DNA of 64,000 nt from Ureibacillus thermophilus (GTDB lineage: Bacteria > Bacillota > Bacilli > Bacillales_A > Planococcaceae), in assembly GCF_004331915.1 (NCBI RefSeq), contig NZ_CP036528.1, positions 2,055,651 through 2,119,650 on the forward strand, in the 5' to 3' direction. The notes under the pieces were generated by a model. It was not told where the DNA came from. It searched no databases and saw only the letters and a program-made list of their open reading frames with translations. Numbering within the stretch: the first letter of the stretch is position 1; every line of letters starts with the position of its first letter. A program made the translations under genes and the position numbers. Below are positions 1 through 64,000 of the stretch, in pieces.

Positions 1-168
1 GACCGTTTGGATGATGTGAGGTTTTACCCCGGGGTAAAAGGAGATTTTCAAATCCGTTGCTTGAATAACACATACAGGTCTGAGAGGACCACGACTCGTT
101 GAGGTTGAAGTTGAATCGGAATCAGATTCCAATTTGACAGGTACGATATTTAGTTTTTCAATTGCCAA
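1..168 (-). CDS. IS66 family accessory protein TnpA (partial, C-terminus outside window)
   Basis: Fifty-six codons of the short first protein of IS66 elements, a DNA-binding accessory protein of transposition. The start is TTG at 166-168, matching the TTG start of the homologue at 37231-37428. Shared segments include IEKLNIVPVKLES near the start, SRGPLRP in the middle and KISFYPGVKP towards the visible end. The stretch between shows a Ser/Asp/Thr-rich repeat (SDSDSTSTSTS) where the other copy has SKSDPTPSPA. An AGGAGG-like site lies a few bases upstream of the TTG. Function is assigned by similarity to the second copy and to the family layout. Confidence 0.75.
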   Translation of the reverse strand, partial: MAIEKLNIVPVKLESDSDSTSTSTSRGPLRPVCVIQATDLKISFYPGVKPHIIQTV

Positions 169-253
169 ACAAAAACACCTCCTCTGTAATCGATAACTCT
201 ATCTTACAGGGAGGTGCGATTGGTTGAAATGCGTCGTTTGAATTCGGGTTTAC
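1..253. mobile_element. End of an IS66-family insertion sequence, cut by the window edge
   Basis: The first 253 bases match, in order and orientation, the tnpA end of the complete IS66-type element at 36102-37514: a partial tnpA-type ORF, its upstream region, then a terminal inverted repeat. The last 24 bases read on the minus strand as GTAAACCCGAATTC..., close to the GTAAGCCCGAA... ends of the other copy. The two copies differ at many positions, so they are related but separate elements. The bases after 253 (TATGAAGG) would be one copy of the 8-bp target duplication; the partner lies outside the window. Confidence 0.82.
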
Positions 254-285
254 TATGAAGGAAATGAATTATTGGCTTTTCTCAT

Positions 286-1299
286 TTATAAAACAACTAA
301 CGCATGAGAGCCTAATTGTTCATAAGAACGGAAAAATGTGTTTTCATCAATTTTTTCGATGCCTTTTAAAGGATTCATAATCGTTACTTTTCCATTTTCA
401 TAACCTGTCATCACAACGGCATGTAAATTTTTATAAATGTTATGTTTGTTCTTCGTTCCATCTATTATCCAATACCCCAATGTTGTTGGTTTCTTCCAAT
501 CAATCGTAACTAGCGTTAAAACCGGGACGCCAGATTTTACATAATTGATCAGTTCTTCTTTTGTTGCTTTCGTTATATCCATTGCACGAAAATCTGCATT
601 ATTTTCCGCTAAAATTTGGTTTGCCGCTTCCACAAGTGGCGGTGCATAAACATAATACCCGCCATCTTTCTTTTTCGGATTACCGGCATAAGCCTTATTT
701 GGATCTGGTCCGTACATAACCCCATTTTTTGTATACACTTTGGATTTTGGCAAATAGTCATTGACTTTCATTTTATCGATTTTAATGCCGTAGTAATTTA
801 AGATGGCGGTCAGGGAAGTTACTTCACATCCATTTGGGAATTCAGGGTTTTGCAACACGACCGGAACTTTTAACCCTTCTTTCGGAGAAGTATTGAACGT
901 CTGAATTTGCACAACAGGCTTTTTCGGATTAAATACAATTGTTTCCTGGGATTGCTCCATCCATTCGCCGCTGTCCAAAATACGGTAAATGACAATATCA
1001 TAAGGCTGTTCCGGAATCACTTGTTCAAAATGCACCATTCCTTTTTTATCGGCAATCCCTCGTTCAATCTCTTGCTTTGTTTCAAAATCAAGCAATACAA
1101 CTCCTAAATTAGCGATACCTTCTTGGCTTGAGTATTCTACCGTTTGAACGGTTAAAACTTGAGATGATTCTTCGGAAAGATTTAATGCGCTATATTGCTG
1201 TTTACCGGATGTATTCAATTGTTGACTTTCTACCGCTGAATTACAGCCTGTCAGCAAAATAAAGGACATACCAACGAACAAAAGGGGATGTTTTTTCAT
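286..1299 (-). CDS. Lipoprotein with C39-like cysteine peptidase domain
   Basis: A 337-residue exported lipoprotein. The first residues form a signal sequence ending in the lipobox LLTGC, so Cys19 would be lipidated after cleavage. Residues about 60-115 look like a small immunoglobulin/Cna-B-type fold (GVVLLDFETKQEIERG). The C-terminal half is a C39_2-type peptidase: a Cys in PNGCEVTSL (about residue 158), a His in LHAVVMTGYENG (about 293) and Asn in MNPLKG as the likely triad. It probably acts outside the membrane on peptides or cell-wall material; the substrate is unknown. The ATG at 1297-1299 is preferred over a TTG four codons earlier because the AGGAG lies directly against that TTG. It stands alone, head to head with the next gene. 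Confidence 0.8.
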   Translation of the reverse strand: MKKHPLLFVGMSFILLTGCNSAVESQQLNTSGKQQYSALNLSEESSQVLTVQTVEYSSQEGIANLGVVLLDFETKQEIERGIADKKGMVHFEQVIPEQPYDIVIYRILDSGEWMEQSQETIVFNPKKPVVQIQTFNTSPKEGLKVPVVLQNPEFPNGCEVTSLTAILNYYGIKIDKMKVNDYLPKSKVYTKNGVMYGPDPNKAYAGNPKKKDGGYYVYAPPLVEAANQILAENNADFRAMDITKATKEELINYVKSGVPVLTLVTIDWKKPTTLGYWIIDGTKNKHNIYKNLHAVVMTGYENGKVTIMNPLKGIEKIDENTFFRSYEQLGSHALVVL

Positions 1300-1577
1300 T
1301 TCATAATGCAACTCCTAATCCTTTTTCAAAAACCGTATTTATGCTTATTTTTACCTACAGAATTTATAATGAAATACTCCTAAAAAGTTTGTTTTAGTGT
1401 TTGTTTTATCTATAAAAAAATACTATCCATTTTTTACTTTTCAAAAATTCTCATATTAGGAAGTAACTAATTTTATAAAAATCGGTAAGCAACGCGGCTC
1501 ATTTTACATTACAAATAATTAACAAACGAAGAAACTATATATAATTATACAATAGAAAACTAAAAAGGATGGATTAT

Positions 1578-3362
1578 ATGAAAGAAGAAAACATAATGGG
1601 AATGGTCGGAAAATTAAAAATTCTTTCTTCCATTATTGAAAAAAATTCATATATAAGAGACACGTCCAACAAATTAAAACAGCTTCTGGAAGATGCTGAG
1701 TCGTCTTATCGAATTTTATTTATCGGCAGCGAAAGTGAAGAAAAAAATTCCCTTATTAATGCACTAATCGGTCGAAAGTTATTGACTGAAAAGAATGATG
1801 CGTACGTTCACATTTTTATTCGGTACGGAGAAAAAGAATTTATACGGGCAGTATTTGTGGATGGAACGGTAGCAGACTTCGAAATGAGGCATTTATATTT
1901 TTTCACAGAAAAAAATACTTATATTGGGGAAATTTTGAAAACCTACATAAATCACATAGAAATATATTTATCATGTGATTTATTAAAAAATGCAATATTG
2001 ATGAATGCGATTTCTTTGGAAAATGTTACAAAATCATTCATTCAACGGGCGGATGAAGTTTTTTGGGTATCAAGCAGCGGTAGTATCGGCAATGATGAAT
2101 TAAAAGTGATGAAGGGAATTTATCATTATGGAATCAAACCATATATGATTATTAATATGATGGAATATAATGAGGACCAACTTTTGCAATCCATTAAAAG
2201 GGGAAAAGAAAGGTACGGACAATTTGTGGAAGAGTTTATCGGCGTTTCCTCAAAGCAGGCGCTGCAATCGAAAAATTCCCATCGAATGCAGCTTTATATT
2301 GACAGCCATATGCATGATTTAACCAATAAAATCAATCAATTGTGCATTGGAAAAAATAATAGAGAAAAAAATATGGCAGTCCGAATAAAACAATGGTTAG
2401 AACTCCTTGAAGGGGAAGTGAAGCAAATTCCGGAGCGGGAACCTTTTAGATCCGCCCAAAACCGATTGAAAGAATATGCTGATTTTGAACATTCCATTGG
2501 ACGTTCACTGTTGGAGAAAAATGTGAAGATTTTATTAGCGTATGAAAAAGAATATGCCCATGTAAGCCAAATGTTAAAAGATGTAAAAACTCTTTATCAA
2601 TTATTGAAAGTCATTGAACTTGAACCATATTTACAAGATGAAAATGTGGATTTATTTGTCGCTCTTACATTAAAGTATCTTGAAAAAGTGAGAGAATATA
2701 GAACTCTCTACACGGAATATGTCATGGAACAACAACAATTCGAAAAATGGAAGAAAAAATTGCTTCGCAATAAATTGGACCATGTAAAGGCCGAAGAATT
2801 ATTGCTAAACAAAGCGGAGCTATTGAATCAAATGCAAAGAAATTGTAAAGAAACTTATAATGCCATAAAACGCATTGAATTGGATTTATTGAATGATTTA
2901 TGTACCATTCAACGCATCATTAATGAATCAACGAAGCAACAACTAGAGAAAATTTTGAAAAAGGCTCTTTATTTAAAATATATACATAACAAAGAGTTAA
3001 AAAATATTGAAAACTATGTCCAAAAAATAAGGGAATTTGAATGTATTTTTGAAATGCAGGAGTTTCTCCAAAAAGAACTAAAGGAAATTTTCGAAGAGGC
3101 GTCATCCGCTTTTTCTGAAGATGAAAGAATACAGATTTTAGCAATAATTGACCATATTTCACAAGTTCAGTTATTAGGGGAAGGATTTTTATCAACTCTT
3201 TCCCTTGAATCGTTGAGACAAAATTTTTCCATTAAGGTTGATTTTAAAGAAAAATATCGTTTTGAAACGTTACATTTAACGGAAACGGATATTATTTCTG
3301 ATATTCCTCCAATACCTTTACCGATTGATATACAGCATATATTGGATATTGAAAAACCATAA
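1578..3362 (+). CDS. Dynamin-like protein with degenerate GTPase site
   Basis: A 594-residue protein with the outline of a bacterial dynamin-like GTPase: an N-terminal alpha/beta domain (about residues 40-260), then a long helical, coiled-coil-rich part (about 270-560). The P-loop position reads GSESEEKNSLINAL at about residue 50; the spacing of GxxxxGKS is kept, but the second Gly is Glu and Ser/Thr after Lys is Asn. The switch-II DxPG motif is replaced by an MNAISLE region, and the N/TKxD specificity motif by INMMEYNED. It is therefore probably a pseudo-GTPase. No transmembrane segment is evident. The ATG at 1578 follows AAGGATGG at good spacing; the ATG at 1569 overlaps that site. Alternative: an unrelated P-loop-like protein. 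Confidence 0.55.
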   Translation: MKEENIMGMVGKLKILSSIIEKNSYIRDTSNKLKQLLEDAESSYRILFIGSESEEKNSLINALIGRKLLTEKNDAYVHIFIRYGEKEFIRAVFVDGTVADFEMRHLYFFTEKNTYIGEILKTYINHIEIYLSCDLLKNAILMNAISLENVTKSFIQRADEVFWVSSSGSIGNDELKVMKGIYHYGIKPYMIINMMEYNEDQLLQSIKRGKERYGQFVEEFIGVSSKQALQSKNSHRMQLYIDSHMHDLTNKINQLCIGKNNREKNMAVRIKQWLELLEGEVKQIPEREPFRSAQNRLKEYADFEHSIGRSLLEKNVKILLAYEKEYAHVSQMLKDVKTLYQLLKVIELEPYLQDENVDLFVALTLKYLEKVREYRTLYTEYVMEQQQFEKWKKKLLRNKLDHVKAEELLLNKAELLNQMQRNCKETYNAIKRIELDLLNDLCTIQRIINESTKQQLEKILKKALYLKYIHNKELKNIENYVQKIREFECIFEMQEFLQKELKEIFEEASSAFSEDERIQILAIIDHISQVQLLGEGFLSTLSLESLRQNFSIKVDFKEKYRFETLHLTETDIISDIPPIPLPIDIQHILDIEKP

Positions 3363-3363
3363 G

Positions 3364-3546
3364 GGAGCGTCTGAAAAGAAATTTTTGGACGCCTCCTTTG
3401 CGGCTGTCGCACACGTTTAGCTGCAGATAAATTGCGACGAGGAGGCGCGTTTAATGTGACCATTTCAGGAGCAAAGAATTTTCAAAGAATTTTACTATTA
3501 GAAATGGGGCTGCCCAGAAAGTTTTACACTTTCTGGACAGCCCCTA
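3364..3546. repeat. Intergenic repeat, family A (two hairpins)
   Basis: An AT/GC-mosaic intergenic element that recurs at 29593-29813 and, shortened, at 38002-38066. It opens with an inverted repeat (GGGAGCGTC ... GACGCCTCC), continues with a shared core (TTTGCGGCTGTCGCACA, GCAGATAAATTGCG, AGGAGGCGCG) and closes with a hairpin built on GGGGCTGCCCAGAAAGT ... ACTTTCTGGACAGCCCC. It separates two convergent genes and probably ends transcription from both sides. Confidence 0.75.
3505..3546 (-). terminator. Hairpin downstream of yfkAB
   Basis: A 17-base arm pair with few mismatches lies five bases after the yfkAB stop codon on the minus strand. It is part of the family A repeat. The T-run is weak, so terminator function is inferred from position and stem strength. 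Confidence 0.6.
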
Positions 3547-3550
3547 ATGT

Positions 3551-4663
3551 TTATTTCAAGGCAGAGCCGCTAGTAAAGGTAGCATTAGGATAGTACATAT
3601 TTTTTACAAGTACGTTTGGTCCTAAGCATTTTACAGCTGGGCAATGGCAATTTAAGGATTTGGCTAAATCGGACTCCAGCCATCGATCAAATACATCTAT
3701 CAATGAATCTGTTTGAATATTTCCGAGTGGAGGAGTGTCACCAAAATCTGTCACGATCACATCGCCGGTAAAAATATTGACATTTAAGCGGGAACGGCCA
3801 TCGGGATCGTTTCGAACCGTCACATTTTTGGCCTCTCTTAATCGTTTTAACAATGCCAAATCTTCTTCCTTCTGACTGCAAGGGTAAAAAGGAAGGGTTC
3901 CAAAGAGCATCCATGTATTTTCATCCCTAATATCAAGCAAATGATGAATCGCTTCCCGAATTTCATCTAGTGAAAGGCTCGTTAAAGAACTTGCGAAGTC
4001 TGATGGGTACATAGGGTGCACCTCATGTCGCTTGCATTTCATCTCATGTACGACTTGATGATGGATTTGTTCGAGATAAGGAATCGTTTTTTTGTTCAAC
4101 ATTGTTTCCGCAGAGACCATTACGCCATGTTCGCTTAATGCTCTGGCATTTTCAATCATTCGTTCAAATAATTTTGCCCGTTGTTCGTAGGTTGGTTTTC
4201 GTTCCATCATGGCAAAACCGGTTTCCACAAACTCATCGATCGTTCCCCAGTTATGGGAAATATGAAGAACATCGAGGTATGGCGCAATTTCTAAATATCG
4301 TTCTAAATCAAGGGTTAAATTCGAATTGATTTGCGTGCGGATGCCCCGATTGTGGGCATATTGCAAAATAGGCTTTACATACTGTTGGACGGATTTTTTG
4401 CTCAACATCGGTTCTCCGCCAGTTATGCTTAAAGACCTTAACGTTGGAATTTCATCCAATCGTTTTAACAATAATTCAAGGGGCAATGCATCCGGATCTT
4501 TTGTTTGCAGCGTGTAGCCGACTGCACAATGGGCACACCGCATATTGCATAAATAAGTTGTTGTAAATTCTATATTGGACAATACCAACTTTCCATATTG
4601 CTCAACATCTAAATAACTTTCCCATGGATCATAATTTGGCGTAATTTTTTCTAATGTTGTCAT
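3551..4663 (-). CDS. yfkAB: Radical SAM/CxCxxxxC motif protein YfkAB
   Basis: A 370-residue radical SAM enzyme. The 4Fe-4S/SAM motif CNMRCAHC (CxxxCxxC) lies at Cys39, Cys43 and Cys46 and is followed by the SITGGEP Gly-Glu motif for SAM binding. The C-terminus carries CHCPAVKC, a CxCxxxxC signature that defines the YfkAB group and probably binds a second cluster, as in SPASM-like domains. The reaction and substrate are unknown; it is a cytosolic protein. The ATG at 4661-4663 was chosen over an in-frame TTG 17 codons upstream because GGAAGAG precedes it and the motif spacing fits. It is a single-gene unit ending in the repeat hairpin. No precursor peptide gene is visible beside it. Confidence 0.88.
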   Translation of the reverse strand: MTTLEKITPNYDPWESYLDVEQYGKLVLSNIEFTTTYLCNMRCAHCAVGYTLQTKDPDALPLELLLKRLDEIPTLRSLSITGGEPMLSKKSVQQYVKPILQYAHNRGIRTQINSNLTLDLERYLEIAPYLDVLHISHNWGTIDEFVETGFAMMERKPTYEQRAKLFERMIENARALSEHGVMVSAETMLNKKTIPYLEQIHHQVVHEMKCKRHEVHPMYPSDFASSLTSLSLDEIREAIHHLLDIRDENTWMLFGTLPFYPCSQKEEDLALLKRLREAKNVTVRNDPDGRSRLNVNIFTGDVIVTDFGDTPPLGNIQTDSLIDVFDRWLESDLAKSLNCHCPAVKCLGPNVLVKNMYYPNATFTSGSALK

Positions 4664-4795
4664 AGCTTTCGAATCTCTTCCTTTCCAACTCCCTATTCTC
4701 TCATAGATTATCAATTTCGAAAACTAAAAATGCTTTAAATAGAACATTTTTCATAAATGACGACAAGATCTTCTTCTTTCTACAAAAAAATTCCA

Positions 4796-6706
4796 TCAAT
4801 AATCGGAATTATTGATGGAACTGTTGTTTTCGCTGTAATAGACATCGCCGTATTTATTTTCAACAATCGTATTTACAATTTCGATGATGGAATTGTTTAA
4901 TGCCTGCACATTATAGCGATACTGATCATTTCGTATAATGCTATTTTCCACATAGACTTTTGACAGGTTTTGTGCATGCAGGTCGGAATGTTTTCCATCG
5001 GTCAGCTGCACACTTAAAAGTTCCAGAGAGGACTTTTGTTCAACCCAAATTTGAGCTTGCGAATGTTTAGAAATAAAACTTTCTTGAATATGCACTTCAC
5101 TATGATTTTGAATAAATAACCCATTCCTTTTTCCTTTGTATAGTTCCGAGTTATTTAAAATGACCGAACTGTCGTTTACTACAATCTGTGCAAGATCGTG
5201 TTCGTATATCTGACTATGATAGAAAAATAAATGAGAGTTTTTGATTACCTTGATTCCATAAGATTTTCCATTATAAATTTGGCAATGTTCAAATTGGGCG
5301 GTTGAGTGCTCGGTAATTTCAATTTGTACATTCATGCTGTCATGGAATTTGGAGTGTTGTGCCAGTAATTCACACCGGTGCAATAGATAAAGGCTTTTGC
5401 CGGAATGGAAGTCCGAATGGCTAATATAGATTTTTACTTTTGATTTGCTCGCTATATGAGGCATATGGTTCCCCTTAAATAGGCAGCTGTCCACTTCCAC
5501 TTTCGAATGGGTGATAGCAAGGATTCCGTTCCCATTGTTTTCAGAAATTTCACAGCGGTATACTTTCAAGGCGGCTCGGTCTACATTGAAGGCAGAATTG
5601 TTGTTTTGATTAATATGGCAAGCCATAAGCATACATTCCGATTTTTTTTCTACACATACTCCTACATGCCTGCCGTTTGTAATGAAGCTATCTTTCATGG
5701 AACAAATGGATTTTTCCGTTATGATGACTTGAGTAGATAAATGGTCTTTAATAAGTGTTTCACAGCAATTGACAATGGATTCTTTGCTGGCAATTAAACC
5801 ACTTTCGTTGCCTGAATGAATTTGGCAATGTTCAACGTGTAATAGAGATTTTTTTGCTACCACATTGTTGTTTGGATGATTGGAAATTTCGCAATAGGAT
5901 AAAAACCCTTCGCCTTCCTGCAAAATGAAACCACATTCATGTCCATATTGGATGGTGCAATGTTTTCCATTCACTCTGCTGTTGTCAATGAACAGCTGAG
6001 TGGAAGCATGAGAAAACAGCTTTGTTGAATGCAAATTTATATCTGAATCATTTTTTGCAATGATGCCAAATTTTTCGCCGCGTTCCATTGAACTTTGAAA
6101 ATCAAAGTAAGTGGAGTGTTCTACGAAAATTTGTGATTCGGAATGTTGAAAAAAATGACATTTTTTTGTTTGGGTGAAGCTTCGATCGGCAATCCATAGA
6201 CCTTTTATTGCATAGGAATATTTGCATTCCTCTAAAAAAGCTTTTGAGTTTTTTATAAGAAGATGGGTTTTTTTATTATGATGAAAGTTGCATTGAATAA
6301 AAACGCCGCTAGCATTATTTAATAATGCAATGGCAGCTTCTTTCGCTTTTTTATATTCACTGTCAACCCCTTTTACATAGCCGCCATTGACATTCATTAA
6401 TACATCTATATTTCCCTTTATGGTGCATTGCTCGAAAAGGGCTTCTCCTTCAATGTATAATGGAGCGGTCGCAGTGATCGTCACATTGCGAAAAGTTACC
6501 CGTATGTTTTTTGGAATGATGAACATTCCTTCAAGTATTGTTTGCCCGTTCTTATCCCCAATGATTGTGACATCTTTATTGATTTGAATGGATTCTTTAT
6601 ATTTTTTTCCTTGCAGTTGTATCTCTTCACCTTGATTTGCTTGAACTAAAGCATTTTTTAAAGTTTTCCATTTTGAAAATATCATGTTGTAGATTGAACG
6701 AATCAT
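4796..6706 (-). CDS. Right-handed parallel beta-helix repeat protein, cytosolic
   Basis: A 636-residue protein. After about 25 residues comes a pectate-lyase/NosD-type start (TIIGDKNGQTILEG, residues about 58-72), then roughly 20 or more turns of 20-25 residues, each with an Asn/His/Cys-rich face such as CQIHSGNESGLIA or SELYKGKRNGLFI. This is a long right-handed parallel beta-helix. No signal peptide, membrane segment or sorting signal is present, so it should stay in the cell, or in the spore or mother cell. The first codons overlap an AGGAGGGG site; the ATG at 6704-6706 lies six bases after it and is taken as the start rather than the upstream ATG at 6745. Function is unknown; spore coat or sugar/cell-wall roles are guesses. 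It stands alone. Confidence 0.72.
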   Translation of the reverse strand: MIRSIYNMIFSKWKTLKNALVQANQGEEIQLQGKKYKESIQINKDVTIIGDKNGQTILEGMFIIPKNIRVTFRNVTITATAPLYIEGEALFEQCTIKGNIDVLMNVNGGYVKGVDSEYKKAKEAAIALLNNASGVFIQCNFHHNKKTHLLIKNSKAFLEECKYSYAIKGLWIADRSFTQTKKCHFFQHSESQIFVEHSTYFDFQSSMERGEKFGIIAKNDSDINLHSTKLFSHASTQLFIDNSRVNGKHCTIQYGHECGFILQEGEGFLSYCEISNHPNNNVVAKKSLLHVEHCQIHSGNESGLIASKESIVNCCETLIKDHLSTQVIITEKSICSMKDSFITNGRHVGVCVEKKSECMLMACHINQNNNSAFNVDRAALKVYRCEISENNGNGILAITHSKVEVDSCLFKGNHMPHIASKSKVKIYISHSDFHSGKSLYLLHRCELLAQHSKFHDSMNVQIEITEHSTAQFEHCQIYNGKSYGIKVIKNSHLFFYHSQIYEHDLAQIVVNDSSVILNNSELYKGKRNGLFIQNHSEVHIQESFISKHSQAQIWVEQKSSLELLSVQLTDGKHSDLHAQNLSKVYVENSIIRNDQYRYNVQALNNSIIEIVNTIVENKYGDVYYSENNSSINNSDY

Positions 6707-7002
6707 CCTACCCCTCCTCAACGCTTTTCGTACATCTATTCTCACTAAAAAAATGGAATTCTATTCCTTTTTTTGATGAAATGGAGTAAAAAATAATGTA
6801 GTGGATAGGGGATTTCGCTAAAATGGTATGTAATTGAGCTTATAGTTGGGGAAATTGAGGGGGCATTTTGCATCGTTTTATAATGAAGAAATCGTTGGGG
6901 CATAATGCTGGCTTGGAACTGTTGAATATGTTTCATTTTATGAAAAGGCAAAAATTTATATTAAAGTTTTTCCTTAAATATAGAAGGAAAGGAGGGGGAA
7001 TA

Positions 7003-7560
7003 TTGAAGAAAAAAAGTTTGACACGAATCATACTTTTTGCAGCAGTGGTGATTCTTTTAGCTTTTCTATTCCAACAATTCGTCATTCATTTTTCAGGAGA
7101 CGGATTTGATAAGCCGGAAGAAGCGCTGCCAAAAGATGGGGATTATGAATGGATTGAAGGGCCAAAAAGCGAAAAAGAACAACGGTATTTCTTTTTATCC
7201 AATGGGAATGAATTTGGCACAGTGGTTGTGAAGAAAAACTTTAAAGGCTGGACGAGGGGAGAATTTATTTCTGCCAAATTGCCCGATTCTTTAGAGGAAA
7301 ATAAAATTGCTTCAGCTTATTCAGATGAAAAGATTCTTTTTGGATTGATGAATCGAAAAGGGAAAGCCGAAGTGGAGGTAAATGGCAAAAAGGTGGTTTT
7401 TATAGAACTTTCCTCATTGCCGACAAACACCCTTGAATTATATGGCGTGGTTGGATATTCCATTTGGTATGTAAATTTGGAAGAATTTGAAGAGACAGAG
7501 CATTTTCATATAAAAGTGATGGATGAAAAAGGTGAAATCACGAGCGAATTATCTTTTTAA
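7003..7560 (+). CDS. Membrane-anchored protein of unknown function
   Basis: A 185-residue protein that starts with TTG at 7003, four bases after a strong AAGGAGGGGG site; no ATG in this frame has a comparable site. Residues about 6-24 (RIILFAAVVILLAFLFQQF) form one membrane anchor, and the remaining 155 residues would be outside. This part is rich in Lys, Glu and aromatic residues, with short beta-rich stretches and no motif I recognise. It is monocistronic, between the divergent beta-helix gene and the acnA promoter region. Confidence 0.7.
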   Translation: MKKKSLTRIILFAAVVILLAFLFQQFVIHFSGDGFDKPEEALPKDGDYEWIEGPKSEKEQRYFFLSNGNEFGTVVVKKNFKGWTRGEFISAKLPDSLEENKIASAYSDEKILFGLMNRKGKAEVEVNGKKVVFIELSSLPTNTLELYGVVGYSIWYVNLEEFEETEHFHIKVMDEKGEITSELSF

Positions 7561-7760
7561 TAATTTATACTAAAAAGGGAATAATGATTCATAAAAAGTG
7601 TCTTTAAATTTTTAAGTCTTAAGTATAAACTATAATTAAGGGTAACCAAAATATTCATTTTTCACAACATGATTGAAATGTTGAATCTTTTGGAATAAAA
7701 TTGTATTGGTCATCAAGTTCAATAAAAATCTCTAATGACAAAACATAATTTTAATGTAAT

Positions 7761-7780
7761 TTACTTATGAAGATAAGTAA
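7761..7780. promoter_or_regulatory. Palindrome upstream of acnA, candidate operator
   Basis: TTACTTAT-GAAG-ATAAGTAA is a perfect 8-bp inverted repeat 66 bases before the acnA start codon. Aconitase genes of Bacillus are repressed by CcpC at AT-rich dyads containing ATAA and TTAT, and by CodY. This site contains those words but not the ATAA-N7-TTAT spacing, so the regulator is not assigned. Confidence 0.35.
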
Positions 7781-7845
7781 GTTATGATTGGTCATGGAGA
7801 AAAGAACTAGGAAGCCTTTTCAAAATTAATATAGGGGGATTACAT

Positions 7846-10557
7846 ATGACAAAGAGCAACTTACACAACAGCCGTGCTTCTTTTGAACTGAACGGTAAAA
7901 CTTACTACTATTACCGTTTAGAAGCATTAAAAGAAGCAGGCATCGCAGACGTATCACGCCTACCTTATTCCATCAAAGTTTTATTAGAATCCGTTTTACG
8001 TCAATATGATAACTATGTAATCAAAGAAGAACACGTAAACAACTTAGCAAAATGGGCAGAAGGAGCAGATCCAGAAGGTGAAGTTCCATTCAAACCTTCT
8101 CGTGTCGTTCTACAAGACTTCACAGGTGTTCCTGTAGTTGTAGACTTAGCTTCTTTACGTTCTGCCATGAAAGAACTTGGTGGAGACCCATCAAAAATCA
8201 ATCCAGAAATTCCGGTTGACCTTGTAATCGACCACTCTGTACAAGTAGACAAATACGGTACTCCAGACGCTCTACAAGCAAACATGGATTTAGAATTTGA
8301 ACGCAACGCTGAACGTTACAAATTCTTAAAATGGGCTCAAACTGCATTCGATAACTTCCGTGCAGTTCCACCTGCAACAGGTATCGTACACCAAGTAAAC
8401 TTGGAATACTTAGCTCCAGTTATTCACGTTAAACAAAACGAAGACGGTTCTTTCGAAGCTTATCCAGATTCTGTAGTTGGTACGGACTCCCATACAACAA
8501 TGATCAACGGTCTTGGCGTACTTGGTTGGGGTGTTGGTGGTATCGAAGCAGAAGCTGGTATGCTTGGACAACCATCTTACTTCACAATTCCAGAGGTTAT
8601 CGGTGTTAAATTAACTGGTAAACTTCCAAACGGCGCGACTGCAACTGACTTAGCGTTGAAAGTAACTCAAGTATTGCGTAAACGCGGCGTAGTTGGTAAA
8701 TTCGTTGAATTCTTCGGCCCTGGCGTAGCTACATTGCCACTTGCAGACCGTGCAACAATTTCCAACATGGCTCCAGAATACGGTGCAACTTGCGGTTACT
8801 TCGCAATTGACAACGAAACACTTAACTACTTGCGCTTAACTGGCCGTGATGAAGAACATGTACAATTAATCGAAAAATACTTAAAAGAAAACAATATGTT
8901 CTTCGATCCAAACTTCGAACCAGTTTACACTGACGTATTAGAAATTAAATTAGACGAAATCGAACCAAACCTTTCTGGTCCAAAACGTCCACAAGACTTA
9001 ATTCCACTTTCAGAAATGAAAAAACGCTACCGTGAAGCAGTAGTTGCTCCAATGGGCGTTCAAGGTTTCGGTTTAACAGAAGATGAATTCAGCAAAACTT
9101 CAACAATCAAATTTGCTGATGGCGAAGAATTAGAAATGCCTACAGGTGCTGTAGCAATCGCTGCTATCACTTCTTGTACAAACACATCTAACCCATACGT
9201 ACTAATCGCTGCTGGTCTTGTTGCGAAAAAAGCAGTTGAACTTGGCATTAAACCACCAAGATGGGTAAAAACTTCATTAGCACCTGGTTCTAAAGTTGTT
9301 ACAGGTTATTTAAAAGATTCTGGTCTACAAGATTACTTAGACCAAATCGGATTCAACACTGTAGGTTACGGCTGTACAACATGTATCGGTAACTCCGGTC
9401 CATTGCTTCCAGAAATTGAAGAAGCGATCAAATCCAAAGACTTGTTCGTAACTTCTGTACTTTCTGGTAACCGTAACTTCGAAGGCCGTGTTCATCCATT
9501 AGTAAAAGCTAACTACTTAGCATCTCCACCACTTGTTGTTGCTTATGCTTTAGCTGGTACAGTGGATATCGACCTACAAAAAGATCCAATCGCTAAAGAC
9601 AAAAACGGTAACGACGTATTCTTCAATGATATTTGGCCATCATCTGAAGAAGTATACGCTATCTTAAATAAAGTTGTTACACCTGAATTGTTCAAAAAAG
9701 AATACGAAACAGTATTCACTGCAAACGAAAAATGGAATGCAATTGAAACATCAACTGAGTCTCTATACACATTTGATGAAAATTCAACTTACATCCAAAA
9801 CCCGCCATTCTTCCAAGGTCTTTCTAAAGAGCCAGCTCCAATTCAAGAGCTTAAAGGCTTGCGCGTAATTGCGAAGTTTGGGGATTCTATTACAACTGAC
9901 CACATTTCACCAGCTGGTGCAATTGGTAAAGATACTCCTGCAGGTAAATACCTACAAGAAAAAGGTGTTGCAATCCGTGACTTCAACTCTTACGGTTCTC
10001 GCCGTGGTAACCATGAAGTCATGATGCGTGGTACATTTGCAAACATCCGTATCCGCAACCAAATTGCTCCTGGTACTGAAGGTGGATTCACTACTTACTG
10101 GCCAACTGGCGAAGTCATGTATATTTACGATGCAGCTATGAAATACCAAGAACAAGGAACTGGTCTTGTAGTTCTTGCTGGTAACGACTACGGTATGGGA
10201 TCCAGCCGTGACTGGGCTGCAAAAGGTACTTACTTGCTTGGTATTAAAACAGTTATCGCACAAAGCTATGAACGTATCCACCGTTCTAACCTAGTAATGA
10301 TGGGTGTATTACCACTTCAATTCATGCCTGGCGAAAACGCAGAAACTTTAGGATTAAAAGGAGATGAAACAATCTCTGTTAACTTAACAGACGATGTAAA
10401 ACCTCGCGATATCTTAACAGTAACTGCAGTTTCTCCAGACGGCAAAGTAACTGAGTTTAAAGCATTAGCTCGTTTCGACTCAGAAGTAGAAGTAGATTAC
10501 TACCGTCATGGCGGTATCCTACAAATGGTATTAAGAAACAAATTAGCTGGAAAGTAA
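7846..10557 (+). CDS. acnA: Aconitate hydratase (aconitase)
   Basis: A 903-residue cytosolic aconitase of the AcnA/IRP type (B. subtilis CitB), which converts citrate to isocitrate in the TCA cycle with a 4Fe-4S cluster. The three cluster ligands are visible: Cys444 in SCTNTSNP and Cys510/Cys513 in [10 protein letters not shown]. The C-terminal swivel domain has the substrate-binding [13 protein letters not shown] and [10 protein letters not shown] segments. Its length equals the family norm. A GGGGGAT site precedes the ATG. The codon choice is strongly biased (GTA, CTT, TCT, GAA), as expected of a highly expressed gene. In B. subtilis citB lies near yneP, tlp, plsY, parE and parC, and the same order is kept here with insertions. 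Confidence 0.98.
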
Positions 10558-10570
10558 TTTCTAGCAATAT

Positions 10571-10603
10571 GAAAGCAGGTTGACTTGTTCAACCTGCTTT
10601 TTT
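10571..10603 (+). terminator. Intrinsic terminator of acnA
   Basis: GCAGGTTGA-CTTG-TTCAACCTGC followed by seven T. The stem is nearly perfect. The group IIC intron starts one or two bases after the T-run, which is the known target preference of this intron class. Confidence 0.93.
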
Positions 10604-10604
10604 G

Positions 10605-11244
10605 GTGCGCCCGGCATGTACATGAACTATAGGGTGTAAGTCCCGAACCCCGAAGACAGAAGTAGAGGTTAGCCAAGAGCAAGGGTGTCCGTGGTGACGC
10701 GGAATCTGAAGGAAGCTGGAGGCAAAACACCGGTCCGAGGAACACGAACCTCATATAAGGCTAGGTATGATTGAGTGAGTTTGCCAAACAAAACAAAGCT
10801 CTTTCTGTCGAAGGTCATATCGAGTAGATGAGGCGGATAGATGGTGTGAAAGTGCATGTACTTACCCGGGGAGGTCTGGCGGATAGGTGAAGTACGCTTC
10901 ATAACCTACTTAGCGATAAGTAGCTGAACCGTCAGAAGTCAGCAGAGGTCATAGTATTAGTTGGTCTAGAACAACTGAGAAGGACCGAACAATTAAGAGA
11001 GAATAGCCCTTGGCATTCAGTGAGTCATGATGAACACAGAAAACGTAGTACCTCACTTGAGGAAGGAAGCGGTGAATCCCGTGGGAGACCTCTTGGAGGG
11101 TGGAGTGACCACTGGCATAAGAAGACAAGCTATTCACGGAAGTTATGAAAACTTGCGTCAATTATCTTAATTGAACCGCCGTATACGGAACCGTACGTAC
11201 GGTGGTGTGAGAGGACGGGAGCTAATCACTCCCTCCTACTCGAT
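10605..11244 (+). mobile_element. Group IIC intron without reverse transcriptase gene
   Basis: The 5' end GTGCGCCCGGCATG, the internal blocks GGGTGTAAGTCCCGAA, AGGGTGTCCGTGGTGAC, GAGGAACACGAACCTC, ACAAAACAAAGCTC and TACCCGGGGAGGTCTGG, and domain V at about 11171-11213 match the group IIC ribozyme of the Oceanobacillus iheyensis type. Domain V has the CGC triad, a TACG-GAAC-CGTA tip and an AC bulge. Domain VI ends in CTCCTACTCGAT, taken as the 3' splice site. Domain IV, where the maturase/reverse transcriptase gene should lie, holds only about 180 bases, so the element is non-autonomous. It lies just behind the acnA terminator, typical of class C introns. The 5' boundary is firm; the 3' boundary may shift by a few bases. 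Confidence 0.92.
11027..11170 (+). CDS. Short residual ORF in intron domain IV
   Basis: A 47-codon ORF starting with two Met codons fills domain IV of the intron and stops just before domain V. In group IIC introns the reverse transcriptase gene starts in this position. No reverse transcriptase motif (such as YADD) remains. It may be the joined ends of a deleted maturase gene or a chance ORF. Translation is not supported by a clear ribosome binding site. Confidence 0.25.
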   Translation: MMNTENVVPHLRKEAVNPVGDLLEGGVTTGIRRQAIHGSYENLRQLS

Positions 11245-11249
11245 CGAAA

Positions 11250-11285
11250 TAGGAAGCTGGGACATAAACATAAAAATTAAACGGC
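11250..11285. repeat. Remnant of intergenic repeat family B
   Basis: GGAAGCTGGGACATAAACATAAAAATTAAA matches the end of the family B repeat at 14762-15041 and 44559-44660 (GAGGCTGGGACATAAACAAAAAATTAAA). The rest of the element is missing here. Confidence 0.6.
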
Positions 11286-11325
11286 TTAAGTCCCTTAGAA
11301 TACAGGGCTCAAGCCGCTTAGTAAC
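11279..11325 (-). terminator. Intrinsic terminator of ddh
   Basis: On the minus strand AGCGGCTTGAGCCCT ... AGGGACTTAAGCCGTTTAATTTTT forms a 14-base stem with one small bulge and a T-rich tail, about 80 bases beyond the ddh stop codon. Confidence 0.75.
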
Positions 11326-11402
11326 ATTTTTATTTTTTACACTGTCTACTTGACAGGAAGCAGTTCACTTTTTTAGACGCCCCCCTTTGATTCTTATTCG
11401 GA

Positions 11403-12383
11403 TTATAAAAGTTCTTTTCTTAATTGTTCTGGAGATTTTGGTGATAGCAGACCGAATGGAATATCGAAAACAGTTTTTGCACCTTTATCTCCATTTTGAT
11501 TCAATCGGTATGCTGCGCGTGCATAGGCAACAAGAACGCTTGATGTAAATGTTGGATTGCTTTCAAGATTTAAGCTGAATTCGATAATTTGTTTATCTCC
11601 TAATCCGCTTACGCCGCTTCGGATGACGAATCCTCCGTGTGGCATGCCGCTATGATTTAGCTTCAGCTCTTCTTCTGAAATGAAGTGTACAGTTGTATCA
11701 TATTCATCAAAATAGTTTGGCATTGTTTTAATTTCGTGTTCAACTTTCGCAGCATCTGCACCTTCTTCCAATACTACAAAACATTCACGAGCATGTTTTT
11801 CGCGAGTGGAAAGCTCAGGATTTTCTCCGCTGCGCACACGATTGACTGCACCTTCAATTGGAATTGTATATTGCACGGCATTTTTAACACCTTCAATGCG
11901 GCGGATAGCATCAGAGTGGCCTTGGCTTACCCCTTTGCCCCAGAATGTATATGTATTTCCAACTGGTAATACCGCTTCACCAATCAAACGATTCAAAGAG
12001 AATAAACCTGGATCCCAACCAACGGAAATGATGGCTACTTTTCCTGCTTTTTCACTAGCTGCATTCACTTCATCGAAATATTCGGGAATTTTTGCATGCG
12101 TATCAAAACTATCAATAGTATTGAAATATTGTGCGAAATATGGTCCTTGTTCTGGCAAATCTGTTGCAGAACCGCCACATAAAATCATCACATCAATTTC
12201 ATCTTTATAAGATAGGGCATCATCCACATGAAGCACTTTCGCATTTGAATTAATTGTTACTGATTGTGGATTGCGTCGCGTAAAAACTGCAACTAATTCA
12301 GTATCTGGGTTTTGTTGAATTGCTGCTTCAACACCACGGCCTAAGTTTCCATATCCAACAATCCCGATTCGTATTTTACTCAT
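11403..12383 (-). CDS. ddh: meso-Diaminopimelate D-dehydrogenase
   Basis: A 326-residue NADP-dependent enzyme that interconverts L-2-amino-6-oxopimelate (tetrahydrodipicolinate) and meso-diaminopimelate in one step, the short route to lysine and the peptidoglycan cross-linker. It opens with the Rossmann motif GIVGYGNLGRG. CGGSATDLPEQGP and SVGWDPGLFSLNR are the conserved substrate-binding segments, and length matches the family. The sequence is very close to the thermostable Ureibacillus enzyme as I remember it, which suggests the host group. The ATG has an AGGAGGAAGGAG site. It is monocistronic with its own terminator. Such enzymes are of enzymological interest because variants make D-amino acids. 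Confidence 0.95.
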   Translation of the reverse strand: MSKIRIGIVGYGNLGRGVEAAIQQNPDTELVAVFTRRNPQSVTINSNAKVLHVDDALSYKDEIDVMILCGGSATDLPEQGPYFAQYFNTIDSFDTHAKIPEYFDEVNAASEKAGKVAIISVGWDPGLFSLNRLIGEAVLPVGNTYTFWGKGVSQGHSDAIRRIEGVKNAVQYTIPIEGAVNRVRSGENPELSTREKHARECFVVLEEGADAAKVEHEIKTMPNYFDEYDTTVHFISEEELKLNHSGMPHGGFVIRSGVSGLGDKQIIEFSLNLESNPTFTSSVLVAYARAAYRLNQNGDKGAKTVFDIPFGLLSPKSPEQLRKELL

Positions 12384-12630
12384 AATGACTCCTTCCTCCT
12401 AAAGAACAACAAGTATATGTTTTATATTACCTCGTGGATGAATATTATACAATAAATATTCATACAATGATTTGCATAAAATTATATTTTTTTTATACTA
12501 AATGACGAATATGATAAAGTTTCGCACCAAGGAAATAATAGAAATAGGTAGTGCTTTTAGTTTTTTCGTTATTCATATTTTGATATACTAGTTGTGTGCA
12601 ACATATAAGAATTAAATAGGAGGATTCTTG

Positions 12631-13104
12631 ATGAAAAAACTTTCAGCGGTGCTGCTAGCCTTCGCATTAGTATTTTCTAATGTCGGTGCAGTTGTTTTAC
12701 ATGACAGCGGAGATTATACAGTGGAAGCTAAATCGTATAAATCCGGCAAAAAAGGATTTAGCGGAACATCTACACCGAATAATAACCGCGTTACAAACGA
12801 TGATGCCAACACAAATAACAATACTGTAAATAAATCGACTACAAACCAAAAAGATAATAAAGCTGCAACTTCTACAAATAAAACTTCTACGAATAAAGGC
12901 GGATTATGGAAAGGGCTTCTTGTAGGCGGACTTGCCGGCTTATTGTTCGGAAGCTTATTTAGCAATTTGGGGATTCTTGGAAGTATTTTAGGATTTATGA
13001 TTAATCTTGGTGCTATTCTATTAATTGCCTACCTCATCATGAAAATTTACTTCATGCTAAAACGCAAAAATGAGAAAGAGGTTACGGAACATTGGAGAAG
13101 ATAA
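12631..13104 (+). CDS. Exported or membrane protein with Asn/Thr-rich linker
   Basis: A 157-residue protein. An N-terminal signal segment (KKLSAVLLAFALVFSNVGAVV) is followed by a KSYKSGKKGFSG segment, an Asn/Thr/Lys-rich linker of low complexity (about residues 45-90) and two glycine-rich hydrophobic helices (about 95-140: GLLVGGLAGLLFGSLF and ILGSILGFMINLGAILLIAY). The C-terminus is basic and cytosolic. The layout resembles the N-terminal part of Tim44-like bacterial membrane proteins without the Tim44 domain, but I cannot assign a function. ATG follows AGGAGG at seven bases. The 3' end overlaps the next gene by 13 bases, so the two are probably co-translated. Confidence 0.75.
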   Translation: MKKLSAVLLAFALVFSNVGAVVLHDSGDYTVEAKSYKSGKKGFSGTSTPNNNRVTNDDANTNNNTVNKSTTNQKDNKAATSTNKTSTNKGGLWKGLLVGGLAGLLFGSLFSNLGILGSILGFMINLGAILLIAYLIMKIYFMLKRKNEKEVTEHWRR

Positions 13105-13388
13105 CTTTATCAGAACAAGAAATTGTTGATGCTGTTTGCCTATTCCATGCAAAATTTAAAAATGTGAATCCGGAAGATGTGGAAGTCGAGTTGTTGTATG
13201 ACGACGACCGGGGCTTTACAGCAGAAGCGTATGTAAACGGCGAAATGGAACCGTATAATACAGTGAATTTCATTACAGCCATTCGTCTTTATATTGAAGA
13301 ACAGTTGCAAAAAGATGCCATGTCGGCTCGAATACTTTTAGATCTACATGATGAAGAAGGAATCATCGCCAATGTCGAATGGGATTAA
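13092..13388 (+). CDS. YxcD-like (DUF2653) small protein
   Basis: A 98-residue acidic cytosolic protein starting with TTG inside the end of the preceding membrane protein gene. The start gives MEKITLSEQEIVDAVCLFHA, and AGAGG lies about ten bases upstream. The sequence (VELLYDDDRGFTAEAYVNG, then a helix and a short strand) fits the small DUF2653/YxcD family as I recall it, whose function is unknown. The overlapping arrangement with the membrane protein suggests a shared role. A hairpin follows the stop codon. Confidence 0.7.
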   Translation: MEKITLSEQEIVDAVCLFHAKFKNVNPEDVEVELLYDDDRGFTAEAYVNGEMEPYNTVNFITAIRLYIEEQLQKDAMSARILLDLHDEEGIIANVEWD

Positions 13389-13427
13389 AGGGGGAGCGTC
13401 GCCTGTTGGCACCTCCTTCTTTTTTTG
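13389..13427 (+). terminator. Terminator after the DUF2653 gene
   Basis: GGGGGAGCGTC-GCCTGTTGGC-ACCTCC followed by TTCTTTTTTT. The stem is imperfect (an outer GGAG/CTCC and an inner GCC/GGC), but the T-run is good. Confidence 0.65.
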
Positions 13428-13506
13428 CTTAGCAAAAATATCTACTTTTGTTTTCTGACAATTTATGTTATGTTCAAGAAAAGAGATTTGAGAAAGTGGG
13501 ATACAA

Positions 13507-14085
13507 ATGACAGTAGATGCTAAAAATGCCTATAACGGAATTGTTTTACTGACAGGCTACTTGCAGCGTTTATATGTGTTTGAAAAGATTCATCATGAGT
13601 TGAACATGCCTCATGAACCGGAACGCCTTCAGCAAGTGAAGGAATTATTTGATGATACATTGGCAATGTTGCCGATTTTTGAACAAACGAAAGAGCTGTT
13701 TCCAACACAAGTTAATAAGCTGAAATCTGTGACGGAAAAAGTGGAAAATCTGATGTCCACTTATTTTAAAGAAGAGCCGCTTTCTTTTCATGAGAAGCTG
13801 GCTTATGTTGGTTCCACCCTCTATTCAGAGCAGCATGTGAATTTAGGCATCCTCCGCCTTGGCAAAGTGTTTCAAGTGGAAGTGAATAAAGATTTTGAGA
13901 AGCGCGTGAAATATTACGAAGAGCGAACAAAATTTATTGATACGATCGTGTCACTTATTAAAAATAAGAAGCCAATTGAAGAAAAAGCCATCAACGTCAT
14001 TAATTTGTGGTATACAAATGTGGAAAAAAATAAAGAAAATATTTTAAAGGATCTTCAATTAATTGGAAAACTTATTGGATTTTAA
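13507..14085 (+). CDS. Helical cytosolic protein of unknown function
   Basis: A 192-residue protein predicted to be nearly all helical, with no signal or membrane segment. It contains repeated amphipathic helices (NAYNGIVLLTGYLQRL, LQQVKELFDDTLAML, FEKRVKYYEERTKFIDTI). I do not recognise the family with confidence. The ATG is preceded by a weak AAAGTGGG site. It is monocistronic with its own promoter region (about 110 bases) and a strong terminator. Confidence 0.7.
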   Translation: MTVDAKNAYNGIVLLTGYLQRLYVFEKIHHELNMPHEPERLQQVKELFDDTLAMLPIFEQTKELFPTQVNKLKSVTEKVENLMSTYFKEEPLSFHEKLAYVGSTLYSEQHVNLGILRLGKVFQVEVNKDFEKRVKYYEERTKFIDTIVSLIKNKKPIEEKAINVINLWYTNVEKNKENILKDLQLIGKLIGF

Positions 14086-14090
14086 TATAA

Positions 14091-14132
14091 AAAAACTGAT
14101 GGAATGCATACATTCACATCAGTTTTTTATTT
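14091..14132 (+). terminator. Intrinsic terminator
   Basis: AAAACTGATGGAATG-CATA-CATTCACATCAGTTTTTT: an 11-12-bp stem with one bulged base and a T-run, a few bases after the stop codon at 14085. Confidence 0.9.
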
Positions 14133-14326
14133 TCAAGTAATATTTAATGATCCAGCGGCTAGAAATCAGACGGAAAAGTATTTTTATATTCATTTGCTAC
14201 CACATTCCAAAAATAGTTTGCGTATACTCATTATTTCCAGCAAAGCGTTGTTCTATAGTTGGAAAAAAATGAGATGTTCATTTGCACCTTTTTTTCATTG
14301 ATGTATACTTGTGAAGAGGTGATTTT

Positions 14327-14755
14327 ATGTTTATCAGCGAAAAACAAGTAGAAATCCGCTATGCGGAAACGGATCAGATGGGGGTTGTCTACCACACAAA
14401 TTACGTGGTGTGGATGGAGCTTGGAAGAACACAATTAGTCCGCGATTTAGGCTATGATTATGCCAAATTGGAGGAAATGGGTATCGTATCCCCCGTCATT
14501 GAATTAAATGTGCAATATAAAAAAGCCATGCGTTATGGACAAGTGGCGACTGTTCGTACTTGGGTGGAGCAGCATGATAAATTGCGCACAATCTATGGCT
14601 ATGAAATCTTGCATGAAGATGGTTCTGTTGCAGCGACAGGAACAACGGTTAATATACTCGTTACAAAGGAAAATTTTAGACCCGTTCCACTAAGAAAAAT
14701 CGATCCAGGTTGGGACGCTAAATACCACGAAATTGCTCGAACAAAAAAGGATTAA
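14327..14755 (+). CDS. yneP: Acyl-CoA thioesterase, YbgC/FadM (4HBT) family
   Basis: A 142-residue single hot-dog domain thioesterase. The family signature YAETDQMGVVYHTNYVVWME contains the catalytic Asp (residue 18) and the YxNY/F segment. It should hydrolyse acyl-CoA thioesters in the cytosol; the physiological substrate is unknown. In B. subtilis yneP lies next to citB, tlp and the parEC region, matching its position here, so the symbol is supported by both sequence and context. The start has a GAGGTG site. A hairpin and a family B repeat follow. Confidence 0.85.
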   Translation: MFISEKQVEIRYAETDQMGVVYHTNYVVWMELGRTQLVRDLGYDYAKLEEMGIVSPVIELNVQYKKAMRYGQVATVRTWVEQHDKLRTIYGYEILHEDGSVAATGTTVNILVTKENFRPVPLRKIDPGWDAKYHEIARTKKD

Positions 14756-14761
14756 TCATAC

Positions 14762-15041
14762 ATGAGGCTGGGACAAATCTAAAAAACATCACTTTCTCCA
14801 AAGAGAAAATGATGTTTTTTTTGATATGTTATTAAAATTGATTTCCGTTCCGGGGACGCTTTCCGCGGGCCCGGCTCGAGCCTCCTCGGAGCTCATTACT
14901 TCGCTCCTGCGGTGTCTCGAGACACGGGCTGTTCCCGCAGGAGTCGCCCCGTCACTCCAATCAATTTTTAGTTATATCAATTTTTTATCAAAACTCTTTC
15001 AACTGCCCCTTTAATTTTTTGTTTATGTCCCAGCCTCTTTC
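14762..15041. repeat. Intergenic repeat, family B, full length
   Basis: About 280 bases bounded by inverted ends GAGGCTGGGACA and TGTCCCAGCCTC. The centre (14845-14965) is strikingly GC-rich for this genome and palindromic: GGGGACGCTTTCCGCGGG ... CCCGCAGGAGTCGCCCCGTC, with CGAGCCTCCTCGGAGC between. The right half recurs inverted at 44559-44660, and a fragment occurs at 11250-11285. Similar GC-rich palindromes are common between genes in Bacillaceae. No ORF is carried. Confidence 0.8.
14781..14822 (+). terminator. Terminator after yneP
   Basis: AAACATCACTTTCTC-CAAA-GAGAAAATGATGTTTTTTTT: a 13-bp stem with one mismatch and eight T. It lies inside the family B repeat, near its left end. Confidence 0.85.
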
Positions 15042-15111
15042 TTTTGATTATTCTATAATGGTTCCGCGATTTTTGTTATAATGACGATTGTGAGTAAAAG
15101 GAGGGATGTTT

Positions 15112-18100
15112 ATGGCGCTAACGGTAGAAACGGTGAAATGTTTTATTGTCTTGACGAATACTGCCCGGGAAGCAATAAAAGAGCATTTTGTCGACGAACA
15201 AGCCTTTTTTCAAATGCAATCGTCTTTTTTTGTTTATTTAGAAAAGACGTCCGTTGAAGAAACATCCCTTTCCCTTACCATTTATTTTGAGAATGAACGA
15301 AATGAAAAATTAGCGAAAAAAATGAAGGAACGCGTCGTTATTTTAGACTGCGTATTTGATAGAAAAAATGGACTCATCGCAAAAAATTTCCGAACGAAGG
15401 GGAAGCATACCCCTGTCAAAACCAATCGAAGAAAAGCGATGAGAATTCATTTTGCACCAACGAGAATGAATGGACACTCCTATCCGGAAGTCTTTTTAAG
15501 AACCATCGCCGAATTGCCCGTTGCAACAGACAAATATCATTATGTCAACAAACGAATCGCCAGCTGGGAAGGATATTTAAAAGTATTATATAAAAATGCC
15601 AACATCGATGATATCGAAGCAACTATACAATCGGTATCCTACAGTTCAGACTTTTCAAACGCTACCCTCAAACTTAGCGGGATTGCTAATAAAGAGTGGA
15701 AAATATTAAAAGGAATGAACGTCTATATAAAAGGGATAAAAAATGAAGTTGGGGAAGTAGTGAAGACGAATGCACAACGTCAAAGCGTTGACATTGAATT
15801 AACGCCTCAATTGAGTAAACTTGCTAAAGAAAAGGATTTCGATTTCCCCACAGAAACGGTCACTTTCAGCAATGCCTCGACAAAATCCCAGCTCAACCGC
15901 TTATTAAAAGGCTTCGAACAATTAAAAGAAGGGCTTGCGGCCAATCCCAACTTGGAAAACTTTTTATTTGAAGACGAGCCAAAGGTAGCAAAACGAAAAA
16001 ACCACATGCAAATTGAATTTCATAATCCATTAAATGAATTTCAAAAAGAAGCGGTGCTTGGCGCTCTTGAAACTGAAGACTTATATGTCATTCAAGGACC
16101 GCCTGGAACAGGGAAAACAACGGTCATTTCTGAAATTTGCTACCAAAACGTGAAAATGGGATTAAAGACGTTAATTGCTTCCCAATCAAACTTAGCGGTG
16201 GATAATGCCTTGGGCCGCCTCCTTTCGAATAAAGATATTCGGATTTTGCGCTATGGACGGACAGACAGCATCGAAGAAGAAGGGAAAAAATTTATTGAGG
16301 AAAATGTGGCGGAATATTGGAAAATTCAAACCTTTGAAGCTCTTTCCAATGAAATTAGGCAGCACGATGAAAAAGAAATCCTTTTAAAAAATGCCATTCA
16401 AGATTGTAAGCAGCAGATTGAAAGTTTGGAGAAAAAAGCAGCTGCATTAGAAAAGGATATTGTGAGGAAACAGCAGGCTGAAAAGGAATTACAAGAAGCC
16501 TTTGCAACTATTGCTGACTTAAAAAAGCAGATTATTGCGCTGAATAAGGAAAAAGAAAAAAAGGAACAAAGTATTGCAGCTTGCCAAACAGCGTTACATG
16601 AAAAAATCGAGAAACTAACTGAAATTGAAAGTGCGTTATCCAGCAAAGAGGCAGAAAAAATCCGCCAAGAAATCAGCGAAGCAGAACGGCAAATGGAGGA
16701 AAGCAAACATTTCATTCGCTTTAGTAAGACGAGGGAGCGACTGCAAAGAGTGCAATGGGAATTGCAACAAGTTTCCAATGAACTTTCATTATTGGAAACG
16801 AAAAGGGAGCAATCGGATGAGTTGCTGACTCAATTGCAATCTTTAAAAAAAGTAGATGAACTCAAAGAGTTTATCGAAACCTATGGAATCCGGAGAAAAT
16901 TTGCCATCAACCAGCTGCTTTTGGACATGGAAAAACTCCATCAGCAAATATTGGAATTGAAACCGGCCATCCAAATTTCTGAACGGATTGAAAAAGCCAT
17001 TGAATACAACCAGAAAACATTGAGAATTCCCATTGAACCCGTTTCATTGCCGCCGCACCACCATTATTCCCTACATGAAGTGAATGAGTTTTTGAATAAA
17101 CTTGCCCTTGCTTTCAAACAGCAAAAAATCAATCGGCAAAATGGCATTCCTTCCATTCGAGGGCTATTTTTAAGACGGCTGTTTGTCAATGAACTATTGC
17201 ATCAATATCAATCTTTAGCGGATGAATCAAGACTTGTTTTCAACAAATTAAAAAAAGCTGTTTATGATCAATATTTAGAAAGCATCGGCATCAATGAAGG
17301 CCAAATTCAAACATTAGAACAAAAAAGAAATCACCTAGAGCAAACTCTTTTGCAATATGAAAAAGAACTGGACGAGCTGCAAATCGAAAAAGCTGATTTT
17401 ATTCCATCCGTTGATGAACTTCAAGCAGTAATCCATTCATTGCAAGAAAAACTCTATCATCTTGAGAAACAACAAGAAAACCTTCAAGTTTTTGAAACAC
17501 AAAAAGCTCGACTGAAAAAAGAAATCGATGAAAACGAACGGGAACTTTCCCATCAACAAGCATTAGTAGAAACTTTGGAAAAGGAAATTAAATCGCTGCA
17601 TCGTCAAGGAATTGCGATGGAACGAAAAGCAGAAGAATTTCAGAAAATCTTAAAACGAACCCCAGAATTGGAATTGGAAGAGACGAATAAAAAAATAAAG
17701 AACTGCTACCTTGAAATTGAAAAATACGAACGCCAAATCAAGCGGCTGCCAATTACAAAGGAAATCCAAAAAGAATGGTTCTCTTTATTAAACCGAGCAA
17801 CAGAACAGGATTTAGAAGAAATTCGAAAACTTTACGTCAAACACGCGAATGTCATTGGTACAACCTGCGTTGCCTCTGCCAATAAAGAGTTTATGGACAA
17901 CTATCCGATTTTTGATGTAGTCATTATTGATGAAGTGTCAAAAGCCACACCTCCTGAACTTTTGCTTCCAATGTTAAAAGGAAAGAAAATCATCCTTGTC
18001 GGCGACCATCATCAACTGCCGCCTTTAATTGGCGACGATACCTTTGAAGAAACGCTGGAAGAAATCTTGAAAAATATGGATGGTTTTGAAGAAAAACGAG

Positions 18101-18885
18101 AGCTGGAAAAACTGTTGGAAGAATCTTTATTTGAACGCCTTTATAAAAACTTGCCAAGCACCAATAAGAAAATGCTTGGCATTCAATACCGCATGCATGA
18201 AAAAATTATGCAAACGATTGCACCTTTCTATCAAAATGGAAATGAATCTTTGCAATGCGGCCTCACAAACTCTGATGAAGTAAGAGACCATCGACTGGAA
18301 GGCCACTTTGTAAAACGACATGAACATTTGCTATGGTTTGACATCCCAAATGAGCCGTTTTATTTTGAAGAACGGATGCAAGAAGGTTCCAGCTTATTCA
18401 ATACTTCAGAACTAGAAATCATTAAGGAATTATTGATAGACTTAAACGATGCAACGGCAAAAGGGAAAGAAAATGGGCAATTTGAGAAAGAAGCGTTAAA
18501 ATCTGTGGGTGTAATCAGCTTCTATAGAGAACAGGTTAACCGGGTGAATCAATTAGTTGAAGAACTGAATTTGCCTCATTTGCATATTCGCACAGGTTCA
18601 GTCGATAAGTTCCAAGGAATGGAAATGGATGTCATTTTATTAAGTATGGTACGCAATAACCAACATGGGGAAATCGGCTTTGCCAAAGACTATCGCCGTT
18701 TAAACGTCGCTTTATCCCGAGCGCGGGAATTGCTGATGATCGTCGGCAGCTCTGAAATGTTTACAAAACGTCCGAAAAAGAAAGAAACGAGAGAGATGTA
18801 TCAGCGCTTATATGAGGTTGTGAAAGCCCTGCAAGGAATACGAACAATTACGAAGGAGCCTGCGACATGGAACTCCAACAATTAA
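15112..18885 (+). CDS. Large SF1 (UPF1-like) helicase with coiled-coil insertion
   Basis: A 1257-residue cytosolic protein. Residues 1 to about 310 form an N-terminal domain I do not recognise. The SF1 motor follows: Walker A GPPGTGKTT at about 329, motif Ia SQSNLAVDNAL, then an insertion of roughly 500 residues (about 410-910) full of heptad-like Lys/Glu/Gln/Leu helices, i.e. two long antiparallel coiled coils. Motif II is IIDEVS (Asp940), motif III VGDHHQLPP, motif IV QYRM (about 1025), motif V VDKFQGMEMD and motif VI RRLNVALSRAR. There is no nuclease, PLD or zinc domain at the C-terminus. The ATG at 15112 lies seven bases after AGGAGG; the ATG at 15106 is too close. It overlaps the next gene by 19 bases. 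It likely acts on RNA or DNA; a role in repair, RNA metabolism or defence is open. Confidence 0.85.
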   Translation: MALTVETVKCFIVLTNTAREAIKEHFVDEQAFFQMQSSFFVYLEKTSVEETSLSLTIYFENERNEKLAKKMKERVVILDCVFDRKNGLIAKNFRTKGKHTPVKTNRRKAMRIHFAPTRMNGHSYPEVFLRTIAELPVATDKYHYVNKRIASWEGYLKVLYKNANIDDIEATIQSVSYSSDFSNATLKLSGIANKEWKILKGMNVYIKGIKNEVGEVVKTNAQRQSVDIELTPQLSKLAKEKDFDFPTETVTFSNASTKSQLNRLLKGFEQLKEGLAANPNLENFLFEDEPKVAKRKNHMQIEFHNPLNEFQKEAVLGALETEDLYVIQGPPGTGKTTVISEICYQNVKMGLKTLIASQSNLAVDNALGRLLSNKDIRILRYGRTDSIEEEGKKFIEENVAEYWKIQTFEALSNEIRQHDEKEILLKNAIQDCKQQIESLEKKAAALEKDIVRKQQAEKELQEAFATIADLKKQIIALNKEKEKKEQSIAACQTALHEKIEKLTEIESALSSKEAEKIRQEISEAERQMEESKHFIRFSKTRERLQRVQWELQQVSNELSLLETKREQSDELLTQLQSLKKVDELKEFIETYGIRRKFAINQLLLDMEKLHQQILELKPAIQISERIEKAIEYNQKTLRIPIEPVSLPPHHHYSLHEVNEFLNKLALAFKQQKINRQNGIPSIRGLFLRRLFVNELLHQYQSLADESRLVFNKLKKAVYDQYLESIGINEGQIQTLEQKRNHLEQTLLQYEKELDELQIEKADFIPSVDELQAVIHSLQEKLYHLEKQQENLQVFETQKARLKKEIDENERELSHQQALVETLEKEIKSLHRQGIAMERKAEEFQKILKRTPELELEETNKKIKNCYLEIEKYERQIKRLPITKEIQKEWFSLLNRATEQDLEEIRKLYVKHANVIGTTCVASANKEFMDNYPIFDVVIIDEVSKATPPELLLPMLKGKKIILVGDHHQLPPLIGDDTFEETLEEILKNMDGFEEKRELEKLLEESLFERLYKNLPSTNKKMLGIQYRMHEKIMQTIAPFYQNGNESLQCGLTNSDEVRDHRLEGHFVKRHEHLLWFDIPNEPFYFEERMQEGSSLFNTSELEIIKELLIDLNDATAKGKENGQFEKEALKSVGVISFYREQVNRVNQLVEELNLPHLHIRTGSVDKFQGMEMDVILLSMVRNNQHGEIGFAKDYRRLNVALSRARELLMIVGSSEMFTKRPKKKETREMYQRLYEVVKALQGIRTITKEPATWNSNN

Positions 18886-19619
18886 AACAACAATTAGAAA
18901 AAGAAATGAAGGGAACGATTGTTCATACGGATATTTGGTGTCTTCCTATGCATACGTATGAAATCACCTATCAGCCCATCGAAAAAAAGACGATGGATAT
19001 TTTAATGAAAATTTTGCTGTTTTCATTTCAAAAATCCACTTTTGAAAACGCGGAAGAACTGAGCGACATTTTATTGGTGGAGCCTTTATTTATAGAAGAT
19101 TTGATGCGGAAAATGCAAAAAAATGGGTTGCTGGCAAGGGAAAACAAGGTTTATCAATTGACCGAAAAAGGGAAGCAACAATTTGCCCAGGGAGTCTTTG
19201 AAGAAGAATTAGATCCTGTGACGGTGGAGTTGTTATATAGCCCAACCCATTCCAACATTTTCCATGGAGATATAGAAGAAGTATTGGATTATGATGATTT
19301 TCCAGACCAATTATACCGCTATATGAAAAATGAAGAGGAAACATTGAATCAAGAGTTTTTCATAAATGAAATACAAAAAATGTACTTGGATTCAATGGAC
19401 GAAAGTGAGCAGGAAATCAAATCCATTTTATCATTGGAAAAGGTGCAAATTAATGATGTTCCATGCATTGAACTGATTATTTGGAACAATGAAAAGAAGG
19501 AATTTTTTCCTCGGGTGTGGAATACGTTATTAAATAATTGGGATGAATTTTTAGAAAAAGAAATATTTGAGAAGGAAAAGTTGGAGTGGTTCGAGAAATT
19601 TCAGAGTGAAATCAAATAG
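18867..19619 (+). CDS. Winged-helix-like partner of the SF1 helicase, unknown function
   Basis: A 250-residue protein whose ATG lies inside the end of the helicase gene, with AAGGAG eight bases upstream, so translation is probably coupled. Residues about 35-105 look like a winged helix: helices FSFQKSTFENAEELSDILL and PLFIEDLMRKMQKNGLL, then a wing with RENKVYQLTEKGKQQF. The C-terminal half is acidic and helical, with two Trp-rich segments (IIWNNEKKEFF, VWNTLLNNWDEF). No catalytic motif is seen. A DNA- or RNA-binding adaptor or regulator for the helicase is the simplest reading. The pair forms a closed two-gene unit, followed by the metA riboswitch promoter. Confidence 0.7.
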   Translation: MELQQLKQQLEKEMKGTIVHTDIWCLPMHTYEITYQPIEKKTMDILMKILLFSFQKSTFENAEELSDILLVEPLFIEDLMRKMQKNGLLARENKVYQLTEKGKQQFAQGVFEEELDPVTVELLYSPTHSNIFHGDIEEVLDYDDFPDQLYRYMKNEEETLNQEFFINEIQKMYLDSMDESEQEIKSILSLEKVQINDVPCIELIIWNNEKKEFFPRVWNTLLNNWDEFLEKEIFEKEKLEWFEKFQSEIK

Positions 19620-19686
19620 CTCGAATATTGCATTTCTCTATTGGATATGTTAGGATATTCTTAATTTTATATGGAATTAATACTTT

Positions 19687-19791
19687 CTTATCAAGAGAAG
19701 TGGAGGGACTTGGCCCAATGAAACTTCAGCAACCTCTAACGGATGTTAGAAAGGTGCTAATTCCAGCAAGGTGTAACCTTGGGAGATAAGA
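19687..19791 (+). ncRNA. SAM-I (S-box) riboswitch
   Basis: The conserved S-box order is complete: P1 strand CTTATCAAGAGAAG, GTGGAGGGACT, GGCCCAATGAAACTTC, CAGCAACCTC, AAGGTGCTAATTCCAGCA and the closing GGGAGATAAGAG that pairs with the first strand. It lies about 90 bases before metA and is followed by an expression-platform terminator. With S-adenosylmethionine bound, the terminator should form and metA be switched off. Confidence 0.96.
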
Positions 19792-19811
19792 GAGTGTGCA
19801 TGAAATATTTG

Positions 19812-19852
19812 TACCCTCTCATTCTCATTGCTGGAATGAGAGGGTTTTTTAT
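19812..19852 (+). terminator. Expression-platform terminator of the SAM riboswitch
   Basis: ACCCTCTCATTC-TCATTGCT-GGAATGAGAGGG-TTTTTT. An 11-bp stem and T-run between the aptamer and the metA start. Confidence 0.93.
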
Positions 19853-19883
19853 TTCAGATTATTTAGAAATGGGGGACAAGGGA

Positions 19884-20822
19884 ATGCCAATTAATATTCC
19901 TAAAAATTTACCAGCTGGAGAAATATTAAGAAATGAAAAAATTTTCGTCATGGAAGAGGACCGCGCATTATCGCAGGACATTCGGCCATTAAACATTTTA
20001 GTGTTGAATTTAATGCCTGAGAAAGAAAAAGCGGAACTTCAATTGCTGCGCTTGCTTGGAAATACGCCGCTGCAAACGAATGTAACCTTTTTAAATACTG
20101 CTACATATGAATCAAAAAATGTATCAAAAAGCCATTTAGAGTTGTTTTATAAAACATTTGATAAAATTAAACACCGCCGTTTTGATGGAATGGTCATCAC
20201 AGGGGCGCCTGTGGAACGCATGGAATTTGAAGAAGTCAACTATTGGAAAGAATTGACTGAAATTTTAGACTGGGCGAAAGTGAATGTCACATCAATCATT
20301 TATATCTGTTGGGCTGCACAGGCGGCTTTGTATTACCATTTTGGCATTGGCAAGTTTGAATTGCCGAAAAAATGTTCCGGCATTTATTCCCATACAATTA
20401 CGGACTTAACGAACGATTTAGTTCGTGGTTTCAACGATGAATTTGTGGCGCCTCATTCACGATATACATCTGTTTCCATCGAGGAAATCGAGCAGCATCC
20501 GGATTTAAAATTATTAAGTTATTCTGAAGAAGTTGGGCCTTTTATCATTCAATCAAAAGACAATAAACACATTATGATTACCGGTCACTTGGAATATGAT
20601 GCCACAACCCTTGCAGAAGAATATGAGCGTGACATAAAGAAAGGTTTGCCGGTCGACATACCAGAAAATTATTTCCCTGACAACGACCCAACAAAACAGC
20701 CAAAAAATTATTGGCGCGCCCATGCCCACTTATTATTCTACAACTGGTTAAACTACTACGTTTACCAAGAAACGCCGTACGATTGGCACTATGTGGAAGA
20801 TGCCATTAATTTCGAAATTTAA
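19884..20822 (+). CDS. metA: Homoserine O-acetyltransferase (MetA family)
   Basis: A 312-residue MetA/HTS-family enzyme that activates homoserine for methionine synthesis. The catalytic Cys142 is in YICWAAQAA, with HSRYT and GHLEYD (His/Glu of the triad) further on. Residue 111 is Glu (ITGAPVE); in this family Glu111 marks acetyl-CoA use, as in Bacillus cereus MetA, while Gly111 marks succinyl-CoA use in E. coli. Acetyl transfer is therefore inferred despite the old name. The ATG at 19884 gives the family-typical [10 protein letters not shown] start with GGGGGAC/AAGGG upstream. It is controlled by the SAM-I riboswitch and is a single-gene unit. Confidence 0.95.
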
Positions 20823-20823
20823 A

Positions 20824-20874
20824 CAGAGCTGTAAAAATTCTTCTATTTCGGAAGAATTTTTACAGCTCTTATTT
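20824..20874. terminator. Bidirectional terminator
   Basis: AGAGCTGTAAAAATTCTTC-TATTTCG-GAAGAATTTTTACAGCTCT is a perfect 19-bp stem between convergent metA and the permease gene, with TATTTTT on the plus side. Confidence 0.92.
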
Positions 20875-22272
20875 TTAGATGAAAAACATTGCCACAATCG
20901 TAGTTACAACGAGTCCGATTACAACAGGAACTAAATTTCGTCTCGCCAATTCAAACGGACTTACGTTACAGATGGCAGCAGCCGGAATTAACGCCCATGG
21001 TACAAGCGTTCCCCCGCCGACATAAATCGCTGCAATTTGCCCAAGGGCCGTAAGCGTTGCAGTTCCATCGCCAATGACTGTTCCAAATAGATTGGCAATG
21101 GAGCCGACTAATGAAATGCCCGAAAATCCGGACCCATCTAATCCGGTAATAGCGCCGACACCAGCAACGGTTACTGCCGCAACTTCCGCTGTCATTGGCA
21201 CAACGGCTGCCAAAGCGCCCCCTAAATCGTTGATGATGCCTTGGGATGTTTCAGGCAAATAGTCGCCGATGATTTGTGTGAATCCTGAATCTCCTAAATA
21301 GAAGAAAGCGGCGATTGGAATCACTGGTCCAAACACTTTAAAACCAAATTGGAATCCTTGAATTAAGTAACTTGTCGTTTTTTCAAGTCCTGCATTTTTA
21401 TGGGCAAACATGGATAGGAGCAGCAGAAGTACAAGGGTTGTTCCGCCAATGAGCGCCGTTGCATCCCCGCCGGTTAAATCAAAAATCGCCATCGCGACTA
21501 CATTTAATAAGAAGGTAATCGGTATTAAAATAGCAAAAAATCGTTTTTGATTTTTCGTTAAGAGATGTGCTTCCACTTCCTCTTCGTCTTCTTGGCCACC
21601 ATCAAAACCGCCAACCATCTCAATAGTTCCCCGTTTCAAATCCCTTCTGAGCAAGAAAAATGCTGTAAAAGTTGTCACAACGCCCATCACGATGACAAGA
21701 GGAACGCTAGCAGAAATGACATCGCTAACAGGGAGTCCTGCTGCATCAGCCGTCAATTTCGGTGCGCCTTGAATGATAAAATCGCCAGATAGCGCAATCC
21801 CATGCCCGAATAAGTTCATCGCCATTGCCACGCCAAGAGCAGGAAGTCCAGCTCGTATCGCAACAGGCAATAACACCGCTCCAAGCAGCGCAACAGCAGG
21901 GGATGGCCAGAAGAACCAGGAAATCACCATCATTAAAATCCCTATTGTCCAATAGGCAAGCGTCGGATTTTTAATGATTTTCGTAAAAGGGGAGACCATC
22001 ACTTCGTTAATTTCCGTTTTTAAAAGCACCCGGCTCATGGCGACAATAACGCAAATGATAATGATGGTCGATAGTAGTTCCGTAATAGCGTAGATGAAAC
22101 TAGAAAAGACTTTGCTAGTGGAAGCCACCAAATCCCCGGTTGCCACAAAAGAAAGTAAAAAAATTCCAACAATACAAACAAGGGTCGTATCCCGCCGCTT
22201 CACCATAAAGCCAATGATCAGCACGATGAACACGACGTATATCCAATGTAGTGCCGTCAACTCAATTCCCAT
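20875..22272 (-). CDS. Multi-spanning membrane transporter, substrate unknown
   Basis: A 465-residue integral membrane protein with about 11-12 hydrophobic segments and a charged cytosolic loop (GGQEDEEEVEAHLLTKNQK, about residue 230). Segments such as PSPAVALLGAVLLP, AMNLFGHGIALSGDF and FGTVIGDGTATLTALGQ resemble ion-coupled carriers of the NhaC/dicarboxylate superfamily with two repeated halves. The substrate cannot be read from the sequence. GAGGATG precedes the ATG. It is monocistronic, convergent with metA. Confidence 0.75.
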   Translation of the reverse strand: MGIELTALHWIYVVFIVLIIGFMVKRRDTTLVCIVGIFLLSFVATGDLVASTSKVFSSFIYAITELLSTIIIICVIVAMSRVLLKTEINEVMVSPFTKIIKNPTLAYWTIGILMMVISWFFWPSPAVALLGAVLLPVAIRAGLPALGVAMAMNLFGHGIALSGDFIIQGAPKLTADAAGLPVSDVISASVPLVIVMGVVTTFTAFFLLRRDLKRGTIEMVGGFDGGQEDEEEVEAHLLTKNQKRFFAILIPITFLLNVVAMAIFDLTGGDATALIGGTTLVLLLLLSMFAHKNAGLEKTTSYLIQGFQFGFKVFGPVIPIAAFFYLGDSGFTQIIGDYLPETSQGIINDLGGALAAVVPMTAEVAAVTVAGVGAITGLDGSGFSGISLVGSIANLFGTVIGDGTATLTALGQIAAIYVGGGTLVPWALIPAAAICNVSPFELARRNLVPVVIGLVVTTIVAMFFI

Positions 22273-22342
22273 TTAGTCACATCCTCAATTCGTTTTTGTC
22301 TAGCATATGAGGCAAATGACTAATGGGTGTGTGCTCGATCGC

Positions 22343-23299
22343 TTATTGAAAGAATTTGAGAACATTACTGTTTTTCATCGCTTCTCGTTTTTGTTTATTG
22401 TTTACATGGGTATAAATCTGCGTTGTGCTTAAATTGGTATGCCCCATTAGTTCTTGGATTGTGACAAGGTCAACCCCCTCCCGCACAAGTCTTGTGCCGA
22501 AAGAATGGCGCAGTTTATGGGAAGACAATGGTTTGTTTTGTAAGTAGGAAAAATCAGGCAAACTCTTCAACTTCTCAAAAGTTTCTTCCGCAATCATTTG
22601 AATTCTTCTTCTTGAAATTCTTTCTCCCCGCTTTGAAAGGAAAAAAGCATTTTGATGTTCTGGTTTTGGGGTAGGGCGGTACATGCGCTCGTACTCTAAT
22701 AGCAATTGAAATAAGGCATCCGGCAAGGGGATGTATCGCACTTTATTGCCTTTCCCCAACACATTGATGCCCGGTTCATGTTCATCCCGAATCAGGTCGG
22801 TTGTATTCAAATTATGGATTTCAATCACCCTTAACCCCGCAAGACCCATCAGCATTAAGATGCATTTGTTTCGGATATGGTATTGGTCATGTTTAATGCA
22901 TTGAAAGAGCAGCCGAAGCTCTTCATCGTTTAAATAGGTTGGCAAAAGATTCTTTTCCGTTTTCGCCATCTCTACATCCACCGCAGGATTAAATGCCAAT
23001 TCCTCCGCTTTGACAAGGGATTTAAAAAAGGTTCTTAAGGCCATTAATCGGCGGTTTCTGGTTGTTTTCGCTTTGCCTTTTTGGGTTTTTCTTAAAAACT
23101 CTTGAATTTGTTTTGAACTGACCTCATCTAGCGAAATAAACTTCTCATTTTTATGAAACAAAAACAACAGAAACGATTGAACATCCGACAAATAGCAAGT
23201 GATGGTATGGGGGGAGTACCCCAAATCCTCCAAATAAGTTTGGAAAATATCTAATTCATCTTCGTAATGGTCGATGATGGGCTGTTTGAATTGTTCCAT
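22343..23299 (-). CDS. Tyrosine recombinase (XerC/XerD-like)
   Basis: A 318-residue phage-integrase-family recombinase. Residues about 10-105 are the SAM-like core-binding domain (YLEDLGYSPHTITCYLSDV). The catalytic domain carries the first Arg in GLAGLRVIEIHNL, HKLRHSFGTRLV (HxxR), the late His in LMGHTNLSTTQ and the nucleophile Tyr in TTQIYTHV. It has the size of Xer-type recombinases rather than phage integrases. No attachment site, phage or integron gene is adjacent; a decayed ORF lies 100 bases upstream. Role in dimer resolution or an element-specific event cannot be decided. AAAGAGG precedes the ATG. Confidence 0.88.
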   Translation of the reverse strand: MEQFKQPIIDHYEDELDIFQTYLEDLGYSPHTITCYLSDVQSFLLFLFHKNEKFISLDEVSSKQIQEFLRKTQKGKAKTTRNRRLMALRTFFKSLVKAEELAFNPAVDVEMAKTEKNLLPTYLNDEELRLLFQCIKHDQYHIRNKCILMLMGLAGLRVIEIHNLNTTDLIRDEHEPGINVLGKGNKVRYIPLPDALFQLLLEYERMYRPTPKPEHQNAFFLSKRGERISRRRIQMIAEETFEKLKSLPDFSYLQNKPLSSHKLRHSFGTRLVREGVDLVTIQELMGHTNLSTTQIYTHVNNKQKREAMKNSNVLKFFQ

Positions 23300-23395
23300 T
23301 ATGTAACCTCTTTCTGAGCGGTTTTTATCTTTAAAAAGTCTTACTACATATAATATAAATTATATGCAGTAAAAAGTAAAATACAGGAAAAGAAA

Positions 23396-23693
23396 ATGGG
23401 GGGAAGTGAGGTTCTGTATAAGCGATTTTCAGCACATTTTAAAGGGAGTTATACGAAAAATGATTTTTCGATGCGTCTCAGAGGGGCTTTTTTTGATGGA
23501 AAATGCCATAAAGCCAGTATTATCGATTTGGAAAAGATCAAAGAGGATATTCAACGGGCAAGAGAGATTTCCGATCTACCGCTTAACAAATGAAGAACTT
23601 TCCAATGTGCAGGGCATTTATGATGAAATAATATGCCCTATGACAAAATACATCCCTGAAATGACATTTATTGAATGGGAGCCGGTGCATTAA
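23396..23693 (+). pseudogene. Frameshifted small gene of unknown function
   Basis: Two overlapping frames each hold half of a plausible protein. The first (from 23396) reads KGSYTKNDFSMRLRGAFF, then IIDLEKIKEDIQRAREISD and stops at 23593. The +1-shifted frame continues from about 23582 with LTNEELSNVQGIYDEIICP and ends at 23693. Joining them gives about 98 residues with continuous helical character (ISDLPLTNEELSNVQG). The simplest explanation is a one-base frameshift near 23580-23585. A hairpin follows. Family not recognised. Confidence 0.45.
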
Positions 23694-23707
23694 CCACCCC
23701 AATTTTT

Positions 23708-23758
23708 CAAGCTAAGTATAGAAACTTGTTTTGGTGGCGATACTTAGCTTTTTACTTT
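23708..23758 (+). terminator. Hairpin after the frameshifted gene
   Basis: AAGCTAAGTATA ... ATACTTAGCTTTTTACTTTTT: a 10-11-bp stem with a 20-base loop and a T-rich tail. Confidence 0.7.
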
Positions 23759-23855
23759 TTGTCATATCCTTTTCGACTTTGGACATTCTAAAGATACAGT
23801 GCATGATTTAGTATGAAGCATTGCAGTCCAATTATGTAAAGAAAGGAGTGAGGAG

Positions 23856-24731
23856 ATGCCGATTCATTTATATATTGAACAGTACTTTCAAGCTCATCCA
23901 GAGGCGAGAAAAAGGGGAATTGAAATCAAAAATCCACCTATAGAAAAAAGGCCGAAAGTTTGGAAAGTGGAAGAAAAGCTCGTTTCAGCAGGGACGTTAC
24001 AGATTCCCATCCGCATTTATATTCCCAATGAAGAAGAAAAACATCCGCTTTTTATTTTTTTCCACGGAGGAACTTTTATTCCCGGCGGTGTGGAAAGCCA
24101 CGATGTCAGCTGTCGGATGATTTGCTCTTTAACGGGATATAAAGTTATTGCCATCGATTATACAACTGAAAGTGAATCCCAAAGCTTTCAGCAATGCGAT
24201 GGAGCAGTAAAATGGATTATGAAACATGCCGAATCATTAGGTGTTCTTTCAGATGAAATTGCAATTGGCGGCTCAAGTATTGGCGCCCATTTTGCCATAA
24301 ATATTGTACTCAATTTTATTTGCCAAGGCATTGTTCCATTTAAAAAGCAGGTTTTGTATTATCCCATCATTGAATGGGATGATCAAGTGAAGACCAGCCC
24401 GCATATATCCAGAATGCTTTTTAATGGAAAATATGGCCTTGATTTGACGATGCATTCAATCTATCTCTCCCCATCTATTTCCTATTATGCCCCCCTTTAT
24501 GAAAATAATAACGATTTAGCTCAGATGCCACCGACGTTGATCTTCACAGCTGAATATGATCCTTTGTGTGATGAAGGGGACCAATTTGCTGAAGAGTTAA
24601 GGAAAATAGGCGTGGACGTTAAATATGTACGTTTTGATGGAAATGTCCATGGTTTCATGCAAAACTTTCCCGGCTCGCCGGATTATATGCGCGGTCACGA
24701 TATAACGGCTGCTTTTTTGGCTTTTGAATGA
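23856..24731 (+). CDS. Alpha/beta hydrolase, hormone-sensitive-lipase-like esterase
   Basis: A 291-residue cytosolic esterase of the HSL (family IV) type. The oxyanion-hole motif is FFHGGTFIPGG (about residue 70), with the nucleophile elbow GGSSIGAH (GxSxG, about 147), the acid in EYDPLCDEG (about 230) and His in VHGFMQNFPG (about 265). The first 45 residues form the cap region. It should cleave short acyl esters; the natural substrate is unknown. AAGGAG and a second GAGGAG precede the ATG. It is monocistronic with its own terminator. Confidence 0.88.
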   Translation: MPIHLYIEQYFQAHPEARKRGIEIKNPPIEKRPKVWKVEEKLVSAGTLQIPIRIYIPNEEEKHPLFIFFHGGTFIPGGVESHDVSCRMICSLTGYKVIAIDYTTESESQSFQQCDGAVKWIMKHAESLGVLSDEIAIGGSSIGAHFAINIVLNFICQGIVPFKKQVLYYPIIEWDDQVKTSPHISRMLFNGKYGLDLTMHSIYLSPSISYYAPLYENNNDLAQMPPTLIFTAEYDPLCDEGDQFAEELRKIGVDVKYVRFDGNVHGFMQNFPGSPDYMRGHDITAAFLAFE

Positions 24732-24745
24732 GGAAAATTTCATAC

Positions 24746-24780
24746 AATAAGGGAAGCGTCTATCCTTCCCTTATTTTTTA
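24746..24780 (+). terminator. Intrinsic terminator of the hydrolase gene
   Basis: AATAAGGGAAG-CGTCTATC-CTTCCCTTATTTTTTA: an 8-11-bp stem and T-run, 15 bases after the stop codon. Confidence 0.88.
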
Positions 24781-24968
24781 TTGCATCCAAGAAGTGCAAT
24801 TTGAGACGCTGCAAAGAATGCATTCAGACAAATTTATGTCATTATCATGCTGATCCCCCAGCAATTACTTTATAATTCAATCTGAGGAAAAAGTTCAAAA
24901 TTTTTTATTTTCATCTTGCATGAATTATGAGATAACTATTGATAAGGAAGTAAGAGAGGAGTGTTGGT

Positions 24969-25691
24969 TTGAGCAAGATTGAAACCGTTGTTGATTGGCT
25001 TCTTTCATCTAATAAAACCGTTGTGTTGACAGGTGCAGGCATGTCTACAGAAAGCGGTGTGCCAGATTTCCGTTCAGCATCTGGTTGGTGGACGAAAACG
25101 GATCCGCAAAAAGTAGCGACGGTGGATGCTTTAAAAACAGATTATCCGCTCTTTCATGAATTTTATTCGATGAGAATTCAATTGCTTGAAAAATGCGCTC
25201 CCCATAAAGGACATTACATTCTTGCAGATTGGGAAAAAAAGGGGTTTCTTCATCATCTAGCTACTCAAAATGTGGATGGCTTTCACTTGCAAGCTGGAAA
25301 CAAAAATGTGGATGAACTCCACGGTTCCATTTATACGTTCCGATGCCATTCATGCGGAAGAAGCGCTGCCAAAGAAGCTTTTCTCGCGATGGAAAGCTGC
25401 GCCTATTGCAATGGACGATTAAGGCCTAATGTGGTGCTGTTTGGTGAAATGCTTCCGGAGAAAGCTTGGATGAGCGCTTTATCTAATATTCAAAGAGCAG
25501 ATGTGGTGATTGTCATTGGAACAAGTTTAGAAGTATATCCTGTGAATCAGCTTCCTATGATGACGAAAGGGAAAAAGGTGTACATTAATAAAGAAATTGC
25601 ATCTCACGCAACTTACTTTGACTGCATCTTAGAAGGAAAAGCAAAAGAAGTTTTATTGGAGATAAATGAACAGCTGGAGAAAAGGAGATAA
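24969..25691 (+). CDS. NAD-dependent protein deacylase, Sir2 family
   Basis: A 240-residue sirtuin that removes acyl groups from lysines at the cost of NAD. The NAD-binding GAGMSTESGVPDFRS opens the protein, TQNVDGFH carries the catalytic Asn-Asp, and HGS contains the catalytic His. Two CxxC pairs (CHSC and CAYC, about 20 residues apart) bind zinc. VIGTSLEVYPVN is the second nucleotide-contact segment. Length fits bacterial class U/III sirtuins. The start is TTG at 24969 with GAGAGGAG upstream. It stands alone; targets are not visible from context. Confidence 0.92.
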   Translation: MSKIETVVDWLLSSNKTVVLTGAGMSTESGVPDFRSASGWWTKTDPQKVATVDALKTDYPLFHEFYSMRIQLLEKCAPHKGHYILADWEKKGFLHHLATQNVDGFHLQAGNKNVDELHGSIYTFRCHSCGRSAAKEAFLAMESCAYCNGRLRPNVVLFGEMLPEKAWMSALSNIQRADVVIVIGTSLEVYPVNQLPMMTKGKKVYINKEIASHATYFDCILEGKAKEVLLEINEQLEKRR

Positions 25692-25750
25692 GCTTTCATA
25701 AAATGCGTGAAAGAGGATTATGTGTTTATGTAAACAATTTATGTTTTTCA

Positions 25751-25885
25751 CTATTTTATTTCTAATTTATACAATCTTCCAATGGGTAAATGTTTTTTAA
25801 AGGTCTTTACTTCTCCAATAAATGTCCACCCAAATTTTTCATATAACCCGATATGTTTTATCGCAAATTTTTTCAAAGATTTCAT
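25751..25885 (-). pseudogene. C-terminal remnant of a GNAT acetyltransferase
   Basis: On the minus strand 44 codons to a TAG read HIGLYEKFGWTFIGEV and KTFKKHLPIGRLYKLEI. This is the typical end of a GNAT N-acetyltransferase (the YEKxGF motif). The acetyl-CoA-binding R/QxxGxG/A motif and the N-terminal half are missing upstream, where only AT-rich sequence follows. It is a decayed gene, not an active one. Confidence 0.55.
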
Positions 25886-26102
25886 TATCTTTCTCAAATA
25901 ACTGAATTATTTGCATTCATTCTTTTCCTTACCATTTCTATCTATTTACTAGTATGTTATCATATGGAGGGTCCATTTTTGTTCATCTACTTAAAAAGAA
26001 ATAAGGGAAAAATGAATGAAGATTCTGGAGTATTTTATAATTGATATTTTTATGAATTGGCATCTAGAATTGATTGTATTACATATAGAGGGGTGTATAT
26101 AA

Positions 26103-26939
26103 ATGTGGATTGGGGCTGCATTGGCCACAATGTTTTGTTTTGGTACAAATAATATGATTTTTAAATGGAGTACGACAAAAGGATACTCAAAAATACATAT
26201 TCAGCTGTATTTTTATCTTATAGCTTTTTCCATTTCTTTTAGCTATGGATTATGGGTAGGAATACATGAGATGAATTTGGTGACATTGTTACTTGGCGCT
26301 TTAATCGGCATACTAAATACAAATGGCAATATCCAAATGTCGAAAGCCTTTGAGAAGGGTCCTGCCAGTATTACAAGTTCATTAATCAGCCTCAATACAA
26401 TTATTCCGATTTTAAGTGCTGCTTTGATTTTCCATGAACATATTACAGCTTTGCAATGGACGGGAATTGTGATTATGTTATGTTCGGCTGTGGTGATTCA
26501 ATATTCTCCATCGAATCAAATGCAAATCGATTATTTGCCTTGGATGCTTAGAATTTGCTTTGCCATCCTTTCACTAGGAATCCTTGGCATTTTAATGAAA
26601 GCTTCTACTTATTTGCATATTCAGCCGCTCAATACTTTAATTTGTATGTATGGCGGTGGAGCCGTTTACTTATTGGTAAATTGCCTTCTTCAAAAAGAAA
26701 ACTGGCAAGCTTCTGAAGCTAAAATCGGCGGTCTTGTTGGTTTGTTAAGTGTGATTGCTTATAGCTGTTATTTCTTTGCATTGCAGAAAGGCATTGCCAG
26801 TGTTGTATTTTCCATCGTCTCCTTAAGCTGTTTAGTCGTGGTTTGCGGCAGTTATCTTATTTTTCATGAAAGGCTAAAAACTTATCAAGTGATCGGCGTA
26901 CTTACGGCATTATTGGGGATTATCTTTACTAAGATATGA
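26103..26939 (+). CDS. EamA/DMT family transporter
   Basis: A 278-residue membrane protein with ten predicted helices arranged as two EamA repeats: the first ends with ITALQWTGIVIMLCSAVVI, the second with LKTYQVIGVLTALLGIIF. The conserved P-x-hydrophobic pattern of each repeat (TIIPILSAALIFHE, SLSCLVVVCGSYLIFHE) is clear. It is a small-molecule carrier of unknown substrate, perhaps an amino acid or sugar exporter. GAGGGG precedes the ATG at about ten bases. Unlike the second EamA gene at 35.6 kb it is intact. Confidence 0.88.
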   Translation: MWIGAALATMFCFGTNNMIFKWSTTKGYSKIHIQLYFYLIAFSISFSYGLWVGIHEMNLVTLLLGALIGILNTNGNIQMSKAFEKGPASITSSLISLNTIIPILSAALIFHEHITALQWTGIVIMLCSAVVIQYSPSNQMQIDYLPWMLRICFAILSLGILGILMKASTYLHIQPLNTLICMYGGGAVYLLVNCLLQKENWQASEAKIGGLVGLLSVIAYSCYFFALQKGIASVVFSIVSLSCLVVVCGSYLIFHERLKTYQVIGVLTALLGIIFTKI

Positions 26940-26966
26940 GGGCTAATACGGCTCTCGTTTTTTATT
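26938..26966 (+). terminator. Terminator after the EamA gene
   Basis: GAGGGC-TAATAC-GGCTCTC-GTTTTTTATTTTT: a short stem with one G-T pair, overlapping the stop codon, and a long T-rich tail. Confidence 0.6.
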
Positions 26967-27035
26967 TTTATGAACAAATCATCTCCTGATTCAATATATA
27001 TAATTATGGGAACAAAAATAGAAAAGAGGTACGTC

Positions 27036-27686
27036 ATGGTTACTTATCATTGGGGTGTTGATTCAGCGCAAAAAGTAACGACTGACCTTTACAATTGTGT
27101 TTTAAACCATTACGGGAAACCGGAATTTTGGGGAAGATACTTAACGCGAGTTGAAGGGGCATCGGAAGGTTTAGATAAGGAAGAGATTGAACTGCTTCAT
27201 AATAGCGGAACGAAATTGCTGCCGATTTATAATGAGTTTAAACGAGCTGTAGGTGAGAATGAAGGAAGAATGGCAGCCATGTTTGCCGCTTATCATGCAA
27301 AAAAGCTCGGCATTCGCAAAGGAACGCCGATTTTTGCAAATGTCGAAAGATTTTTTGATGTAGATAGCCATTGGATTCGAGGATATGTCCGTTACATGTA
27401 TAATACGGATTTTAAACCGGGCTTTTATCATGATCCGATGGAAGGGAACTTCGCAAAAGCTTATTGCGATGCGGTCAATCAAGATGGACTTGTTGCAGAG
27501 CAGGCGATTTTATGGAGTGCTGAACCAAATCCAGGTGTAACCAAAGCGCAATTGGCACCAAAATTTAATCCCGCTAAAGTCTCATGTGAAAGCAATGTTT
27601 GGATATGGCAATATGGAAGAAATTCAAAAACATGCCCTATTGATACGAATTTAGCGGATAGCCGTTTATTTGAAATGTTATATTAA
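27036..27686 (+). CDS. DUF1906 (Rv2525c-like) glycoside-hydrolase-like protein
   Basis: A 216-residue protein of the DUF1906/glycoside-hydrolase-like TIM-barrel family. Typical family segments are HWGVDSAQKVT at the start, WGRYLTRVEG, EGRMAAMFAAYHAKKLG, TPIFANVERFFDVD (with the acidic residues at the barrel mouth), GFYHDPMEGNF and WIWQYGRNSKTCPID. There is no signal peptide from the chosen ATG, which has AAGAGG six bases upstream; an in-frame ATG 22 codons earlier lacks a site. In this family the N-terminus marks the barrel, and such proteins act on cell-wall or polysaccharide substrates. Activity here is inferred, and the location (cytosolic or non-classically exported) is unclear. Confidence 0.75.
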   Translation: MVTYHWGVDSAQKVTTDLYNCVLNHYGKPEFWGRYLTRVEGASEGLDKEEIELLHNSGTKLLPIYNEFKRAVGENEGRMAAMFAAYHAKKLGIRKGTPIFANVERFFDVDSHWIRGYVRYMYNTDFKPGFYHDPMEGNFAKAYCDAVNQDGLVAEQAILWSAEPNPGVTKAQLAPKFNPAKVSCESNVWIWQYGRNSKTCPIDTNLADSRLFEMLY

Positions 27687-27760
27687 GCGGTATATTTTTG
27701 TAAAATAGGTTTATAAAAATAACGGTAGTGAAATGAATAATAATAAGTATTAGTTAGTAT

Positions 27761-27797
27761 GAAAGGAGGCGTTTTAAAATAAACACTTCCTTTTTTG
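27761..27797 (+). terminator. Terminator after the DUF1906 gene
   Basis: GAAAGGAGGCGTTT-AAAATA-AACACTTCCTTTTTT: a 13-14-base stem with one mismatch and G-T pairs. Its AAAGGAGG half resembles a ribosome binding site but lies too far from the next start codon. Confidence 0.65.
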
Positions 27798-27858
27798 TAT
27801 GGGACGATTGGATTCGGGCACAATACAAACAAAAAGACTAGGGTTGTGTGGGTTATTG

Positions 27859-28785
27859 ATGAAAAAATGTTTAATTTTCTTTCTTTTACTGTTCCTCATC
27901 AAACAACCGATTGTGAATGCGGCTATGTTTGATGATATTTTTTCCCATACAGAAAAAATAAAGATTGACATTATTGATCCATATTCTAAAGAAGTGGTTC
28001 ATACTTTTTATCCTTATGAACATTGGATTGAATTAAATTTAAACATTTTTAAGGAAGATGTGGAAAAGTGGGTTCGTGAAATTGAACCGAAATATTATCA
28101 AGAAATGTCTCTTGATCGAATGGATATTGATGGGGAAATTATAAAAGGCAGTCCAAGAGTTGAAGTCAATACTTCTTTTTTCATTGAAGAAGTCTTAAAA
28201 CGCTCTTTTACAGGGGGAGCCATTGAAATTCCTCTGAAAATAACCGAAAGCAATTATCGAATGTCGGACGCGCCTCATATTAAAGAAGTGGTTATCGCTA
28301 CTTATACTACGTATTTTAATCCGCAAAAAGAGGGAAGAAGCAAAAATATCGAGCTTTCAGCAGCAGCCATTCACAATGTTATTGTCGGCAGCGGAGATAA
28401 ATTCTCCTTTAATGCTGTTGTTGGTCCGAGGGAAATCGCCACTGGATATCAAATGGCTCCTGAAATTGTCAATGGAAAAATGGTCATGGGAATTGGCGGC
28501 GGCATCTGCCAAACCTCTTCCACATTATTTAATGCAGTGGACCAGCTGTCAGTGGAAATCGTTGAAAGGCATCATCATTCAATCGATGTTGGTTACGTTC
28601 CTAAAGGAAGAGATGCGACCGTTTCCTTTGGCGGATTAGATTTTCAATTCCTCAATACCACTGGCGTCCCCTTTATAATTCAAGCTTATTATCGTCCTGG
28701 CTCTATCACTGTGGAAATTAGAACTTCGAAAGAATATGCGGACTTATGGGAAAATGAATTGGCAAAAATCGATGAAATTCCGTAA
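27859..28785 (+). CDS. VanW family exported protein
   Basis: A 308-residue protein. The N-terminus is a signal peptide (MKKCLIFFLLLFLIKQPIVNA). Residues about 150-290 form the VanW domain: NIELSAAAIHNVIVGSGDKFSFN, IGGGICQTSSTLFNA and HHHSIDVGYVPKGRDATV are its hallmark segments, followed by a G5-like edge (FQFLNTTGVPFIIQAYY). VanW proteins are associated with cell-wall or spore functions (B. subtilis YoaR); the activity is unknown. The ATG at 27859 was chosen because the signal peptide begins there; the upstream ATG at 27799 would put 20 extra residues before it. The ribosome site is weak for both. It is followed closely by tlp. Confidence 0.82.
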   Translation: MKKCLIFFLLLFLIKQPIVNAAMFDDIFSHTEKIKIDIIDPYSKEVVHTFYPYEHWIELNLNIFKEDVEKWVREIEPKYYQEMSLDRMDIDGEIIKGSPRVEVNTSFFIEEVLKRSFTGGAIEIPLKITESNYRMSDAPHIKEVVIATYTTYFNPQKEGRSKNIELSAAAIHNVIVGSGDKFSFNAVVGPREIATGYQMAPEIVNGKMVMGIGGGICQTSSTLFNAVDQLSVEIVERHHHSIDVGYVPKGRDATVSFGGLDFQFLNTTGVPFIIQAYYRPGSITVEIRTSKEYADLWENELAKIDEIP

Positions 28786-28857
28786 AAATTTCATTTCATA
28801 AATCCTTTATTGCAACCCAAACTAACACTGAACGAAAAAGAAGGAGGAGTGAAGACA

Positions 28858-29091
28858 ATGACAAACCGTAAACCGAATCCAGATGATCGTTCAGATAATG
28901 TAGAAAAATTACAAAAAATGGTACAAAATACAATCGAAAATTACCGTGAAGCGGAAACAAGTATGGAATTCGTTGGTCCTGAAGAGAGAGAAAAAATTAA
29001 AGCAAAGAATGAACGCCGCAAAAAAGCCATTGAAGGTTTCCGTAAAGAAATTAAAGAAGAATATGCAGCCCGTGAAAACGGAGAAGTATAA
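28858..29091 (+). CDS. tlp: Small acid-soluble spore protein Tlp
   Basis: A 77-residue hydrophilic protein with the family hallmark PNPDDRSDNVEKLQKMVQNT near the N-terminus and the ending ARENGE. Tlp is a minor spore core protein made in the forespore under sigma-G. AAGGAGGAG precedes the ATG. Its presence shows that the organism forms endospores. It lies between VanW and a small unknown gene; in B. subtilis tlp lies between yneN and yneP near citB and parE, so the neighbourhood is conserved in outline. Confidence 0.95.
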   Translation: MTNRKPNPDDRSDNVEKLQKMVQNTIENYREAETSMEFVGPEEREKIKAKNERRKKAIEGFRKEIKEEYAARENGEV

Positions 29092-29101
29092 TCAAGATTT
29101 T

Positions 29102-29136
29102 AAAGAAACTGGTGCTTTGCCAGTTTCTTTTTTTGC
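29102..29136 (+). terminator. Intrinsic terminator of tlp
   Basis: AAAGAAACTGG-TGCTTT-GCCAGTTTCTTTTTTT: a perfect 10-11-bp stem with T-run, 10 bases after the tlp stop. Confidence 0.93.
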
Positions 29137-29220
29137 AAACGAAATTTCTTTATTTATAATTAATAATGACTTTAATAAAATATTGAAGTGGAAAAAATTA
29201 GTTTAGGGAGGGATCTATCA

Positions 29221-29589
29221 ATGAACATGGTGGAAACGCTTGTCAATCAAAGCCGTAACGTACTGGATCTAATGAAACAATTAAAAAAGGTTGCTGGGAA
29301 AAAAGGAAGTAAACGCTCTGAATTAATTGAAAAGTTTACAGCCAATCAACATTCCTTCAATGTTTATACATATGCCAGCGAGGAAGCAAGACAATCGAAA
29401 GAAGTAGATGTTTTAAAAGTAAAATTAGATGAATTCAGCCGCCAATTTGATGCTGCCCGTTATGAAGTTGACGGAGAAGTGAATGAAGAACAAGTGCATG
29501 TGTTATATCAAGAAGTGCTGACTGCATATAACGATATGGTCGTTGCTCTTGGATATGATAATCATGTTGTTGATATCAAAAAATTTTAA
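29221..29589 (+). CDS. Small helical protein of unknown function
   Basis: A 122-residue helical protein. The pattern of long amphipathic helices (VETLVNQSRNVLDLMKQLKK, KEVDVLKVKLDEFSRQFDAA, EEQVHVLYQEVLTAYNDM) recalls the YlbF/YmcA helical fold, but the match is not good enough to name. GGGAGGG lies eight bases before the ATG at 29221; an in-frame ATG at 29188 has no site. There is no signal or membrane segment. It sits between tlp and a family A repeat. Confidence 0.65.
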   Translation: MNMVETLVNQSRNVLDLMKQLKKVAGKKGSKRSELIEKFTANQHSFNVYTYASEEARQSKEVDVLKVKLDEFSRQFDAARYEVDGEVNEEQVHVLYQEVLTAYNDMVVALGYDNHVVDIKKF

Positions 29590-29592
29590 ATG

Positions 29593-29813
29593 CAAAGGGG
29601 GCATCTGAAAAGTCATTTCAAGACGCCCCCTTTGCGGCTGTCGCACATGCTTTCGCCGCAGATAAATTGCGGCTGTCGCTAGAGTTTTTGCCGCAGATAA
29701 ATTGCGGACCAGGAGGCGCGTTTTGTGACCACCGCAGGAGCGAAGTTTTTAAGAGAATATTCCTATAAGAAGTAAGGCTGTTCAGAAAGTGTTCGACTTT
29801 CTGAACAGCCCCT
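29593..29813. repeat. Intergenic repeat, family A, with internal tandem duplication
   Basis: This is the longest copy of the family A repeat. It opens with GGGGGCATCTGAAAAG ... AAGACGCCCCC and ends with a hairpin GGCTGTTCAGAAAGT-GTTCG-ACTTTCTGAACAGCC. Compared with 3364-3546 it has an extra unit of about 38 bases: GCGGCTGTCGC ... GCCGCAGATAAATT occurs twice in tandem. The terminal hairpin ends three bases before the stop codon of the minus-strand gene and probably acts as its terminator. Confidence 0.78.
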
Positions 29814-30104
29814 TTATTTTTGATAGCTATATTTTAGTTCTTCAGTGTTTGGATCAATGGAAACATATAAATCATGCCCATTGAAAAACCATTCATCATC
29901 TTTTTCGATATAAAAATGAATGCCATCTATCACTGTTTCTACACCGATGTCATGAGGTTTTTCTCGGTTCAACCCAAGGGAAAAGGCTTCGTGAAATGGG
30001 GAAGAGCCGCCATATCGAGCAAAAAAACGAATATAGTCACCTGCTGTTGCATCCATTTCTGCCTTAAACCATGAGAGCGCTTCATCTGAAATGACGATTT
30101 TCAT
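29814..30104 (-). CDS. yneR: HesB/YadR/YfhF family protein (YneR-like)
   Basis: A 96-residue protein with the fold of A-type Fe-S carriers (HesB/IscA): MKIVISDEALSWFKAEM start and FYIEKDDEWFFNGHDLYVS. It contains no cysteine, so it cannot bind a cluster in the IscA way; this matches the B. subtilis YneR subgroup. Function unknown. It lies on the minus strand downstream of plsY (28 bases apart), the same gene pair as in B. subtilis (yneR-plsY next to parE). GGAACGGGG precedes the ATG. Confidence 0.85.
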   Translation of the reverse strand: MKIVISDEALSWFKAEMDATAGDYIRFFARYGGSSPFHEAFSLGLNREKPHDIGVETVIDGIHFYIEKDDEWFFNGHDLYVSIDPNTEELKYSYQK

Positions 30105-30132
30105 TTCCCCGTTCCATTCCTTTCAATAAAAT

Positions 30133-30735
30133 TTAGAGCCACTTTACTTTAGGTTCTGTACCTTCTTTAATGCGTTGTATATTAGAACGATGTCTATAAA
30201 TAATGAATGTTGCTAAAATTACAACCAGTATAAATAATGCATAATCGCCTGTTGCTATCCAATAAATAATACTATAAATAACAGCAATTACAGAAATAAG
30301 CATGGAAGATAAGCTGACGATTTTTGTGATTTTTAACAAAATTAAAAATCCAATGACAAGAAAAATGAAAAATGGCCAAGAATATCCGAGCAATACTCCG
30401 CCGGAAGTGGCAACGGCTTTTCCACCTCGGAAACCTGCAAAAATCGGAAACATATGTCCAACGGCTGCGATGGCACCCAAAATAAGCGGATGTACTGTCA
30501 CATCACTGAAATAAGCAAAAGTCGGAAGAAGTGTGGCAATGGTACCTTTTAAGATATCCAAAATCGTTACCACAATTCCTGCTTTTTTTCCAAGCACCCT
30601 GAATGTATTGGTTGCCCCTAAATTTCCGCTGCCATGTTCGCGGATGTCTGTTTTATAAAAAAGTTTTCCAATCCATAAACCAGATGGAATCGAACCGATT
30701 AAATACGCACAAAGTATTGCAATCATATTAATCAT
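30133..30735 (-). CDS. plsY: Acyl-phosphate:glycerol-3-phosphate acyltransferase PlsY
   Basis: A 200-residue membrane enzyme that transfers the acyl group from acyl-phosphate to glycerol-3-phosphate, the first step of phospholipid synthesis. The conserved motifs are visible: [31 protein letters not shown] and [17 protein letters not shown], plus the late HRSNIQRI segment. About seven hydrophobic segments fit the family. AAAGGA lies eight bases before the ATG. It is divergent from parE, as in B. subtilis, and probably co-transcribed with yneR. Confidence 0.95.
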
Positions 30736-31106
30736 ATCATGATTCCTTTCAATTTGTACTTTATAGCGATAATCATTTTACACTTTTTCTCACATTTGAG
30801 AAAGAGTATTTTCTTCTTTTCATCTTCATCAAAAATTTTTGTAAAGAATTGTGATGGTAAAGAAGGAAATTGAATTGATCATCGGGAATGAAAGAAATGT
30901 TTTATTTATTATATATGGTGCAGTACGTAAAATAAATAACATTTCCTTCGATTCATTTTAGGAAATACGAAAAAATATTCCTTTTTTATTTGAAAGGATT
31001 TGTTAAAATGATAAAGATACGCTTTCGTACAAGATATTGACAGAAGTCCAACTTCTCAGTACGATTAGTGATACAGAACGGATGTTTGTATTTGGAGGGA
31101 TTTTAT
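30736..31106. other. Divergent promoter region between plsY and parE
   Basis: 371 bases without a gene. It is AT-rich and must hold the promoters of plsY/yneR (minus) and parE/parC (plus). Bases 31000-31060 (AAAATGATAAAGATACGC) contain possible -10 words, but no hexamer pair is good enough to call. No riboswitch or repeat seen. Confidence 0.4.
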
Positions 31107-33080
31107 TTGGCAATCAATCAAACTGAACTCAAATATGATGCGGATGCCATTCAAGTTTTAGAAGGATTGGAAGCTGTACGGAAACGTCCAGGAATGTATA
31201 TTGGTTCCACTGACAGCCGGGGACTTCACCACTTAGTTTATGAAATTGTTGATAATGCAGTGGATGAAGCTCTCGCTGGATTTGGTTCACATATCATTGT
31301 AAAAATTCATCAAGATAATTCGGTAAGCGTTCGGGATTTTGGTCGTGGAATGCCAACAGGGATGCATAAATTAGGCAAACCGACTCCTGAAATTATTTTT
31401 ACCGTACTTCATGCAGGAGGGAAATTTGGTCAAGGGGGCTATAAAACGAGCGGTGGACTCCATGGAGTAGGTTCTTCCGTTGTAAATGCCCTTTCAAAAT
31501 TTCTAGAAGTTACGATTTATCGAGATGGAAAAATCCACCGACAACGTTTTGAAAATGGCGGGAAGCCTGTAACGACCCTTGAAATCATTGGTGATACAAA
31601 AGAAACAGGAACGCTCGTTCACTTCTTGCCGGATGATACGATTTTCTCCACAACAAAATTCAATTATGATACATTAGCTGAACGTTTGCAGGAATCGGCC
31701 TTTTTACTAAAAGGATTGAAAGTGGAGTTAATTGATGAACGGGAAGAAGGAAAGCACGAAATCTTTCATTATGAAAGTGGCATTCAAGCATTTGTAGAAT
31801 ATTTAAACGAAGAAAAAGATGTCATGCATCCTGTGAAGTATGTGGAAGGGATTCATGATGAAATAGAAGTGGAATTTGCTTTTCAATTTAATGATGGTTA
31901 TGCTGAAACGATTTTATCCTTCGTCAACAATGTACGCACCCGTGATGGAGGAACCCATGAAACTGGCGCCAAAACGGCATTAACTCGAATTTTTAATGAA
32001 TATGCCCGCAAAGTCGGGCTGTTAAAAGAAAAAGATAAAAATCTGGAAGGAACGGACATTCGAGAAGGTTTATCTGCTGTTATTTCCGTTCGCATTCCGG
32101 AAAATTTGCTGCAATTTGAAGGGCAGACAAAAAGTAAACTCGGAACACCGGAAGCTCGTACAGCGGTGGAAGCGGTTTTATCAGAAAAATTGCTCTATAT
32201 TTTAGAAGAAAATGCAGAATTATCCGCAACCCTAGTACGGAAAGCGATACGTGCTCAGCAAGCGCGGGAAGCGGCGAGAAAAGCTAGAGAAGAAGCGCGC
32301 AGCGGCAAAAAGGGCAAAAAAGAAAAAACAATTCTTTCGGGTAAATTAACCCCTGCCCAATCCCGCAATCCGAAAAAGAATGAATTATTCCTTGTCGAAG
32401 GGGATTCAGCTGGAGGATCAGCAAAACAAGGGCGAGACCGCACATTCCAAGCCATCTTACCGCTTCGTGGAAAAGTGATCAACACTGAAAAAGCAAAACT
32501 TACAGATATTATGAAAAATGAAGAGATTGCGACGATTATTCATACAATCGGCGCCGGCGTTGGCCCTGACTTTAATTTAGAAGATGCCGCCTACGATAAA
32601 ATTATTATTATGACCGATGCAGATACAGACGGTGCCCATATCCAAGTTTTGCTACTCACATTTTTCTATCGCTATATGCGGCCATTAATTGAGGCGGGAA
32701 AAGTATATTTAGCATTGCCACCTTTGTATAAAGTGTCAAAAGGAAGCGGCAGAAACGAAATTGTAGAATATGCTTGGACTGAGCGAGAACTGCAAGAAAA
32801 AATCAAAAAAGTTGGCAAAGGATATATCATCCAACGTTATAAAGGTCTCGGAGAAATGAATGCTGATCAACTGTGGGAAACGACAATGAATCCTGAAACA
32901 AGAACGCTTATTCGAGTAACGATTGAAGACGGCGCCCGAGCAGAACGCCGCGTTACAACGCTAATGGGAGATAAAGTAGAACCCCGCCGCAAATGGATTG
33001 AAGCGAATGTAGACTTTGGGATGGAAGAAGATGCAAATACATTAGTACCAGATTTCATCCTGCATAAGGAGGAAGAATAA
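31107..33080 (+). CDS. parE: DNA topoisomerase IV subunit B
   Basis: A 657-residue ATPase subunit of topoisomerase IV, which decatenates daughter chromosomes. The GHKL ATPase domain has [15 protein letters not shown] and [15 protein letters not shown]. The transducer follows, then the TOPRIM domain with [15 protein letters not shown] and the DxD pair in [11 protein letters not shown], and [15 protein letters not shown] near the end. The family-typical start ([19 protein letters not shown]) and the GGAGGG site seven bases upstream support the TTG codon at 31107 rather than the ATG-like codon at 31068. Its stop overlaps the parC start (TAATG). Confidence 0.95.
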
Positions 33081-35527
33081 TGGCTTTAAATGAACGATTT
33101 CATGAATTAACGTTGGAAGATGTTATCGGTGACCGTTTTGGCCGTTACAGTAAATACATTATTCAAGATCGGGCCATTCCTGATGCCAGGGATGGTCTGA
33201 AACCCGTGCAGCGGAGAATTCTCTATGCCATGTATCGGGAAGGGAATACCCATGATAAACCCTTCCGAAAATCTGCGAAAACGGTCGGAAATGTAATAGG
33301 GAATTACCATCCTCATGGAGATTCCTCTGTTTATGAAGCAATGGTGCGCCTTAGCCAAGATTGGAAAGCCCGCTATCCATTAATTGAAATGCATGGGAAT
33401 AATGGTTCGATTGATGGGGATCCTCCTGCTGCGATGCGTTATACAGAAGCCCGCCTTTCCCCATTGGCAATTGAAATGCTGAAAGATATCGATAAACAAA
33501 CGGTCGATTTTGTCCCTAATTTTGATGACCAGGATGTTGAGCCAACCGTACTTCCTGCGAAACTTCCGAACCTGCTTGTAAACGGGGCTACGGGTATTTC
33601 AGCAGGCTATGCAACAGATATTCCTCCCCACAACTTATTAGAAGTGTTGGATGGAATACTGATGCGACTAGATAACCCGGATTGCACAGTCGATGATTTA
33701 ATGACTGTCATCAAAGGACCTGATTTTCCAACTGGAGCTATAATTGAAGGAATCGACGGCATCAAAAAAGCTTATGAAACAGGTAGAGGAAAAATCATGA
33801 TACGTTCAAAAGCCACAATCGAACCAATTCGTGGAGGCAAAGAACAAATCGTCATTACCGAAATTCCATATGATGTGAATAAGGCTCAGCTCGTTAAAAA
33901 AATAGATGAAATGCGCTTTGATAAACGGCTTGAGGGAATTGCAGATGTTCGAGATGAGTCGGACCGGACAGTAGGGCTTCGGATTGTCATTGAATTAAAG
34001 AAAGATGTAGATGGAGAAGCGATTTTAAACTATCTCTATAAAAATACGGATTTGCAAATCACCTACAACTTTAATATGATTGCTATTCATAATCGACGCC
34101 CTACTATGATGACGCTTCCTCTCATGTTGGATGCATATATAGATCATCAGAAAGATGTCGTGACAAGAAGAACGAAATTTGACCTGCAAAAAGCAAAAGA
34201 TCGGCTACATATCGTTGAAGGGCTGATCAAAGCATTATCCATACTAGATGATGTTATTCAAGCCATTCGTTCATCAAAGGATAAAAAAGATGCAAAAAAC
34301 AACTTGCAGGTGAAGTTCAAGTTTACAGAACAGCAGTCAGAAGCGATTGTCAACTTGCAACTATATCGCTTAACTAATACCGATATTACGCAATTGCAAA
34401 AAGAACATGAAGAATTGCAAAAAACGACGGAAAGATTATCGAAAATATTAAGCAGTGAAAAAGAATTAATTAAAGTCATTAAAAAAGAGATTCAAGAATT
34501 GCGAAAACAATTTGCAGAGCCGCGCCGTTCCACTATACAGGCGGAAATAAAAGAGATTAAAGTGTCCTTTGATGTTTTGATTCCAAGCGAAGATGTTGTT
34601 GTAACCGTAACAAAAGACGGATACGTAAAGCGAACAAGTCTTCGTTCTTATGCAGCGTCCAGCCCGGAAGATTTTGCAATGAAAGAATCGGATTATTTAC
34701 TCTTTGAAAACACATTGAATACACAAGATGGTCTGCTAATATTTACAAATAAAGGCAATTACATTTATCAACCAGTGCATGAACTGCCGGAAATTCGTTG
34801 GAAAGATTTAGGGCAACACATATCCAGTATTGTTCCAATTGAAGAAGGAGAAAAGGTCATTGGGGCTGTTGGAGTTGAAAACTTTGATGATGAAAAGCTG
34901 TTAATTTTAACAGCTTCTAAATTAGGGCAAGTAAAATTGTCAAAGCTGAATGAATTTCAAGTTTCACGTTATTCAAAACCGATAAAATCAATGAACTTAA
35001 AAAACGGCGATGAAATGATTTATGCAAATCTCGTTACTCTTGGAAAAGAAATCATTCTTACTTCTTATTTAAGTTATACCGTTCGATTTAATCTGGATGA
35101 AATTCCAGTGACCGGTATAAAAACGGGCGGCGTTAAAGGGATTAATTTGAAAGATGGCGATATGCTTGCAGCAGTCAATATCATTGATGAGAACTCGGGA
35201 GAAGATGTCATTGTGGTAACCCATCGCGGGGCCATTAAACGAATGAAAATATCAGAAATTGAACAAACAGGTCGAGCCAAACGTGGATTAGTTATATTGA
35301 AAGAATTGAAGAAAAGTCCGCATCGAGTGTTTCATGTATCGATTGTAAAGCAGGAAGATACGGTGTTAATGGCAACAAATAAACAAGTTCAAGAAAGCAT
35401 TGCCGTTGAGGATTTGGCATTGGCAGACCGATATTCAAACGGATCCCTTAAATTTGATGTAAAGAATGATGGTGATTTATTGTTTGTAAAAATCCTCCAT
35501 CCTGAAAAAGAAGAACATCAGGGATAG
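33080..35527 (+). CDS. parC: DNA topoisomerase IV subunit A
   Basis: An 815-residue cleavage/religation subunit of topoisomerase IV. The breakage-reunion domain has [34 protein letters not shown] (quinolone-resistance region) and the catalytic Tyr in [11 protein letters not shown] (about residue 120). A coiled coil lies at about 430-480, and the C-terminal beta-pinwheel has degenerate repeats ([30 protein letters not shown]). The ATG overlaps the parE stop by one base, so the pair is translationally coupled. Length matches B. subtilis ParC. A strong terminator follows. Confidence 0.96.
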
Positions 35528-35546
35528 TCAAAAAGCCTTGAAATTT

Positions 35547-35585
35547 GCCGTCTAGAAAATGTGAATTTCTAGGCGGCCTTTTTTC
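35547..35585 (+). terminator. Intrinsic terminator of parE-parC
   Basis: GCCGTCTAGAAA-ATGTGAA-TTTCTAGGCGGC-CTTTTTT: a 12-bp stem with one G-T pair and a T-run. Confidence 0.92.
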
Positions 35586-35643
35586 GTTGAAAAGGGGAAA
35601 GAAACAGATTACTATAAAGATGGATAATTTTGGGGGAATTATT

Positions 35644-36101
35644 ATGGGAAAATACATTTTATCTTTGGATAATCGCTCTAAAGGATTCATCCTTGTTATA
35701 GTTGCTGCTCTGTTTTGGGGTATTTCGGGAACCGTTTCTCAATATATGTTTCAACAATTGCATATCAATACAGAATGGTTCACAACTTGTCGGCTGCTCC
35801 TTGCCGGATCCTTGCTATTAATCATTGCTTTTAAAAATGAAGGTATGCATATTTTTGACATTTGGAAGCAAAAGTCTGATGCATTCAAGTTGGTAATTTT
35901 CGGAATTGTTGGAATGATTGGAGTTCAATATACATACCTGACGGCAATTGCTCACGGGAATGCAGCAACAGCTACAGTTTTACAATATCTGGGTCCCGGT
36001 TTAGTTACAATGTATTATGTATTGATTGCAAAGCGGTTGCCTACTTTGAAAGAACTGTTGGCTGTCTTTTCTGCTCTAATCGGAACATTTTTGCTTGTAA
36101 C
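35644..36101 (+). pseudogene. EamA/DMT transporter, 5' part, interrupted by IS66 element
   Basis: The N-terminal 152 codons of an EamA-type exporter: FILVIVAALFWGISGTVSQYM begins the first repeat, and GNAATATVLQYLGPGLVTMYY and FSALIGTFLLVT close it. The ATG follows TGGGGGAATT. The reading frame is cut by the IS66 derivative at 36102; the last eight bases (CTTGTAAC, 36094-36101) are the target duplication. Removing the element and one copy of the duplication restores a 300-residue protein in frame with the part at 37523-37967. Confidence 0.92.
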
Positions 36102-36185
36102 GTAAGCCCGAATTCAAATGACGCATTGAAAACTTAAAACAGGGATTAAAAAAAGCGCACCTTTCGGTACGCACGACAAATAGCC

Positions 36186-36884
36186 CTACAATCTTGATGT
36201 CTGGCGATATAAAGGTAAATATTGAACAAACTTATCGTAGATGATTTTTGCCAAGACCGTTGGTCCAGCAATACTTCGTTGAATCGCTGGTTGTGGTGCT
36301 TTGCCTCGTTTGATTTGTGAATTTTTGCTGAGATCTTTTTTACAATTCCTGCACTCATAAGCGTGTTCGATATGTCGAACACGCTTCACAATAGCCGGTA
36401 TAAATTTTGCTTCCTCACGAACAATCGTGCTGCCGATCTCTGTCATCTGAGATTGACAACACTCGCATTGTAAGTTTTCAGGGTGATGATGAATTTCTTC
36501 AATTTCTAAACCATCCACGAAGAAATCGTTTCGTTTCTTTTTATGTATTTTACGAACAACTGTATAGGTAACAGTGTCCGTGCTTTGTTCTTCTGTGTGC
36601 TCAGGTTCGTTAAAAAAAGAGTCATCATCAAATAAAGAACATTGTCCATCTGGAGCTTGGTACTTTGATTTTTCTGATTTTGAGCCATAAAGAAGCTTTG
36701 TTAAATAGCGAACTTGTTGTGACAACGATTCAATTTGTTTCAACAGTTCTTCATTTCTCTTATTGGATTGCGCGAGTTGTTCTTCTAATAATTGAATTAA
36801 TTTTTCATTCGAATCATTGCTCACATCATTCACCACATTTCCGTACAAATTCAATAATGTCTTGATTATATCACTAGTAATCAT
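36186..36884 (-). pseudogene. IS66 transposase TnpC, N-terminal fragment
   Basis: 232 codons of the IS66 TnpC transposase. The N-terminal leucine-zipper/coiled coil (LIQLLEEQLAQSNKRNEELL), the LLYGSKSEKSKYQ segment and the zinc-binding segment (CECCQSQM ... YECRNC) are intact. The frame stops in YLPLYRQTSRL, just where the DDE transposase domain begins, and only 84 bases remain to the IS end. The catalytic Asp-Asp-Glu residues are absent. An internal deletion is the simplest cause. The ATG lies four bases before the end of tnpB. Confidence 0.88.
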
Positions 36885-36887
36885 TGG

Positions 36888-37241
36888 TTAAAAGACACCT
36901 TTTTTAGATTTTTGTATGGCTTTCGGTTGATGAATTGCGAGTCCTTCAAGTAACCAACGAAGTTGTTGTTGCGTGAGCCGACGAACTTCATTTTCATTTC
37001 GTGGCCATTGGAGTTTGCCATTATCCAATCGTTTATAAAGCATAGCGAAGCCATCTCCATCAAAGTATAAACATTTATAACGATCTTTCCTTCGACCGCA
37101 AAACAAGAAGATTGCCTCGCTGTATGGATCGAGTTCGAATGAATCCTGAATTAGCGTTGCTAGACCGTCGATTCCTTTTCGCATATCTGTATGACCGCAA
37201 ATGATATAGATATTTTTGCATTTTGTAAAATCATGAATCAT
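36888..37241 (-). CDS. tnpB: IS66 family accessory protein TnpB
   Basis: A 117-residue protein of the IS66 Orf2 family, required for transposition of these elements. It has the family signature HTDMRKGIDGLATLIQ, then FLFCGRRKDRYKCLYFDGDGF, KRLDNGKLQWPR and the LTQQQLRWLLEG ending. It appears complete. It overlaps tnpA by 11 bases and is followed at once by the broken tnpC. No catalytic function of its own is known. Confidence 0.93.
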   Translation of the reverse strand: MIHDFTKCKNIYIICGHTDMRKGIDGLATLIQDSFELDPYSEAIFLFCGRRKDRYKCLYFDGDGFAMLYKRLDNGKLQWPRNENEVRRLTQQQLRWLLEGLAIHQPKAIQKSKKGVF

Positions 37242-37428
37242 TTTGATTCAACTCCCTGATAACGGCTTGAAGTAATTGAGGTTTGACACCAGGGTAGAAG
37301 GAGATTTTACACTGATTGGATTGAATGACGCATATTGGTCTGAGTGGACCACGACTTGCTGGGGATGGAGTTGGATCAGATTTGGACTCTAATTTTACAG
37401 GCACGATATTGAGTTTTTCCGTTGCCAA
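37231..37428 (-). CDS. tnpA: IS66 family accessory protein TnpA
   Basis: A 65-residue basic protein, first ORF of the IS66 element, starting with TTG at 37426-37428 after an AGGAGG-like site. ATEKLNIVPVKLESKSD begins it and KISFYPGVKPQLLQAVIREL ends it. It is shorter than the 100-130 residues of typical IS66 TnpA and lacks the usual N-terminal helix-turn-helix, so an upstream part may be lost or this subgroup is short; the copy at 1-168 starts the same way, which favours the latter. Confidence 0.75.
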   Translation of the reverse strand: MATEKLNIVPVKLESKSDPTPSPASRGPLRPICVIQSNQCKISFYPGVKPQLLQAVIRELNQNDS

Positions 37429-37522
37429 AAAAAGAATACCTCCTTTGTAATTGTTACTTTCATCTTACAGGGAGGTGTCATTGATTTATAGGCGTTGTTT
37501 GATTTCGGGCTTACCTTGTAAC

Positions 37523-37967
37523 TCATGGGAATATAAATACCTTAACGATTTCTAAAGAGGCGTTCATTTGGGGTATTTTATCGGCCTTTGGATTAGCCTT
37601 TTATACGATTTATCCAATTGGCTTATTGAAAAAATGGGGTTCCTTTATTACGGTAGGATGGGGAATGTTAGTAGCTGGTATTGTATTTAGCTTTATCCGA
37701 GCGCCTTGGCAATTTGAAGGGCAATGGTATGTGACAACGAATTTTGCCTTTTTATTTGTAGTGATTTGTGGTACAGTGCTTTCGTTTTATTTCTATTTAG
37801 ATAGTTTAAAATATTTAACAGCTTCAGAAACAAGTTTGCTTGCTTGTGCAGAACCCTTATCTGCAGCTTTAACGTCCGTAATTTTTTTAGGGGTATCATT
37901 TGGATGGATAGACTGGCTTGGCTCCCTATTAATATTATTTACGATTGTGATTCTTTCTAGAGAGTAG
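37523..37967 (+). pseudogene. EamA/DMT transporter, 3' part, downstream of IS66 element
   Basis: The C-terminal 148 codons of the split EamA transporter: ILSAFGLAFYTIYPIGLLKK, then FLFVVICGTVLSFYFYLDSL, ETSLLACAEPLSAALTSVIF and WIDWLGSLLILFTIVILS. The first codon after the target duplication joins in frame to Val-Thr of the 5' part. An internal ATG at 37626 could be read, but it would give only half a carrier. Probably non-functional. Confidence 0.92.
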
Positions 37968-37970
37968 GGG

Positions 37971-37994
37971 AGGGGAGGGAAATTTCCTCCCCTT
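37971..37994 (+). terminator. GC-rich hairpin after the EamA gene
   Basis: GGGGAGG-GAAATTT-CCTCCCC forms a perfect 7-bp stem just after the stop codon. A T-run is lacking, so its strength as a terminator is doubtful. Confidence 0.5.
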
Positions 37995-38001
37995 AATAAA
38001 A

Positions 38002-38066
38002 AAGGCGCCTGAAAAACAAGTGAGGCTGCCCTGAAAGTTTAATACTTTCAAGATAGCCTCTAGAAA
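38002..38066. repeat. Shortened copy of repeat family A
   Basis: GGCGCCTGAAAAACAAGT followed directly by the end hairpin GAGGCTGCCCTGAAAGT-TTAAT-ACTTTCAAGATAGCCTC. The middle of the element, present at 3364-3546 and 29593-29813, is missing. It lies between convergent genes like the other copies. Confidence 0.65.
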
Positions 38067-38097
38067 GAAGGATAAGGACGAATGTATTCAATTTAAA

Positions 38098-39642
38098 TTA
38101 GTGGGAAACTTTGTTTACTGAAATACCAGTTTGTGCCCGAACTTCAACTTCGTTATATTTTGCATAGTCTGCTTCTTTAGATAAGATTGTACCAAGCCAT
38201 CCGCAGATGAATCCAACTGGTACAGATATAATCGCAGGGTTAGTTAAAGATACTAATGGTGTACCAACGAAAATTGCTTTACCTGGTTCTGGATTCCATA
38301 CGTTTGGTGATAGTGCTACAAGAACTAATGCAGTAATCAAACCGCCTAGGATTGCCCATACAGCTCCGTTGGAATTGAAGCGTTTCCAGTAGATTGTATA
38401 AATAATTACTGGCAAGTTTGCAGAACCTGCGATACAGAATGCTAATGATACTAGGAACGCAACGTTAAGTGTTTGAGCTCCTAATGCAAGTAAAATTGAA
38501 ATAACAGAAATTACTAATGAACCAATACGAGCTGCAACAACTTGTTCTTTTTCAGTAATATTACCTTTCTTAATAATTTGACCGTAAATGTCGTGAGATA
38601 GAGCAGAAGCACCTGAAAGTACAAGACCTGCAACTACCGCCAAGATTGTTGCGAATGCAACCGCAGAAACGAATGCGAATAGAATGTCTCCACCCAAAAC
38701 TTCTGCAAGCAACGGTGCAGCCATGTTACCAGCTGGGTTTGCTGCAACAATCGTTTCTTTACCAACAAATGCAGCTGCTCCGAATCCTAAGAAGATTGTC
38801 AATACATAGAAAATACCAACAATCCAAGTAGCCCAGATAACTGATGAACGAGCAGTTTGCGCATCTTTAACTGTGAAGAAGCGCATCAAAATGTGCGGTA
38901 GACCAGCAGTACCCAACACTAATGCCAATAATGTGGAAATCGTATTGATTCCGTTCTTATAAAGCAATCCAGGATTTAGATACGCTTCTCCTGCATCAGT
39001 TGCAGTTGCCATTTCTGAGAACATTCTGATAATACTGAAATCAAATTTCAATAATACAAGAATCGAAATAATAGCAGTACCAAACATCAATAGAACAGCT
39101 TTAATGATTTGTACCCATGAAGTAGCAGTCATTCCACCGAACAATACGTAAATTGTCATCATGACACCTACGATTAGAACAGCTGCCCAATAAGGAATAC
39201 CGAATAATAACTGAATAAGTGCTCCTGCACCAACCAGCTGTGCAATCATGTAGAATAAAACGATTACAATTGTACTTAAAGCAGCAGCTCCACGAACTTT
39301 GGCCATTTCGAAACGAGCTGTGATCATATCGGCCAATGTGAATTTACCAAGGTTACGAAGTGGCTCGGCAACGATATATAATACAACCAAGTAAGCTACT
39401 AGATAACCGATAGAGAAGTAGAAGCCATCATAACCGTATAATGCAACAGAACCTGCAATCCCTAAGAATGAAGCCGCAGATAGATAGTCCCCTGAAATAG
39501 CAAGCCCGTTTTGCCAACCTTTCAGTCCGCCCCCGGCAGTATAGAATTCGCTCGCAGTGCTAGTTCTTTTGGAAGCCCAATAAGTGATATACAACGTGAT
39601 TCCTACGATCAATAAGAACATTACTATGGATGGTACACTCAT
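38098..39642 (-). CDS. Sodium:solute symporter, acetate/cation symporter (YwcA/ActP-like)
   Basis: A 514-residue sodium/solute symporter (SSS family) with about 13 membrane segments. SEFYTAGGGLKGWQNGLAIS, GDYLSAASFLGIAG and GTAGLPHILMRFFTVKDA are hallmark segments shared with ActP acetate permeases. It likely takes up acetate or another short monocarboxylate with a cation. It overlaps the preceding DUF485 gene by four bases (ATGA), and that pairing is typical of ActP operons (B. subtilis ywcB-ywcA). The codon bias is strong, as in acnA, suggesting high expression. Confidence 0.9.
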   Translation of the reverse strand: MSVPSIVMFLLIVGITLYITYWASKRTSTASEFYTAGGGLKGWQNGLAISGDYLSAASFLGIAGSVALYGYDGFYFSIGYLVAYLVVLYIVAEPLRNLGKFTLADMITARFEMAKVRGAAALSTIVIVLFYMIAQLVGAGALIQLLFGIPYWAAVLIVGVMMTIYVLFGGMTATSWVQIIKAVLLMFGTAIISILVLLKFDFSIIRMFSEMATATDAGEAYLNPGLLYKNGINTISTLLALVLGTAGLPHILMRFFTVKDAQTARSSVIWATWIVGIFYVLTIFLGFGAAAFVGKETIVAANPAGNMAAPLLAEVLGGDILFAFVSAVAFATILAVVAGLVLSGASALSHDIYGQIIKKGNITEKEQVVAARIGSLVISVISILLALGAQTLNVAFLVSLAFCIAGSANLPVIIYTIYWKRFNSNGAVWAILGGLITALVLVALSPNVWNPEPGKAIFVGTPLVSLTNPAIISVPVGFICGWLGTILSKEADYAKYNEVEVRAQTGISVNKVSH

Positions 39643-39965
39643 TGACCAGCACCCCTTTCATATTCATCGATAATTTCTTTCGCTTCTTTGTCAAATTTGT
39701 TTGCTCTCCCTACATAGAAGTGTGCCAGTCCCCAAACCATGACGAATAGTCCAAAGGAGTAAAACCATACCCATGTAATTTCCCCAACTGCTTTTTGGTG
39801 CAAAATTTTTGTGTAGGATGTCAAGATGGGTAGCAACATGTAAAGAACAAAGAAAATTACCGTCATCGTCCAGAGAAACGAGTTTTTCTTTTTCGATAAC
39901 CGTCTGAACGATTGACTATTGGCGATTTTTTCGTAGTCGATATTTTTGCTGTTTTGTCTCGCCAT
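39639..39965 (-). CDS. DUF485 membrane protein (YwcB/YjcH-like)
   Basis: A 108-residue protein with two membrane helices (WTMTVIFFVLYMLLPILTSY and ITWVWFYSFGLFVMVWGLAH), the DUF485 layout, and a charged C-terminus (KFDKEAKEIIDEYE). In bacteria this small partner is encoded directly before ActP-type symporters. The ATG at 39963-39965 has AGGGGGT six bases upstream and is preferred over an earlier in-frame codon. Its stop overlaps the symporter start. Confidence 0.88.
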   Translation of the reverse strand: MARQNSKNIDYEKIANSQSFRRLSKKKNSFLWTMTVIFFVLYMLLPILTSYTKILHQKAVGEITWVWFYSFGLFVMVWGLAHFYVGRANKFDKEAKEIIDEYERGAGQ

Positions 39966-40945
39966 AAACATACCCCCTTTAAATTTGAACATTTTTTCTG
40001 CATTATGTGCGCAAAATTCTTTTTTAAGAATTTTACAATTCCAATTTTATTTAACGGTTCACAAAATTGCAATACTTTTTCTATAAATTATTCAAAATTT
40101 TTCGCAAAAAAAATTGATTAAAAGAGAATATTTTCGCATTAAAACAATTATATGAATATTTGTGTACTAGAATGGGGAATTAGCAGCATTTATAAAGTTG
40201 ATAAAATTAAAGGAAGTATAATATTTTATGTGATTTTAGAGGATCTAGAATATCGGTAGTAGGTCAAATATGAAATGTATTTGCTGGAGAAATATTTTTA
40301 AAATGATAAGGATATTACATACTTGATACTGTTTTTATATGAGAAATTACAGTGGAGCATGAAAAATCACAGCAAAATAATTAAGAAAAAATTTTCTGTC
40401 TCACTATTAGAAGTAATCTTAGTTCATGAGATATAACTCGGTATAAGATATATTATGTTAACTAAAAAATCAAAATGGGAAAGATTTCAATGGATGCCTT
40501 TTTTTAACCTATCTTTTTAGATTACCTTAGCTATATTCTAATTATTATTGTTATTGCAGTATTTTCGGCGATTCACTTTTTCATACTAAGCCATTAAATT
40601 TTTTCCAATATTATAAGGTGCTTGTACTATTGAACCTATAATTTACTTACTATTTCGTGCAATCATATTTTTATATAGGTTTTACAACATTTCCTATGGT
40701 TACAGGTTCTTCTTCAACACATTTTGAATACTTACTTGTTTTGTTGTTACAAATTATGTAAAATAAACGAATATTCGTTCGGTTTCTTTTGTTTACATCT
40801 TTTCTTATTTACTTGGTTGTGCTTTTATATGTTTTTCGTTTTTTTATGGCGCAACGATTTTTAAACAATAATGGTTTATTTAGAACCATATTTTATTAGA
40901 ACTATGTTCTTTTCCTCTCTAAAGCGTAAAAAGGTAGCAATAAAT
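39966..40945. other. AT-rich kilobase without a recognisable gene
   Basis: About 980 bases with many stop codons in all frames. The first part must hold the promoter of the symporter operon. At 40660-40900 one plus-strand frame shows hydrophobic stretches (FTTFPMVTGSSSTHFEYLLV, then FLIYLVVLLYVFRFF) broken by stops. This could be the wreck of a membrane-protein gene, but AT-rich DNA gives such runs by chance. No RNA structure or repeat was recognised. Confidence 0.4.
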
Positions 40946-40985
40946 TAAAGGGCGGCCAAATTGCTGCTGGACGCCCTCTTTTTCA
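40946..40985 (-). terminator. Hairpin after the 60-residue protein gene
   Basis: On the minus strand AGGGCGTCC-AGCAGCAATTT-GGCCGCCCT is a 9-bp stem with one mismatch, followed by TTAATTTATT, seven bases beyond the stop codon. Confidence 0.65.
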
Positions 40986-40991
40986 ACTAGA

Positions 40992-41174
40992 TTATAATTT
41001 AGCAATAGATAAGTTTGTAATGTCTGTGCTTAATAAACGAACTACACCGCTAACAACAGCAATCCAAACTAGCAAATTTTCTTGGAATGCGACAAAAATT
41101 CCTTGTGTGTTGCTGAAACCATTGCCTGTTACAGCGATGGAATCTCCGAATTCCAATTCTAAATATTTATGCAT
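40992..41174 (-). CDS. Small hydrophobic protein of unknown function
   Basis: A 60-residue protein: a short polar start (HKYLELEFGDSIAVTGNGF), then FVAFQENLLVWIAVVSGVVRLL, which is beta-like or weakly membrane-associated, and a polar end. The ATG at 41172-41174 follows GGAGGTGA at eight bases, a strong site. No family recognised. Small proteins like this are often spore coat or sporulation products in this group, but nothing here proves it. It is monocistronic with a terminator. Confidence 0.6.
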   Translation of the reverse strand: MHKYLELEFGDSIAVTGNGFSNTQGIFVAFQENLLVWIAVVSGVVRLLSTDITNLSIAKL

Positions 41175-41599
41175 TTCGTCATTCACCTCCATCGTTGAAG
41201 CTACTATAGTAGATGCACGATTTTTTATTTGTTTTGAGGCAAATGAACTAGATTTTGAAGAAAAAAATGATATTTTTTGCTAAAGAAAATCTATAAAAAC
41301 TCTATCTCGACAATTGCCTATTTTCTCTCATGTTCTTTTATCAGTAAAAAGCCTAAATTAGTTTAATCATAAAAATCGAAACAACACGCAGGCATGAGGT
41401 AATGAAGATTTTGTTAAATTTCATTAGAATTCATGAAAAATCATCATTAATATGATATAACTTTCATAAAATTTACAAGATAACGGCCATACATAAAATA
41501 ATGGGATCGGTTCGAAAAAATTACTTTTCAGAACAAAACAATAGATTTCTACTACGTTATTTCTCCAAAAAGTATATAATAGCTATATGGAGGTCGAAT

Positions 41600-42991
41600 A
41601 TGTTAAAAATAAAAAAAATTGAGTTTATTAAAGCCGTATATGATGAATCTTTATCGCATAATATTTTTTCCATTGCTAATATCTATTTTTCAAACTATCC
41701 GCCCATTTTAGGAGCTTTAATATATTGGAAAAAAAATAATTCCCGTTCTGAATATACCCGTGAAGGCGAATATAAATTTTTCTACAATTTAGATGATATT
41801 ACTTATTTTGCTGCAGTGAAATTTCCAAAAGGGACGAAATTAACGAGGGATCAAAAACAGGAACTATCCTATATTTTATTAGATGAACGAGGTTCCATTG
41901 GCACTTATACCTTTAAAACCCATCCAAATCGAAGAAAACGATTTAATCCAAAAAAAACCTTGGAACAATTAAATATGCCTGAAAATTTTGATGTGACTTC
42001 TATTCCGTTTCATTATGGCCCTATTATTGATGAACAAAGTGTGGAAGAATTAAGAAGGGAAAATCCCCATTTAACAAAAGAATTTATTGTTGACTATTGT
42101 TATTGGAGATACCGATTAATCAAAATGCATCCGACTGATTTTGAACCTTATTTAAAATATGTAGATTTTGCCTATGTATGCTATGCTTGTGATCAAATAT
42201 CCGAAAAATATTTAATTGATCATTTGGATTTAGTGGACGTTTCCGCATTGCAATATAATTATCCTGTGCTTGCTAGACTCTCTCCCTCTTTTAAAAAATA
42301 TGTGATTGATGAATTAATTCGCAATAAAAAGGAAATTAATCCTCATTTTGCCGACGAAATCGATACCTTCATTGAGGATGATACGTATTTTAGTGAATAT
42401 GCCACAATTGATTTGTTGGATGAAGAACTGTTCGAAGAGGAAGAAGAAAAAATAGATTTTCACTTTTTTGAATTTGACCGTGGTCCATATAAATGGCCAG
42501 GCAGCGAACATCTGGTGAAAGGGATTCCTTCCCTCGCCTCTCAATTATATGATGATATGGGCTATAAAAAACCAACAAACGAAGAAATGGATGAACAATT
42601 CAGCAAATATAATGAAAAACAAATCTCTTTAATTAGCGCCATTTTAGAGCCACACTGGCTAAATCGCTACAAAGATCGAATCGATTGGAAAGCTGCTTGC
42701 TTATATAATAAACACTTGACGGATGAATTTTTAAATGAACATATTGAATATGTCGATTTTGAATGTTTAGGCAATAATTTAAGCTGTGTTCTATCGGAAG
42801 AATTCATAGAAAAGCACATGAACCAATTCAATCACGACAAGCCTGTTCCATTAATTATCCGTTTTTTAACGGTGCAAATGTATTTAAATCATAAAGATAA
42901 AATTAAAGTGAATTCCGATTTGCTGTTCCAATATTATAACAGCATCGGTGCACCGGAATATAAACGAATACTTGATTTATTGGATGAATAA
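41600..42991 (+). CDS. Repeat-containing protein of unknown function
   Basis: A 463-residue cytosolic protein. Its ATG has GGAGGTCG upstream; an earlier in-frame ATG at 41501 lacks a site. The N-terminal 100 residues form a mixed fold (KGTKLTRDQKQELSYILLD). After residue 140, imperfect helix-turn units of about 25-30 residues recur, with the pattern [S/T]-x-[E/K]-[F/Y]-[L/I]-[I/N]-x-H-[L/I]-x-x-V-D: ISEKYLIDHLDLVDVSALQ, LTDEFLNEHIEYVDFECLG and LSEEFIEKHMNQF. These resemble solenoid repeats used for protein binding. An acidic stretch (LDEELFEEEEEKIDF) divides it. I do not recognise the family. It stands alone with a strong terminator. Confidence 0.7.
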   Translation: MLKIKKIEFIKAVYDESLSHNIFSIANIYFSNYPPILGALIYWKKNNSRSEYTREGEYKFFYNLDDITYFAAVKFPKGTKLTRDQKQELSYILLDERGSIGTYTFKTHPNRRKRFNPKKTLEQLNMPENFDVTSIPFHYGPIIDEQSVEELRRENPHLTKEFIVDYCYWRYRLIKMHPTDFEPYLKYVDFAYVCYACDQISEKYLIDHLDLVDVSALQYNYPVLARLSPSFKKYVIDELIRNKKEINPHFADEIDTFIEDDTYFSEYATIDLLDEELFEEEEEKIDFHFFEFDRGPYKWPGSEHLVKGIPSLASQLYDDMGYKKPTNEEMDEQFSKYNEKQISLISAILEPHWLNRYKDRIDWKAACLYNKHLTDEFLNEHIEYVDFECLGNNLSCVLSEEFIEKHMNQFNHDKPVPLIIRFLTVQMYLNHKDKIKVNSDLLFQYYNSIGAPEYKRILDLLDE

Positions 42992-42999
42992 GAATTTCG

Positions 43000-43030
43000 A
43001 ACGCCATTTTAAAAATGGTGTTTTTTTTTA
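43000..43030 (+). terminator. Intrinsic terminator of the repeat-protein gene
   Basis: ACGCCATTTT-TAAA-AATGGTG followed by nine T, a few bases after the stop codon. Confidence 0.9.
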
Positions 43031-43033
43031 AAA

Positions 43034-43074
43034 TTAAACCGCCCTACTTGTTGTAGCTAACAAGTAAGGCGGTT
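43034..43074. repeat. Long inverted repeat
   Basis: TTAAACCGCCCTACTTGTT-GTAGCT-AACAAGTAAGGCGGTTTAA pairs over about 19 bases with one mismatch. It lies directly behind the preceding terminator. It has no clear T-run on either strand and could act as a further bidirectional terminator. Confidence 0.6.
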
Positions 43075-43148
43075 TAACCGACTCGAATAATATATAGATG
43101 CAAATTCATAACCTCTCTTCTATTTGGGGTTCATGCAGAAAATCATTT

Positions 43149-43310
43149 CTACCCGTTTGCTTGTTCTTTTGTTTTTTTGGCATGTTCATTGAATTGGTCT
43201 AATTGCTCTTGGGATAAATGTTCAATGAAATTAGCAAAATTGATTGGTTCAAGACCAAATTGCTCACATTTTGAAACGTAATATTCATATCCTTCTTGAT
43301 AAGTTGTCAT
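43149..43310 (-). CDS. Small acidic protein of unknown function
   Basis: A 53-residue protein not longer than many chance ORFs, but well supported: AAGGAGTGAT lies at correct spacing before the ATG, and the sequence (TTYQEGYEYYVSKCEQFGL, NFIEHLSQEQLDQFNEHAKK) reads as a compact two-helix protein with one Cys. No family recognised. It is divergent from nothing and lies upstream-adjacent to yqeY on the same strand, about 120 bases away. Confidence 0.6.
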   Translation of the reverse strand: MTTYQEGYEYYVSKCEQFGLEPINFANFIEHLSQEQLDQFNEHAKKTKEQANG

Positions 43311-43432
43311 ATAAATCACTCCTTTGTACTATAACAGTTTATTTTTGTTGTTTCTAATATAGTACAGAATTATTTTCCTGTCAATAAAAAGTTGAAAGAC
43401 TTGTCTAAATTTTTAAACAAGTAATTTCTTTC

Positions 43433-43858
43433 TTATATGAGGCTTTTTACGACTTTTGCAATTGTGGCGCCATCCGCTTTTCCTGCAAGAAGCGGTTTTG
43501 CAATTTTCATTGCCTCTCCCATATTCATTCCTTTTGTAATGCCGGCTTTCACTAAAGCATCCGCGATTTCCACTTCAGACAACTGTTTTGGCAAGAAGCT
43601 TTGCAAAATCTCCAGCTTTCGATTTTCCTTCTCGATTAAATCTTCCCGTCCAGCTTGTTTTGCCCCTTCCAATGCTTGATGTGTTTGTTTAACTTCTCGA
43701 TTAACAACCGCTATCTCTTCTTCATGGGAAAGTTCAGAACCTTTCTCCTTTTCCGCTTGATCCAGGGCGGATTTTAGTAGCGTTAATACCCCTTTCGCCA
43801 CAGCGTCTTTCTCTTTCATCGCCTGCTTTAACTGTTCAAAAACAGCTTGTTTCATCAT
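43433..43858 (-). CDS. yqeY: GatB/YqeY domain protein
   Basis: A 141-residue protein of the YqeY family: the helical N-terminal part has LTLLKSALDQAEKEKG and EEIAVVNREVKQTHQAL, and the C-terminal tRNA-contact-like domain has NRKLEILQSFLPKQLSE and GEAMKIAKPLLAGKADG. The C-terminal domain is shared with GatB, which amidates Glu-tRNA(Gln); the single protein's own role is unknown, though binding to tRNA is likely. AAAGGAG precedes the double Met start. Length is typical. Confidence 0.92.
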   Translation of the reverse strand: MMKQAVFEQLKQAMKEKDAVAKGVLTLLKSALDQAEKEKGSELSHEEEIAVVNREVKQTHQALEGAKQAGREDLIEKENRKLEILQSFLPKQLSEVEIADALVKAGITKGMNMGEAMKIAKPLLAGKADGATIAKVVKSLI

Positions 43859-44082
43859 ATTATTTTTCTCCTTTCATGGCATTTCATGAATATTATAATA
43901 AAAATTTTCAATTCCATGTATGAAATGAACCTGCAACCTCATTTTTATTCTGAACTATTATTTAAATTATTGCTATTTTATGTATAAAAAGTTCTACAAA
44001 CTTCTAGAAAAACTTTACACAAACGGATTATCAGAATTTTCATAGTTGATAAAATATTAAATAAAGTTAATTCTTTCATCTA

Positions 44083-44562
44083 TTTCAACAATCGGTGTGG
44101 CAACAGCCATTATGATTTCAGGAATCTGCAGGTGCAGCAAACCTTGGTGTGGCAGCATCAGGCGTCGGCATGTGCATTGCAGCCTATAAAGCCATCATTT
44201 AGGAACAGCCATTGCCCATTTTGCTTCAGCCAAAATTGAAATGCGCAATTTCTTTATGAAGCCGCGCATTGCATATCCTATGATTTTAACAGCCGCGATT
44301 TAAGGCGGATTGTTCGGAGTACTTCAAATTGTCGGAACACCATAACAGCGCAGGATTTGAACTAGCCGGATTTGTCGGTCCATTAAAATATTTGGATTTA
44401 GTTGGCTGGAATTTCAAAAGTATTACAATATCCATTACGATGTTCATCGCATTGCCTGCTATTTTAAATATTGTCTTCTTAAAACTCTTTGAAAAGAAAT
44501 TTAAATGGATTAAATCTGATGATTATTTAGTTTCATACGAAAATGAACACATCTTGGGATGA
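44083..44562 (+). pseudogene. PTS sugar permease-like (EIIC type 2), decayed
   Basis: Translation in shifting frames gives family-like blocks: AGAANLGVAASGVGMCIAAY, then GTAIAHFASAKIEMRNFFMK and PRIAYPMILTAAI, GGLFGVLQIVGTP, AGFELAGFVGPLKYLDLVGW and ISITMFIALPAILNIVFLK. These belong to a PTS-type/EIIC membrane transporter family. At least two in-frame stops (near 44200 and 44301) and frameshifts break it, and the N-terminal half is missing. The last block is open from about 44330 to the stop at 44562. Confidence 0.65.
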
Positions 44563-44660
44563 GGCTGGGACATAAACAAAAAATTAAAGGGGTAGTTGAA
44601 AGGGTTTTGATAAATATTTGATATAACTAAAAATTGATTGAAGTGACGGGGCGACTCCTC
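44559..44660. repeat. Half copy of repeat family B, inverted
   Basis: GAGGCTGGGACATAAACAAAAAATTAAAGGGG ... AAAATTGATTG ... GTGACGGGGCGACTCCTCCC matches the reverse complement of the right half of 14762-15041. The GC-rich palindrome is cut off in the middle (CTCCTCCC instead of CTCCTGCGGG), and the partner end is absent. Confidence 0.75.
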
Positions 44661-44686
44661 CCAAACCAATTTCAAAAATAAGGAAA

Positions 44687-44736
44687 CAGAGCGAATGGAA
44701 AAACTCATTGTTTTCTCCATTCGCTCTGTTTTTATG
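44687..44736 (-). terminator. Terminator of ltaS (bidirectional)
   Basis: ACAGAGCGAATGGA ... TCCATTCGCTCTGT is a perfect 14-bp stem with a 16-base loop. It ends in TTTTTAT on the plus strand; the minus side has an A/T-rich tail (TTTCCTTATTTTTG). Confidence 0.85.
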
Positions 44737-44761
44737 GACTTTTTAGACAAGCCCCTTATTA

Positions 44762-46657
44762 TTATTTCACAGCATCTGATAATAAATTTCCTGTTTCTTC
44801 ATCATAGAATCTTAGCAAGTCGCCATTGATAATCTTGTCAGAATACTCAAGTTCTTTCTGTGCCCGTTCAATATAAGGCTTGCATCCTTGAATATCTACT
44901 TCTTCCCCAGTCGCGCGATCGAAGCATGTTTCTTGAGCATACACATATTTATCTGTTACAAATCGACCATCGCGGAAGATAACGAAGTCTTCATGCTCAT
45001 CAGAGAACAAATCGGCACCTAATTGCATATCGTTGGAAGTATCAATGCCCAATAGGTGTAAAATTGTTGGTCTTAAGTCCATTTGACCTCCGACTTTATC
45101 AATGACTTGCCCATCACCTGAACCAGGAATATGGATAAATAAAGGAACCGATTGCAATAGAGCAGTATCATATGGTGTAATTACGTCTTTGCCTAAATAC
45201 TGTGCCATTGCTTTGTTATGGTTTTCGGAAATACCATAGTGGTCGCCGTACATAACAATAATGGAATTATCATATAAGCCTTTTTCTTTTAATTGCTCAA
45301 AGAAGACTTTCAATGCTTCATCCATGTAACGAACTGTTTGGAAATAACGGTTCAATGTACCTGAATTTGAATTATATTCAGGAATGATTTTATCTTCTTC
45401 ATCCAATGTGAATGGGAAGTGGTTTGTTAAAGTAATCATCCGTGTATAGAATGGCTGTGGTTGTTCCGCCAATAATTCCACAGATTGCTCAAAGAACGGA
45501 ATATCTTTTAATCCCCAGTTCACTGAATTTTCATCATTCACATCATAATAAGTCATATCATAGAATTTCTGCATTTTTAAGGATTGGTACATCATGTCGC
45601 GGTTCCAGAAAGATTTATTATTCGCGTGCATGACACTCGTGTAATAGCCATTTTTTCCAAGCTTTTCAGACATGGAGTTAAATGTATTTCCGCTGTGGGT
45701 AAAGAATACCGCACCACGATCTAATCCAAAAAGCGAGTTTTCTAATATAAATTCCGCATCACTCGTTTTTCCTAAACCCGTTTGATGATAGAAATTGCTA
45801 AAGTAATACGTATCTTTATCATGAATCAAAGAGTTTAGGAATGGCGTTACTTCATAACCATTCATATCATTTTGCAAGACAAAATTTTGCAATGACTCAA
45901 GCTGGATGACAATTAAGTTTCTGCCTTTATATTTACCAAACATTTTTTCATTAACAGCAGCTTGGTTCGCTTGAACATAGTTGTTTACTTCTACCAATTC
46001 GCTACCATCGGCTAAAGCGCGCTGAGCGGAAGATTTGGATTGAATGTAAATGTCATATAAATGATAATTGTATGTTCCGATGTTTTTTACAAGCAATTCC
46101 CTGTCGAAACTGCGAGTTAATAGCTGTGGGCGCTCTGTTTCAGCAAGTCCCAAGTTTAAGAATAAAACAGCTAAAGATAAAACAAAATAGGCTCGACGAA
46201 CTTCTTTGCGTACAGTATATAAATTTCCTAATTTTGGAATATATTTAATAGCAAATAGTATAATAAAAACATCAATAAAGTACAATAAATCTTCGAAACC
46301 AATAATTTCCGCAACAGATGTTCCTAAGTCGCCAAAGTTGCTTGTTTGAAATAGTACAGGAAGCGTAATAAAATCGTTAAAGAATCTGTAAAAGGCAACG
46401 TTTGCAAATAACACGATGCTTAAAACAATGCTCATTCCAACGATCCAACGATTACGCGCTTTTTCTGTTTTGAAAAATAAAGATATACCGTAAGCAAATA
46501 ATAAAAAGCTAAGTGGATTTATAAATAAAATGAACTCTTGCATCCCATTTTCTAAATCAAATTCAAAGCTGGTTCGATAAACAACAGCAGTTTTAATCCA
46601 AGTCGCTAAAATGGCAATGATTAAAATTGAGTATTTTGGCCATTTCCATGACTTCAT
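44762..46657 (-). CDS. ltaS: Lipoteichoic acid synthase, LtaS family
   Basis: A 631-residue membrane enzyme that polymerises glycerol-phosphate from phosphatidylglycerol into lipoteichoic acid on the outer face of the membrane. Five N-terminal membrane helices fill residues 1 to about 190. A linker with SSAQRALADG (the signal-peptidase site region of LtaS) follows. The sulfatase-like domain has the metal-binding Glu in VIQLESLQNF, the catalytic Thr298 in GLGKTSDAEF, and VMYGDHYGISENHNKA with the metal-binding Asp/His. AGGGGGGAT precedes the ATG. It is monocistronic. Bacillus species carry several paralogues, so the exact one is not assigned. Confidence 0.95.
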   Translation of the reverse strand: MKSWKWPKYSILIIAILATWIKTAVVYRTSFEFDLENGMQEFILFINPLSFLLFAYGISLFFKTEKARNRWIVGMSIVLSIVLFANVAFYRFFNDFITLPVLFQTSNFGDLGTSVAEIIGFEDLLYFIDVFIILFAIKYIPKLGNLYTVRKEVRRAYFVLSLAVLFLNLGLAETERPQLLTRSFDRELLVKNIGTYNYHLYDIYIQSKSSAQRALADGSELVEVNNYVQANQAAVNEKMFGKYKGRNLIVIQLESLQNFVLQNDMNGYEVTPFLNSLIHDKDTYYFSNFYHQTGLGKTSDAEFILENSLFGLDRGAVFFTHSGNTFNSMSEKLGKNGYYTSVMHANNKSFWNRDMMYQSLKMQKFYDMTYYDVNDENSVNWGLKDIPFFEQSVELLAEQPQPFYTRMITLTNHFPFTLDEEDKIIPEYNSNSGTLNRYFQTVRYMDEALKVFFEQLKEKGLYDNSIIVMYGDHYGISENHNKAMAQYLGKDVITPYDTALLQSVPLFIHIPGSGDGQVIDKVGGQMDLRPTILHLLGIDTSNDMQLGADLFSDEHEDFVIFRDGRFVTDKYVYAQETCFDRATGEEVDIQGCKPYIERAQKELEYSDKIINGDLLRFYDEETGNLLSDAVK

Positions 46658-46977
46658 GTTATATCCCCCTTTTCATGGTTTAAAGAACCCATCAAAAAAA
46701 TTACATATTCTACATATGTTCCAATTAAGCAAATAATATCTTAATCCTTTTTATCCTATTAAGCAATGAAAAGCAACACCTAAAATCAAAGAGTATGTGT
46801 TATAAAAATTATATATAACCTTACCTTAGCCATTCTCCCAAAATAATTACGTTTTTCTTACAAAAAGGTTCCCAAAAAGAAAGCAGTGGAGTTTCCACTG
46901 CCGGAAATAAGACCTTACAAGTCTAAATCTTTTTGCCACTCTAGTCAATCAAGAAATTCTTCTATTTTTTACAATTC
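46658..46977. other. Intergenic region between ltaS and yqgQ
   Basis: 320 bases, AT-rich. It should hold the ltaS promoter. AAAGCAGTGGA-GTTT-CCACTGC at about 46880-46903 is a short hairpin that could end transcription of yqgQ (minus strand). No ORF supported. Confidence 0.4.
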
Positions 46978-47193
46978 TTAATAGTTCGCGTTCCGTTTTC
47001 GCTCTTCTTCATTTTGAATCTCATGGCGAAGAATTAATAAGGCTGATTGATATTCTTTTACATCTAAAATTTGCGCCTTATATAATTCGCGAATTTCATC
47101 TTCCATCATCATCAAATCGCCTAAACGATCCCCTGTATAAATAAAAGAACCATATTGTTTCAACAAATTGCGAATATCAAGAACGGTTTTCAT
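46978..47193 (-). CDS. yqgQ: YqgQ family protein (DUF910)
   Basis: A 71-residue protein with the family signature LLKQYGSFIYTGDRLGDLMM and MEDEIRELYKAQILDVKEYQ. B. subtilis YqgQ has the same size and lies in the same rpmGA-yqgN-yqgQ-glcK neighbourhood; it is a small three-helix protein thought to bind single-stranded nucleic acid. It overlaps the end of the upstream cyclo-ligase gene by 17 bases, so the two are coupled. The rhomboid gene yqgP that lies between them in B. subtilis is absent. Confidence 0.93.
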   Translation of the reverse strand: MKTVLDIRNLLKQYGSFIYTGDRLGDLMMMEDEIRELYKAQILDVKEYQSALLILRHEIQNEEERKRNANY

Positions 47194-47773
47194 TTCTCAC
47201 CCTCCGATTGTCCACACAATTGATGATTGTTTTTTCTGTATATATATAATCCACAGGAATATCGTGGGATTCCTTTGGCAATTCATCTACAACTTGCAAA
47301 TGAAAAGCAAGGGCTATTTTTTGTCCGTGGTAATGGGCTAAATAGCGATCATAATAGCCGCCTCCATAACCAATTCGATAGCCTTTATTGTCAAATGCTA
47401 TGCCTGGCACAATCATGACATCAATCTCATTTGAAGGCACAAAAGCCGTTTGTTCCGGTATCGGTTCTTTTAAATCCATATAAACCGTTTCCAGTTGTTG
47501 AAAACTAGTGATTTCGTAAAAATCCATTGCCCGGCTTTTCGGATTGCATTTTGGCACAACAACCCGCTTTTTCATTCTCCACAATGCTTCAATGATTTCG
47601 TCGGTTTTGACTTCCGGCGGTCTTGAGATTGTGACGGCGATCGTCCGGCATTGCTCGAGGAAGGGTTCTTTCAATAAACGTTCTTTAATCATCGTTGAGA
47701 ACCGACAATATTCTTCATTGGACAATTCATTTAAAGAAGATCTTATATGATGTCGCCAATTTTTTTTATTCAA
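47177..47773 (-). CDS. yqgN: 5-Formyltetrahydrofolate cyclo-ligase
   Basis: A 198-residue cytosolic enzyme that converts 5-formyl-THF to 5,10-methenyl-THF with ATP. The substrate/ATP segments are VVPKCNPKSRAMDFYEI, DVMIVPGIAFDNKGYRIGYG and the family hallmark GGGYYDRYLAHY. The N-terminal region begins with KKNWRHHIRSSLNELSNEE. Length is normal. It lies downstream of rpmG in the same order as in B. subtilis, with a terminator in between. The upstream ribosome site is GGGTTG, which is weak. Confidence 0.94.
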   Translation of the reverse strand: MNKKNWRHHIRSSLNELSNEEYCRFSTMIKERLLKEPFLEQCRTIAVTISRPPEVKTDEIIEALWRMKKRVVVPKCNPKSRAMDFYEITSFQQLETVYMDLKEPIPEQTAFVPSNEIDVMIVPGIAFDNKGYRIGYGGGYYDRYLAHYHGQKIALAFHLQVVDELPKESHDIPVDYIYTEKTIINCVDNRRVRNENRS

Positions 47774-47800
47774 TGAACATCAACCCTTTACATATACATA

Positions 47801-47830
47801 AAAAGCCAAAACCGGAAATGGTTTTGGCAA
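47801..47830 (-). terminator. Terminator of rpmG
   Basis: On the minus strand GCCAAAACC-ATTTCC-GGTTTTGGC-TTTTT: a perfect 9-bp stem and T-run just after the rpmG stop codon. Confidence 0.92.
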
Positions 47831-47836
47831 AAAAAA

Positions 47837-47986
47837 TTACTTCGTTTCACGGTGAAGAGTGACTTTCTTCTCGCGAGAGCAATATTTTTTAAGTTCAAGA
47901 CGTTCTGGATTGTTGCGTTTATTTTTTGTAGTAATATAATTGCGTTCTCCGCATTCAGTGCAAGCTAAAGTAATGTTTACACGCAT
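47837..47986 (-). CDS. rpmG: Ribosomal protein L33 (bL33)
   Basis: A 49-residue ribosomal protein of the large subunit. [20 protein letters not shown] starts it, [16 protein letters not shown] follows, and TLHRETK ends it, matching B. subtilis RpmGA almost residue for residue. The Cys pair in ACTEC and the later KKYC remain, so it is probably the zinc-type or a partly reduced form. GGGAGGG precedes the ATG. It is a single-gene unit with a terminator. Confidence 0.96.
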
Positions 47987-48144
47987 GATTAACCCTCCCA
48001 CTCTCTATCATGAATTGTAATATGAGCAATGATTTATACGACTAAGTCATTATATCATAAATTGAAAAAAAATCTAGCATCATTTATTAATTCTTAACCT
48101 TATGTTAAAATAATTGAAAAAATGCTTCGTTCGGAGGAACCATT

Positions 48145-48531
48145 GTGGAACTATCAACAATTCTGATCATCATAGGCATTATTTCTATTATTGTATCCTT
48201 TTTCATAAAAGATACATCAAAAAAAATGGAAAAAGAGATGGAAGATTTGTCCATACAATTTTATCAAGAAATGAATGCCATCAAACGAAGATTAAAAGTC
48301 GTCGAAGAAGAGCTGCTGCTTGAACCTTCCTTCAAAGTGAAGCCGGCAAAAAAACCGGTGGACCAGAAAAACATTCAAAAACAGATGCCAAATAAACCGG
48401 TTAATCAAATATTGGTGCAGCAAGTGATTGAATTGAACCGCCAAGGGCATTCCATCGATGAAATTTGCAAACTATCCACCTTATCAAAGGAACAAGTACT
48501 TCAAATTCTTAGTCGTGGAGGTCAATCATGA
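48145..48531 (+). CDS. SwrB-like membrane protein with helix-turn-helix tail
   Basis: A 128-residue protein. An N-terminal membrane helix (ILIIIGIISIIVSFFI) is followed by a cytosolic coiled coil (KKMEKEMEDLSIQFYQEMNA, IKRRLKVVEEELL), a Lys/Pro-rich linker (about residues 60-90) and a helix-turn-helix-like end (VIELNRQGHSIDEICKLSTL). The layout is that of B. subtilis SwrB, which controls flagellar assembly, but the sequence identity is low, so the name is not assigned. TTCGGAGGAACC precedes a codon in the ATTGTGG region. The gene overlaps the next one by four bases. Confidence 0.55.
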   Translation: MELSTILIIIGIISIIVSFFIKDTSKKMEKEMEDLSIQFYQEMNAIKRRLKVVEEELLLEPSFKVKPAKKPVDQKNIQKQMPNKPVNQILVQQVIELNRQGHSIDEICKLSTLSKEQVLQILSRGGQS

Positions 48532-49019
48532 AACGATCGACTTTTCGTGGTTTCGGAATTGCTTGCATCTTAAGCGGATGCCTCATGATTGGGTGGGATT
48601 ATTTCTTTCCGGCCGAATCCACATCAGACGAAATTGTCAAATATGAAGAAAAGATTACTCAACTTGAATCCCAATTAAAGGAAAAGGAGCAGCAGCTAAA
48701 AGAAATGGAAAATCAAACTTCTACAAATGACTCAAAGGAAGAAGGCACAACGACTCAATCGGCTGCTGAAGAAACGGCGTCTCCCAATGAACAAGGCGAT
48801 GTAACAGAAGGAATTTTATATATTTATTCCGGCCTAACGCCATATGAAATATCAAAAAAATTGAAGGATATGGGCATTATTCAAAATGCTGTGGAAATGG
48901 AATTGTTTCTAGCACAGCCAGAATACGCCCGTTCCATTCAAAAAGGCCAATATAAGGTAAATTCTTCCATGTCCGTTGAAGAAATTGCTAATTTAATAAC
49001 AGGAAAACGAAACTCATAA
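48528..49019 (+). CDS. MltG/YceG-like membrane protein without catalytic domain
   Basis: A 163-residue protein. One membrane helix (FGIACILSGCLMIGWDYFF) is followed by a coiled coil (YEEKITQLESQLKEKEQQLK), an acidic Ser/Thr-rich linker and a C-terminal LysM-like subdomain (YIYSGLTPYEISKKLKDMGI, then YARSIQKGQYKVNSSMSVEE). The last part matches the substrate-binding subdomain of MltG endolytic transglycosylases; the catalytic part of MltG (about 250 residues) is absent. It may bind peptidoglycan outside the membrane. The ATG overlaps the stop of the SwrB-like gene (ATGA), with a GGAGG site inside that gene. Confidence 0.7.
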   Translation: MKRSTFRGFGIACILSGCLMIGWDYFFPAESTSDEIVKYEEKITQLESQLKEKEQQLKEMENQTSTNDSKEEGTTTQSAAEETASPNEQGDVTEGILYIYSGLTPYEISKKLKDMGIIQNAVEMELFLAQPEYARSIQKGQYKVNSSMSVEEIANLITGKRNS

Positions 49020-49025
49020 ATGTAT

Positions 49026-49068
49026 TCCCTAAGCAGAAAAACATTCCATCTGTTTAGGGTTTATTTTT
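49026..49068 (+). terminator. Intrinsic terminator
   Basis: CCCTAAGCAGA ... TCTGTTTAGGG followed by TTTATTTTT: a 10-11-bp stem, one bulge, seven bases after the stop codon at 49019. Confidence 0.8.
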
Positions 49069-49121
49069 ATAATAATTGAATCAAACAAGGTTTTCTTCAA
49101 TAAAAGTTACATTGATTGTAA

Positions 49122-49287
49122 ATGAGGATTATAATATTTATTTCTTTTGATCCACGACAACATATCCATAAATTAATACAAGCATTCAAAAGAAGAAGTA
49201 GTCGAATATTAAGAGAAAATTACCCGTCATTAAAAAGTAGGCTTCCTTCGCTTTGGACTAGAAGTTATTTTTGTTGTAGGGATTTTT
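49122..49287 (+). pseudogene. IS200/IS605 transposase TnpA, C-terminal fragment
   Basis: An open frame reads KLIQAFKRRSSRILRENYP and SRLPSLWTRSYF, the hallmark C-terminal segments of IS200/IS605-type TnpA (the conserved LWTRSYFV). The upstream part with the HUH motif and the C-terminal Tyr helix are missing, and a frameshift follows the SYF. It lies directly against a fragment of an unrelated membrane-protein gene. Confidence 0.7.
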
Positions 49288-49290
49288 TGA

Positions 49291-49407
49291 TCCAGCTTCG
49301 GATGGAACGGGGTTATCGGCTTTATCAGTGCATTAATCATTACATCTCTCCTATTAGCTGTTATACTTAGCTTTAATAACCGCATTTCCGAAAGGGAGGA
49401 AATCTGA
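49291..49407 (+). pseudogene. C-terminal fragment of a small membrane protein
   Basis: An open frame after an in-frame TGA reads FGWNGVIGFISALIITSLL and AVILSFNNRISEREEI, one membrane helix and a charged tail, ending with TGA that overlaps the ATG of the peroxidase gene (TGATG). The N-terminal part has been lost, and the IS200 fragment abuts it. It was probably co-transcribed with the peroxidase gene before decay. GGGAGGAAAT inside it serves as the ribosome site of the next gene. Confidence 0.5.
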
Positions 49408-49877
49408 TGAATATTTATGATATTGATGTGACGACAGCAACAGGAGAAACCTACTCATTAAGCCGATACAAAGGCCAGGTCATGTTAATTGTCAACACCG
49501 CTTCAAATTGCGGTTTTACCCCGCAATTTGAAGAATTGGAAAAGCTATATCAAAAATATAAAGATCGGGGATTTGTCGTTTTAGGGTTTCCTTCTAATCA
49601 ATTCAAACAAGAATTGCCATCTGCAAAAGAAGCAGAAGCCGCTTGCCGCCTCCATTACGGCGTTACTTTCCCCATCCACGAAATGGTTGCGGTGAATGGG
49701 GAAGAAGCCCATCCATTATTTCAATTTTTGACCAGCCAAAAGAAAGGCGTTTTAAGTTCCAAAGTGAAATGGAATTTTACAAAGTTTTTAGTGAATCGGA
49801 ATGGAGAAGTTGTTGCCCGCTTTGCACCCATTGATAAACCTTCCAAATTCGAAAAAGAAATCGAGAAATATTTATAA
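49407..49877 (+). CDS. Glutathione peroxidase-like thiol peroxidase
   Basis: A 156-residue peroxidase of the GPx family (BsaA-like in Bacillus). The active Cys is in NTASNCGFTPQFEELEKLY, with Gln in FPSNQF and Trp in KWNFTKFLVNRNG completing the catalytic tetrad. A Cys replaces the selenocysteine of animal enzymes, as in all bacterial members. It probably reduces peroxides in the cytosol with thioredoxin or bacillithiol as donor. GGGAGGAAAT precedes the ATG. A terminator follows the stop. Confidence 0.93.
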   Translation: MNIYDIDVTTATGETYSLSRYKGQVMLIVNTASNCGFTPQFEELEKLYQKYKDRGFVVLGFPSNQFKQELPSAKEAEAACRLHYGVTFPIHEMVAVNGEEAHPLFQFLTSQKKGVLSSKVKWNFTKFLVNRNGEVVARFAPIDKPSKFEKEIEKYL

Positions 49878-49910
49878 AAAAGGGCGCCACAAGAATGCGC
49901 CCTTTTCCAT
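49877..49910. terminator. Bidirectional terminator
   Basis: AAAAAAGGGCGC-CACAAGAAT-GCGCCCTTTT: a 10-bp stem between the convergent peroxidase and trpG genes, with A- and T-runs on both sides. Confidence 0.9.
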
Positions 49911-50480
49911 TTATATAGCTGCTAAAAAAGTTTCCATGATTTTTGTTCCTGTTGGGGTGCCAATGGACTCCGGATGGAATTGCACCCCGTAGACAGGCAA
50001 CTTTTTATGTTGAATGGCCATAATTTCCCCATCATCTTTTGCCGTTGCGATTACTTCAAATTCATTGCTTAAAGTGCTTGGTTCAATCACTAATGAGTGA
50101 TAGCGCATCACTTCAACTTCCCCGTCAACTTTTTGGAACAGCCCTTTCTGTTCATAATTTAATAGAGATGTTTTCCCATGCATAATGCGTCTCGCTTGCA
50201 CAATTTCACCCCCAAAGGCCGCACCGATGATTTGGTGCCCTAAACATACACCTAAGATTGGAACTTTATTGTAAAGCTCTTGCACAAGTTGCACGCTTTG
50301 AGGAATTTCATCAGGATTGCCAGGACCCGGAGATAATATAATGGCTTCCAGCTGCAACGAACGAATTTCCTCAATGGTGATGTCATCATATCGGACGACT
50401 TTGACCTCTTTTCCCAAAGCGGCAATTTGCTGATATAAGTTGTATGTGAATGAATCATAATGATCGATTAATAAAATCAT
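49911..50480 (-). CDS. trpG: Anthranilate/aminodeoxychorismate synthase component II (glutamine amidotransferase)
   Basis: A 189-residue class I glutamine amidotransferase. LSPGPGNPDEIP, the catalytic Cys in LGVCLGHQIIGAAFGG and the His/Glu pair in GVQFHPESIGTPTG are all present. It supplies ammonia to anthranilate synthase; in Bacillus relatives the same subunit (PabA) also serves folate synthesis. The ATG overlaps the trpE stop (ATGA) with GGAGGTAG just upstream, so the two are coupled. Being under the tryptophan T-box with trpE suggests its main partner here is TrpE. Confidence 0.93.
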   Translation of the reverse strand: MILLIDHYDSFTYNLYQQIAALGKEVKVVRYDDITIEEIRSLQLEAIILSPGPGNPDEIPQSVQLVQELYNKVPILGVCLGHQIIGAAFGGEIVQARRIMHGKTSLLNYEQKGLFQKVDGEVEVMRYHSLVIEPSTLSNEFEVIATAKDDGEIMAIQHKKLPVYGVQFHPESIGTPTGTKIMETFLAAI

Positions 50481-51862
50481 CGCTCTACCTCCAACAACGC
50501 CTTCATTTTATTGATCGTTTCCTCATATTCAGACTCAGGAATGGAATCATATACAATACCTGCTCCAGCTTGAACGTAGGCTTTGCCGTCTTTCACAATC
50601 ATCGTGCGGATGGCAATGGCCAAGTCCAGATTGCCGTTTATGGAAATATATCCAATCGCCCCTGCATAAACTCCGCGCTTCTGTTGCTCCAGCTCGTTGA
50701 TAATTTGCATGGCGCGGATTTTTGGAGCACCGGAAACCGTTCCTGCTGGCAAACAGCTCGTCACCACATCCACCACATGAACATCTTCCCTTAATTCACC
50801 AATCACTTCTGAAACGATATGCATAACATACTTATACCGTTCAATTTTCATATATTTTGAAACTTGCACTGTGCCTATTTTAGAAACACGGCCGAGATCG
50901 TTTCTTCCTAAATCCACAAGCATCCGGTGTTCTGCAAGTTCTTTCTCATCATCTAAAAGGATTTGTTCAAGTCTTTCATCTTCTTCCTTCGTCTTTCCTC
51001 GAGGTTTCGTTCCTGCGATTGGATTGGTTTTAATGATGCCATCCGTAATTTTCACTAAGCTTTCTGGAGAAGTTCCAAGAATTGTATAATCATCAAACTC
51101 CAAATAATACATATAAGGCGATGGATTGGAAGTGCGCAATCTCCGATATAGAGAAAAAGGATTCCCTTTAAAATCGGAAGTAAAACGTTGAGATAATACA
51201 ACTTGGAAAATATCGCCGCATTCTATATATTGCTTCGCCTTTTTCACCATCTTCACAAAGGTGTCTTGAGCAATCGTTGGCTGAAATTGAATATCGCTTT
51301 TTTCCACATCAATGAAAGTAGACCCATTTTTCAATTGTTCTTCAATTTGATCAATACATTCTCCCATTTCTTTTTCCGATTTGCCTTCAGAAAATAAATC
51401 AATCGCCACAATCGTTACTTTTTGCAATAAATGGTCGATGACAATAAAGCGGTCATAAAAGAGAAGATGCACATCCGGCATATTTAATTCATCCGGCAAC
51501 ACTTCGCCAATTTTTTCATTATAAAAAGCCGTATCATAGCTAAAGTAGCCGATTGCCCCACCAAAGAAGGAAAAAGGAAATGGTTCCTTTGTAATCGGAA
51601 GCAATTCTCTTAATTTTTGAAAAACCGATTCTTCTACCCTTTCCTCACTTCCTTCTTTTTTAAACAAATAGCTTTTGTTATCGCCGATTAATTCCGCAAT
51701 CGGATCAAAGGCGATAAATGAATATCTTCCGCTTTCTTCATGTTTGGCGGCTGATTCAAACAACACTTTATTTCTGCCCTTTATGCTGAGAAAAGCGGAA
51801 ATCGGGGTAACCATATCCCCTTGCAAAGTTTTCATTACATAATTCACTGTCTCTACTGTCAT
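50477..51862 (-). CDS. trpE: Anthranilate synthase component I
   Basis: A 461-residue chorismate-using enzyme. The diagnostic segment reads TNPIAGTKPRG; aminodeoxychorismate synthase has Lys in place of this Ala (PIKGT), so anthranilate synthase is supported. Further hallmarks are CGDIFQVVLSQRF, EHRMLVDLGRNDLGRV, LPAGTVSGAPKIRAM and AGAGIVYDSIPESEYEE. The N-terminal region carries the feedback site (LFESAAKHEESGRYSFIAFD). The operon (trpE-trpG only in this window) is led by a Trp T-box. No trpD, trpC, trpF, trpB or trpA follows. Confidence 0.93.
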   Translation of the reverse strand: MTVETVNYVMKTLQGDMVTPISAFLSIKGRNKVLFESAAKHEESGRYSFIAFDPIAELIGDNKSYLFKKEGSEERVEESVFQKLRELLPITKEPFPFSFFGGAIGYFSYDTAFYNEKIGEVLPDELNMPDVHLLFYDRFIVIDHLLQKVTIVAIDLFSEGKSEKEMGECIDQIEEQLKNGSTFIDVEKSDIQFQPTIAQDTFVKMVKKAKQYIECGDIFQVVLSQRFTSDFKGNPFSLYRRLRTSNPSPYMYYLEFDDYTILGTSPESLVKITDGIIKTNPIAGTKPRGKTKEEDERLEQILLDDEKELAEHRMLVDLGRNDLGRVSKIGTVQVSKYMKIERYKYVMHIVSEVIGELREDVHVVDVVTSCLPAGTVSGAPKIRAMQIINELEQQKRGVYAGAIGYISINGNLDLAIAIRTMIVKDGKAYVQAGAGIVYDSIPESEYEETINKMKALLEVER

Positions 51863-51892
51863 CTCGACTTTCTCCTCTCAACTCATCTGTTC

Positions 51893-52122
51893 TTCAATAA
51901 AAAAGGCTTCCCGAAATTAAAGGACGGGAAGCCGTGGTACCACCTTTATTGACATAAGAAACCTTATGTCCACTCAAAGTTGGTAACGTCAACAACACGC
52001 CAGCACCTACTCTAGTTCAGCGCTGGAGCTAGAAAGCCCATTCGCATTATGGACTGCACTAGCTTGCACCAACCGCTAGCTCTCTTCAGCAAATCCATAA
52101 TACTACTCTTTTTCATCATCGC
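51893..52122 (-). ncRNA. T-box leader with tryptophan (UGG) specifier
   Basis: On the minus strand the leader shows the stem I base GATGATGAAAAAGAGTA, the AGAGAGC/GGTGCAAGCTAG stem I features, the specifier-loop segment GCGAATGGGCT with codon UGG (Trp), and the T-box AAAGGTGGTACCACGG. The terminator GGCTTCCCGTCC ... GGGAAGCC with TTTTTT follows (51893-51933). Uncharged tRNA-Trp should bind and allow trpE-trpG expression. The specifier call rests on the position just before a purine-rich bulge on the 3' side of stem I. Confidence 0.92.
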
Positions 52123-52208
52123 TTCCATATGAAGTTGAAATTATTTTATTATAAAATTTTTGATTATTCAATAAAAATTCCTCTAATTTCTTAGAAATGC
52201 CCCACGTT

Positions 52209-53051
52209 TTAACCGAAGCGGCCCGAAATATAGTCTTCCGTCCGCTGATCGCGGGGAGTAGAAAAGATTCGAGCTGTATTGTCAAATTCCACGACTTCTC
52301 CATTTAGGAAAAAGGCCGTTTTATCTGAAATGCGGGCGGCTTGCTGCATATTGTGGGTGACAATAAGAATCGTATAATTTTCCTTTAATTGTTGTATTAA
52401 CTCCTCCACTTTTATTGTGGATATTGGATCAAGGGCAGAAGTCGGTTCATCCATTAGAATTACATCCGGCTCAATGGCTAAACACCGCGCAATGCAAAGC
52501 CGCTGCTGCTGCCCGCCTGATAGTCCATAGGCGTTTTGATGAAGGCGATCCTTCACCTCGTCCCAAAGAGCAGCCCCTCGCAACGATTGTTCAACGATTT
52601 CATCCAGTATCTTTTTATTTTTTACGCCATGGATTCTTGGTCCATAGGCGATATTATCATAAATCGATTTTGGAAAGGGATTCGGTTTTTGAAACACCAT
52701 TCCTACTTTTGTGCGGAGTTCTTCCACAGGGTAATCTTTATCAAAAATATTCCGTCCCCGATAGAAAATTTCACCTTTTGTTTTCACCTTTGGAATAGTC
52801 TCCACCATGCGGTTTAACGCTTTAATAAAGGTTGATTTCCCGCAGCCCGATGGACCGATAATGGCCGTTACTTCATTTTCAATCACATCGAAATGAATAT
52901 CCTTTAATGCATGATGTTCACCATACCAAAGATGAAAGTGGTTTGTTGAAATTACGGAAGTTTTTTCTTTTACTTGGATATAACGATTCACAACGTTTTT
53001 CATCTCAACAACAGCCGTTTTTCTTTCATTTTTCAATATCGTTTGCACCAT
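52209..53051 (-). CDS. pstB: Phosphate ABC transporter ATP-binding protein PstB
   Basis: A 280-residue ABC ATPase of the Pst phosphate importer. Walker A is [17 protein letters not shown], with the PstB-typical RMVETIP following; Q-loop [18 protein letters not shown], signature [16 protein letters not shown], Walker [14 protein letters not shown] and the H-loop [16 protein letters not shown] are all intact. It has about 30 extra N-terminal residues compared with shorter family members. GGTGGTGGGG precedes the ATG. It is last of pstS-pstC-pstA-pstB; phoU is not downstream, where the trp T-box follows. Confidence 0.96.
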
Positions 53052-53063
53052 TTCCCCACCACC

Positions 53064-53945
53064 TTAGTAACGTTTTTGAAATTTATTTCGAATAAACACG
53101 GCAATAGAGTTCATCAATATAAGAACAATCATCAACACGAGTATGCCTGATGCCGCAACATTTTGGAATTCTTCTTGAGGACGTTTTGCCCAATCGTAAA
53201 TTTGAAGGGGCAAAGCCGTAAACTCACTCAGCAGCCCATTCGGCAAGAAATGCACAATCACTGGAATCCCAATTACAACAAGCGGCGCCGTTTCCCCAAT
53301 GGCACGGGAAAATGCCAGAATGCTTCCCGTCAAAATTCCCGGTACGCTAGCTGGCAATACTACGTGCATGATCGTTTGCCATTTTGTTGCCCCCATTGCA
53401 TAGGAAGCTTCCCGCATCTCTTTTGGAACTGCTCGAATGGCCTCTTGAGCTGCTACTATGATGACAGGCAAAATTAAAAGGCTCATCGTCAACCCGGCAG
53501 CTAAAATGCTTTTTCCGAATCCGAACAGACGCACAAAAATCGTTAGGCCAAGTAAACCAAAAACGATGGACGGTACTCCTGCCAAGTTGGAAATATTGGC
53601 GCGAATAAAATTATTCCAACGATTGTTTCTTGCATATTCTTCCAAATATATGGCTGTTGCCACACCGATAATTAACGATGTTGGGATTACGACAAGCATC
53701 ATATAAACGGAACCCACTAAAGCCGCTTTCACCCCGGCTTTTTCAGGAAAACGGGAGGAAAAGTTATTTAAAAAATCCCAATCAAAATATCCTAATCCTT
53801 GAAAAATCATTCTTGCTATTAACACGACAAGGATGAATAAAGCAAAAACAGCAGCGAGAAAAAAGATTCCTTTCCCCATTTGATTCCTTCTCAAGCGAGT
53901 TTTTATACGCTTCATTACGAGTGCATCATCGATATATTTCGTCAT
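53064..53945 (-). CDS. pstA: Phosphate ABC transporter permease PstA
   Basis: A 293-residue membrane subunit of the phosphate importer with six helices. The ABC-permease EAA loop is AAQEAIRAVPKEMREASYAMGATKWQ; FSRAIGETAPLVVIG is the PstA hallmark. The ATG at 53943-53945 follows GGGAGGAATATTAAC; an in-frame codon 16 residues earlier lies inside pstC. The start falls one base after the pstC stop region, and the stop lies 12 bases before pstB, fitting one transcript. Confidence 0.94.
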   Translation of the reverse strand: MTKYIDDALVMKRIKTRLRRNQMGKGIFFLAAVFALFILVVLIARMIFQGLGYFDWDFLNNFSSRFPEKAGVKAALVGSVYMMLVVIPTSLIIGVATAIYLEEYARNNRWNNFIRANISNLAGVPSIVFGLLGLTIFVRLFGFGKSILAAGLTMSLLILPVIIVAAQEAIRAVPKEMREASYAMGATKWQTIMHVVLPASVPGILTGSILAFSRAIGETAPLVVIGIPVIVHFLPNGLLSEFTALPLQIYDWAKRPQEEFQNVAASGILVLMIVLILMNSIAVFIRNKFQKRY

Positions 53946-53946
53946 G

Positions 53947-54882
53947 TTAATATTCCTCCCTGAAGCGTTTTGAAATGGTATGTGCAACAACATTCATTAG
54001 TAAAGTGAATACAAACAGCGTAAATCCTACTGCAAACATAGAATAGTAAATAGTTGTGCCAAAGCCTGCATCTCCGGAAGAAACTTGCACAATATAAGCC
54101 GTCATCGTTTGGATGGAGCCGGTAATATTCATATCAAAGGTTGGCGTTGCACCACCGGCAAGGGAAACAATCATTGTTTCGCCGATTGCCCTAGAAATGG
54201 CCAACACAATTGATGCAACGATGCCCGATAACGCTGCCGGGATAACGACTTTTAAAGAAACTTCCAGCTTTGTTGCTCCAAGGGCAAGAGCACCTTCACG
54301 AATGCTGTTTGGCACAGCATTCATGGCATCTTCAGATAAAGAGATGATGCTTGGAAGAATCATGATCCCCACTACAATCCCCGGACTAAGGGCGTTGAAT
54401 AATTTCAACGATGGAATGAATATTTGCAAAATGGGTGTAACAAACGTCAAAGCAAAGAAACCATAGACAATGGTCGGCACTCCGGAAAGCACCTCCAAGA
54501 TGGGTTTCATGATTCTCCGTGTGCGCTCTGTAGCATATTCGCTTAAGTAAATAGCCGCTGCTAAACCGAGAGGAACGGCGACGCATATGGCAATGAACGT
54601 TACTTTTAAAGTGCCCATCAAAAGCGGCAATACGCCGAAAGTTGGATTGCCGCTTGAAAATGGATACCATTCAGTTCCAAACAGATACTCGAAGATGGAA
54701 ACTCTTTGAAAAAATTCAAATGTTTCAATGATGAGTGTGCTTACAATGCCCAGTGTGGCCATGACCGAAATAAGTGATGCTATCATTAATAAGATGGGCA
54801 TGCTTTTATCCCGTACGTTTCTTTTCCGAGATTCCCCAATCCATTGTTGAATCGATTGGCCTTTTCTAATCCTTTGAGGCAT
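53947..54882 (-). CDS. pstC: Phosphate ABC transporter permease PstC
   Basis: A 311-residue membrane subunit paired with PstA. The EAA loop is LSEDAMNAVPNSIREGALALGATKLE, and AISRAIGETMIVSLAGG is the PstC hallmark. Six membrane helices and a periplasmic-side GTEWYPFSSGNPTFG segment are seen; the latter is typical of PstC. GGGAGGAG precedes the ATG. It lies 43 bases after pstS in the operon. Confidence 0.94.
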   Translation of the reverse strand: MPQRIRKGQSIQQWIGESRKRNVRDKSMPILLMIASLISVMATLGIVSTLIIETFEFFQRVSIFEYLFGTEWYPFSSGNPTFGVLPLLMGTLKVTFIAICVAVPLGLAAAIYLSEYATERTRRIMKPILEVLSGVPTIVYGFFALTFVTPILQIFIPSLKLFNALSPGIVVGIMILPSIISLSEDAMNAVPNSIREGALALGATKLEVSLKVVIPAALSGIVASIVLAISRAIGETMIVSLAGGATPTFDMNITGSIQTMTAYIVQVSSGDAGFGTTIYYSMFAVGFTLFVFTLLMNVVAHTISKRFREEY

Positions 54883-54925
54883 TGGATGCTCCTCCCTTTG
54901 TTGCGTTTTAAAAAATGCGGGTCGA

Positions 54926-55885
54926 TTAGTTGATTTGATCCAATATCTTTAATGCTTCATCATATTTCTCATCCGGCAGGCGCACATAGCCTACAGCTTC
55001 CGCCATATCCCCTGCATTTTCTAACGTAAATTTCATAAAGTCATAAAATACTTCATTTTCTTTAATTTTCCCATTATTGACAAATACGAATAACGGGCGG
55101 GAAAGAGGGGTATATTCCCCATTTTCAATCGTTTGATTTGTTGGTTCTACCCCATTGACGCTGACAGCTTTTAATTTATCCTTATTTTCTAAGTAATAAG
55201 CGTAACCGAAGAAGCCAATTGCATATCGATCGGATGCTACTCCTTGTACGATGACATTATCATCTTCAGATAATTGGGCAGAGCGAACTAAATCCTCCCC
55301 TTCCAATATCACTTCGTCAAAATAGTCAAAGGTGCCGGAGTCTGTTCCTGGTGCATAGTAAATGATTTTTTCATCTGGCCAAGAAGGGTCAATATCCGAC
55401 CATTTTTTCTCCGTTCCATCCTCCACCCAAATTTTTTTCAATTGGTCCATCGTCAAATCGAGAGCCCAATCGTTTTCAGGATGAATAACAACCGTGATCC
55501 CATCATAAGCGATTTCGAATTTTGTATACTCTATGCCCGCGTTTTTTAAAGCTGTTATTTCTTCCTCCTTGGCATCCCTTGAAGCGTTCGTGAAATCCGT
55601 TTCGCCGGCGATGAATTTTTCAAAGCCGCCGCCAGTTCCTGAAACGCCAACAGAAATTTGTACATTTGGTTGAACATGAGCATACTCTTCCACCATTGCT
55701 TCCATTATGGGCGCCACCGTAGACGAACCATCTCCAGCAACTGTACCTGTCAATTGAGCATCTTCCGTTTGCTGTTGTGATGCTTTGCCGCTTGTTGCTC
55801 CTTCATTCGTTTCTTCTCCACATGCTCCAAGAAATAATGCAGAACCCAGTAAAACTGTTATTGATACATACTTCCATGTTTTCAT
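54926..55885 (-). CDS. pstS: Phosphate-binding lipoprotein PstS
   Basis: A 319-residue lipoprotein that captures phosphate outside the cell. The signal ends in LLGSALFLGACGEE, a lipobox with Cys22. The mature protein has the PstS anion-binding segments GDGSSTVAPIMEAM, SVGVSGTGGGFEKFIAGETDF, TNASRDAKEEEI and APGTDSGTFDYFDEVIL. The PhoP boxes upstream fit induction at low phosphate. The ATG follows GGAGGAAAT. First gene of pstSCAB, downstream of pbpA as in B. subtilis. Confidence 0.96.
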   Translation of the reverse strand: MKTWKYVSITVLLGSALFLGACGEETNEGATSGKASQQQTEDAQLTGTVAGDGSSTVAPIMEAMVEEYAHVQPNVQISVGVSGTGGGFEKFIAGETDFTNASRDAKEEEITALKNAGIEYTKFEIAYDGITVVIHPENDWALDLTMDQLKKIWVEDGTEKKWSDIDPSWPDEKIIYYAPGTDSGTFDYFDEVILEGEDLVRSAQLSEDDNVIVQGVASDRYAIGFFGYAYYLENKDKLKAVSVNGVEPTNQTIENGEYTPLSRPLFVFVNNGKIKENEVFYDFMKFTLENAGDMAEAVGYVRLPDEKYDEALKILDQIN

Positions 55886-55942
55886 TCGCTATTTCCTCCA
55901 TCATTTATCATATTCCTTACATTTCTCACTTTAGCGTTCTTT

Positions 55943-55981
55943 TATTGATAGGATTTAAATGCTATGTTAAGAGATTGTAAA
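55943..55981 (-). promoter_or_regulatory. PhoP (Pho box) direct repeats upstream of pstS
   Basis: Read on the minus strand: TTTACA-N5-TTAACA-N5-TTTAAA-N5-TCAATA, four TT(A/C/T)ACA-like hexamers spaced exactly 11 bases apart (55976-55981, 55965-55970, 55954-55959, 55943-55948), ending about 58 bases before the pstS start. B. subtilis PhoP binds such repeats in its pst promoter. The last hexamer is the weakest. Confidence 0.78.
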
Positions 55982-56017
55982 GTTCAAAATTTTTAATATC
56001 CTATCCTCTTGAAAGAA

Positions 56018-56049
56018 ATAAAAAAAAACCGCAGCAAAAATGCTGCGGC
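56018..56049 (-). terminator. Intrinsic terminator of pbpA
   Basis: On the minus strand GCCGCAGCA-TTTT-TGCTGCGG followed by TTTTTTTTT: an 8-bp perfect stem, directly after the pbpA stop codon. Confidence 0.93.
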
Positions 56050-56051
56050 CA

Positions 56052-58247
56052 TTATTCATTGACCATTTGTTCTTCCGTATCTTCATCAATTTTTTCATCT
56101 GTTGTGGAAGGTAAAATTTCTTTATTGACTGTTTGATCGGAAATTTTGCTATTGGCATATTTATTTTTTAATTCAAAGTAGACATCCAAAACTTCACGGG
56201 CAATTTGGTTATTGTAGGAAGTATAACTATTGCTTGTTGTCACCCATGGAATAACGACGGCATAGGCAACTTCTGGGTTTTCATATGGCGCAAATCCTAC
56301 ATGGGTTAACGTAATAGTATGCGTTCTCCATTTTTCGCGGATCGGACCGTAGTATACAACTTCCGCAGTACCAGTTTTCCCTGCTGCTGTATATGGCGTA
56401 TTGCCAAACACAGAGCGGGCTGTACCTTGGTTGCCGATATAAACTCGGCGCAAGCCTTTTTTGACATGATTAATTTCTTCGTCCGTATTGGATATTCGGT
56501 TTAAAATTTTTGGCTGAACTTCTTCAATCAGCGGACCTAATGTTTTTCCATCTTTTGATGGCTCACGCACTTCTTTTAACAGTCTTGGCTGCACGCGATA
56601 ACCGCCGTTTGCAATCGTCGAAATATATTGAACGAGCTGCAACGGTGTGTACGTATCAAATTGTCCGATTGCCAAGTCTAAAATTTTACCTGGTGTATCC
56701 ATTTCACCTTTGAATCCAGAAAACTCATTCGGCAAGTCAATTCCCGTGTTGACGCCTAATCCGAATTCTGCATATCCATTTCTCATTCTCAGCAAAGTAT
56801 CATCTTTAATTTGCAATCCCATATTATAGCGGTATTCCAATCCAGCAAGTTTTAATGCTACTTGGAACATATAAGAGTTGGATGAACGCTCCAGGGCAGT
56901 TAAATCATTCATTGGGATGCGTCCACCACGGTTGAAGATGGAACTTTTCGGATCTGTACTTGCCAGTTTAATTGGCTGGTCCACTAACACCGTTCCAGGC
57001 TTAATAACGCCTTCTCTATAACCCGTCAATAAAGTGGCAGCTTTTATTGTAGACCCTACTTCATAAGCCGTCGTAAAGGTTCCATAAGAATAATCCACAA
57101 TGATTTGTTTTCCAGTTTCAGGATCCCTCTCGATTTTTTTGCCCACCATCGCAAGAATTTCCCCAGTATGTGGATTCATCATAATATAGAAGGCGCGATC
57201 TAGGAGTGAAGAACCGCCAGCCGATTTCGCTTGAAGCAATTTTTCTTCTACAATTTTTTCTGCCGCTGCCTGCAATTCAATATCGATAGTTGTCACTAAA
57301 TCTTTGCCCGGTTCCCCTTTAAAGGTAGTGATGGTGTCCACCACTTCGCCTTTTCGATTTGTCACGTTTTTCACAACCGATTTTCTTCCTTGCAGCAACT
57401 CCTCATATTGCGATTCAAAGTAACTTTCCCCAACCCGGTCGTTTCGGGAATAATCGCGGGCTAAGTAATAATTTAATTGAGATTTCGGTATACCTTTGCT
57501 TGGAACGGTTGTTCTGCCTAAAATCGCGAGCGAACTTAATTTCACCCTTTTCCAATCGGTTGTCGTATTGACGCCCGGCAAATCAAACAGCCGTTCAGAA
57601 ACGCGGGCAAATTCTTCAGCCGTCACATTTTCACTTTTAATAATTTGTGGAGATAAATTATAACCCGATGCCATTTCACGATAAATCGCCAACACTTCCA
57701 AATCAAAATCCGAAAGCTCGGCCAATTCTTCATCGGTAATTCTCTCTCGCACTAACCGGTCAATTTCCATTTGTGCCTCTTTCTCGTCTTCATATTTTGC
57801 TTTTATTTGCTTTTCTTCATTTTTAGAGACTTTCGCATAAGCTTTTTCTTTATTTTTCATAATCCAGAAATCTTTTTTATCGCGAAGGGTTACCCGATTA
57901 GTCGGCTGTTCAATCAACTTGGCTAATTTTTCAGCCACTTCAATCATTTCTTCTTGAGTTGTAGTTGGAAATTTTGTATAGGTAATGGCGTTTTGAGGTT
58001 CATTATCGACTAAAATTCTTCCGTACCGATCGTAAATTCTTCCACGTGGAGAACTCGTATTTACCGATACTTCTTCTGTCCGTTGCACTTCCAGAACATA
58101 TTCTTCCCCTTTTACAATTTGCAAATAGCCTAAGCGCAGTATTAAAATCGAGAATAAAATAAAAATCGAAATAAACAGAACGTTCATTCGAAATGAAAGG
58201 TTCGTACGAGAATCTCCCTTGCTGCTAGATTTCTTTAGCTTCCTCAT
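56052..58247 (-). CDS. pbpA: Penicillin-binding protein, class B transpeptidase (PbpA-like)
   Basis: A 731-residue class B PBP. A short cytosolic Lys/Ser-rich tail and one membrane helix (VLFISIFILFSILILRLGYL) are followed by the dimerisation domain (RGRIYDRYGRILVDNEP) and the transpeptidase domain: SxxK in YEVGSTIKAATL, SxN in ERSSNSYMF and KTG in AAGKTGTAEVVY. An acidic tail ends it. The position next to pstSCAB and close to sodA is that of B. subtilis pbpA (PBP2A), needed for rod shape, so this identity is favoured. The ATG at 58245-58247 lies five or six bases after AAGGAGGG; an ATG six codons upstream is inside that site. Confidence 0.93.
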   Translation of the reverse strand: MRKLKKSSSKGDSRTNLSFRMNVLFISIFILFSILILRLGYLQIVKGEEYVLEVQRTEEVSVNTSSPRGRIYDRYGRILVDNEPQNAITYTKFPTTTQEEMIEVAEKLAKLIEQPTNRVTLRDKKDFWIMKNKEKAYAKVSKNEEKQIKAKYEDEKEAQMEIDRLVRERITDEELAELSDFDLEVLAIYREMASGYNLSPQIIKSENVTAEEFARVSERLFDLPGVNTTTDWKRVKLSSLAILGRTTVPSKGIPKSQLNYYLARDYSRNDRVGESYFESQYEELLQGRKSVVKNVTNRKGEVVDTITTFKGEPGKDLVTTIDIELQAAAEKIVEEKLLQAKSAGGSSLLDRAFYIMMNPHTGEILAMVGKKIERDPETGKQIIVDYSYGTFTTAYEVGSTIKAATLLTGYREGVIKPGTVLVDQPIKLASTDPKSSIFNRGGRIPMNDLTALERSSNSYMFQVALKLAGLEYRYNMGLQIKDDTLLRMRNGYAEFGLGVNTGIDLPNEFSGFKGEMDTPGKILDLAIGQFDTYTPLQLVQYISTIANGGYRVQPRLLKEVREPSKDGKTLGPLIEEVQPKILNRISNTDEEINHVKKGLRRVYIGNQGTARSVFGNTPYTAAGKTGTAEVVYYGPIREKWRTHTITLTHVGFAPYENPEVAYAVVIPWVTTSNSYTSYNNQIAREVLDVYFELKNKYANSKISDQTVNKEILPSTTDEKIDEDTEEQMVNE

Positions 58248-58375
58248 CGGTACCCTCCTTTTCAAAGAAGCTCATTCATGGTCTTTAGTATAACACTTTA
58301 ACGTATGAGAAAAAAGAAATTCCTTTCTTTAATATTTTGTAATGGTTCCGATTGAAAAAAGTTTCTTTTAAAAAT

Positions 58376-58401
58376 AAAAAGAGAGAGTCTCCCTCTCTCC
58401 A
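58376..58401 (-). terminator. Terminator displaced from the PAS-GGDEF-EAL gene by ISL3
   Basis: On the minus strand GGAGAGAGGGAGACTCTCTCTTTTTATTTT: a 7-bp GAGAGAG/CTCTCTC stem with T-rich tail. Without the ISL3 element it would lie about 11 bases after the stop codon of the gene at 59907-61541. Confidence 0.75.
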
Positions 58402-58411
58402 TTGTTATTTT

Positions 58412-59905
58412 GGTTCTTTGTCAAATGGTGTTGGTGAATAAATTCTAGTGACATTATTTGGTAATATGTAATCGGATGGCTTAGGGGAAATTCGAGGTTC
58501 CCCTAAGCGGTTTTTATTTTCGCTAAGTTTTGGGTAATGAATATTCGGTTTCTAAAGTGATAGAAGGATCGATAACCGAAAGAAATGCGTTTAATCACTT
58601 TGATTTTGTTATTAATCCCCTCTAAAATGCCGTTGCTATAATCATATTTCAACGTATTCTCCATGTAATTGATGTATTTGTTGATTGTCTTGATGGCGGT
58701 TTTCATATAGCTGGAAACGATATTTTGTTTATTCTCTAATGTTTTCTTTAGGAGCTCAAAGTCTTTGGTTTTGATGCAATGGCGAACGTATTGGTATAAC
58801 TCATAGGACGCTTTTAATTCAGAATCTAAATCAATGAGATAGTGGAGAATCTCCACCTCACACATATGCTTTTTAAAGCAACGATGATATTTATAGTTCT
58901 TATAATCAAGTTTTGTTTGATCTTTCAGAAGGAGCTTCCAGTATTTTTTCAATTTATTGTAATTCTTTTTATCCCGATTCATGACGTTGATGCGCGTTTT
59001 GTTTAAAGCTCTGCTAAATAGTTGGAGGATATGGAATTTGTCGAGTATGATTTCCGCCTTAGGGAAAACTTCTTGGATTAAGGAAATATAAGGGCTGTAC
59101 ATATCGATGACAATCGTTTTTACCGCATCTCTCGCCTTCTTGGAATACCGTAAGAAATACTCTTTGAGGACATGTAATCTTCGGTCCTCCACGATATCCA
59201 CAATCTCCCCCGTTTCAGAGTCACAGAAAATAAAGGACATCGCTCCAGCTGCGGATTTCACTGATTTAAACTCATCAAAACACAAATGCTTTGGAAGGTA
59301 GTGAACATTTGGTTGATAGTAGCTATAAAAGCTGTCAATGACTCGACTGACAGTGGCATGAGAAACATTATGTTTCATCGCAATATCTTTTTCGGAGATT
59401 TTATCTTTGGCGTTTAAAGCAATCGATACTTTAGTATTGTTGGAAATACAACAGTTTTTAGCCACGACGCTCGTTTTTAAAGTAAACGTGGAATGACAAT
59501 GTTTACAGAAATAACGCTGTTTACGCAATTTTAAGTAGGTATGAAAACCTGAAATGCTAGGCATTTTAATGAGAGACGTTTTAAAACCGTGTTTAATGAT
59601 TTGATCATCAAAGACATGTCCACAAGCATAGCACGCTTTTGGTTGGTAAGTTAATTGGCCATAAAAGACTTTTGATTGGACCCCTTTAATGAGTTCTTCT
59701 GCACAAAAATTTTCATCAAATGTGATATTTTTATCTTTAATATTTAATAAATTACGTATAGAATAATGATGAGACATGTGACATCACTCCTTGTAAATGT
59801 GGTTTTGGTCGATTACATTTTACCAGAGTTTTGTCACTGTCTCATTTTTTTGTTCAAAAAAATTGGTGCTGGTTTTTACTCACCAACACCAAATATTATA
59901 GAGCC
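58412..59905 (-). mobile_element. ISL3-family insertion sequence, complete (1494 bp)
   Basis: Imperfect inverted ends: left GGTTCTTTGTCAAATGGTG and right (minus) GGCTCTATAATATTTGGTG, both continuing GTTGGTGA-TAAA. They are flanked by the identical 8-bp duplication GTTATTTT at 58404-58411 and 59906-59913, the length expected for ISL3. One intact transposase gene fills the element. The boundaries are therefore exact, and the copy may still be active. Confidence 0.95.
58503..59777 (-). CDS. ISL3 family transposase
   Basis: A 424-residue transposase. Zinc-finger pairs lie in the N-terminal part (CYACGHVF about residue 48, YFCKHCHSTF about 89), followed by a helix-turn-helix (DIAMKHNVSHATVSRVIDSF). 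The DDE domain has the first Asp in LCFDEFKSVK, the second in IVIDMYSPYISL with DKFHILQL next to it, and the Glu in SNGILEGINNKIKVIKR. The protein is uninterrupted and of normal length, so the element is probably functional. It begins 128 bases inside the right IS end. Confidence 0.95.
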   Translation of the reverse strand: MSHHYSIRNLLNIKDKNITFDENFCAEELIKGVQSKVFYGQLTYQPKACYACGHVFDDQIIKHGFKTSLIKMPSISGFHTYLKLRKQRYFCKHCHSTFTLKTSVVAKNCCISNNTKVSIALNAKDKISEKDIAMKHNVSHATVSRVIDSFYSYYQPNVHYLPKHLCFDEFKSVKSAAGAMSFIFCDSETGEIVDIVEDRRLHVLKEYFLRYSKKARDAVKTIVIDMYSPYISLIQEVFPKAEIILDKFHILQLFSRALNKTRINVMNRDKKNYNKLKKYWKLLLKDQTKLDYKNYKYHRCFKKHMCEVEILHYLIDLDSELKASYELYQYVRHCIKTKDFELLKKTLENKQNIVSSYMKTAIKTINKYINYMENTLKYDYSNGILEGINNKIKVIKRISFGYRSFYHFRNRIFITQNLAKIKTA

Positions 59906-59906
59906 G

Positions 59907-61541
59907 TTATTTTATTAATTCATCCACTTTTTCAATTGGCATCGGTTTATAAAAATAAAAACCTTGGGCTGTTGAACAATCCATTTTATGTATCAATTGC
60001 AACTGTTCCTGCGTCTCAACTCCTTCAACCACTGTATGTAAGCCCATATTTTTAGCTAATTGGATGATAGACTGAAGGATAATTCTTCCTTTATTATCGT
60101 CAACTTTATTGATGAAGTTTCGGGCAATCTTGATTTCAGAAATAGGCAGATTCATTAAATAGCTTAATGACGAAAATCCGATTCCAAAATCATCAACGGA
60201 ATTTTCAAAACCATAATTCTGCAATTGTTTCAAGATCGCACTTGCCCGATCCACATCAACTAAACAAATGCTTTCAGTAATTTCCAATTTTAAATATTTA
60301 GGATCGATTTCGTATTTTTCAATTAAAGCGATTAAATCTTCGACAAAAGTTGGCGTGTAAAAGTGCGATGGCGAAATATTTACCGCCACTTGGTATAAAC
60401 ATAAGTTTTTCTCTTTTCTCATTTTCAGCCATTGGAGAACTTGCTCAATGACGAGCGTATCAAGTTCTTTGATTTGCCCTAGAGATTCTGCTACTTCGAT
60501 AAATACAGCAGGCGATACATTTCCTAAAAGTTCGGAATACCATCTCGCAAGGGCTTCAAACCCTACCACTTCGCCAGTTTCAATTTTCACTTTTGGCTGA
60601 AGATAAACGGAAATTTCTTTATTCTGAATTGCACGAATCAATTCAATTTGGAGCTCCATCGATTTTTCGATTTCCAGTCCATATTCCTCTTTATACGAAA
60701 CGACTGAATCGCCAGGAGATTTTTTTGCTACATTTAGGGCAATATCGGCAAAATGGATTAATTCATGGATATTCCCTGTGAAATAGCTTAATGAAACGAC
60801 CCCAATATTAAAAGAAAGGAATAATTCCATATGGTTAATATTAAACGCATGATTTCTAATTTCTAACAATTTCTTTGTATAATATTCAATTTGATCCTCA
60901 AGGCAAATGCCAAAAACAATCAAAGAAGTTTCGGATGTCGTTGAAATAATGATTTCAATATCATATAATTCCCTGCGGATTCTTCTTTCAATTTCCTTTT
61001 GCAATAAAGACAGTTGGGCATTGTCAAAAAGATGGATGATTTGAATATAATTTGCCGGTTCAATTAGCAAAATAAATCCAGAAACATTTTGCCCTATGCG
61101 CTCTTGCAATTGATTGATAAAATAATTGTAATCGGTTAATCCAGAAATTGGATCAATCGATTTTAAAATTTCTGTTTTTTCTTTTTCTATAGAAATACTT
61201 TGATATTCCACTTCAAAGAAAATAACAACATCATAAGCATGTTTGCCCTCATCATCATAAAAAGGTTGATTCATGACTTCAATCCATAGGGTGCTTCCGT
61301 CTTTCCTTCTACACAATTCTTTTCTCTTTAAATGGTTTTTTTGGCTGAACTGAATGATCGATTCAATCGGTTTATTTTTCACTTCATCTGCTATGTATCC
61401 TGTTAATCTCGTAAATGCTTTATTGGCAAATAAAATATGGTGATTAACAGAATCTAGAATTAGAAAAGTGGTTTTAAATTGTTCGCCGATTCGACAGAGC
61501 CAAAAAAATAAATTATCCTTACTTAATTTTGTATCTAACAA
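59907..61541 (-). CDS. PAS-GGDEF-EAL cyclic-di-GMP signalling protein with degenerate GGDEF
   Basis: A 544-residue cytosolic protein. A PAS domain covers about residues 15-115 (LILDSVNHHILFANKAFTR). The GGDEF-like domain (about 130-285) has lost the active site: the GGDEF motif is replaced by a TTSETSLIVFGI segment and the NRxxF motif by TDYNYF, so no cyclase activity is expected. The EAL domain (about 300-540) keeps FEALARW, NISPSHF, LEITES, DDFGIGFSSLSYL, the Lys in EIKIARNF, VVEGVET and AQGFYF, so phosphodiesterase activity is likely. No membrane helix. The stop codon lies inside the ISL3 target duplication but is unchanged. Confidence 0.9.
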   Translation of the reverse strand: MLDTKLSKDNLFFWLCRIGEQFKTTFLILDSVNHHILFANKAFTRLTGYIADEVKNKPIESIIQFSQKNHLKRKELCRRKDGSTLWIEVMNQPFYDDEGKHAYDVVIFFEVEYQSISIEKEKTEILKSIDPISGLTDYNYFINQLQERIGQNVSGFILLIEPANYIQIIHLFDNAQLSLLQKEIERRIRRELYDIEIIISTTSETSLIVFGICLEDQIEYYTKKLLEIRNHAFNINHMELFLSFNIGVVSLSYFTGNIHELIHFADIALNVAKKSPGDSVVSYKEEYGLEIEKSMELQIELIRAIQNKEISVYLQPKVKIETGEVVGFEALARWYSELLGNVSPAVFIEVAESLGQIKELDTLVIEQVLQWLKMRKEKNLCLYQVAVNISPSHFYTPTFVEDLIALIEKYEIDPKYLKLEITESICLVDVDRASAILKQLQNYGFENSVDDFGIGFSSLSYLMNLPISEIKIARNFINKVDDNKGRIILQSIIQLAKNMGLHTVVEGVETQEQLQLIHKMDCSTAQGFYFYKPMPIEKVDELIK

Positions 61542-61895
61542 CAGCTGTCACCCCCTTCTGTTGCTCCCTACAAATATATATTATAGAAAAATATGAAAAA
61601 AAGCTACTTAATAGTATGCTTGCATTCTCACTATAATAAACATTAAACCGTCGATAATATTAAAAAATTTTCATCATAATGGATGAATTATTCATTTATT
61701 AAATAATTTTACAAAAAATTTTTTCAAAATTATTCTTTTCTAAGAATTTATATTTCTAAAAATAAATTTAAAAATCCTTATTATTGCTTTTCATTATAAA
61801 GCCAAAAAATATAAATTACCATCCACAATTTGGATGATAATTTATATTTCATTAAGACCAAAGGACGCATTTCAAATGTACTATGTTTAAAAAAA
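61542..61895. other. Intergenic region with a long hairpin
   Basis: 354 bases, very AT-rich. AAATATAAATTACCATCC-ACAATTT-GGATGATAATTTATATTT (61807-61849) is an 18-base arm pair with one mismatch, probably a bidirectional terminator or the end of the PPOX gene transcript. The rest should hold the promoter of the EAL gene. No ORF is supported. Confidence 0.55.
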
Positions 61896-62315
61896 TTATA
61901 ATTGAATAACTTTTGGTTCTTTTCCTTTCGAATTCATAATCCGGATTTGGGAAGGAACAATTTTTATCACCACCATGTTCGGGTCATCTGGGCCATCAAA
62001 CCAAAATTTTAATACCTTATTCCATACTTTTTCCTTCATTCCCTCATCAGAAGACGCTTCCGCTTTTCCCTCAATTTCCAAATAGGCATCACCAAATCCT
62101 TTTCCATCATATCCTATCAAAATGTGAACATATGGATTATTGGAAAGCTCTTCTACCTTATGGGTATCTTTGCTTGTGACCGTATACAAAGTTAAGTTAT
62201 CGTTGTAAAAGGTCATATAGCGAGTATGGGGTTTATTGCCTTCAATTGTTGCCATCGTACCTACTAAATTGTCATTCAAAATTTTCTCTGCGATTTCTCG
62301 ATCGGTTTTTGCCAT
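61896..62315 (-). CDS. Pyridoxamine 5'-phosphate oxidase-like (general stress protein 26 type)
   Basis: A 139-residue split-barrel protein of the PPOX/FMN-binding family: VGTMATIEGNKPHTRYMTF, TVTSKDTHKVEELSNNPYVH and VWNKVLKFWFDGPDDPN are the characteristic segments of the Gsp26 subgroup. It may bind FMN or F420-like or haem-type ligands; no enzyme activity can be assigned. In B. subtilis such proteins (YdaG) are induced by general stress. GGAGTG lies eight bases before the ATG at 62313-62315; earlier in-frame Met codons have weaker sites. Confidence 0.82.
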   Translation of the reverse strand: MAKTDREIAEKILNDNLVGTMATIEGNKPHTRYMTFYNDNLTLYTVTSKDTHKVEELSNNPYVHILIGYDGKGFGDAYLEIEGKAEASSDEGMKEKVWNKVLKFWFDGPDDPNMVVIKIVPSQIRIMNSKGKEPKVIQL

Positions 62316-62374
62316 GTCCATCACTCCATTCATCGTTTTTATTTTTAGTATTTTAAAAAATGCAGTCATTTATG

Positions 62375-63259
62375 TTAATGAATCGGCCGCCAATATTTCA
62401 AAAAATGTTCCGCCTTTGTCCTGCCAATTTGAATCAACTGTTCTTTCGCATCTTCATCCAAATCAAACTGCGTAGCGCTATAATGCTCCACTGGGATAAA
62501 AATAATATTTTTCTCATGCCTTCTTGAAATGTACCGATTATCATGGGCATTCATCATCGACTTAAATAATGCCTCAAATAAATGCAGCCCATTCTCGATT
62601 TTATGAGGAGGAATTTCTGAAGCGTGACTGCTGAGTTTTAACCCTAAAATTGGCCGAACCTTTTTCCCGTTATCATAAATCCACAATGGAAAATTGCTTA
62701 ATACTCCGCCGTCGACAAAGATGGAATCTCCATTCCCATTGTGAATTTTTACTGGTTCAAAGAAAAACGGTATGCCGCAGCTCATTCTTAATGCTTTTGC
62801 AACCGAAAACTCTCTCCAATCTTTTCCATACAAATGCAACTCATCTGGCAGTACAATCATGCGGCCGTTTGTTAAATCTGAGACAACCACTTTTAAGGAA
62901 TCTTTTGGCAAATCCCCAAAGGTATATACATTTTTTTCTGCTAATTTTTTCCACAGCCATTTTTCAAGAGCTTTTCCTTTATACAATCCTAAGCGTATAT
63001 ATAAATTCAACCATTTCATGAAAGGAAGGGTTTTCGAAAACCTCGGTGCATCGAGCAGCGATTTTGTATCCAATTCGTCCAATGCCTTCTCCATTTCCTG
63101 CACTGTATACCCGGCTGCAATAAAAGCAGCTACAATGGAACCGGCGCTTGTTCCAGCCACCCTTTTAAAGATATATCCTTTTTCCGACAATACTTGAAGG
63201 GCACCGATAAAGGCAAAAGCTTTTACTCCACCACCTGAAAAAACACCATCTATTTCCAT
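62375..63259 (-). CDS. Patatin-like phospholipase (YqhO-like)
   Basis: A 294-residue cytosolic lipid acyl hydrolase of the patatin family. The oxyanion motif FSGGGVKAFAFIG starts the protein, the nucleophile Ser is in AGTSAGSIVAAF (GxSxG) and the catalytic Asp in FVDGGVLSNFPLW. Residues 85-200 form the lid-like part. Length and motif order match the B. subtilis YqhO group. The substrate is unknown, probably phospholipids. GGGAGAGG precedes the ATG. It lies 60 bases before the PPOX gene and may be co-transcribed. Confidence 0.88.
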   Translation of the reverse strand: MEIDGVFSGGGVKAFAFIGALQVLSEKGYIFKRVAGTSAGSIVAAFIAAGYTVQEMEKALDELDTKSLLDAPRFSKTLPFMKWLNLYIRLGLYKGKALEKWLWKKLAEKNVYTFGDLPKDSLKVVVSDLTNGRMIVLPDELHLYGKDWREFSVAKALRMSCGIPFFFEPVKIHNGNGDSIFVDGGVLSNFPLWIYDNGKKVRPILGLKLSSHASEIPPHKIENGLHLFEALFKSMMNAHDNRYISRRHEKNIIFIPVEHYSATQFDLDEDAKEQLIQIGRTKAEHFLKYWRPIH

Positions 63260-63354
63260 GTACCTCTCCCTTATTTTTCATTGGTATAATAATGTAAGAA
63301 AAAATAAGGGATTTTAGAACTTTTTATCGAGAAGAATCGAAAGGGTTTAGTAAA

Positions 63355-63389
63355 AAATTCGCAAGCTATGTATATGCAGCTTGCGAATA
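63355..63389 (-). terminator. Terminator of the 57-residue protein gene
   Basis: On the minus strand TTCGCAAGCT-GCATATACAT-AGCTTGCGAA-TTTTTT: a perfect 10-bp stem and T-run 13 bases after the stop codon. Confidence 0.92.
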
Positions 63390-63401
63390 GGTTGTCGAAT
63401 A

Positions 63402-63575
63402 TTATTCGTTTAAAATAGAAGGATTTTGCTTACTAGATGGCTTGCCTTTGTTTTCATTTTGATTTGCTTTTTTTGCTTTCTCATTTTGGCCAATCACATC
63501 CAAATCATCCGGGCTTAAATCATACCCATAGCCATATTCTTCTCGATCTAATGATTTTTCTTTTTTCTTCGCCAT
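63402..63575 (-). CDS. Small hydrophilic protein of unknown function
   Basis: A 57-residue charged protein with a Lys-rich start (AKKKEKSLDREEYGYGYDLS), a short DDLDVIG segment and an Asn/Lys/Ser-rich disordered tail. GGAGGTGA lies at the right distance before the ATG at 63573-63575, so translation is likely. I do not recognise the family; small basic hydrophilic proteins of this kind are often sporulation products in this group. It has its own terminator. Confidence 0.6.
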   Translation of the reverse strand: MAKKKEKSLDREEYGYGYDLSPDDLDVIGQNEKAKKANQNENKGKPSSKQNPSILNE

Positions 63576-63711
63576 ATCGGTCACCTCCATCAAACATAAT
63601 GTGTCCCAAATTCTCCAATTTATGCGGAAGGTGAAAAATTGAAAAGTTCACTACAACTAACGAATTTTAGGAAGAAAAATATACAAAATAAAAATTGCTT
63701 CAACGCAAACA

Positions 63712-63758
63712 AAAAGGATCAGCCTTCACCCACAAAGGATGAAAGCTGATCCTTTCTT
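63712..63758 (-). terminator. Terminator of sodA
   Basis: AAAGGATCAGCCTTCA ... TGAAAGCTGATCCTTT is a 16-bp stem with one G-T pair. On the minus strand it is followed by a T-rich tail (TTTGTTTGCG), about 45 bases after the sodA stop. Confidence 0.88.
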
Positions 63759-63801
63759 GCTAGCCGTTCAGAACTTGCAAGAAGCTCTGATCAGAAGAAC
63801 C

Positions 63802-64000
63802 ATTATTTTTTCGCAGCTGCGTATTTTTCAGCTACAACGTCCCAGTTTACTACATTCCAGAATGCAGAGATGTAATCAGGACGACGGTTTTGATATTTTA
63901 AGTAATAAGCATGCTCCCAAACGTCTAAACCAAGGATTGGTGTTTCGCCTTCCATGTATGGAGAATCTTGGTTTGGTGTAGAAGTAACTTTTAACTCGCC
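63802..64000 (-). CDS. sodA: Superoxide dismutase (Mn/Fe), C-terminal part
   Basis: The last 66 codons of a manganese/iron superoxide dismutase; the N-terminal two thirds lie outside the window. The metal-binding signature [20 protein letters not shown] supplies the third Asp and fourth His ligands, and [13 protein letters not shown] follows. The stop is TAA. It converts superoxide to hydrogen peroxide and oxygen. In B. subtilis sodA is close to pbpA and the pst operon, the same block as here. Confidence 0.96.

Follow-up and report, generated by a model that had tools for sequence, protein, structure and literature searches.

The 64,000-nt stretch of the Ureibacillus thermophilus genome analyzed here (the window) contains a complete ORF-less group IIC intron, located between the convergent genes acnA and ddh (Table 1). 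The intron starts with GTGCG and ends with CTCCTACTCGAT. A sequence-only reading of this DNA had placed it at 10571 to 11244; the end was right, while 10571 proved to be where the hairpin of the acnA terminator begins. This terminator consists of a 13-bp stem (10571-10583/10589-10601, -18.2 kcal/mol) with a T-run at 10598-10603, and a single base, G10604, separates the T-run from the intron, in agreement with the one or two bases read earlier. A simple terminator scan missed the hairpin, which we attribute to the pairing of the stem into the T-run. Class C introns insert behind intrinsic terminators and normally carry a reverse transcriptase (RT).

On the 3' side, the C at the IBS3 position of the window copy may weaken pairing with the 3' exon. 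Short repeats lie in the flank between 11245 and 11390, some near AGGAAGCTGGGACATAAAC and a longer one starting at about 11272; they have many matches in the same genome and in relatives.

Table 1. Features of the acnA-ddh region (window coordinates)
Feature	Position	Strand	Basis or remark
acnA, aconitate hydratase, upstream gene	7846-10557	+	ORF; NCBIfam TIGR01341, 1474 bits
acnA intrinsic terminator: intron target site and 5' exon	10571-10604	+	fold; same hairpin without intron in G022
IBS1-like TTTTG	10600-10604	+	sequence; pairs with CAAAA at 10789-10793; presumed assignment
ORF-less group IIC intron, complete, 640 nt	10605-11244	+	Rfam; alignment with 24 other copies; consensus fold
Domain I	10610-10870	+	consensus fold with compensatory changes; Rfam D1-D4-3
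EBS1-like CAAAA loop	10789-10793	+	invariant in 29/29 ORF-less copies
Domain II region	10871-10940	+	consensus fold; presumptive domain name
Domain III region	10947-10986	+	consensus fold, Rfam D1-D4-1; presumptive domain name
Domain IV, reduced, ~184 nt; arm upstream of ORF (expected place of IVa) kept	about 10990-11173	+	consensus fold
Remnant frame: N-terminal 38 codons of RT leader, then 9 codons and stop	11027-11170	+	
ORF-deletion junction CACGGAAG/TTAT	11142-11143	+	identical in 30/30 ORF-less copies examined
Domain V, CGC triad and 2-nt bulge (CG)	11175-11206	+	Rfam; consensus fold
Domain VI (bulged A: 11238), including the 3' end of the intron	11208-11244	+	consensus fold
First base of 3' flank (IBS3 position), C	11245	+	T in 42/46 copies
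ddh, diaminopimelate dehydrogenase, downstream, convergent on acnA	11403-12383	-	NCBIfam TIGR01921

Ribozyme anatomy and structural constraint

The Rfam models D1-D4-3 (10688-10860, 145.8 bits) and D1-D4-1 (10902-10985, 75.5 bits) matched over their full length, and Intron_gpII, which covers domains V and VI, matched at 11174-11244 with 47.0 bits; all three reached the gathering score. The minimum free energy of 10560-11260 was 5.3 standard deviations below that of dinucleotide shuffles (z -5.3). The complete 5' end, the domain V with its CGC triad and the domain VI that had been read from the letters were thus borne out by Rfam and by the consensus fold, as was the domain IV of about 180 bases. 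Folding of domains I to III, which had been proposed as a check, gave the same answer: all three are present, covered by full Rfam models and by a covarying consensus fold. In the window copy none of the checked pairs is broken, the checked domain I helices are paired, and domain V and the branch-point end are unchanged; domain VI carries a C-A mismatch at alignment columns 620/626. By analogy, we take the CAAAA loop to be EBS1-like; it is complementary to the TTTTG of the window, a pairing that any terminator T-run would allow anyway. These results confirmed 10605-11244 as a structurally complete ORF-less group IIC intron, a kind of element that is already known.

The consensus fold was built from 25 of 29 ORF-less copies, leaving out L070 because of a domain V deletion as well as the near-duplicates L162, L173 and L116. 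It comprises 184 pairs with 98.7% of cells paired, and the paired fraction dropped to 37-42% in slid controls. Double-sided changes were observed at 16 of the 184 pairs, with 68 compensatory cells compared to 19.8 in shuffles, a level reached by none of 500 shuffles. Of the 500 shuffles, 17 reached the same count of doubly changed pairs, and further pair types showed no excess over shuffles (353/500 as high). Most of the covariation signal comes from two domain I haplotypes that differ in concert. Judged from this alignment, the ribozyme of the ORF-less copies is under structural constraint. Moreover, copies that mix the two haplotypes (L077, L170, L176, L171 and others) break exactly those domain I helices that covary elsewhere; the broken helices of these natural mosaics are therefore a record of recombination among the retroelements. 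L070 and L077 of the same genome and L177 of the relative G015 lack the same 7 nt of domain V; this deletion should abolish catalysis, and its sharing suggests conversion between copies.

Loss of the RT gene and spread of the family

The intron had been treated as a lone element, a view that did not hold. A search of the 3.017-Mb genome (G000) with the whole intron gave 46 matches, and searches with the intron ends found 28 five-prime and 28 three-prime ends; a 29th three-prime match (E 0.48) was taken as chance. The window copy thus belongs to a large family. In its own genome, the 28 five-prime ends divide into 10 from ORF-less copies (602-640 nt), 7 from copies that contain RT sequence, 4 from mini forms (352-364 nt), 2 from copies of 193-194 nt and 5 from pieces of 91-101 nt. 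One ORF-less copy, L064, differs from the window copy at 1 of 640 positions and lies behind an unrelated terminator between unrelated flanks; this twin shares the mismatch in domain VI.

We observed that the window copy lacks about 1.24 kb, removed exactly, directly after the 38 codons of the RT start. Both sides of this deletion are visible in RT-bearing copies of the same genome and of a relative. In the RT-bearing copy L072, for example, CACGGAAG is followed by GAGAATAACG and the RT, and then by CTCG and TTATGAAAAC. The intron had been proposed to be a deletion derivative, and these RT-bearing copies, together with the N-terminal RT remnant kept in the window, bear this out. The two breakpoints share one base only. 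In the RT-bearing form, AUAACG lies immediately upstream of the start codon and CGUUAU downstream of the ORF, near both breakpoints; since the two motifs are complementary, an RT skipping the enclosed hairpin is a conceivable route of deletion.

The 29 ORF-less copies stem from six genomes: 10 from the window's own genome, 3 from G021 and 7 from G022 (both of the same genus), 1 from G015 (the fourth genome of the Ureibacillus group), 7 from Pallidibacillus pasinlerensis (G061) and 1 from Neobacillus thermocopriae. All 29 carry the identical deletion junction. A thirtieth copy with the same junction was found on plasmid pDSM4216 of Bacillus smithii, with 97.3% identity over all 640 nt; B. smithii itself was outside the RT search. 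Carriage by phages was considered and rejected: a comparison with 50,697 phage records gave 6 matches, none covering over 40% of the query. A literature search returned no paper on this intron family, and 0 papers for group II intron combined with Ureibacillus, which does not amount to absence from print.

Full-length copies encoding a maturase had been suggested as a search target, and the search succeeded in a relative only. In the complete genome G021, ten RT copies span all 420 query residues, and the six that were translated are all open. The protein matches the group II RT/maturase family (TIGR04416, 436 bits), and its nearest solved structure is the GsI-IIC RT (6ar1, 8.5e-166); on these matches the RT of the parent intron is assigned to class C. 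The window's own genome gave 14 RT matches, all partial and none spanning the 420 amino acids, with internal deletions, a duplication and truncations. The frame of L074 is open up to a gap of Ns, and an intact RT could be hidden in this gapped copy. In P. pasinlerensis the RT was found as broken pieces, with no full-length RT-bearing copy, and G015 had no RT match at all despite its ORF-less and mini copies; the driver RT may have been lost from both. In the RT-bearing relative L178 (G003), domain IV shows an extremely long run of A ahead of the RT start, translated as dozens of lysines, which may be real or an assembly artefact. L080, in the window's own genome, stops where a repeated transposase-like element begins, and the end sequence of this element adjoins a 3' intron fragment in L094.

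We then compared the histories of the ORF-less and RT-bearing forms. Over the first 538 nt, a tree requires 8 state changes for the ORF-less copies, at least 5 of them forced, and rejects a single ORF-less clade (p-AU 8e-11); recombination or repeated deletion must therefore be part of their history. The base q543 behind the junction is A in 26/29 ORF-less copies, in 5/5 mini forms and in 0/13 RT-bearing copies. This linked allele points to one deletion origin for most (26/29) of the copies, and since it occurs on both domain I haplotypes, recombination would explain the tree conflict in most of them. It is absent from the window copy, from L064 and from L175 of G022. On either side of the junction, the window copy and its twin carry alleles of the RT type that resemble the outgroup; they may have kept the ancestral ORF-less state or may go back to another deletion at the identical position.

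The mini forms lack intron positions 51-326, that is, most of domain I with the EBS1-like loop as well as domain II, and share their breakpoint, which lies at a 7-nt repeat. Four of them (L075, L081, L082 and L083) lie behind four different terminators of the window's own genome, and with L177 of G015 all five are found behind terminator hairpins. L075 and L177 occupy the same locus in two species, yet differ in domains V and VI. A tree test of a mini clade neither supported nor rejected it (p-AU 0.297 and 0.298). The copies nearest to L075 and L082 are L067 and L070, respectively, which favors deletion or conversion in different backgrounds. The mini forms may thus have dispersed as such or arisen by repeated deletions. 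That they form a second tier of parasites, with the target-recognition domain supplied in trans, seems quite improbable to us. If the minis dispersed as such, one mobile family would have shed first its protein and in a second step RNA functions as well.

A class of micro-introns was considered for the 193-194-nt copies (L088 and L089, in which the intron ends are joined) and the 91-101-nt pieces (L084, L085, L090, L091 and L093), and was rejected. The break lengths of these pieces cluster at about 91-103 nt. Gaps of 100 Ns lie in or beside L067, L071 and L074, with 95-99 intron bases directly after the gap, and L089 and L090 are also near or in such gaps; the single-contig genome is thus gapped at the intron repeat. 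In U. thermosphaericus DSM 10633, most of the contigs found end 118-131 nt into the intron. Because of this clustering, the adjoining gaps and the contig ends inside the intron, the seven short pieces are probably assembly joins.

Insertion sites, orientation and age of the acnA copy

All 53 five-prime junctions (28 from the window's own genome and 25 from other genomes) lie behind a terminator-like hairpin of -10 kcal/mol or better with at least 4 T in the last eight bases, compared to 51 of 3,000 random control windows. The second member of a tandem pair in G021 (L166:392-4162) was excluded from this count. At L166, where two full RT-bearing copies lie head to tail, and at L067 in the window's own genome, an intron is inserted directly behind the 3' end of another one; the domain VI hairpin of the first intron apparently served as a terminator-like target.

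With dnaA at 496.6 kb, 27/28 copies are co-oriented with replication. Only the window copy points the other way; it is located slightly beyond the geometric midpoint, where GC skew is still positive. The sign change of the skew comes late in the window, at about 40-50 kb, and the replication terminus is therefore probably in or near the window. The co-orientation is consistent with insertion into the lagging-strand template, which passages of PMC8919778 describe for class C introns.

An acnA match was found in 12 relatives, and the downstream region was read in 8 of them (leaving out L151, L152, L154 and L156). In G022, the same terminator ends in TTTTTT, ddh is syntenic and the intron is missing. 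The spacer behind the terminator is a different sequence there, which limits the alignment of the empty site to its 5' side. The proposed comparison with a precise empty site was thus borne out on the 5' side of an intron-free acnA-ddh region, and its 3' side was not alignable. No intron was found behind acnA in G021 either. For the twin, the joined flanks of L064 align through without the intron in both G021 and G022 (query 1-598, 71-72%), and the junction in G021 matches AGCATTTTATGAA a few bases behind the terminator. By these alignments, the insertion behind acnA is a recent one in terms of the history of the genus.

Probable mobilization in trans and its alternatives

We consider it likely, at roughly 0.8, that the acnA copy is a non-autonomous group IIC retroelement that is mobilized in trans. 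The anatomy, covariation, shared junction, site rule, near-identical twin and intact RT of a relative were observed; the action of an RT in trans, reverse splicing and present-day splicing are inferred. A single exact deletion within domain IV would have removed the RT gene of a full-length intron, sparing the ribozyme and the stretch upstream of the gene where IVa is expected. An intact relative would supply the RT/maturase that, in trans, splices and binds the RNA of a transcribed donor copy. The resulting ribonucleoprotein (RNP) would recognize a terminator hairpin and its T-run (IBS1) in the single-stranded lagging-strand template, followed by reverse splicing one base after the T-run and copying into DNA. 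The acnA copy would owe its origin to such an event, later than the divergence of the nearest sequenced relatives. Lying behind a terminator, it would be little transcribed and harmless to acnA; splicing from acnA read-through RNA would be rare, and the host would have no need of it. The sequence-only reading had already suggested dependence on a maturase in trans, and this appears to be the best interpretation: the ten intact RTs of G021 speak for it, while none of the RT copies in the window's own genome is readable as intact. The latter, the missing RT match in G015, the atypical C at 11245, the rejection of a single ORF-less clade and the RT-type alleles around the junction of the window copy and its twin count against a simple version of this reading.

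The other possibility raised earlier, a fossil, would be an old insertion that neither splices nor moves. The lack of a readable intact RT in the same genome, the atypical 3' flanking base and the C-A mismatch in domain VI, shared with the twin, would fit it. However, the checked helices show no decay, domain V and the branch-point end are unchanged, a near-identical twin exists, the syntenic locus of G022 has no intron, and the same form recurs in several genera and on a plasmid; we thus regard a fossil as unlikely. Another alternative is an origin in place, by deletion or gene conversion: a full-length RT-bearing intron behind acnA would later have lost the ORF through recombination with an ORF-less copy, and the deletion would have passed among resident copies without retromobility. 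Such exchange is suggested by the mosaics L077, L170 and L176, which mix haplotypes and break covarying helices, by the orthologous minis L075 and L177 with different domains V and VI, by the 7-nt deletion that L177 shares with L070 and L077, and by the failure of the ORF-less copies to form one clade over 1-538. For the window copy, however, the conversion tract would have to fit between RT-type alleles about 18 nt apart, and its near-identical twin lies at a site that is intron-free in relatives. Moreover, seven ORF-less copies occur in P. pasinlerensis, where no full-length RT copy was found, and one on the B. smithii plasmid. Together these make an in-place origin quite unlikely.

A further alternative concerns the ORF-less form itself, which could be reborn in each lineage by recurrent exact loss of the ORF, for example through an RT skipping the ORF-enclosing hairpin. 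The RT-type alleles just after the junction in the window copy, L064 and L175, the complementary motifs near both breakpoints and the tree of 1-538 are consistent with this. Breakpoints that share just one base, and the linked q543 A in 26/29 copies, which indicates one origin for most of them, argue against it and leave recurrent loss very unlikely.

Trans mobilization has a precedent in Thermosynechococcus elongatus, where, in the excerpts of Mohr 2010 (PMC2882425), ORF-less TeI3 introns are mobilized in trans by TeI4 intron-encoded proteins (IEPs) in an assay. As far as these excerpts describe them, TeI3 introns similarly occur as many ORF-less copies with one deletion breakpoint at diverse sites, alongside RT-bearing driver relatives; we also count the retained N- and C-terminal ORF remnants as a likeness. 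In contrast to TeI3, the Ureibacillus family is group IIC, targets terminator hairpins and is shared across genera and a plasmid, its driver RT is intact only in a relative, and its mobilization in trans is deduced from comparison. The family would be a group IIC parallel to the T. elongatus case, in which thermophilic bacilli harbor RT-bearing, ORF-less and mini forms together and a small plasmid carries an ORF-less copy. Notable features are how large and widespread the ORF-less family is, and the recombination and mini forms found within it. The compact 640-nt ribozyme and its matching RT offer direct material for tests of trans mobilization and terminator targeting.

Group IIC RNPs recognize stem-loops, according to passages of PMC10190682. 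GsI-IIC of Geobacillus stearothermophilus and the E.r. group IIC intron, as excerpted from PMC10190682 and PMC4424553, belong to the same ribozyme class and share the stem-loop target and, putatively, the short IBS1/IBS3. The class C RT of the Ureibacillus family is closest to the GsI-IIC RT, whereas the window copy differs from both introns in having no RT gene. The Oceanobacillus iheyensis intron (PMC3898094) is also a group IIC ribozyme. C.te.I1 of Clostridium tetani is likewise an ORF-less bacterial group II intron, described in passages of PMC4424553 as having no related IEP; in contrast, the window copy has close RT-bearing relatives in its own genome. Elsewhere in the window, we observed high-scoring matches to a SAM riboswitch (19685-19792, + strand) and a T-box leader (51917-52128, - strand).

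Follow-up and report, generated by a model that had tools for sequence, protein, structure and literature searches.

What does a long-armed UPF1-type helicase do when it is encoded together with a small winged-helix protein, and when neither protein carries a recognisable nuclease? The question is raised by two overlapping genes in a 64,000-nucleotide stretch of DNA from Ureibacillus thermophilus (NZ_CP036528.1, positions 2,055,651 to 2,119,650; hereafter the window), which an initial annotation, made from the sequence alone, had described as a two-gene unit that might belong either to anti-phage defence or to the housekeeping equipment of this family. The features of both genes are collected in Table 1.

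Table 1 Features of the two genes, in coordinates of the window.
Feature	Residues	Position	Strand	Basis
Gene 1 ribosome-binding site AAGGAGG		15098..15104	+	Direct sequence reading
Gene 1, UPF1/IGHMBP2-like SF1 helicase, 1257 aa		15112..18885	+	ORF; profile and structure matches
N-terminal domain, beta-rich	1-141	15112..15534	+	AlphaFold2 model, pLDDT about 85-93
UPF1-type stalk helices and 1B barrel	142-272	15535..15927	+	Model; fold and profile matches
Motif I (Walker A) GPPGTGKT	329-336	16096..16119	+	
Motif Ia QSNLAVDNA	358-366	16183..16209	+	
Coiled coil 1	406-583	16327..16860	+	AlphaFold2 model; Lupas-type score
Presumed arm tip, short helices	584-716	16861..17259	+	AlphaFold2 model
Coiled coil 2	717-884	17260..17763	+	AlphaFold2 model; Lupas-type score
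Motif II IIDEVS	938-943	17923..17940	+	
Motif III VGDHHQLPP	963-971	17998..18024	+	
QYRMH motif	1025-1029			
Motif V VDKFQGME	1164-1171	18601..18624	+	
Motif VI RRLNVALSRAR	1195-1205	18694..18726	+	
Gene 2 ribosome-binding site GAAGGAG, within gene 1		18852..18858	+	
Gene 2, winged-helix protein, 250 aa		18867..19619	+	19-nt overlap with gene 1
Winged helix, MarR-type fold	43-110	18993..19196	+	AlphaFold2 model; fold match
C-terminal strand pair and long helix	182-250	19410..19616	+	

The helicase motifs of gene 1 are intact, including the DEVS-type motif II that the initial annotation had picked out, and nearly all motif residues are invariant in an alignment of 38 orthologues. The solved relatives nearest by sequence are IGHMBP2 (E 7e-53), UPF1, Dna2 and Sen1, and the fold of the model matches IGHMBP2 and UPF1 with Z of about 26 (28-29% identity over about 454-468 residues) and Dna2 with Z of about 24, in agreement with the proposed UPF1-like SF1 assignment. 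With UPF1, IGHMBP2 (Smubp-2), Dna2 and Sen1 the protein shares the core fold, the motifs, the stalk and the 1B barrel, but it differs from them in having a very long coiled-coil arm inserted between motifs Ia and II, an extra N-terminal domain and a bacterial partner gene. Because the fold match to IGHMBP2 begins at about residue 142, the stalk and the 1B barrel belong to the N-terminal part of the helicase, so that the N-terminal domain originally left unassigned shrinks to residues 1-141. These residues lie outside the UPF1-type fold matches, and residues 1-142 gave no match to the corresponding region of MkoA (E 0.22). Profile searches with Pfam, NCBIfam and PADLOC detected neither nuclease nor kinase domains in the two gene products, consistent with the description of the helicase as nuclease-free; an unrecognised enzyme may reside in the C-terminal part of the gene 2 product or in helicase residues 1-141. 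The start of gene 1 is placed at the ATG at 15112, 8 nt past AAGGAGG, an alternative in-frame ATG at 15106 having been rejected as too near this site.

Between motifs Ia and II the annotation had seen about 500 residues of coiled coil. The length was close, since the arm spans about 480 residues, but the region consists of two coils (both with P 1.0 by the Lupas-type score) and a tip of about 130 residues. In the AlphaFold2 model of the helicase, which covers residues 9-1208, helix is near-continuous from about 399 to 894, and the presumed tip is made of short helices; its part between residues 601 and 700 is more conserved than the coils. The order of these elements suggests an antiparallel arm, although we make no claim as to its geometry, given a pTM of 0.50 and moderate confidence in the arm.

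Gene 2 starts within the final codons of gene 1, at the ATG at 18867, 8 nt past its own GAAGGAG, as had been noticed at the outset. Its product was modelled with a mean pLDDT of 89 as a long N-terminal hairpin, a winged helix, a variable linker and, at the C-terminus, a strand pair with a helix, and MarR-type domains match residues 40-110 with Z of about 11. No Pfam or NCBIfam family scored above cut-off, so the protein stands, as first described, as winged-helix-like and without a known family. Its sequence found no useful match in the PDB (MntR 0.02, SMC 0.19), and among viral structures it matched generic winged helices only, none below E 0.001. The C-terminal part (residues 182-250), for which no known family was matched, contains conserved DVPCIEF and RVWNT..WD motifs, and conserved positions across the protein include D44, E72, T99, H128 (in YSPxH), R216, W218, N219 and D226. 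Homologues are 243-305 aa long in 41 of 41 loci.

In order to understand whether the two genes belong together, their distribution is most informative. Of 261 genomes surveyed from the order, those listed all belonging to one family, 238 carry the helicase and 237 the partner; the pair occurs in 16 of 19 genera and is single-copy in the family, and co-occurrence far exceeds chance. The sole mismatch is a 75%-complete assembly (G265) with the helicase on a short contig; the remaining negative genomes, among them all eight of genus g4 and all eight of genus g10, lack both genes. In a sample of the class (n = 398), strong partner scores outside the family were found in two genomes only, with the helicase adjoining in both. 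The two genes are adjacent in 41 of 41 loci from many genera, separated by -35 to +29 nt, and they are the only constant genes around these loci. Among the 80 named loci listed, out of 180, the helicase lies upstream on the same strand in 79, mostly directly adjacent; in the exception (L233) the partner has no adjoining helicase, and an intact helicase, likewise with no partner next to it, is found elsewhere in the same genome. The helicase is thus not usually found without the second gene, and the near-perfect co-occurrence and joint absence of the two establish helicase and partner as an obligate unit, as the two-gene reading had proposed.

The pair is apparently inherited mainly by descent. 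The locus is syntenic within the genus, and in a helicase tree (FastTree) genera are mostly grouped and copies from Bacillaceae fall into a single clade adjoining Planococcus, although this is a quick tree with several flagged long-branch joins, the detail of which we do not press. Distances for helicase and partner correlate at 0.85, for which shared ancestry is by itself a sufficient explanation. Searches of phages and plasmids found no copy of gene 2. Two records fall outside this pattern. The genome containing the exceptional locus (G1002) is labelled Arthrobacter beigongshangensis and carries a Caryophanaceae-type helicase and partner, both intact, at two separate places (L233 and L297). 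The pair is thus naturally split in this genome, which is probably mislabelled. A Bacillales-type partner gene on a contig of a Planctomycetes single-cell genome (L254) is probably contamination.

To which described systems is this unit related? Within PADLOC the nearest helicase family is MkoA of Mokosh (7e-115). A further library match is the PLuB helicase (2.7e-52). A profile of eleven Mokosh-type helicases aligned with ours at 1e-91 by hhalign, including the region before motif I, and residues 100-300 by themselves matched MkoA at 8e-8. For gene 2, comparison with a profile of the MkoB N-terminus gave E values of 4e-6 to 1e-7 (hhalign 1.1e-7), and the PADLOC MkoB model matched gene 2 homologues over positions 5-94 (2.8e-8, G229) and 9-94 (9e-7, G248). 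When the match was split, it resided in the winged helix (1.9e-8); outside this domain it was not significant (0.007 for the hairpin, in exact register, and 0.4 for the C-terminal part). Of 28 unrelated neighbour families used as controls 27 gave E values of at least 0.027, and column shuffles at least 0.04; one MarR family control reached 8.4e-5. As a genome-wide detector the MkoB N-terminal model was discarded as unspecific, since ordinary winged-helix proteins in these genomes score about as well. Gene 2 and MkoB thus probably share a common ancestor, but this falls short of proof. Mokosh type I shares with the pair the MkoA-type helicase, the order from helicase to winged-helix gene (a helicase-first order is common to the relatives inspected) and the alignable MkoB N-terminus; in contrast to Mokosh type I, the pair has neither an N-terminal Ser/Thr kinase nor a PLD nuclease, has much longer coils and is fixed in the family. 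A Mokosh type I-like locus in one genome of the survey (G007; L077, 5666-10720) encodes a kinase-helicase of 1190 aa and a PLD protein of 493 aa. Pairs of the Mokosh type and of the window type coexist in this genome and in another (G084, L174), and their presence together in G007 indicates two distinct systems in one cell.

A second relative is CoCoNuT, in which CnuH, a UPF1-like helicase with a coiled insert, is followed by an elongated winged-helix gene, CnuE (PMC11090510). The type II and III systems are defined by a UPF1-like helicase with a coiled-coil insertion after Walker A (PMC11090510). Their further features are a downstream protein with an elongated winged helix, an effector nuclease on CnuE or on the helicase, and the McrBC genes CnuB and CnuC alongside. 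Our pair shares with them a UPF1-like SF1 helicase in which a large, helical and partly coiled-coil segment is inserted after Walker A, with a gene for a winged-helix-domain protein next after the helicase, but no effector nuclease was found on its winged-helix protein or helicase, the arm is about 480 residues long, CnuB/CnuC and TerY-P are missing, and the locus lies outside a restriction island; no CnuB/CnuC genes recurred alongside the pair in 41 loci. As an answer to whether the pair belongs to a described system, the partner reaches no family cut-off, while the operon type, a helicase with a coiled insert plus an elongated winged-helix gene, has been described, normally with a nuclease. 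What is distinct here is that the pair has no recognisable effector and is fixed in one family.

Two further loci were also recorded. On a viral or integrative contig (L284, 3243-10989), a UPF1-like helicase of 1508 aa lies with recombinase-like genes, a coiled-coil protein of 356 aa and a winged-helix partner of 718 aa ending in an HEPN-like RNSLIH, which was read by eye because this second gene has no match in Pfam. The locus looks CoCoNuT-like, and gene 2 has a weak motif match to its CnuE-like protein. In a distant relative elsewhere in the phylum (L293, 4333-13146), genes for a helicase of 1275 aa, a partner of 674 aa with a C-terminus that by eye appears PIN-like, a coiled-coil protein of 371 aa and a protein of 612 aa follow in one run. 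Judging from their sequences, both loci would fit the helicase and winged-helix operon type with an effector.

On balance, we favour the interpretation that the pair is a nuclease-free relative of CnuH-CnuE and MkoA-MkoB, fixed in Caryophanaceae/Planococcaceae, that acts as an ATP-driven complex for nucleic-acid surveillance or remodelling. Gene 1 would encode an ATP-driven translocase of the UPF1 type (SF1B) on single-stranded RNA or DNA, in which the long coiled-coil arm would take the place of the short 1C insert. UPF1, IGHMBP2 and Dna2 translocate 5'-3' on a single strand, and the same direction would be expected here. The gene 2 product would form with it a two-protein complex on the CnuH-CnuE and MkoA-MkoB plan, without a recognisable effector nuclease, docking on the arm and reading or clamping nucleic acid; the role of adaptor suggested for it in the initial annotation is plausible by analogy with the AlphaFold2 multimer published for CnuH-CnuE (PMC11090510). 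Such a complex would sense or remodel nucleic acid without cutting it, its substrate most likely being endogenous nucleic acid (transcripts or ribosomes that have stalled, R-loops, ssDNA), and would not serve to kill infected cells. The module would now be a fixed, vertically inherited chromosomal system of the family, and its likeness to virus-defence modules, together with the lack of a recognisable cutting enzyme, suggests one that has turned into a fixed house gene. A more specific version, that a defence-derived module lost its nuclease and now serves family-wide in core nucleic-acid quality control, equivalent in bacteria to RNA surveillance of the UPF1 type and equipped with a dedicated adaptor, we put forward only tentatively.

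Alternatively, the pair could be a true anti-phage system that has become fixed in the family, in which the helicase would sense nucleic acid of the phage and the effector would be the winged-helix protein or some unrecognised domain. We consider this possible, if rather unlikely. It would account for the nearest library matches being defence proteins (MkoA and the PLuB helicase) and for related two-gene modules occurring on plasmids and, in L284, beside recombinase genes. The rate of evolution can also be read in this way: against the nearest relative, the helicase has a dN/dS of 0.083 and the partner one of 0.107, compared with 0.024-0.028 for three conserved neighbours, rough figures because synonymous sites are almost saturated. 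Purifying selection acts on both genes, the coils changing fastest and the motif blocks slowest within the helicase, and values of 0.08-0.11 against about 0.025 for neighbouring enzymes are compatible with a defence gene too. We prefer a housekeeping role because the pair is near-universal and single-copy, apparently descends vertically, lies in ordinary surroundings and has a partner gene without phage or plasmid copies; the synteny within the genus, the mostly grouped genera and the failure to find an effector likewise speak against defence. As for the surroundings, the proposed link to defence islands was not visible, 125 neighbour proteins from 16 loci showing no visible enrichment of defence genes with PADLOC (one frequent match, mad3, comprises 11 proteins, which is the number of ABC-transporter matches). 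A promoter scan gave no signal above shuffles. Overall, the housekeeping role that had been left open fits the distribution better than defence.

We regard it as improbable that the pair is a DNA-maintenance machine, in which the long-armed helicase would work as an SMC/Rad50-like tether in repair or replication. The length of the arm and its two-coil layout are what such a machine would have, and Dna2 is among the nearest folds. The SMC/Rad50-like arm imagined earlier is borne out in coil shape, as both have a long two-stretch coiled coil with a more conserved tip region; the motor, however, is SF1 and has no ABC head, SMC/Rad50 models match the coils only, and the likeness is one of shape. 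Moreover, the upstream regions of 121 loci contain no exact canonical LexA box, and there are 14 matches with a single mismatch where 13.1 are expected. That the genes are mere neighbours, the small protein being a transcription regulator of the locus, is suggested by the resemblance of its winged helix to MarR regulators but is very improbable, given that the pair is kept together across 16 genera despite differing surroundings, that both genes are absent jointly and that the sole genome with a split pair keeps both.

The pair offers, fixed across most of a family, a natural defence-type module of helicase and winged helix in which no cutting domain is recognisable, and opens the question of how helicase and winged helix act by themselves and whether parts of phage defence become household genes. 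It also calls for caution, as profile-based defence annotation may count fixed genes as immune systems, the helicase here being called by the PADLOC MkoA model. In one census Mokosh was reported in 93.8% of Bacillus cereus group genomes, mostly as type II, and nearly all of those type II calls came from one of two programs (PMC11811056).

Some further features of the locus were noted. Directly 3' of gene 2 and ahead of metA, a SAM riboswitch (RF00162, 97 bits, 19685-19792, + strand) with a terminator-like hairpin (19813-19845) shows where the two-gene unit ends. This hairpin falls within the long TTG-start metA ORF (19779-20822), so that the true metA start is probably further down. On the other side, a gene of unknown function encoding 192 aa (13507-14085), conserved in the genus and located upstream of the thioesterase gene, has a dN/dS of 0.12, a rate matching that of the pair. 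The interval from the thioesterase gene to the helicase contains an element of about 275 bp (14764-15037) bounded by inverted GAGGCTGGGACA 12-mers; a further copy of the 12-mer is found at 44561 and one with a single mismatch at 11253 (chance expectation 0.09), and the element looks like a small interspersed repeat.
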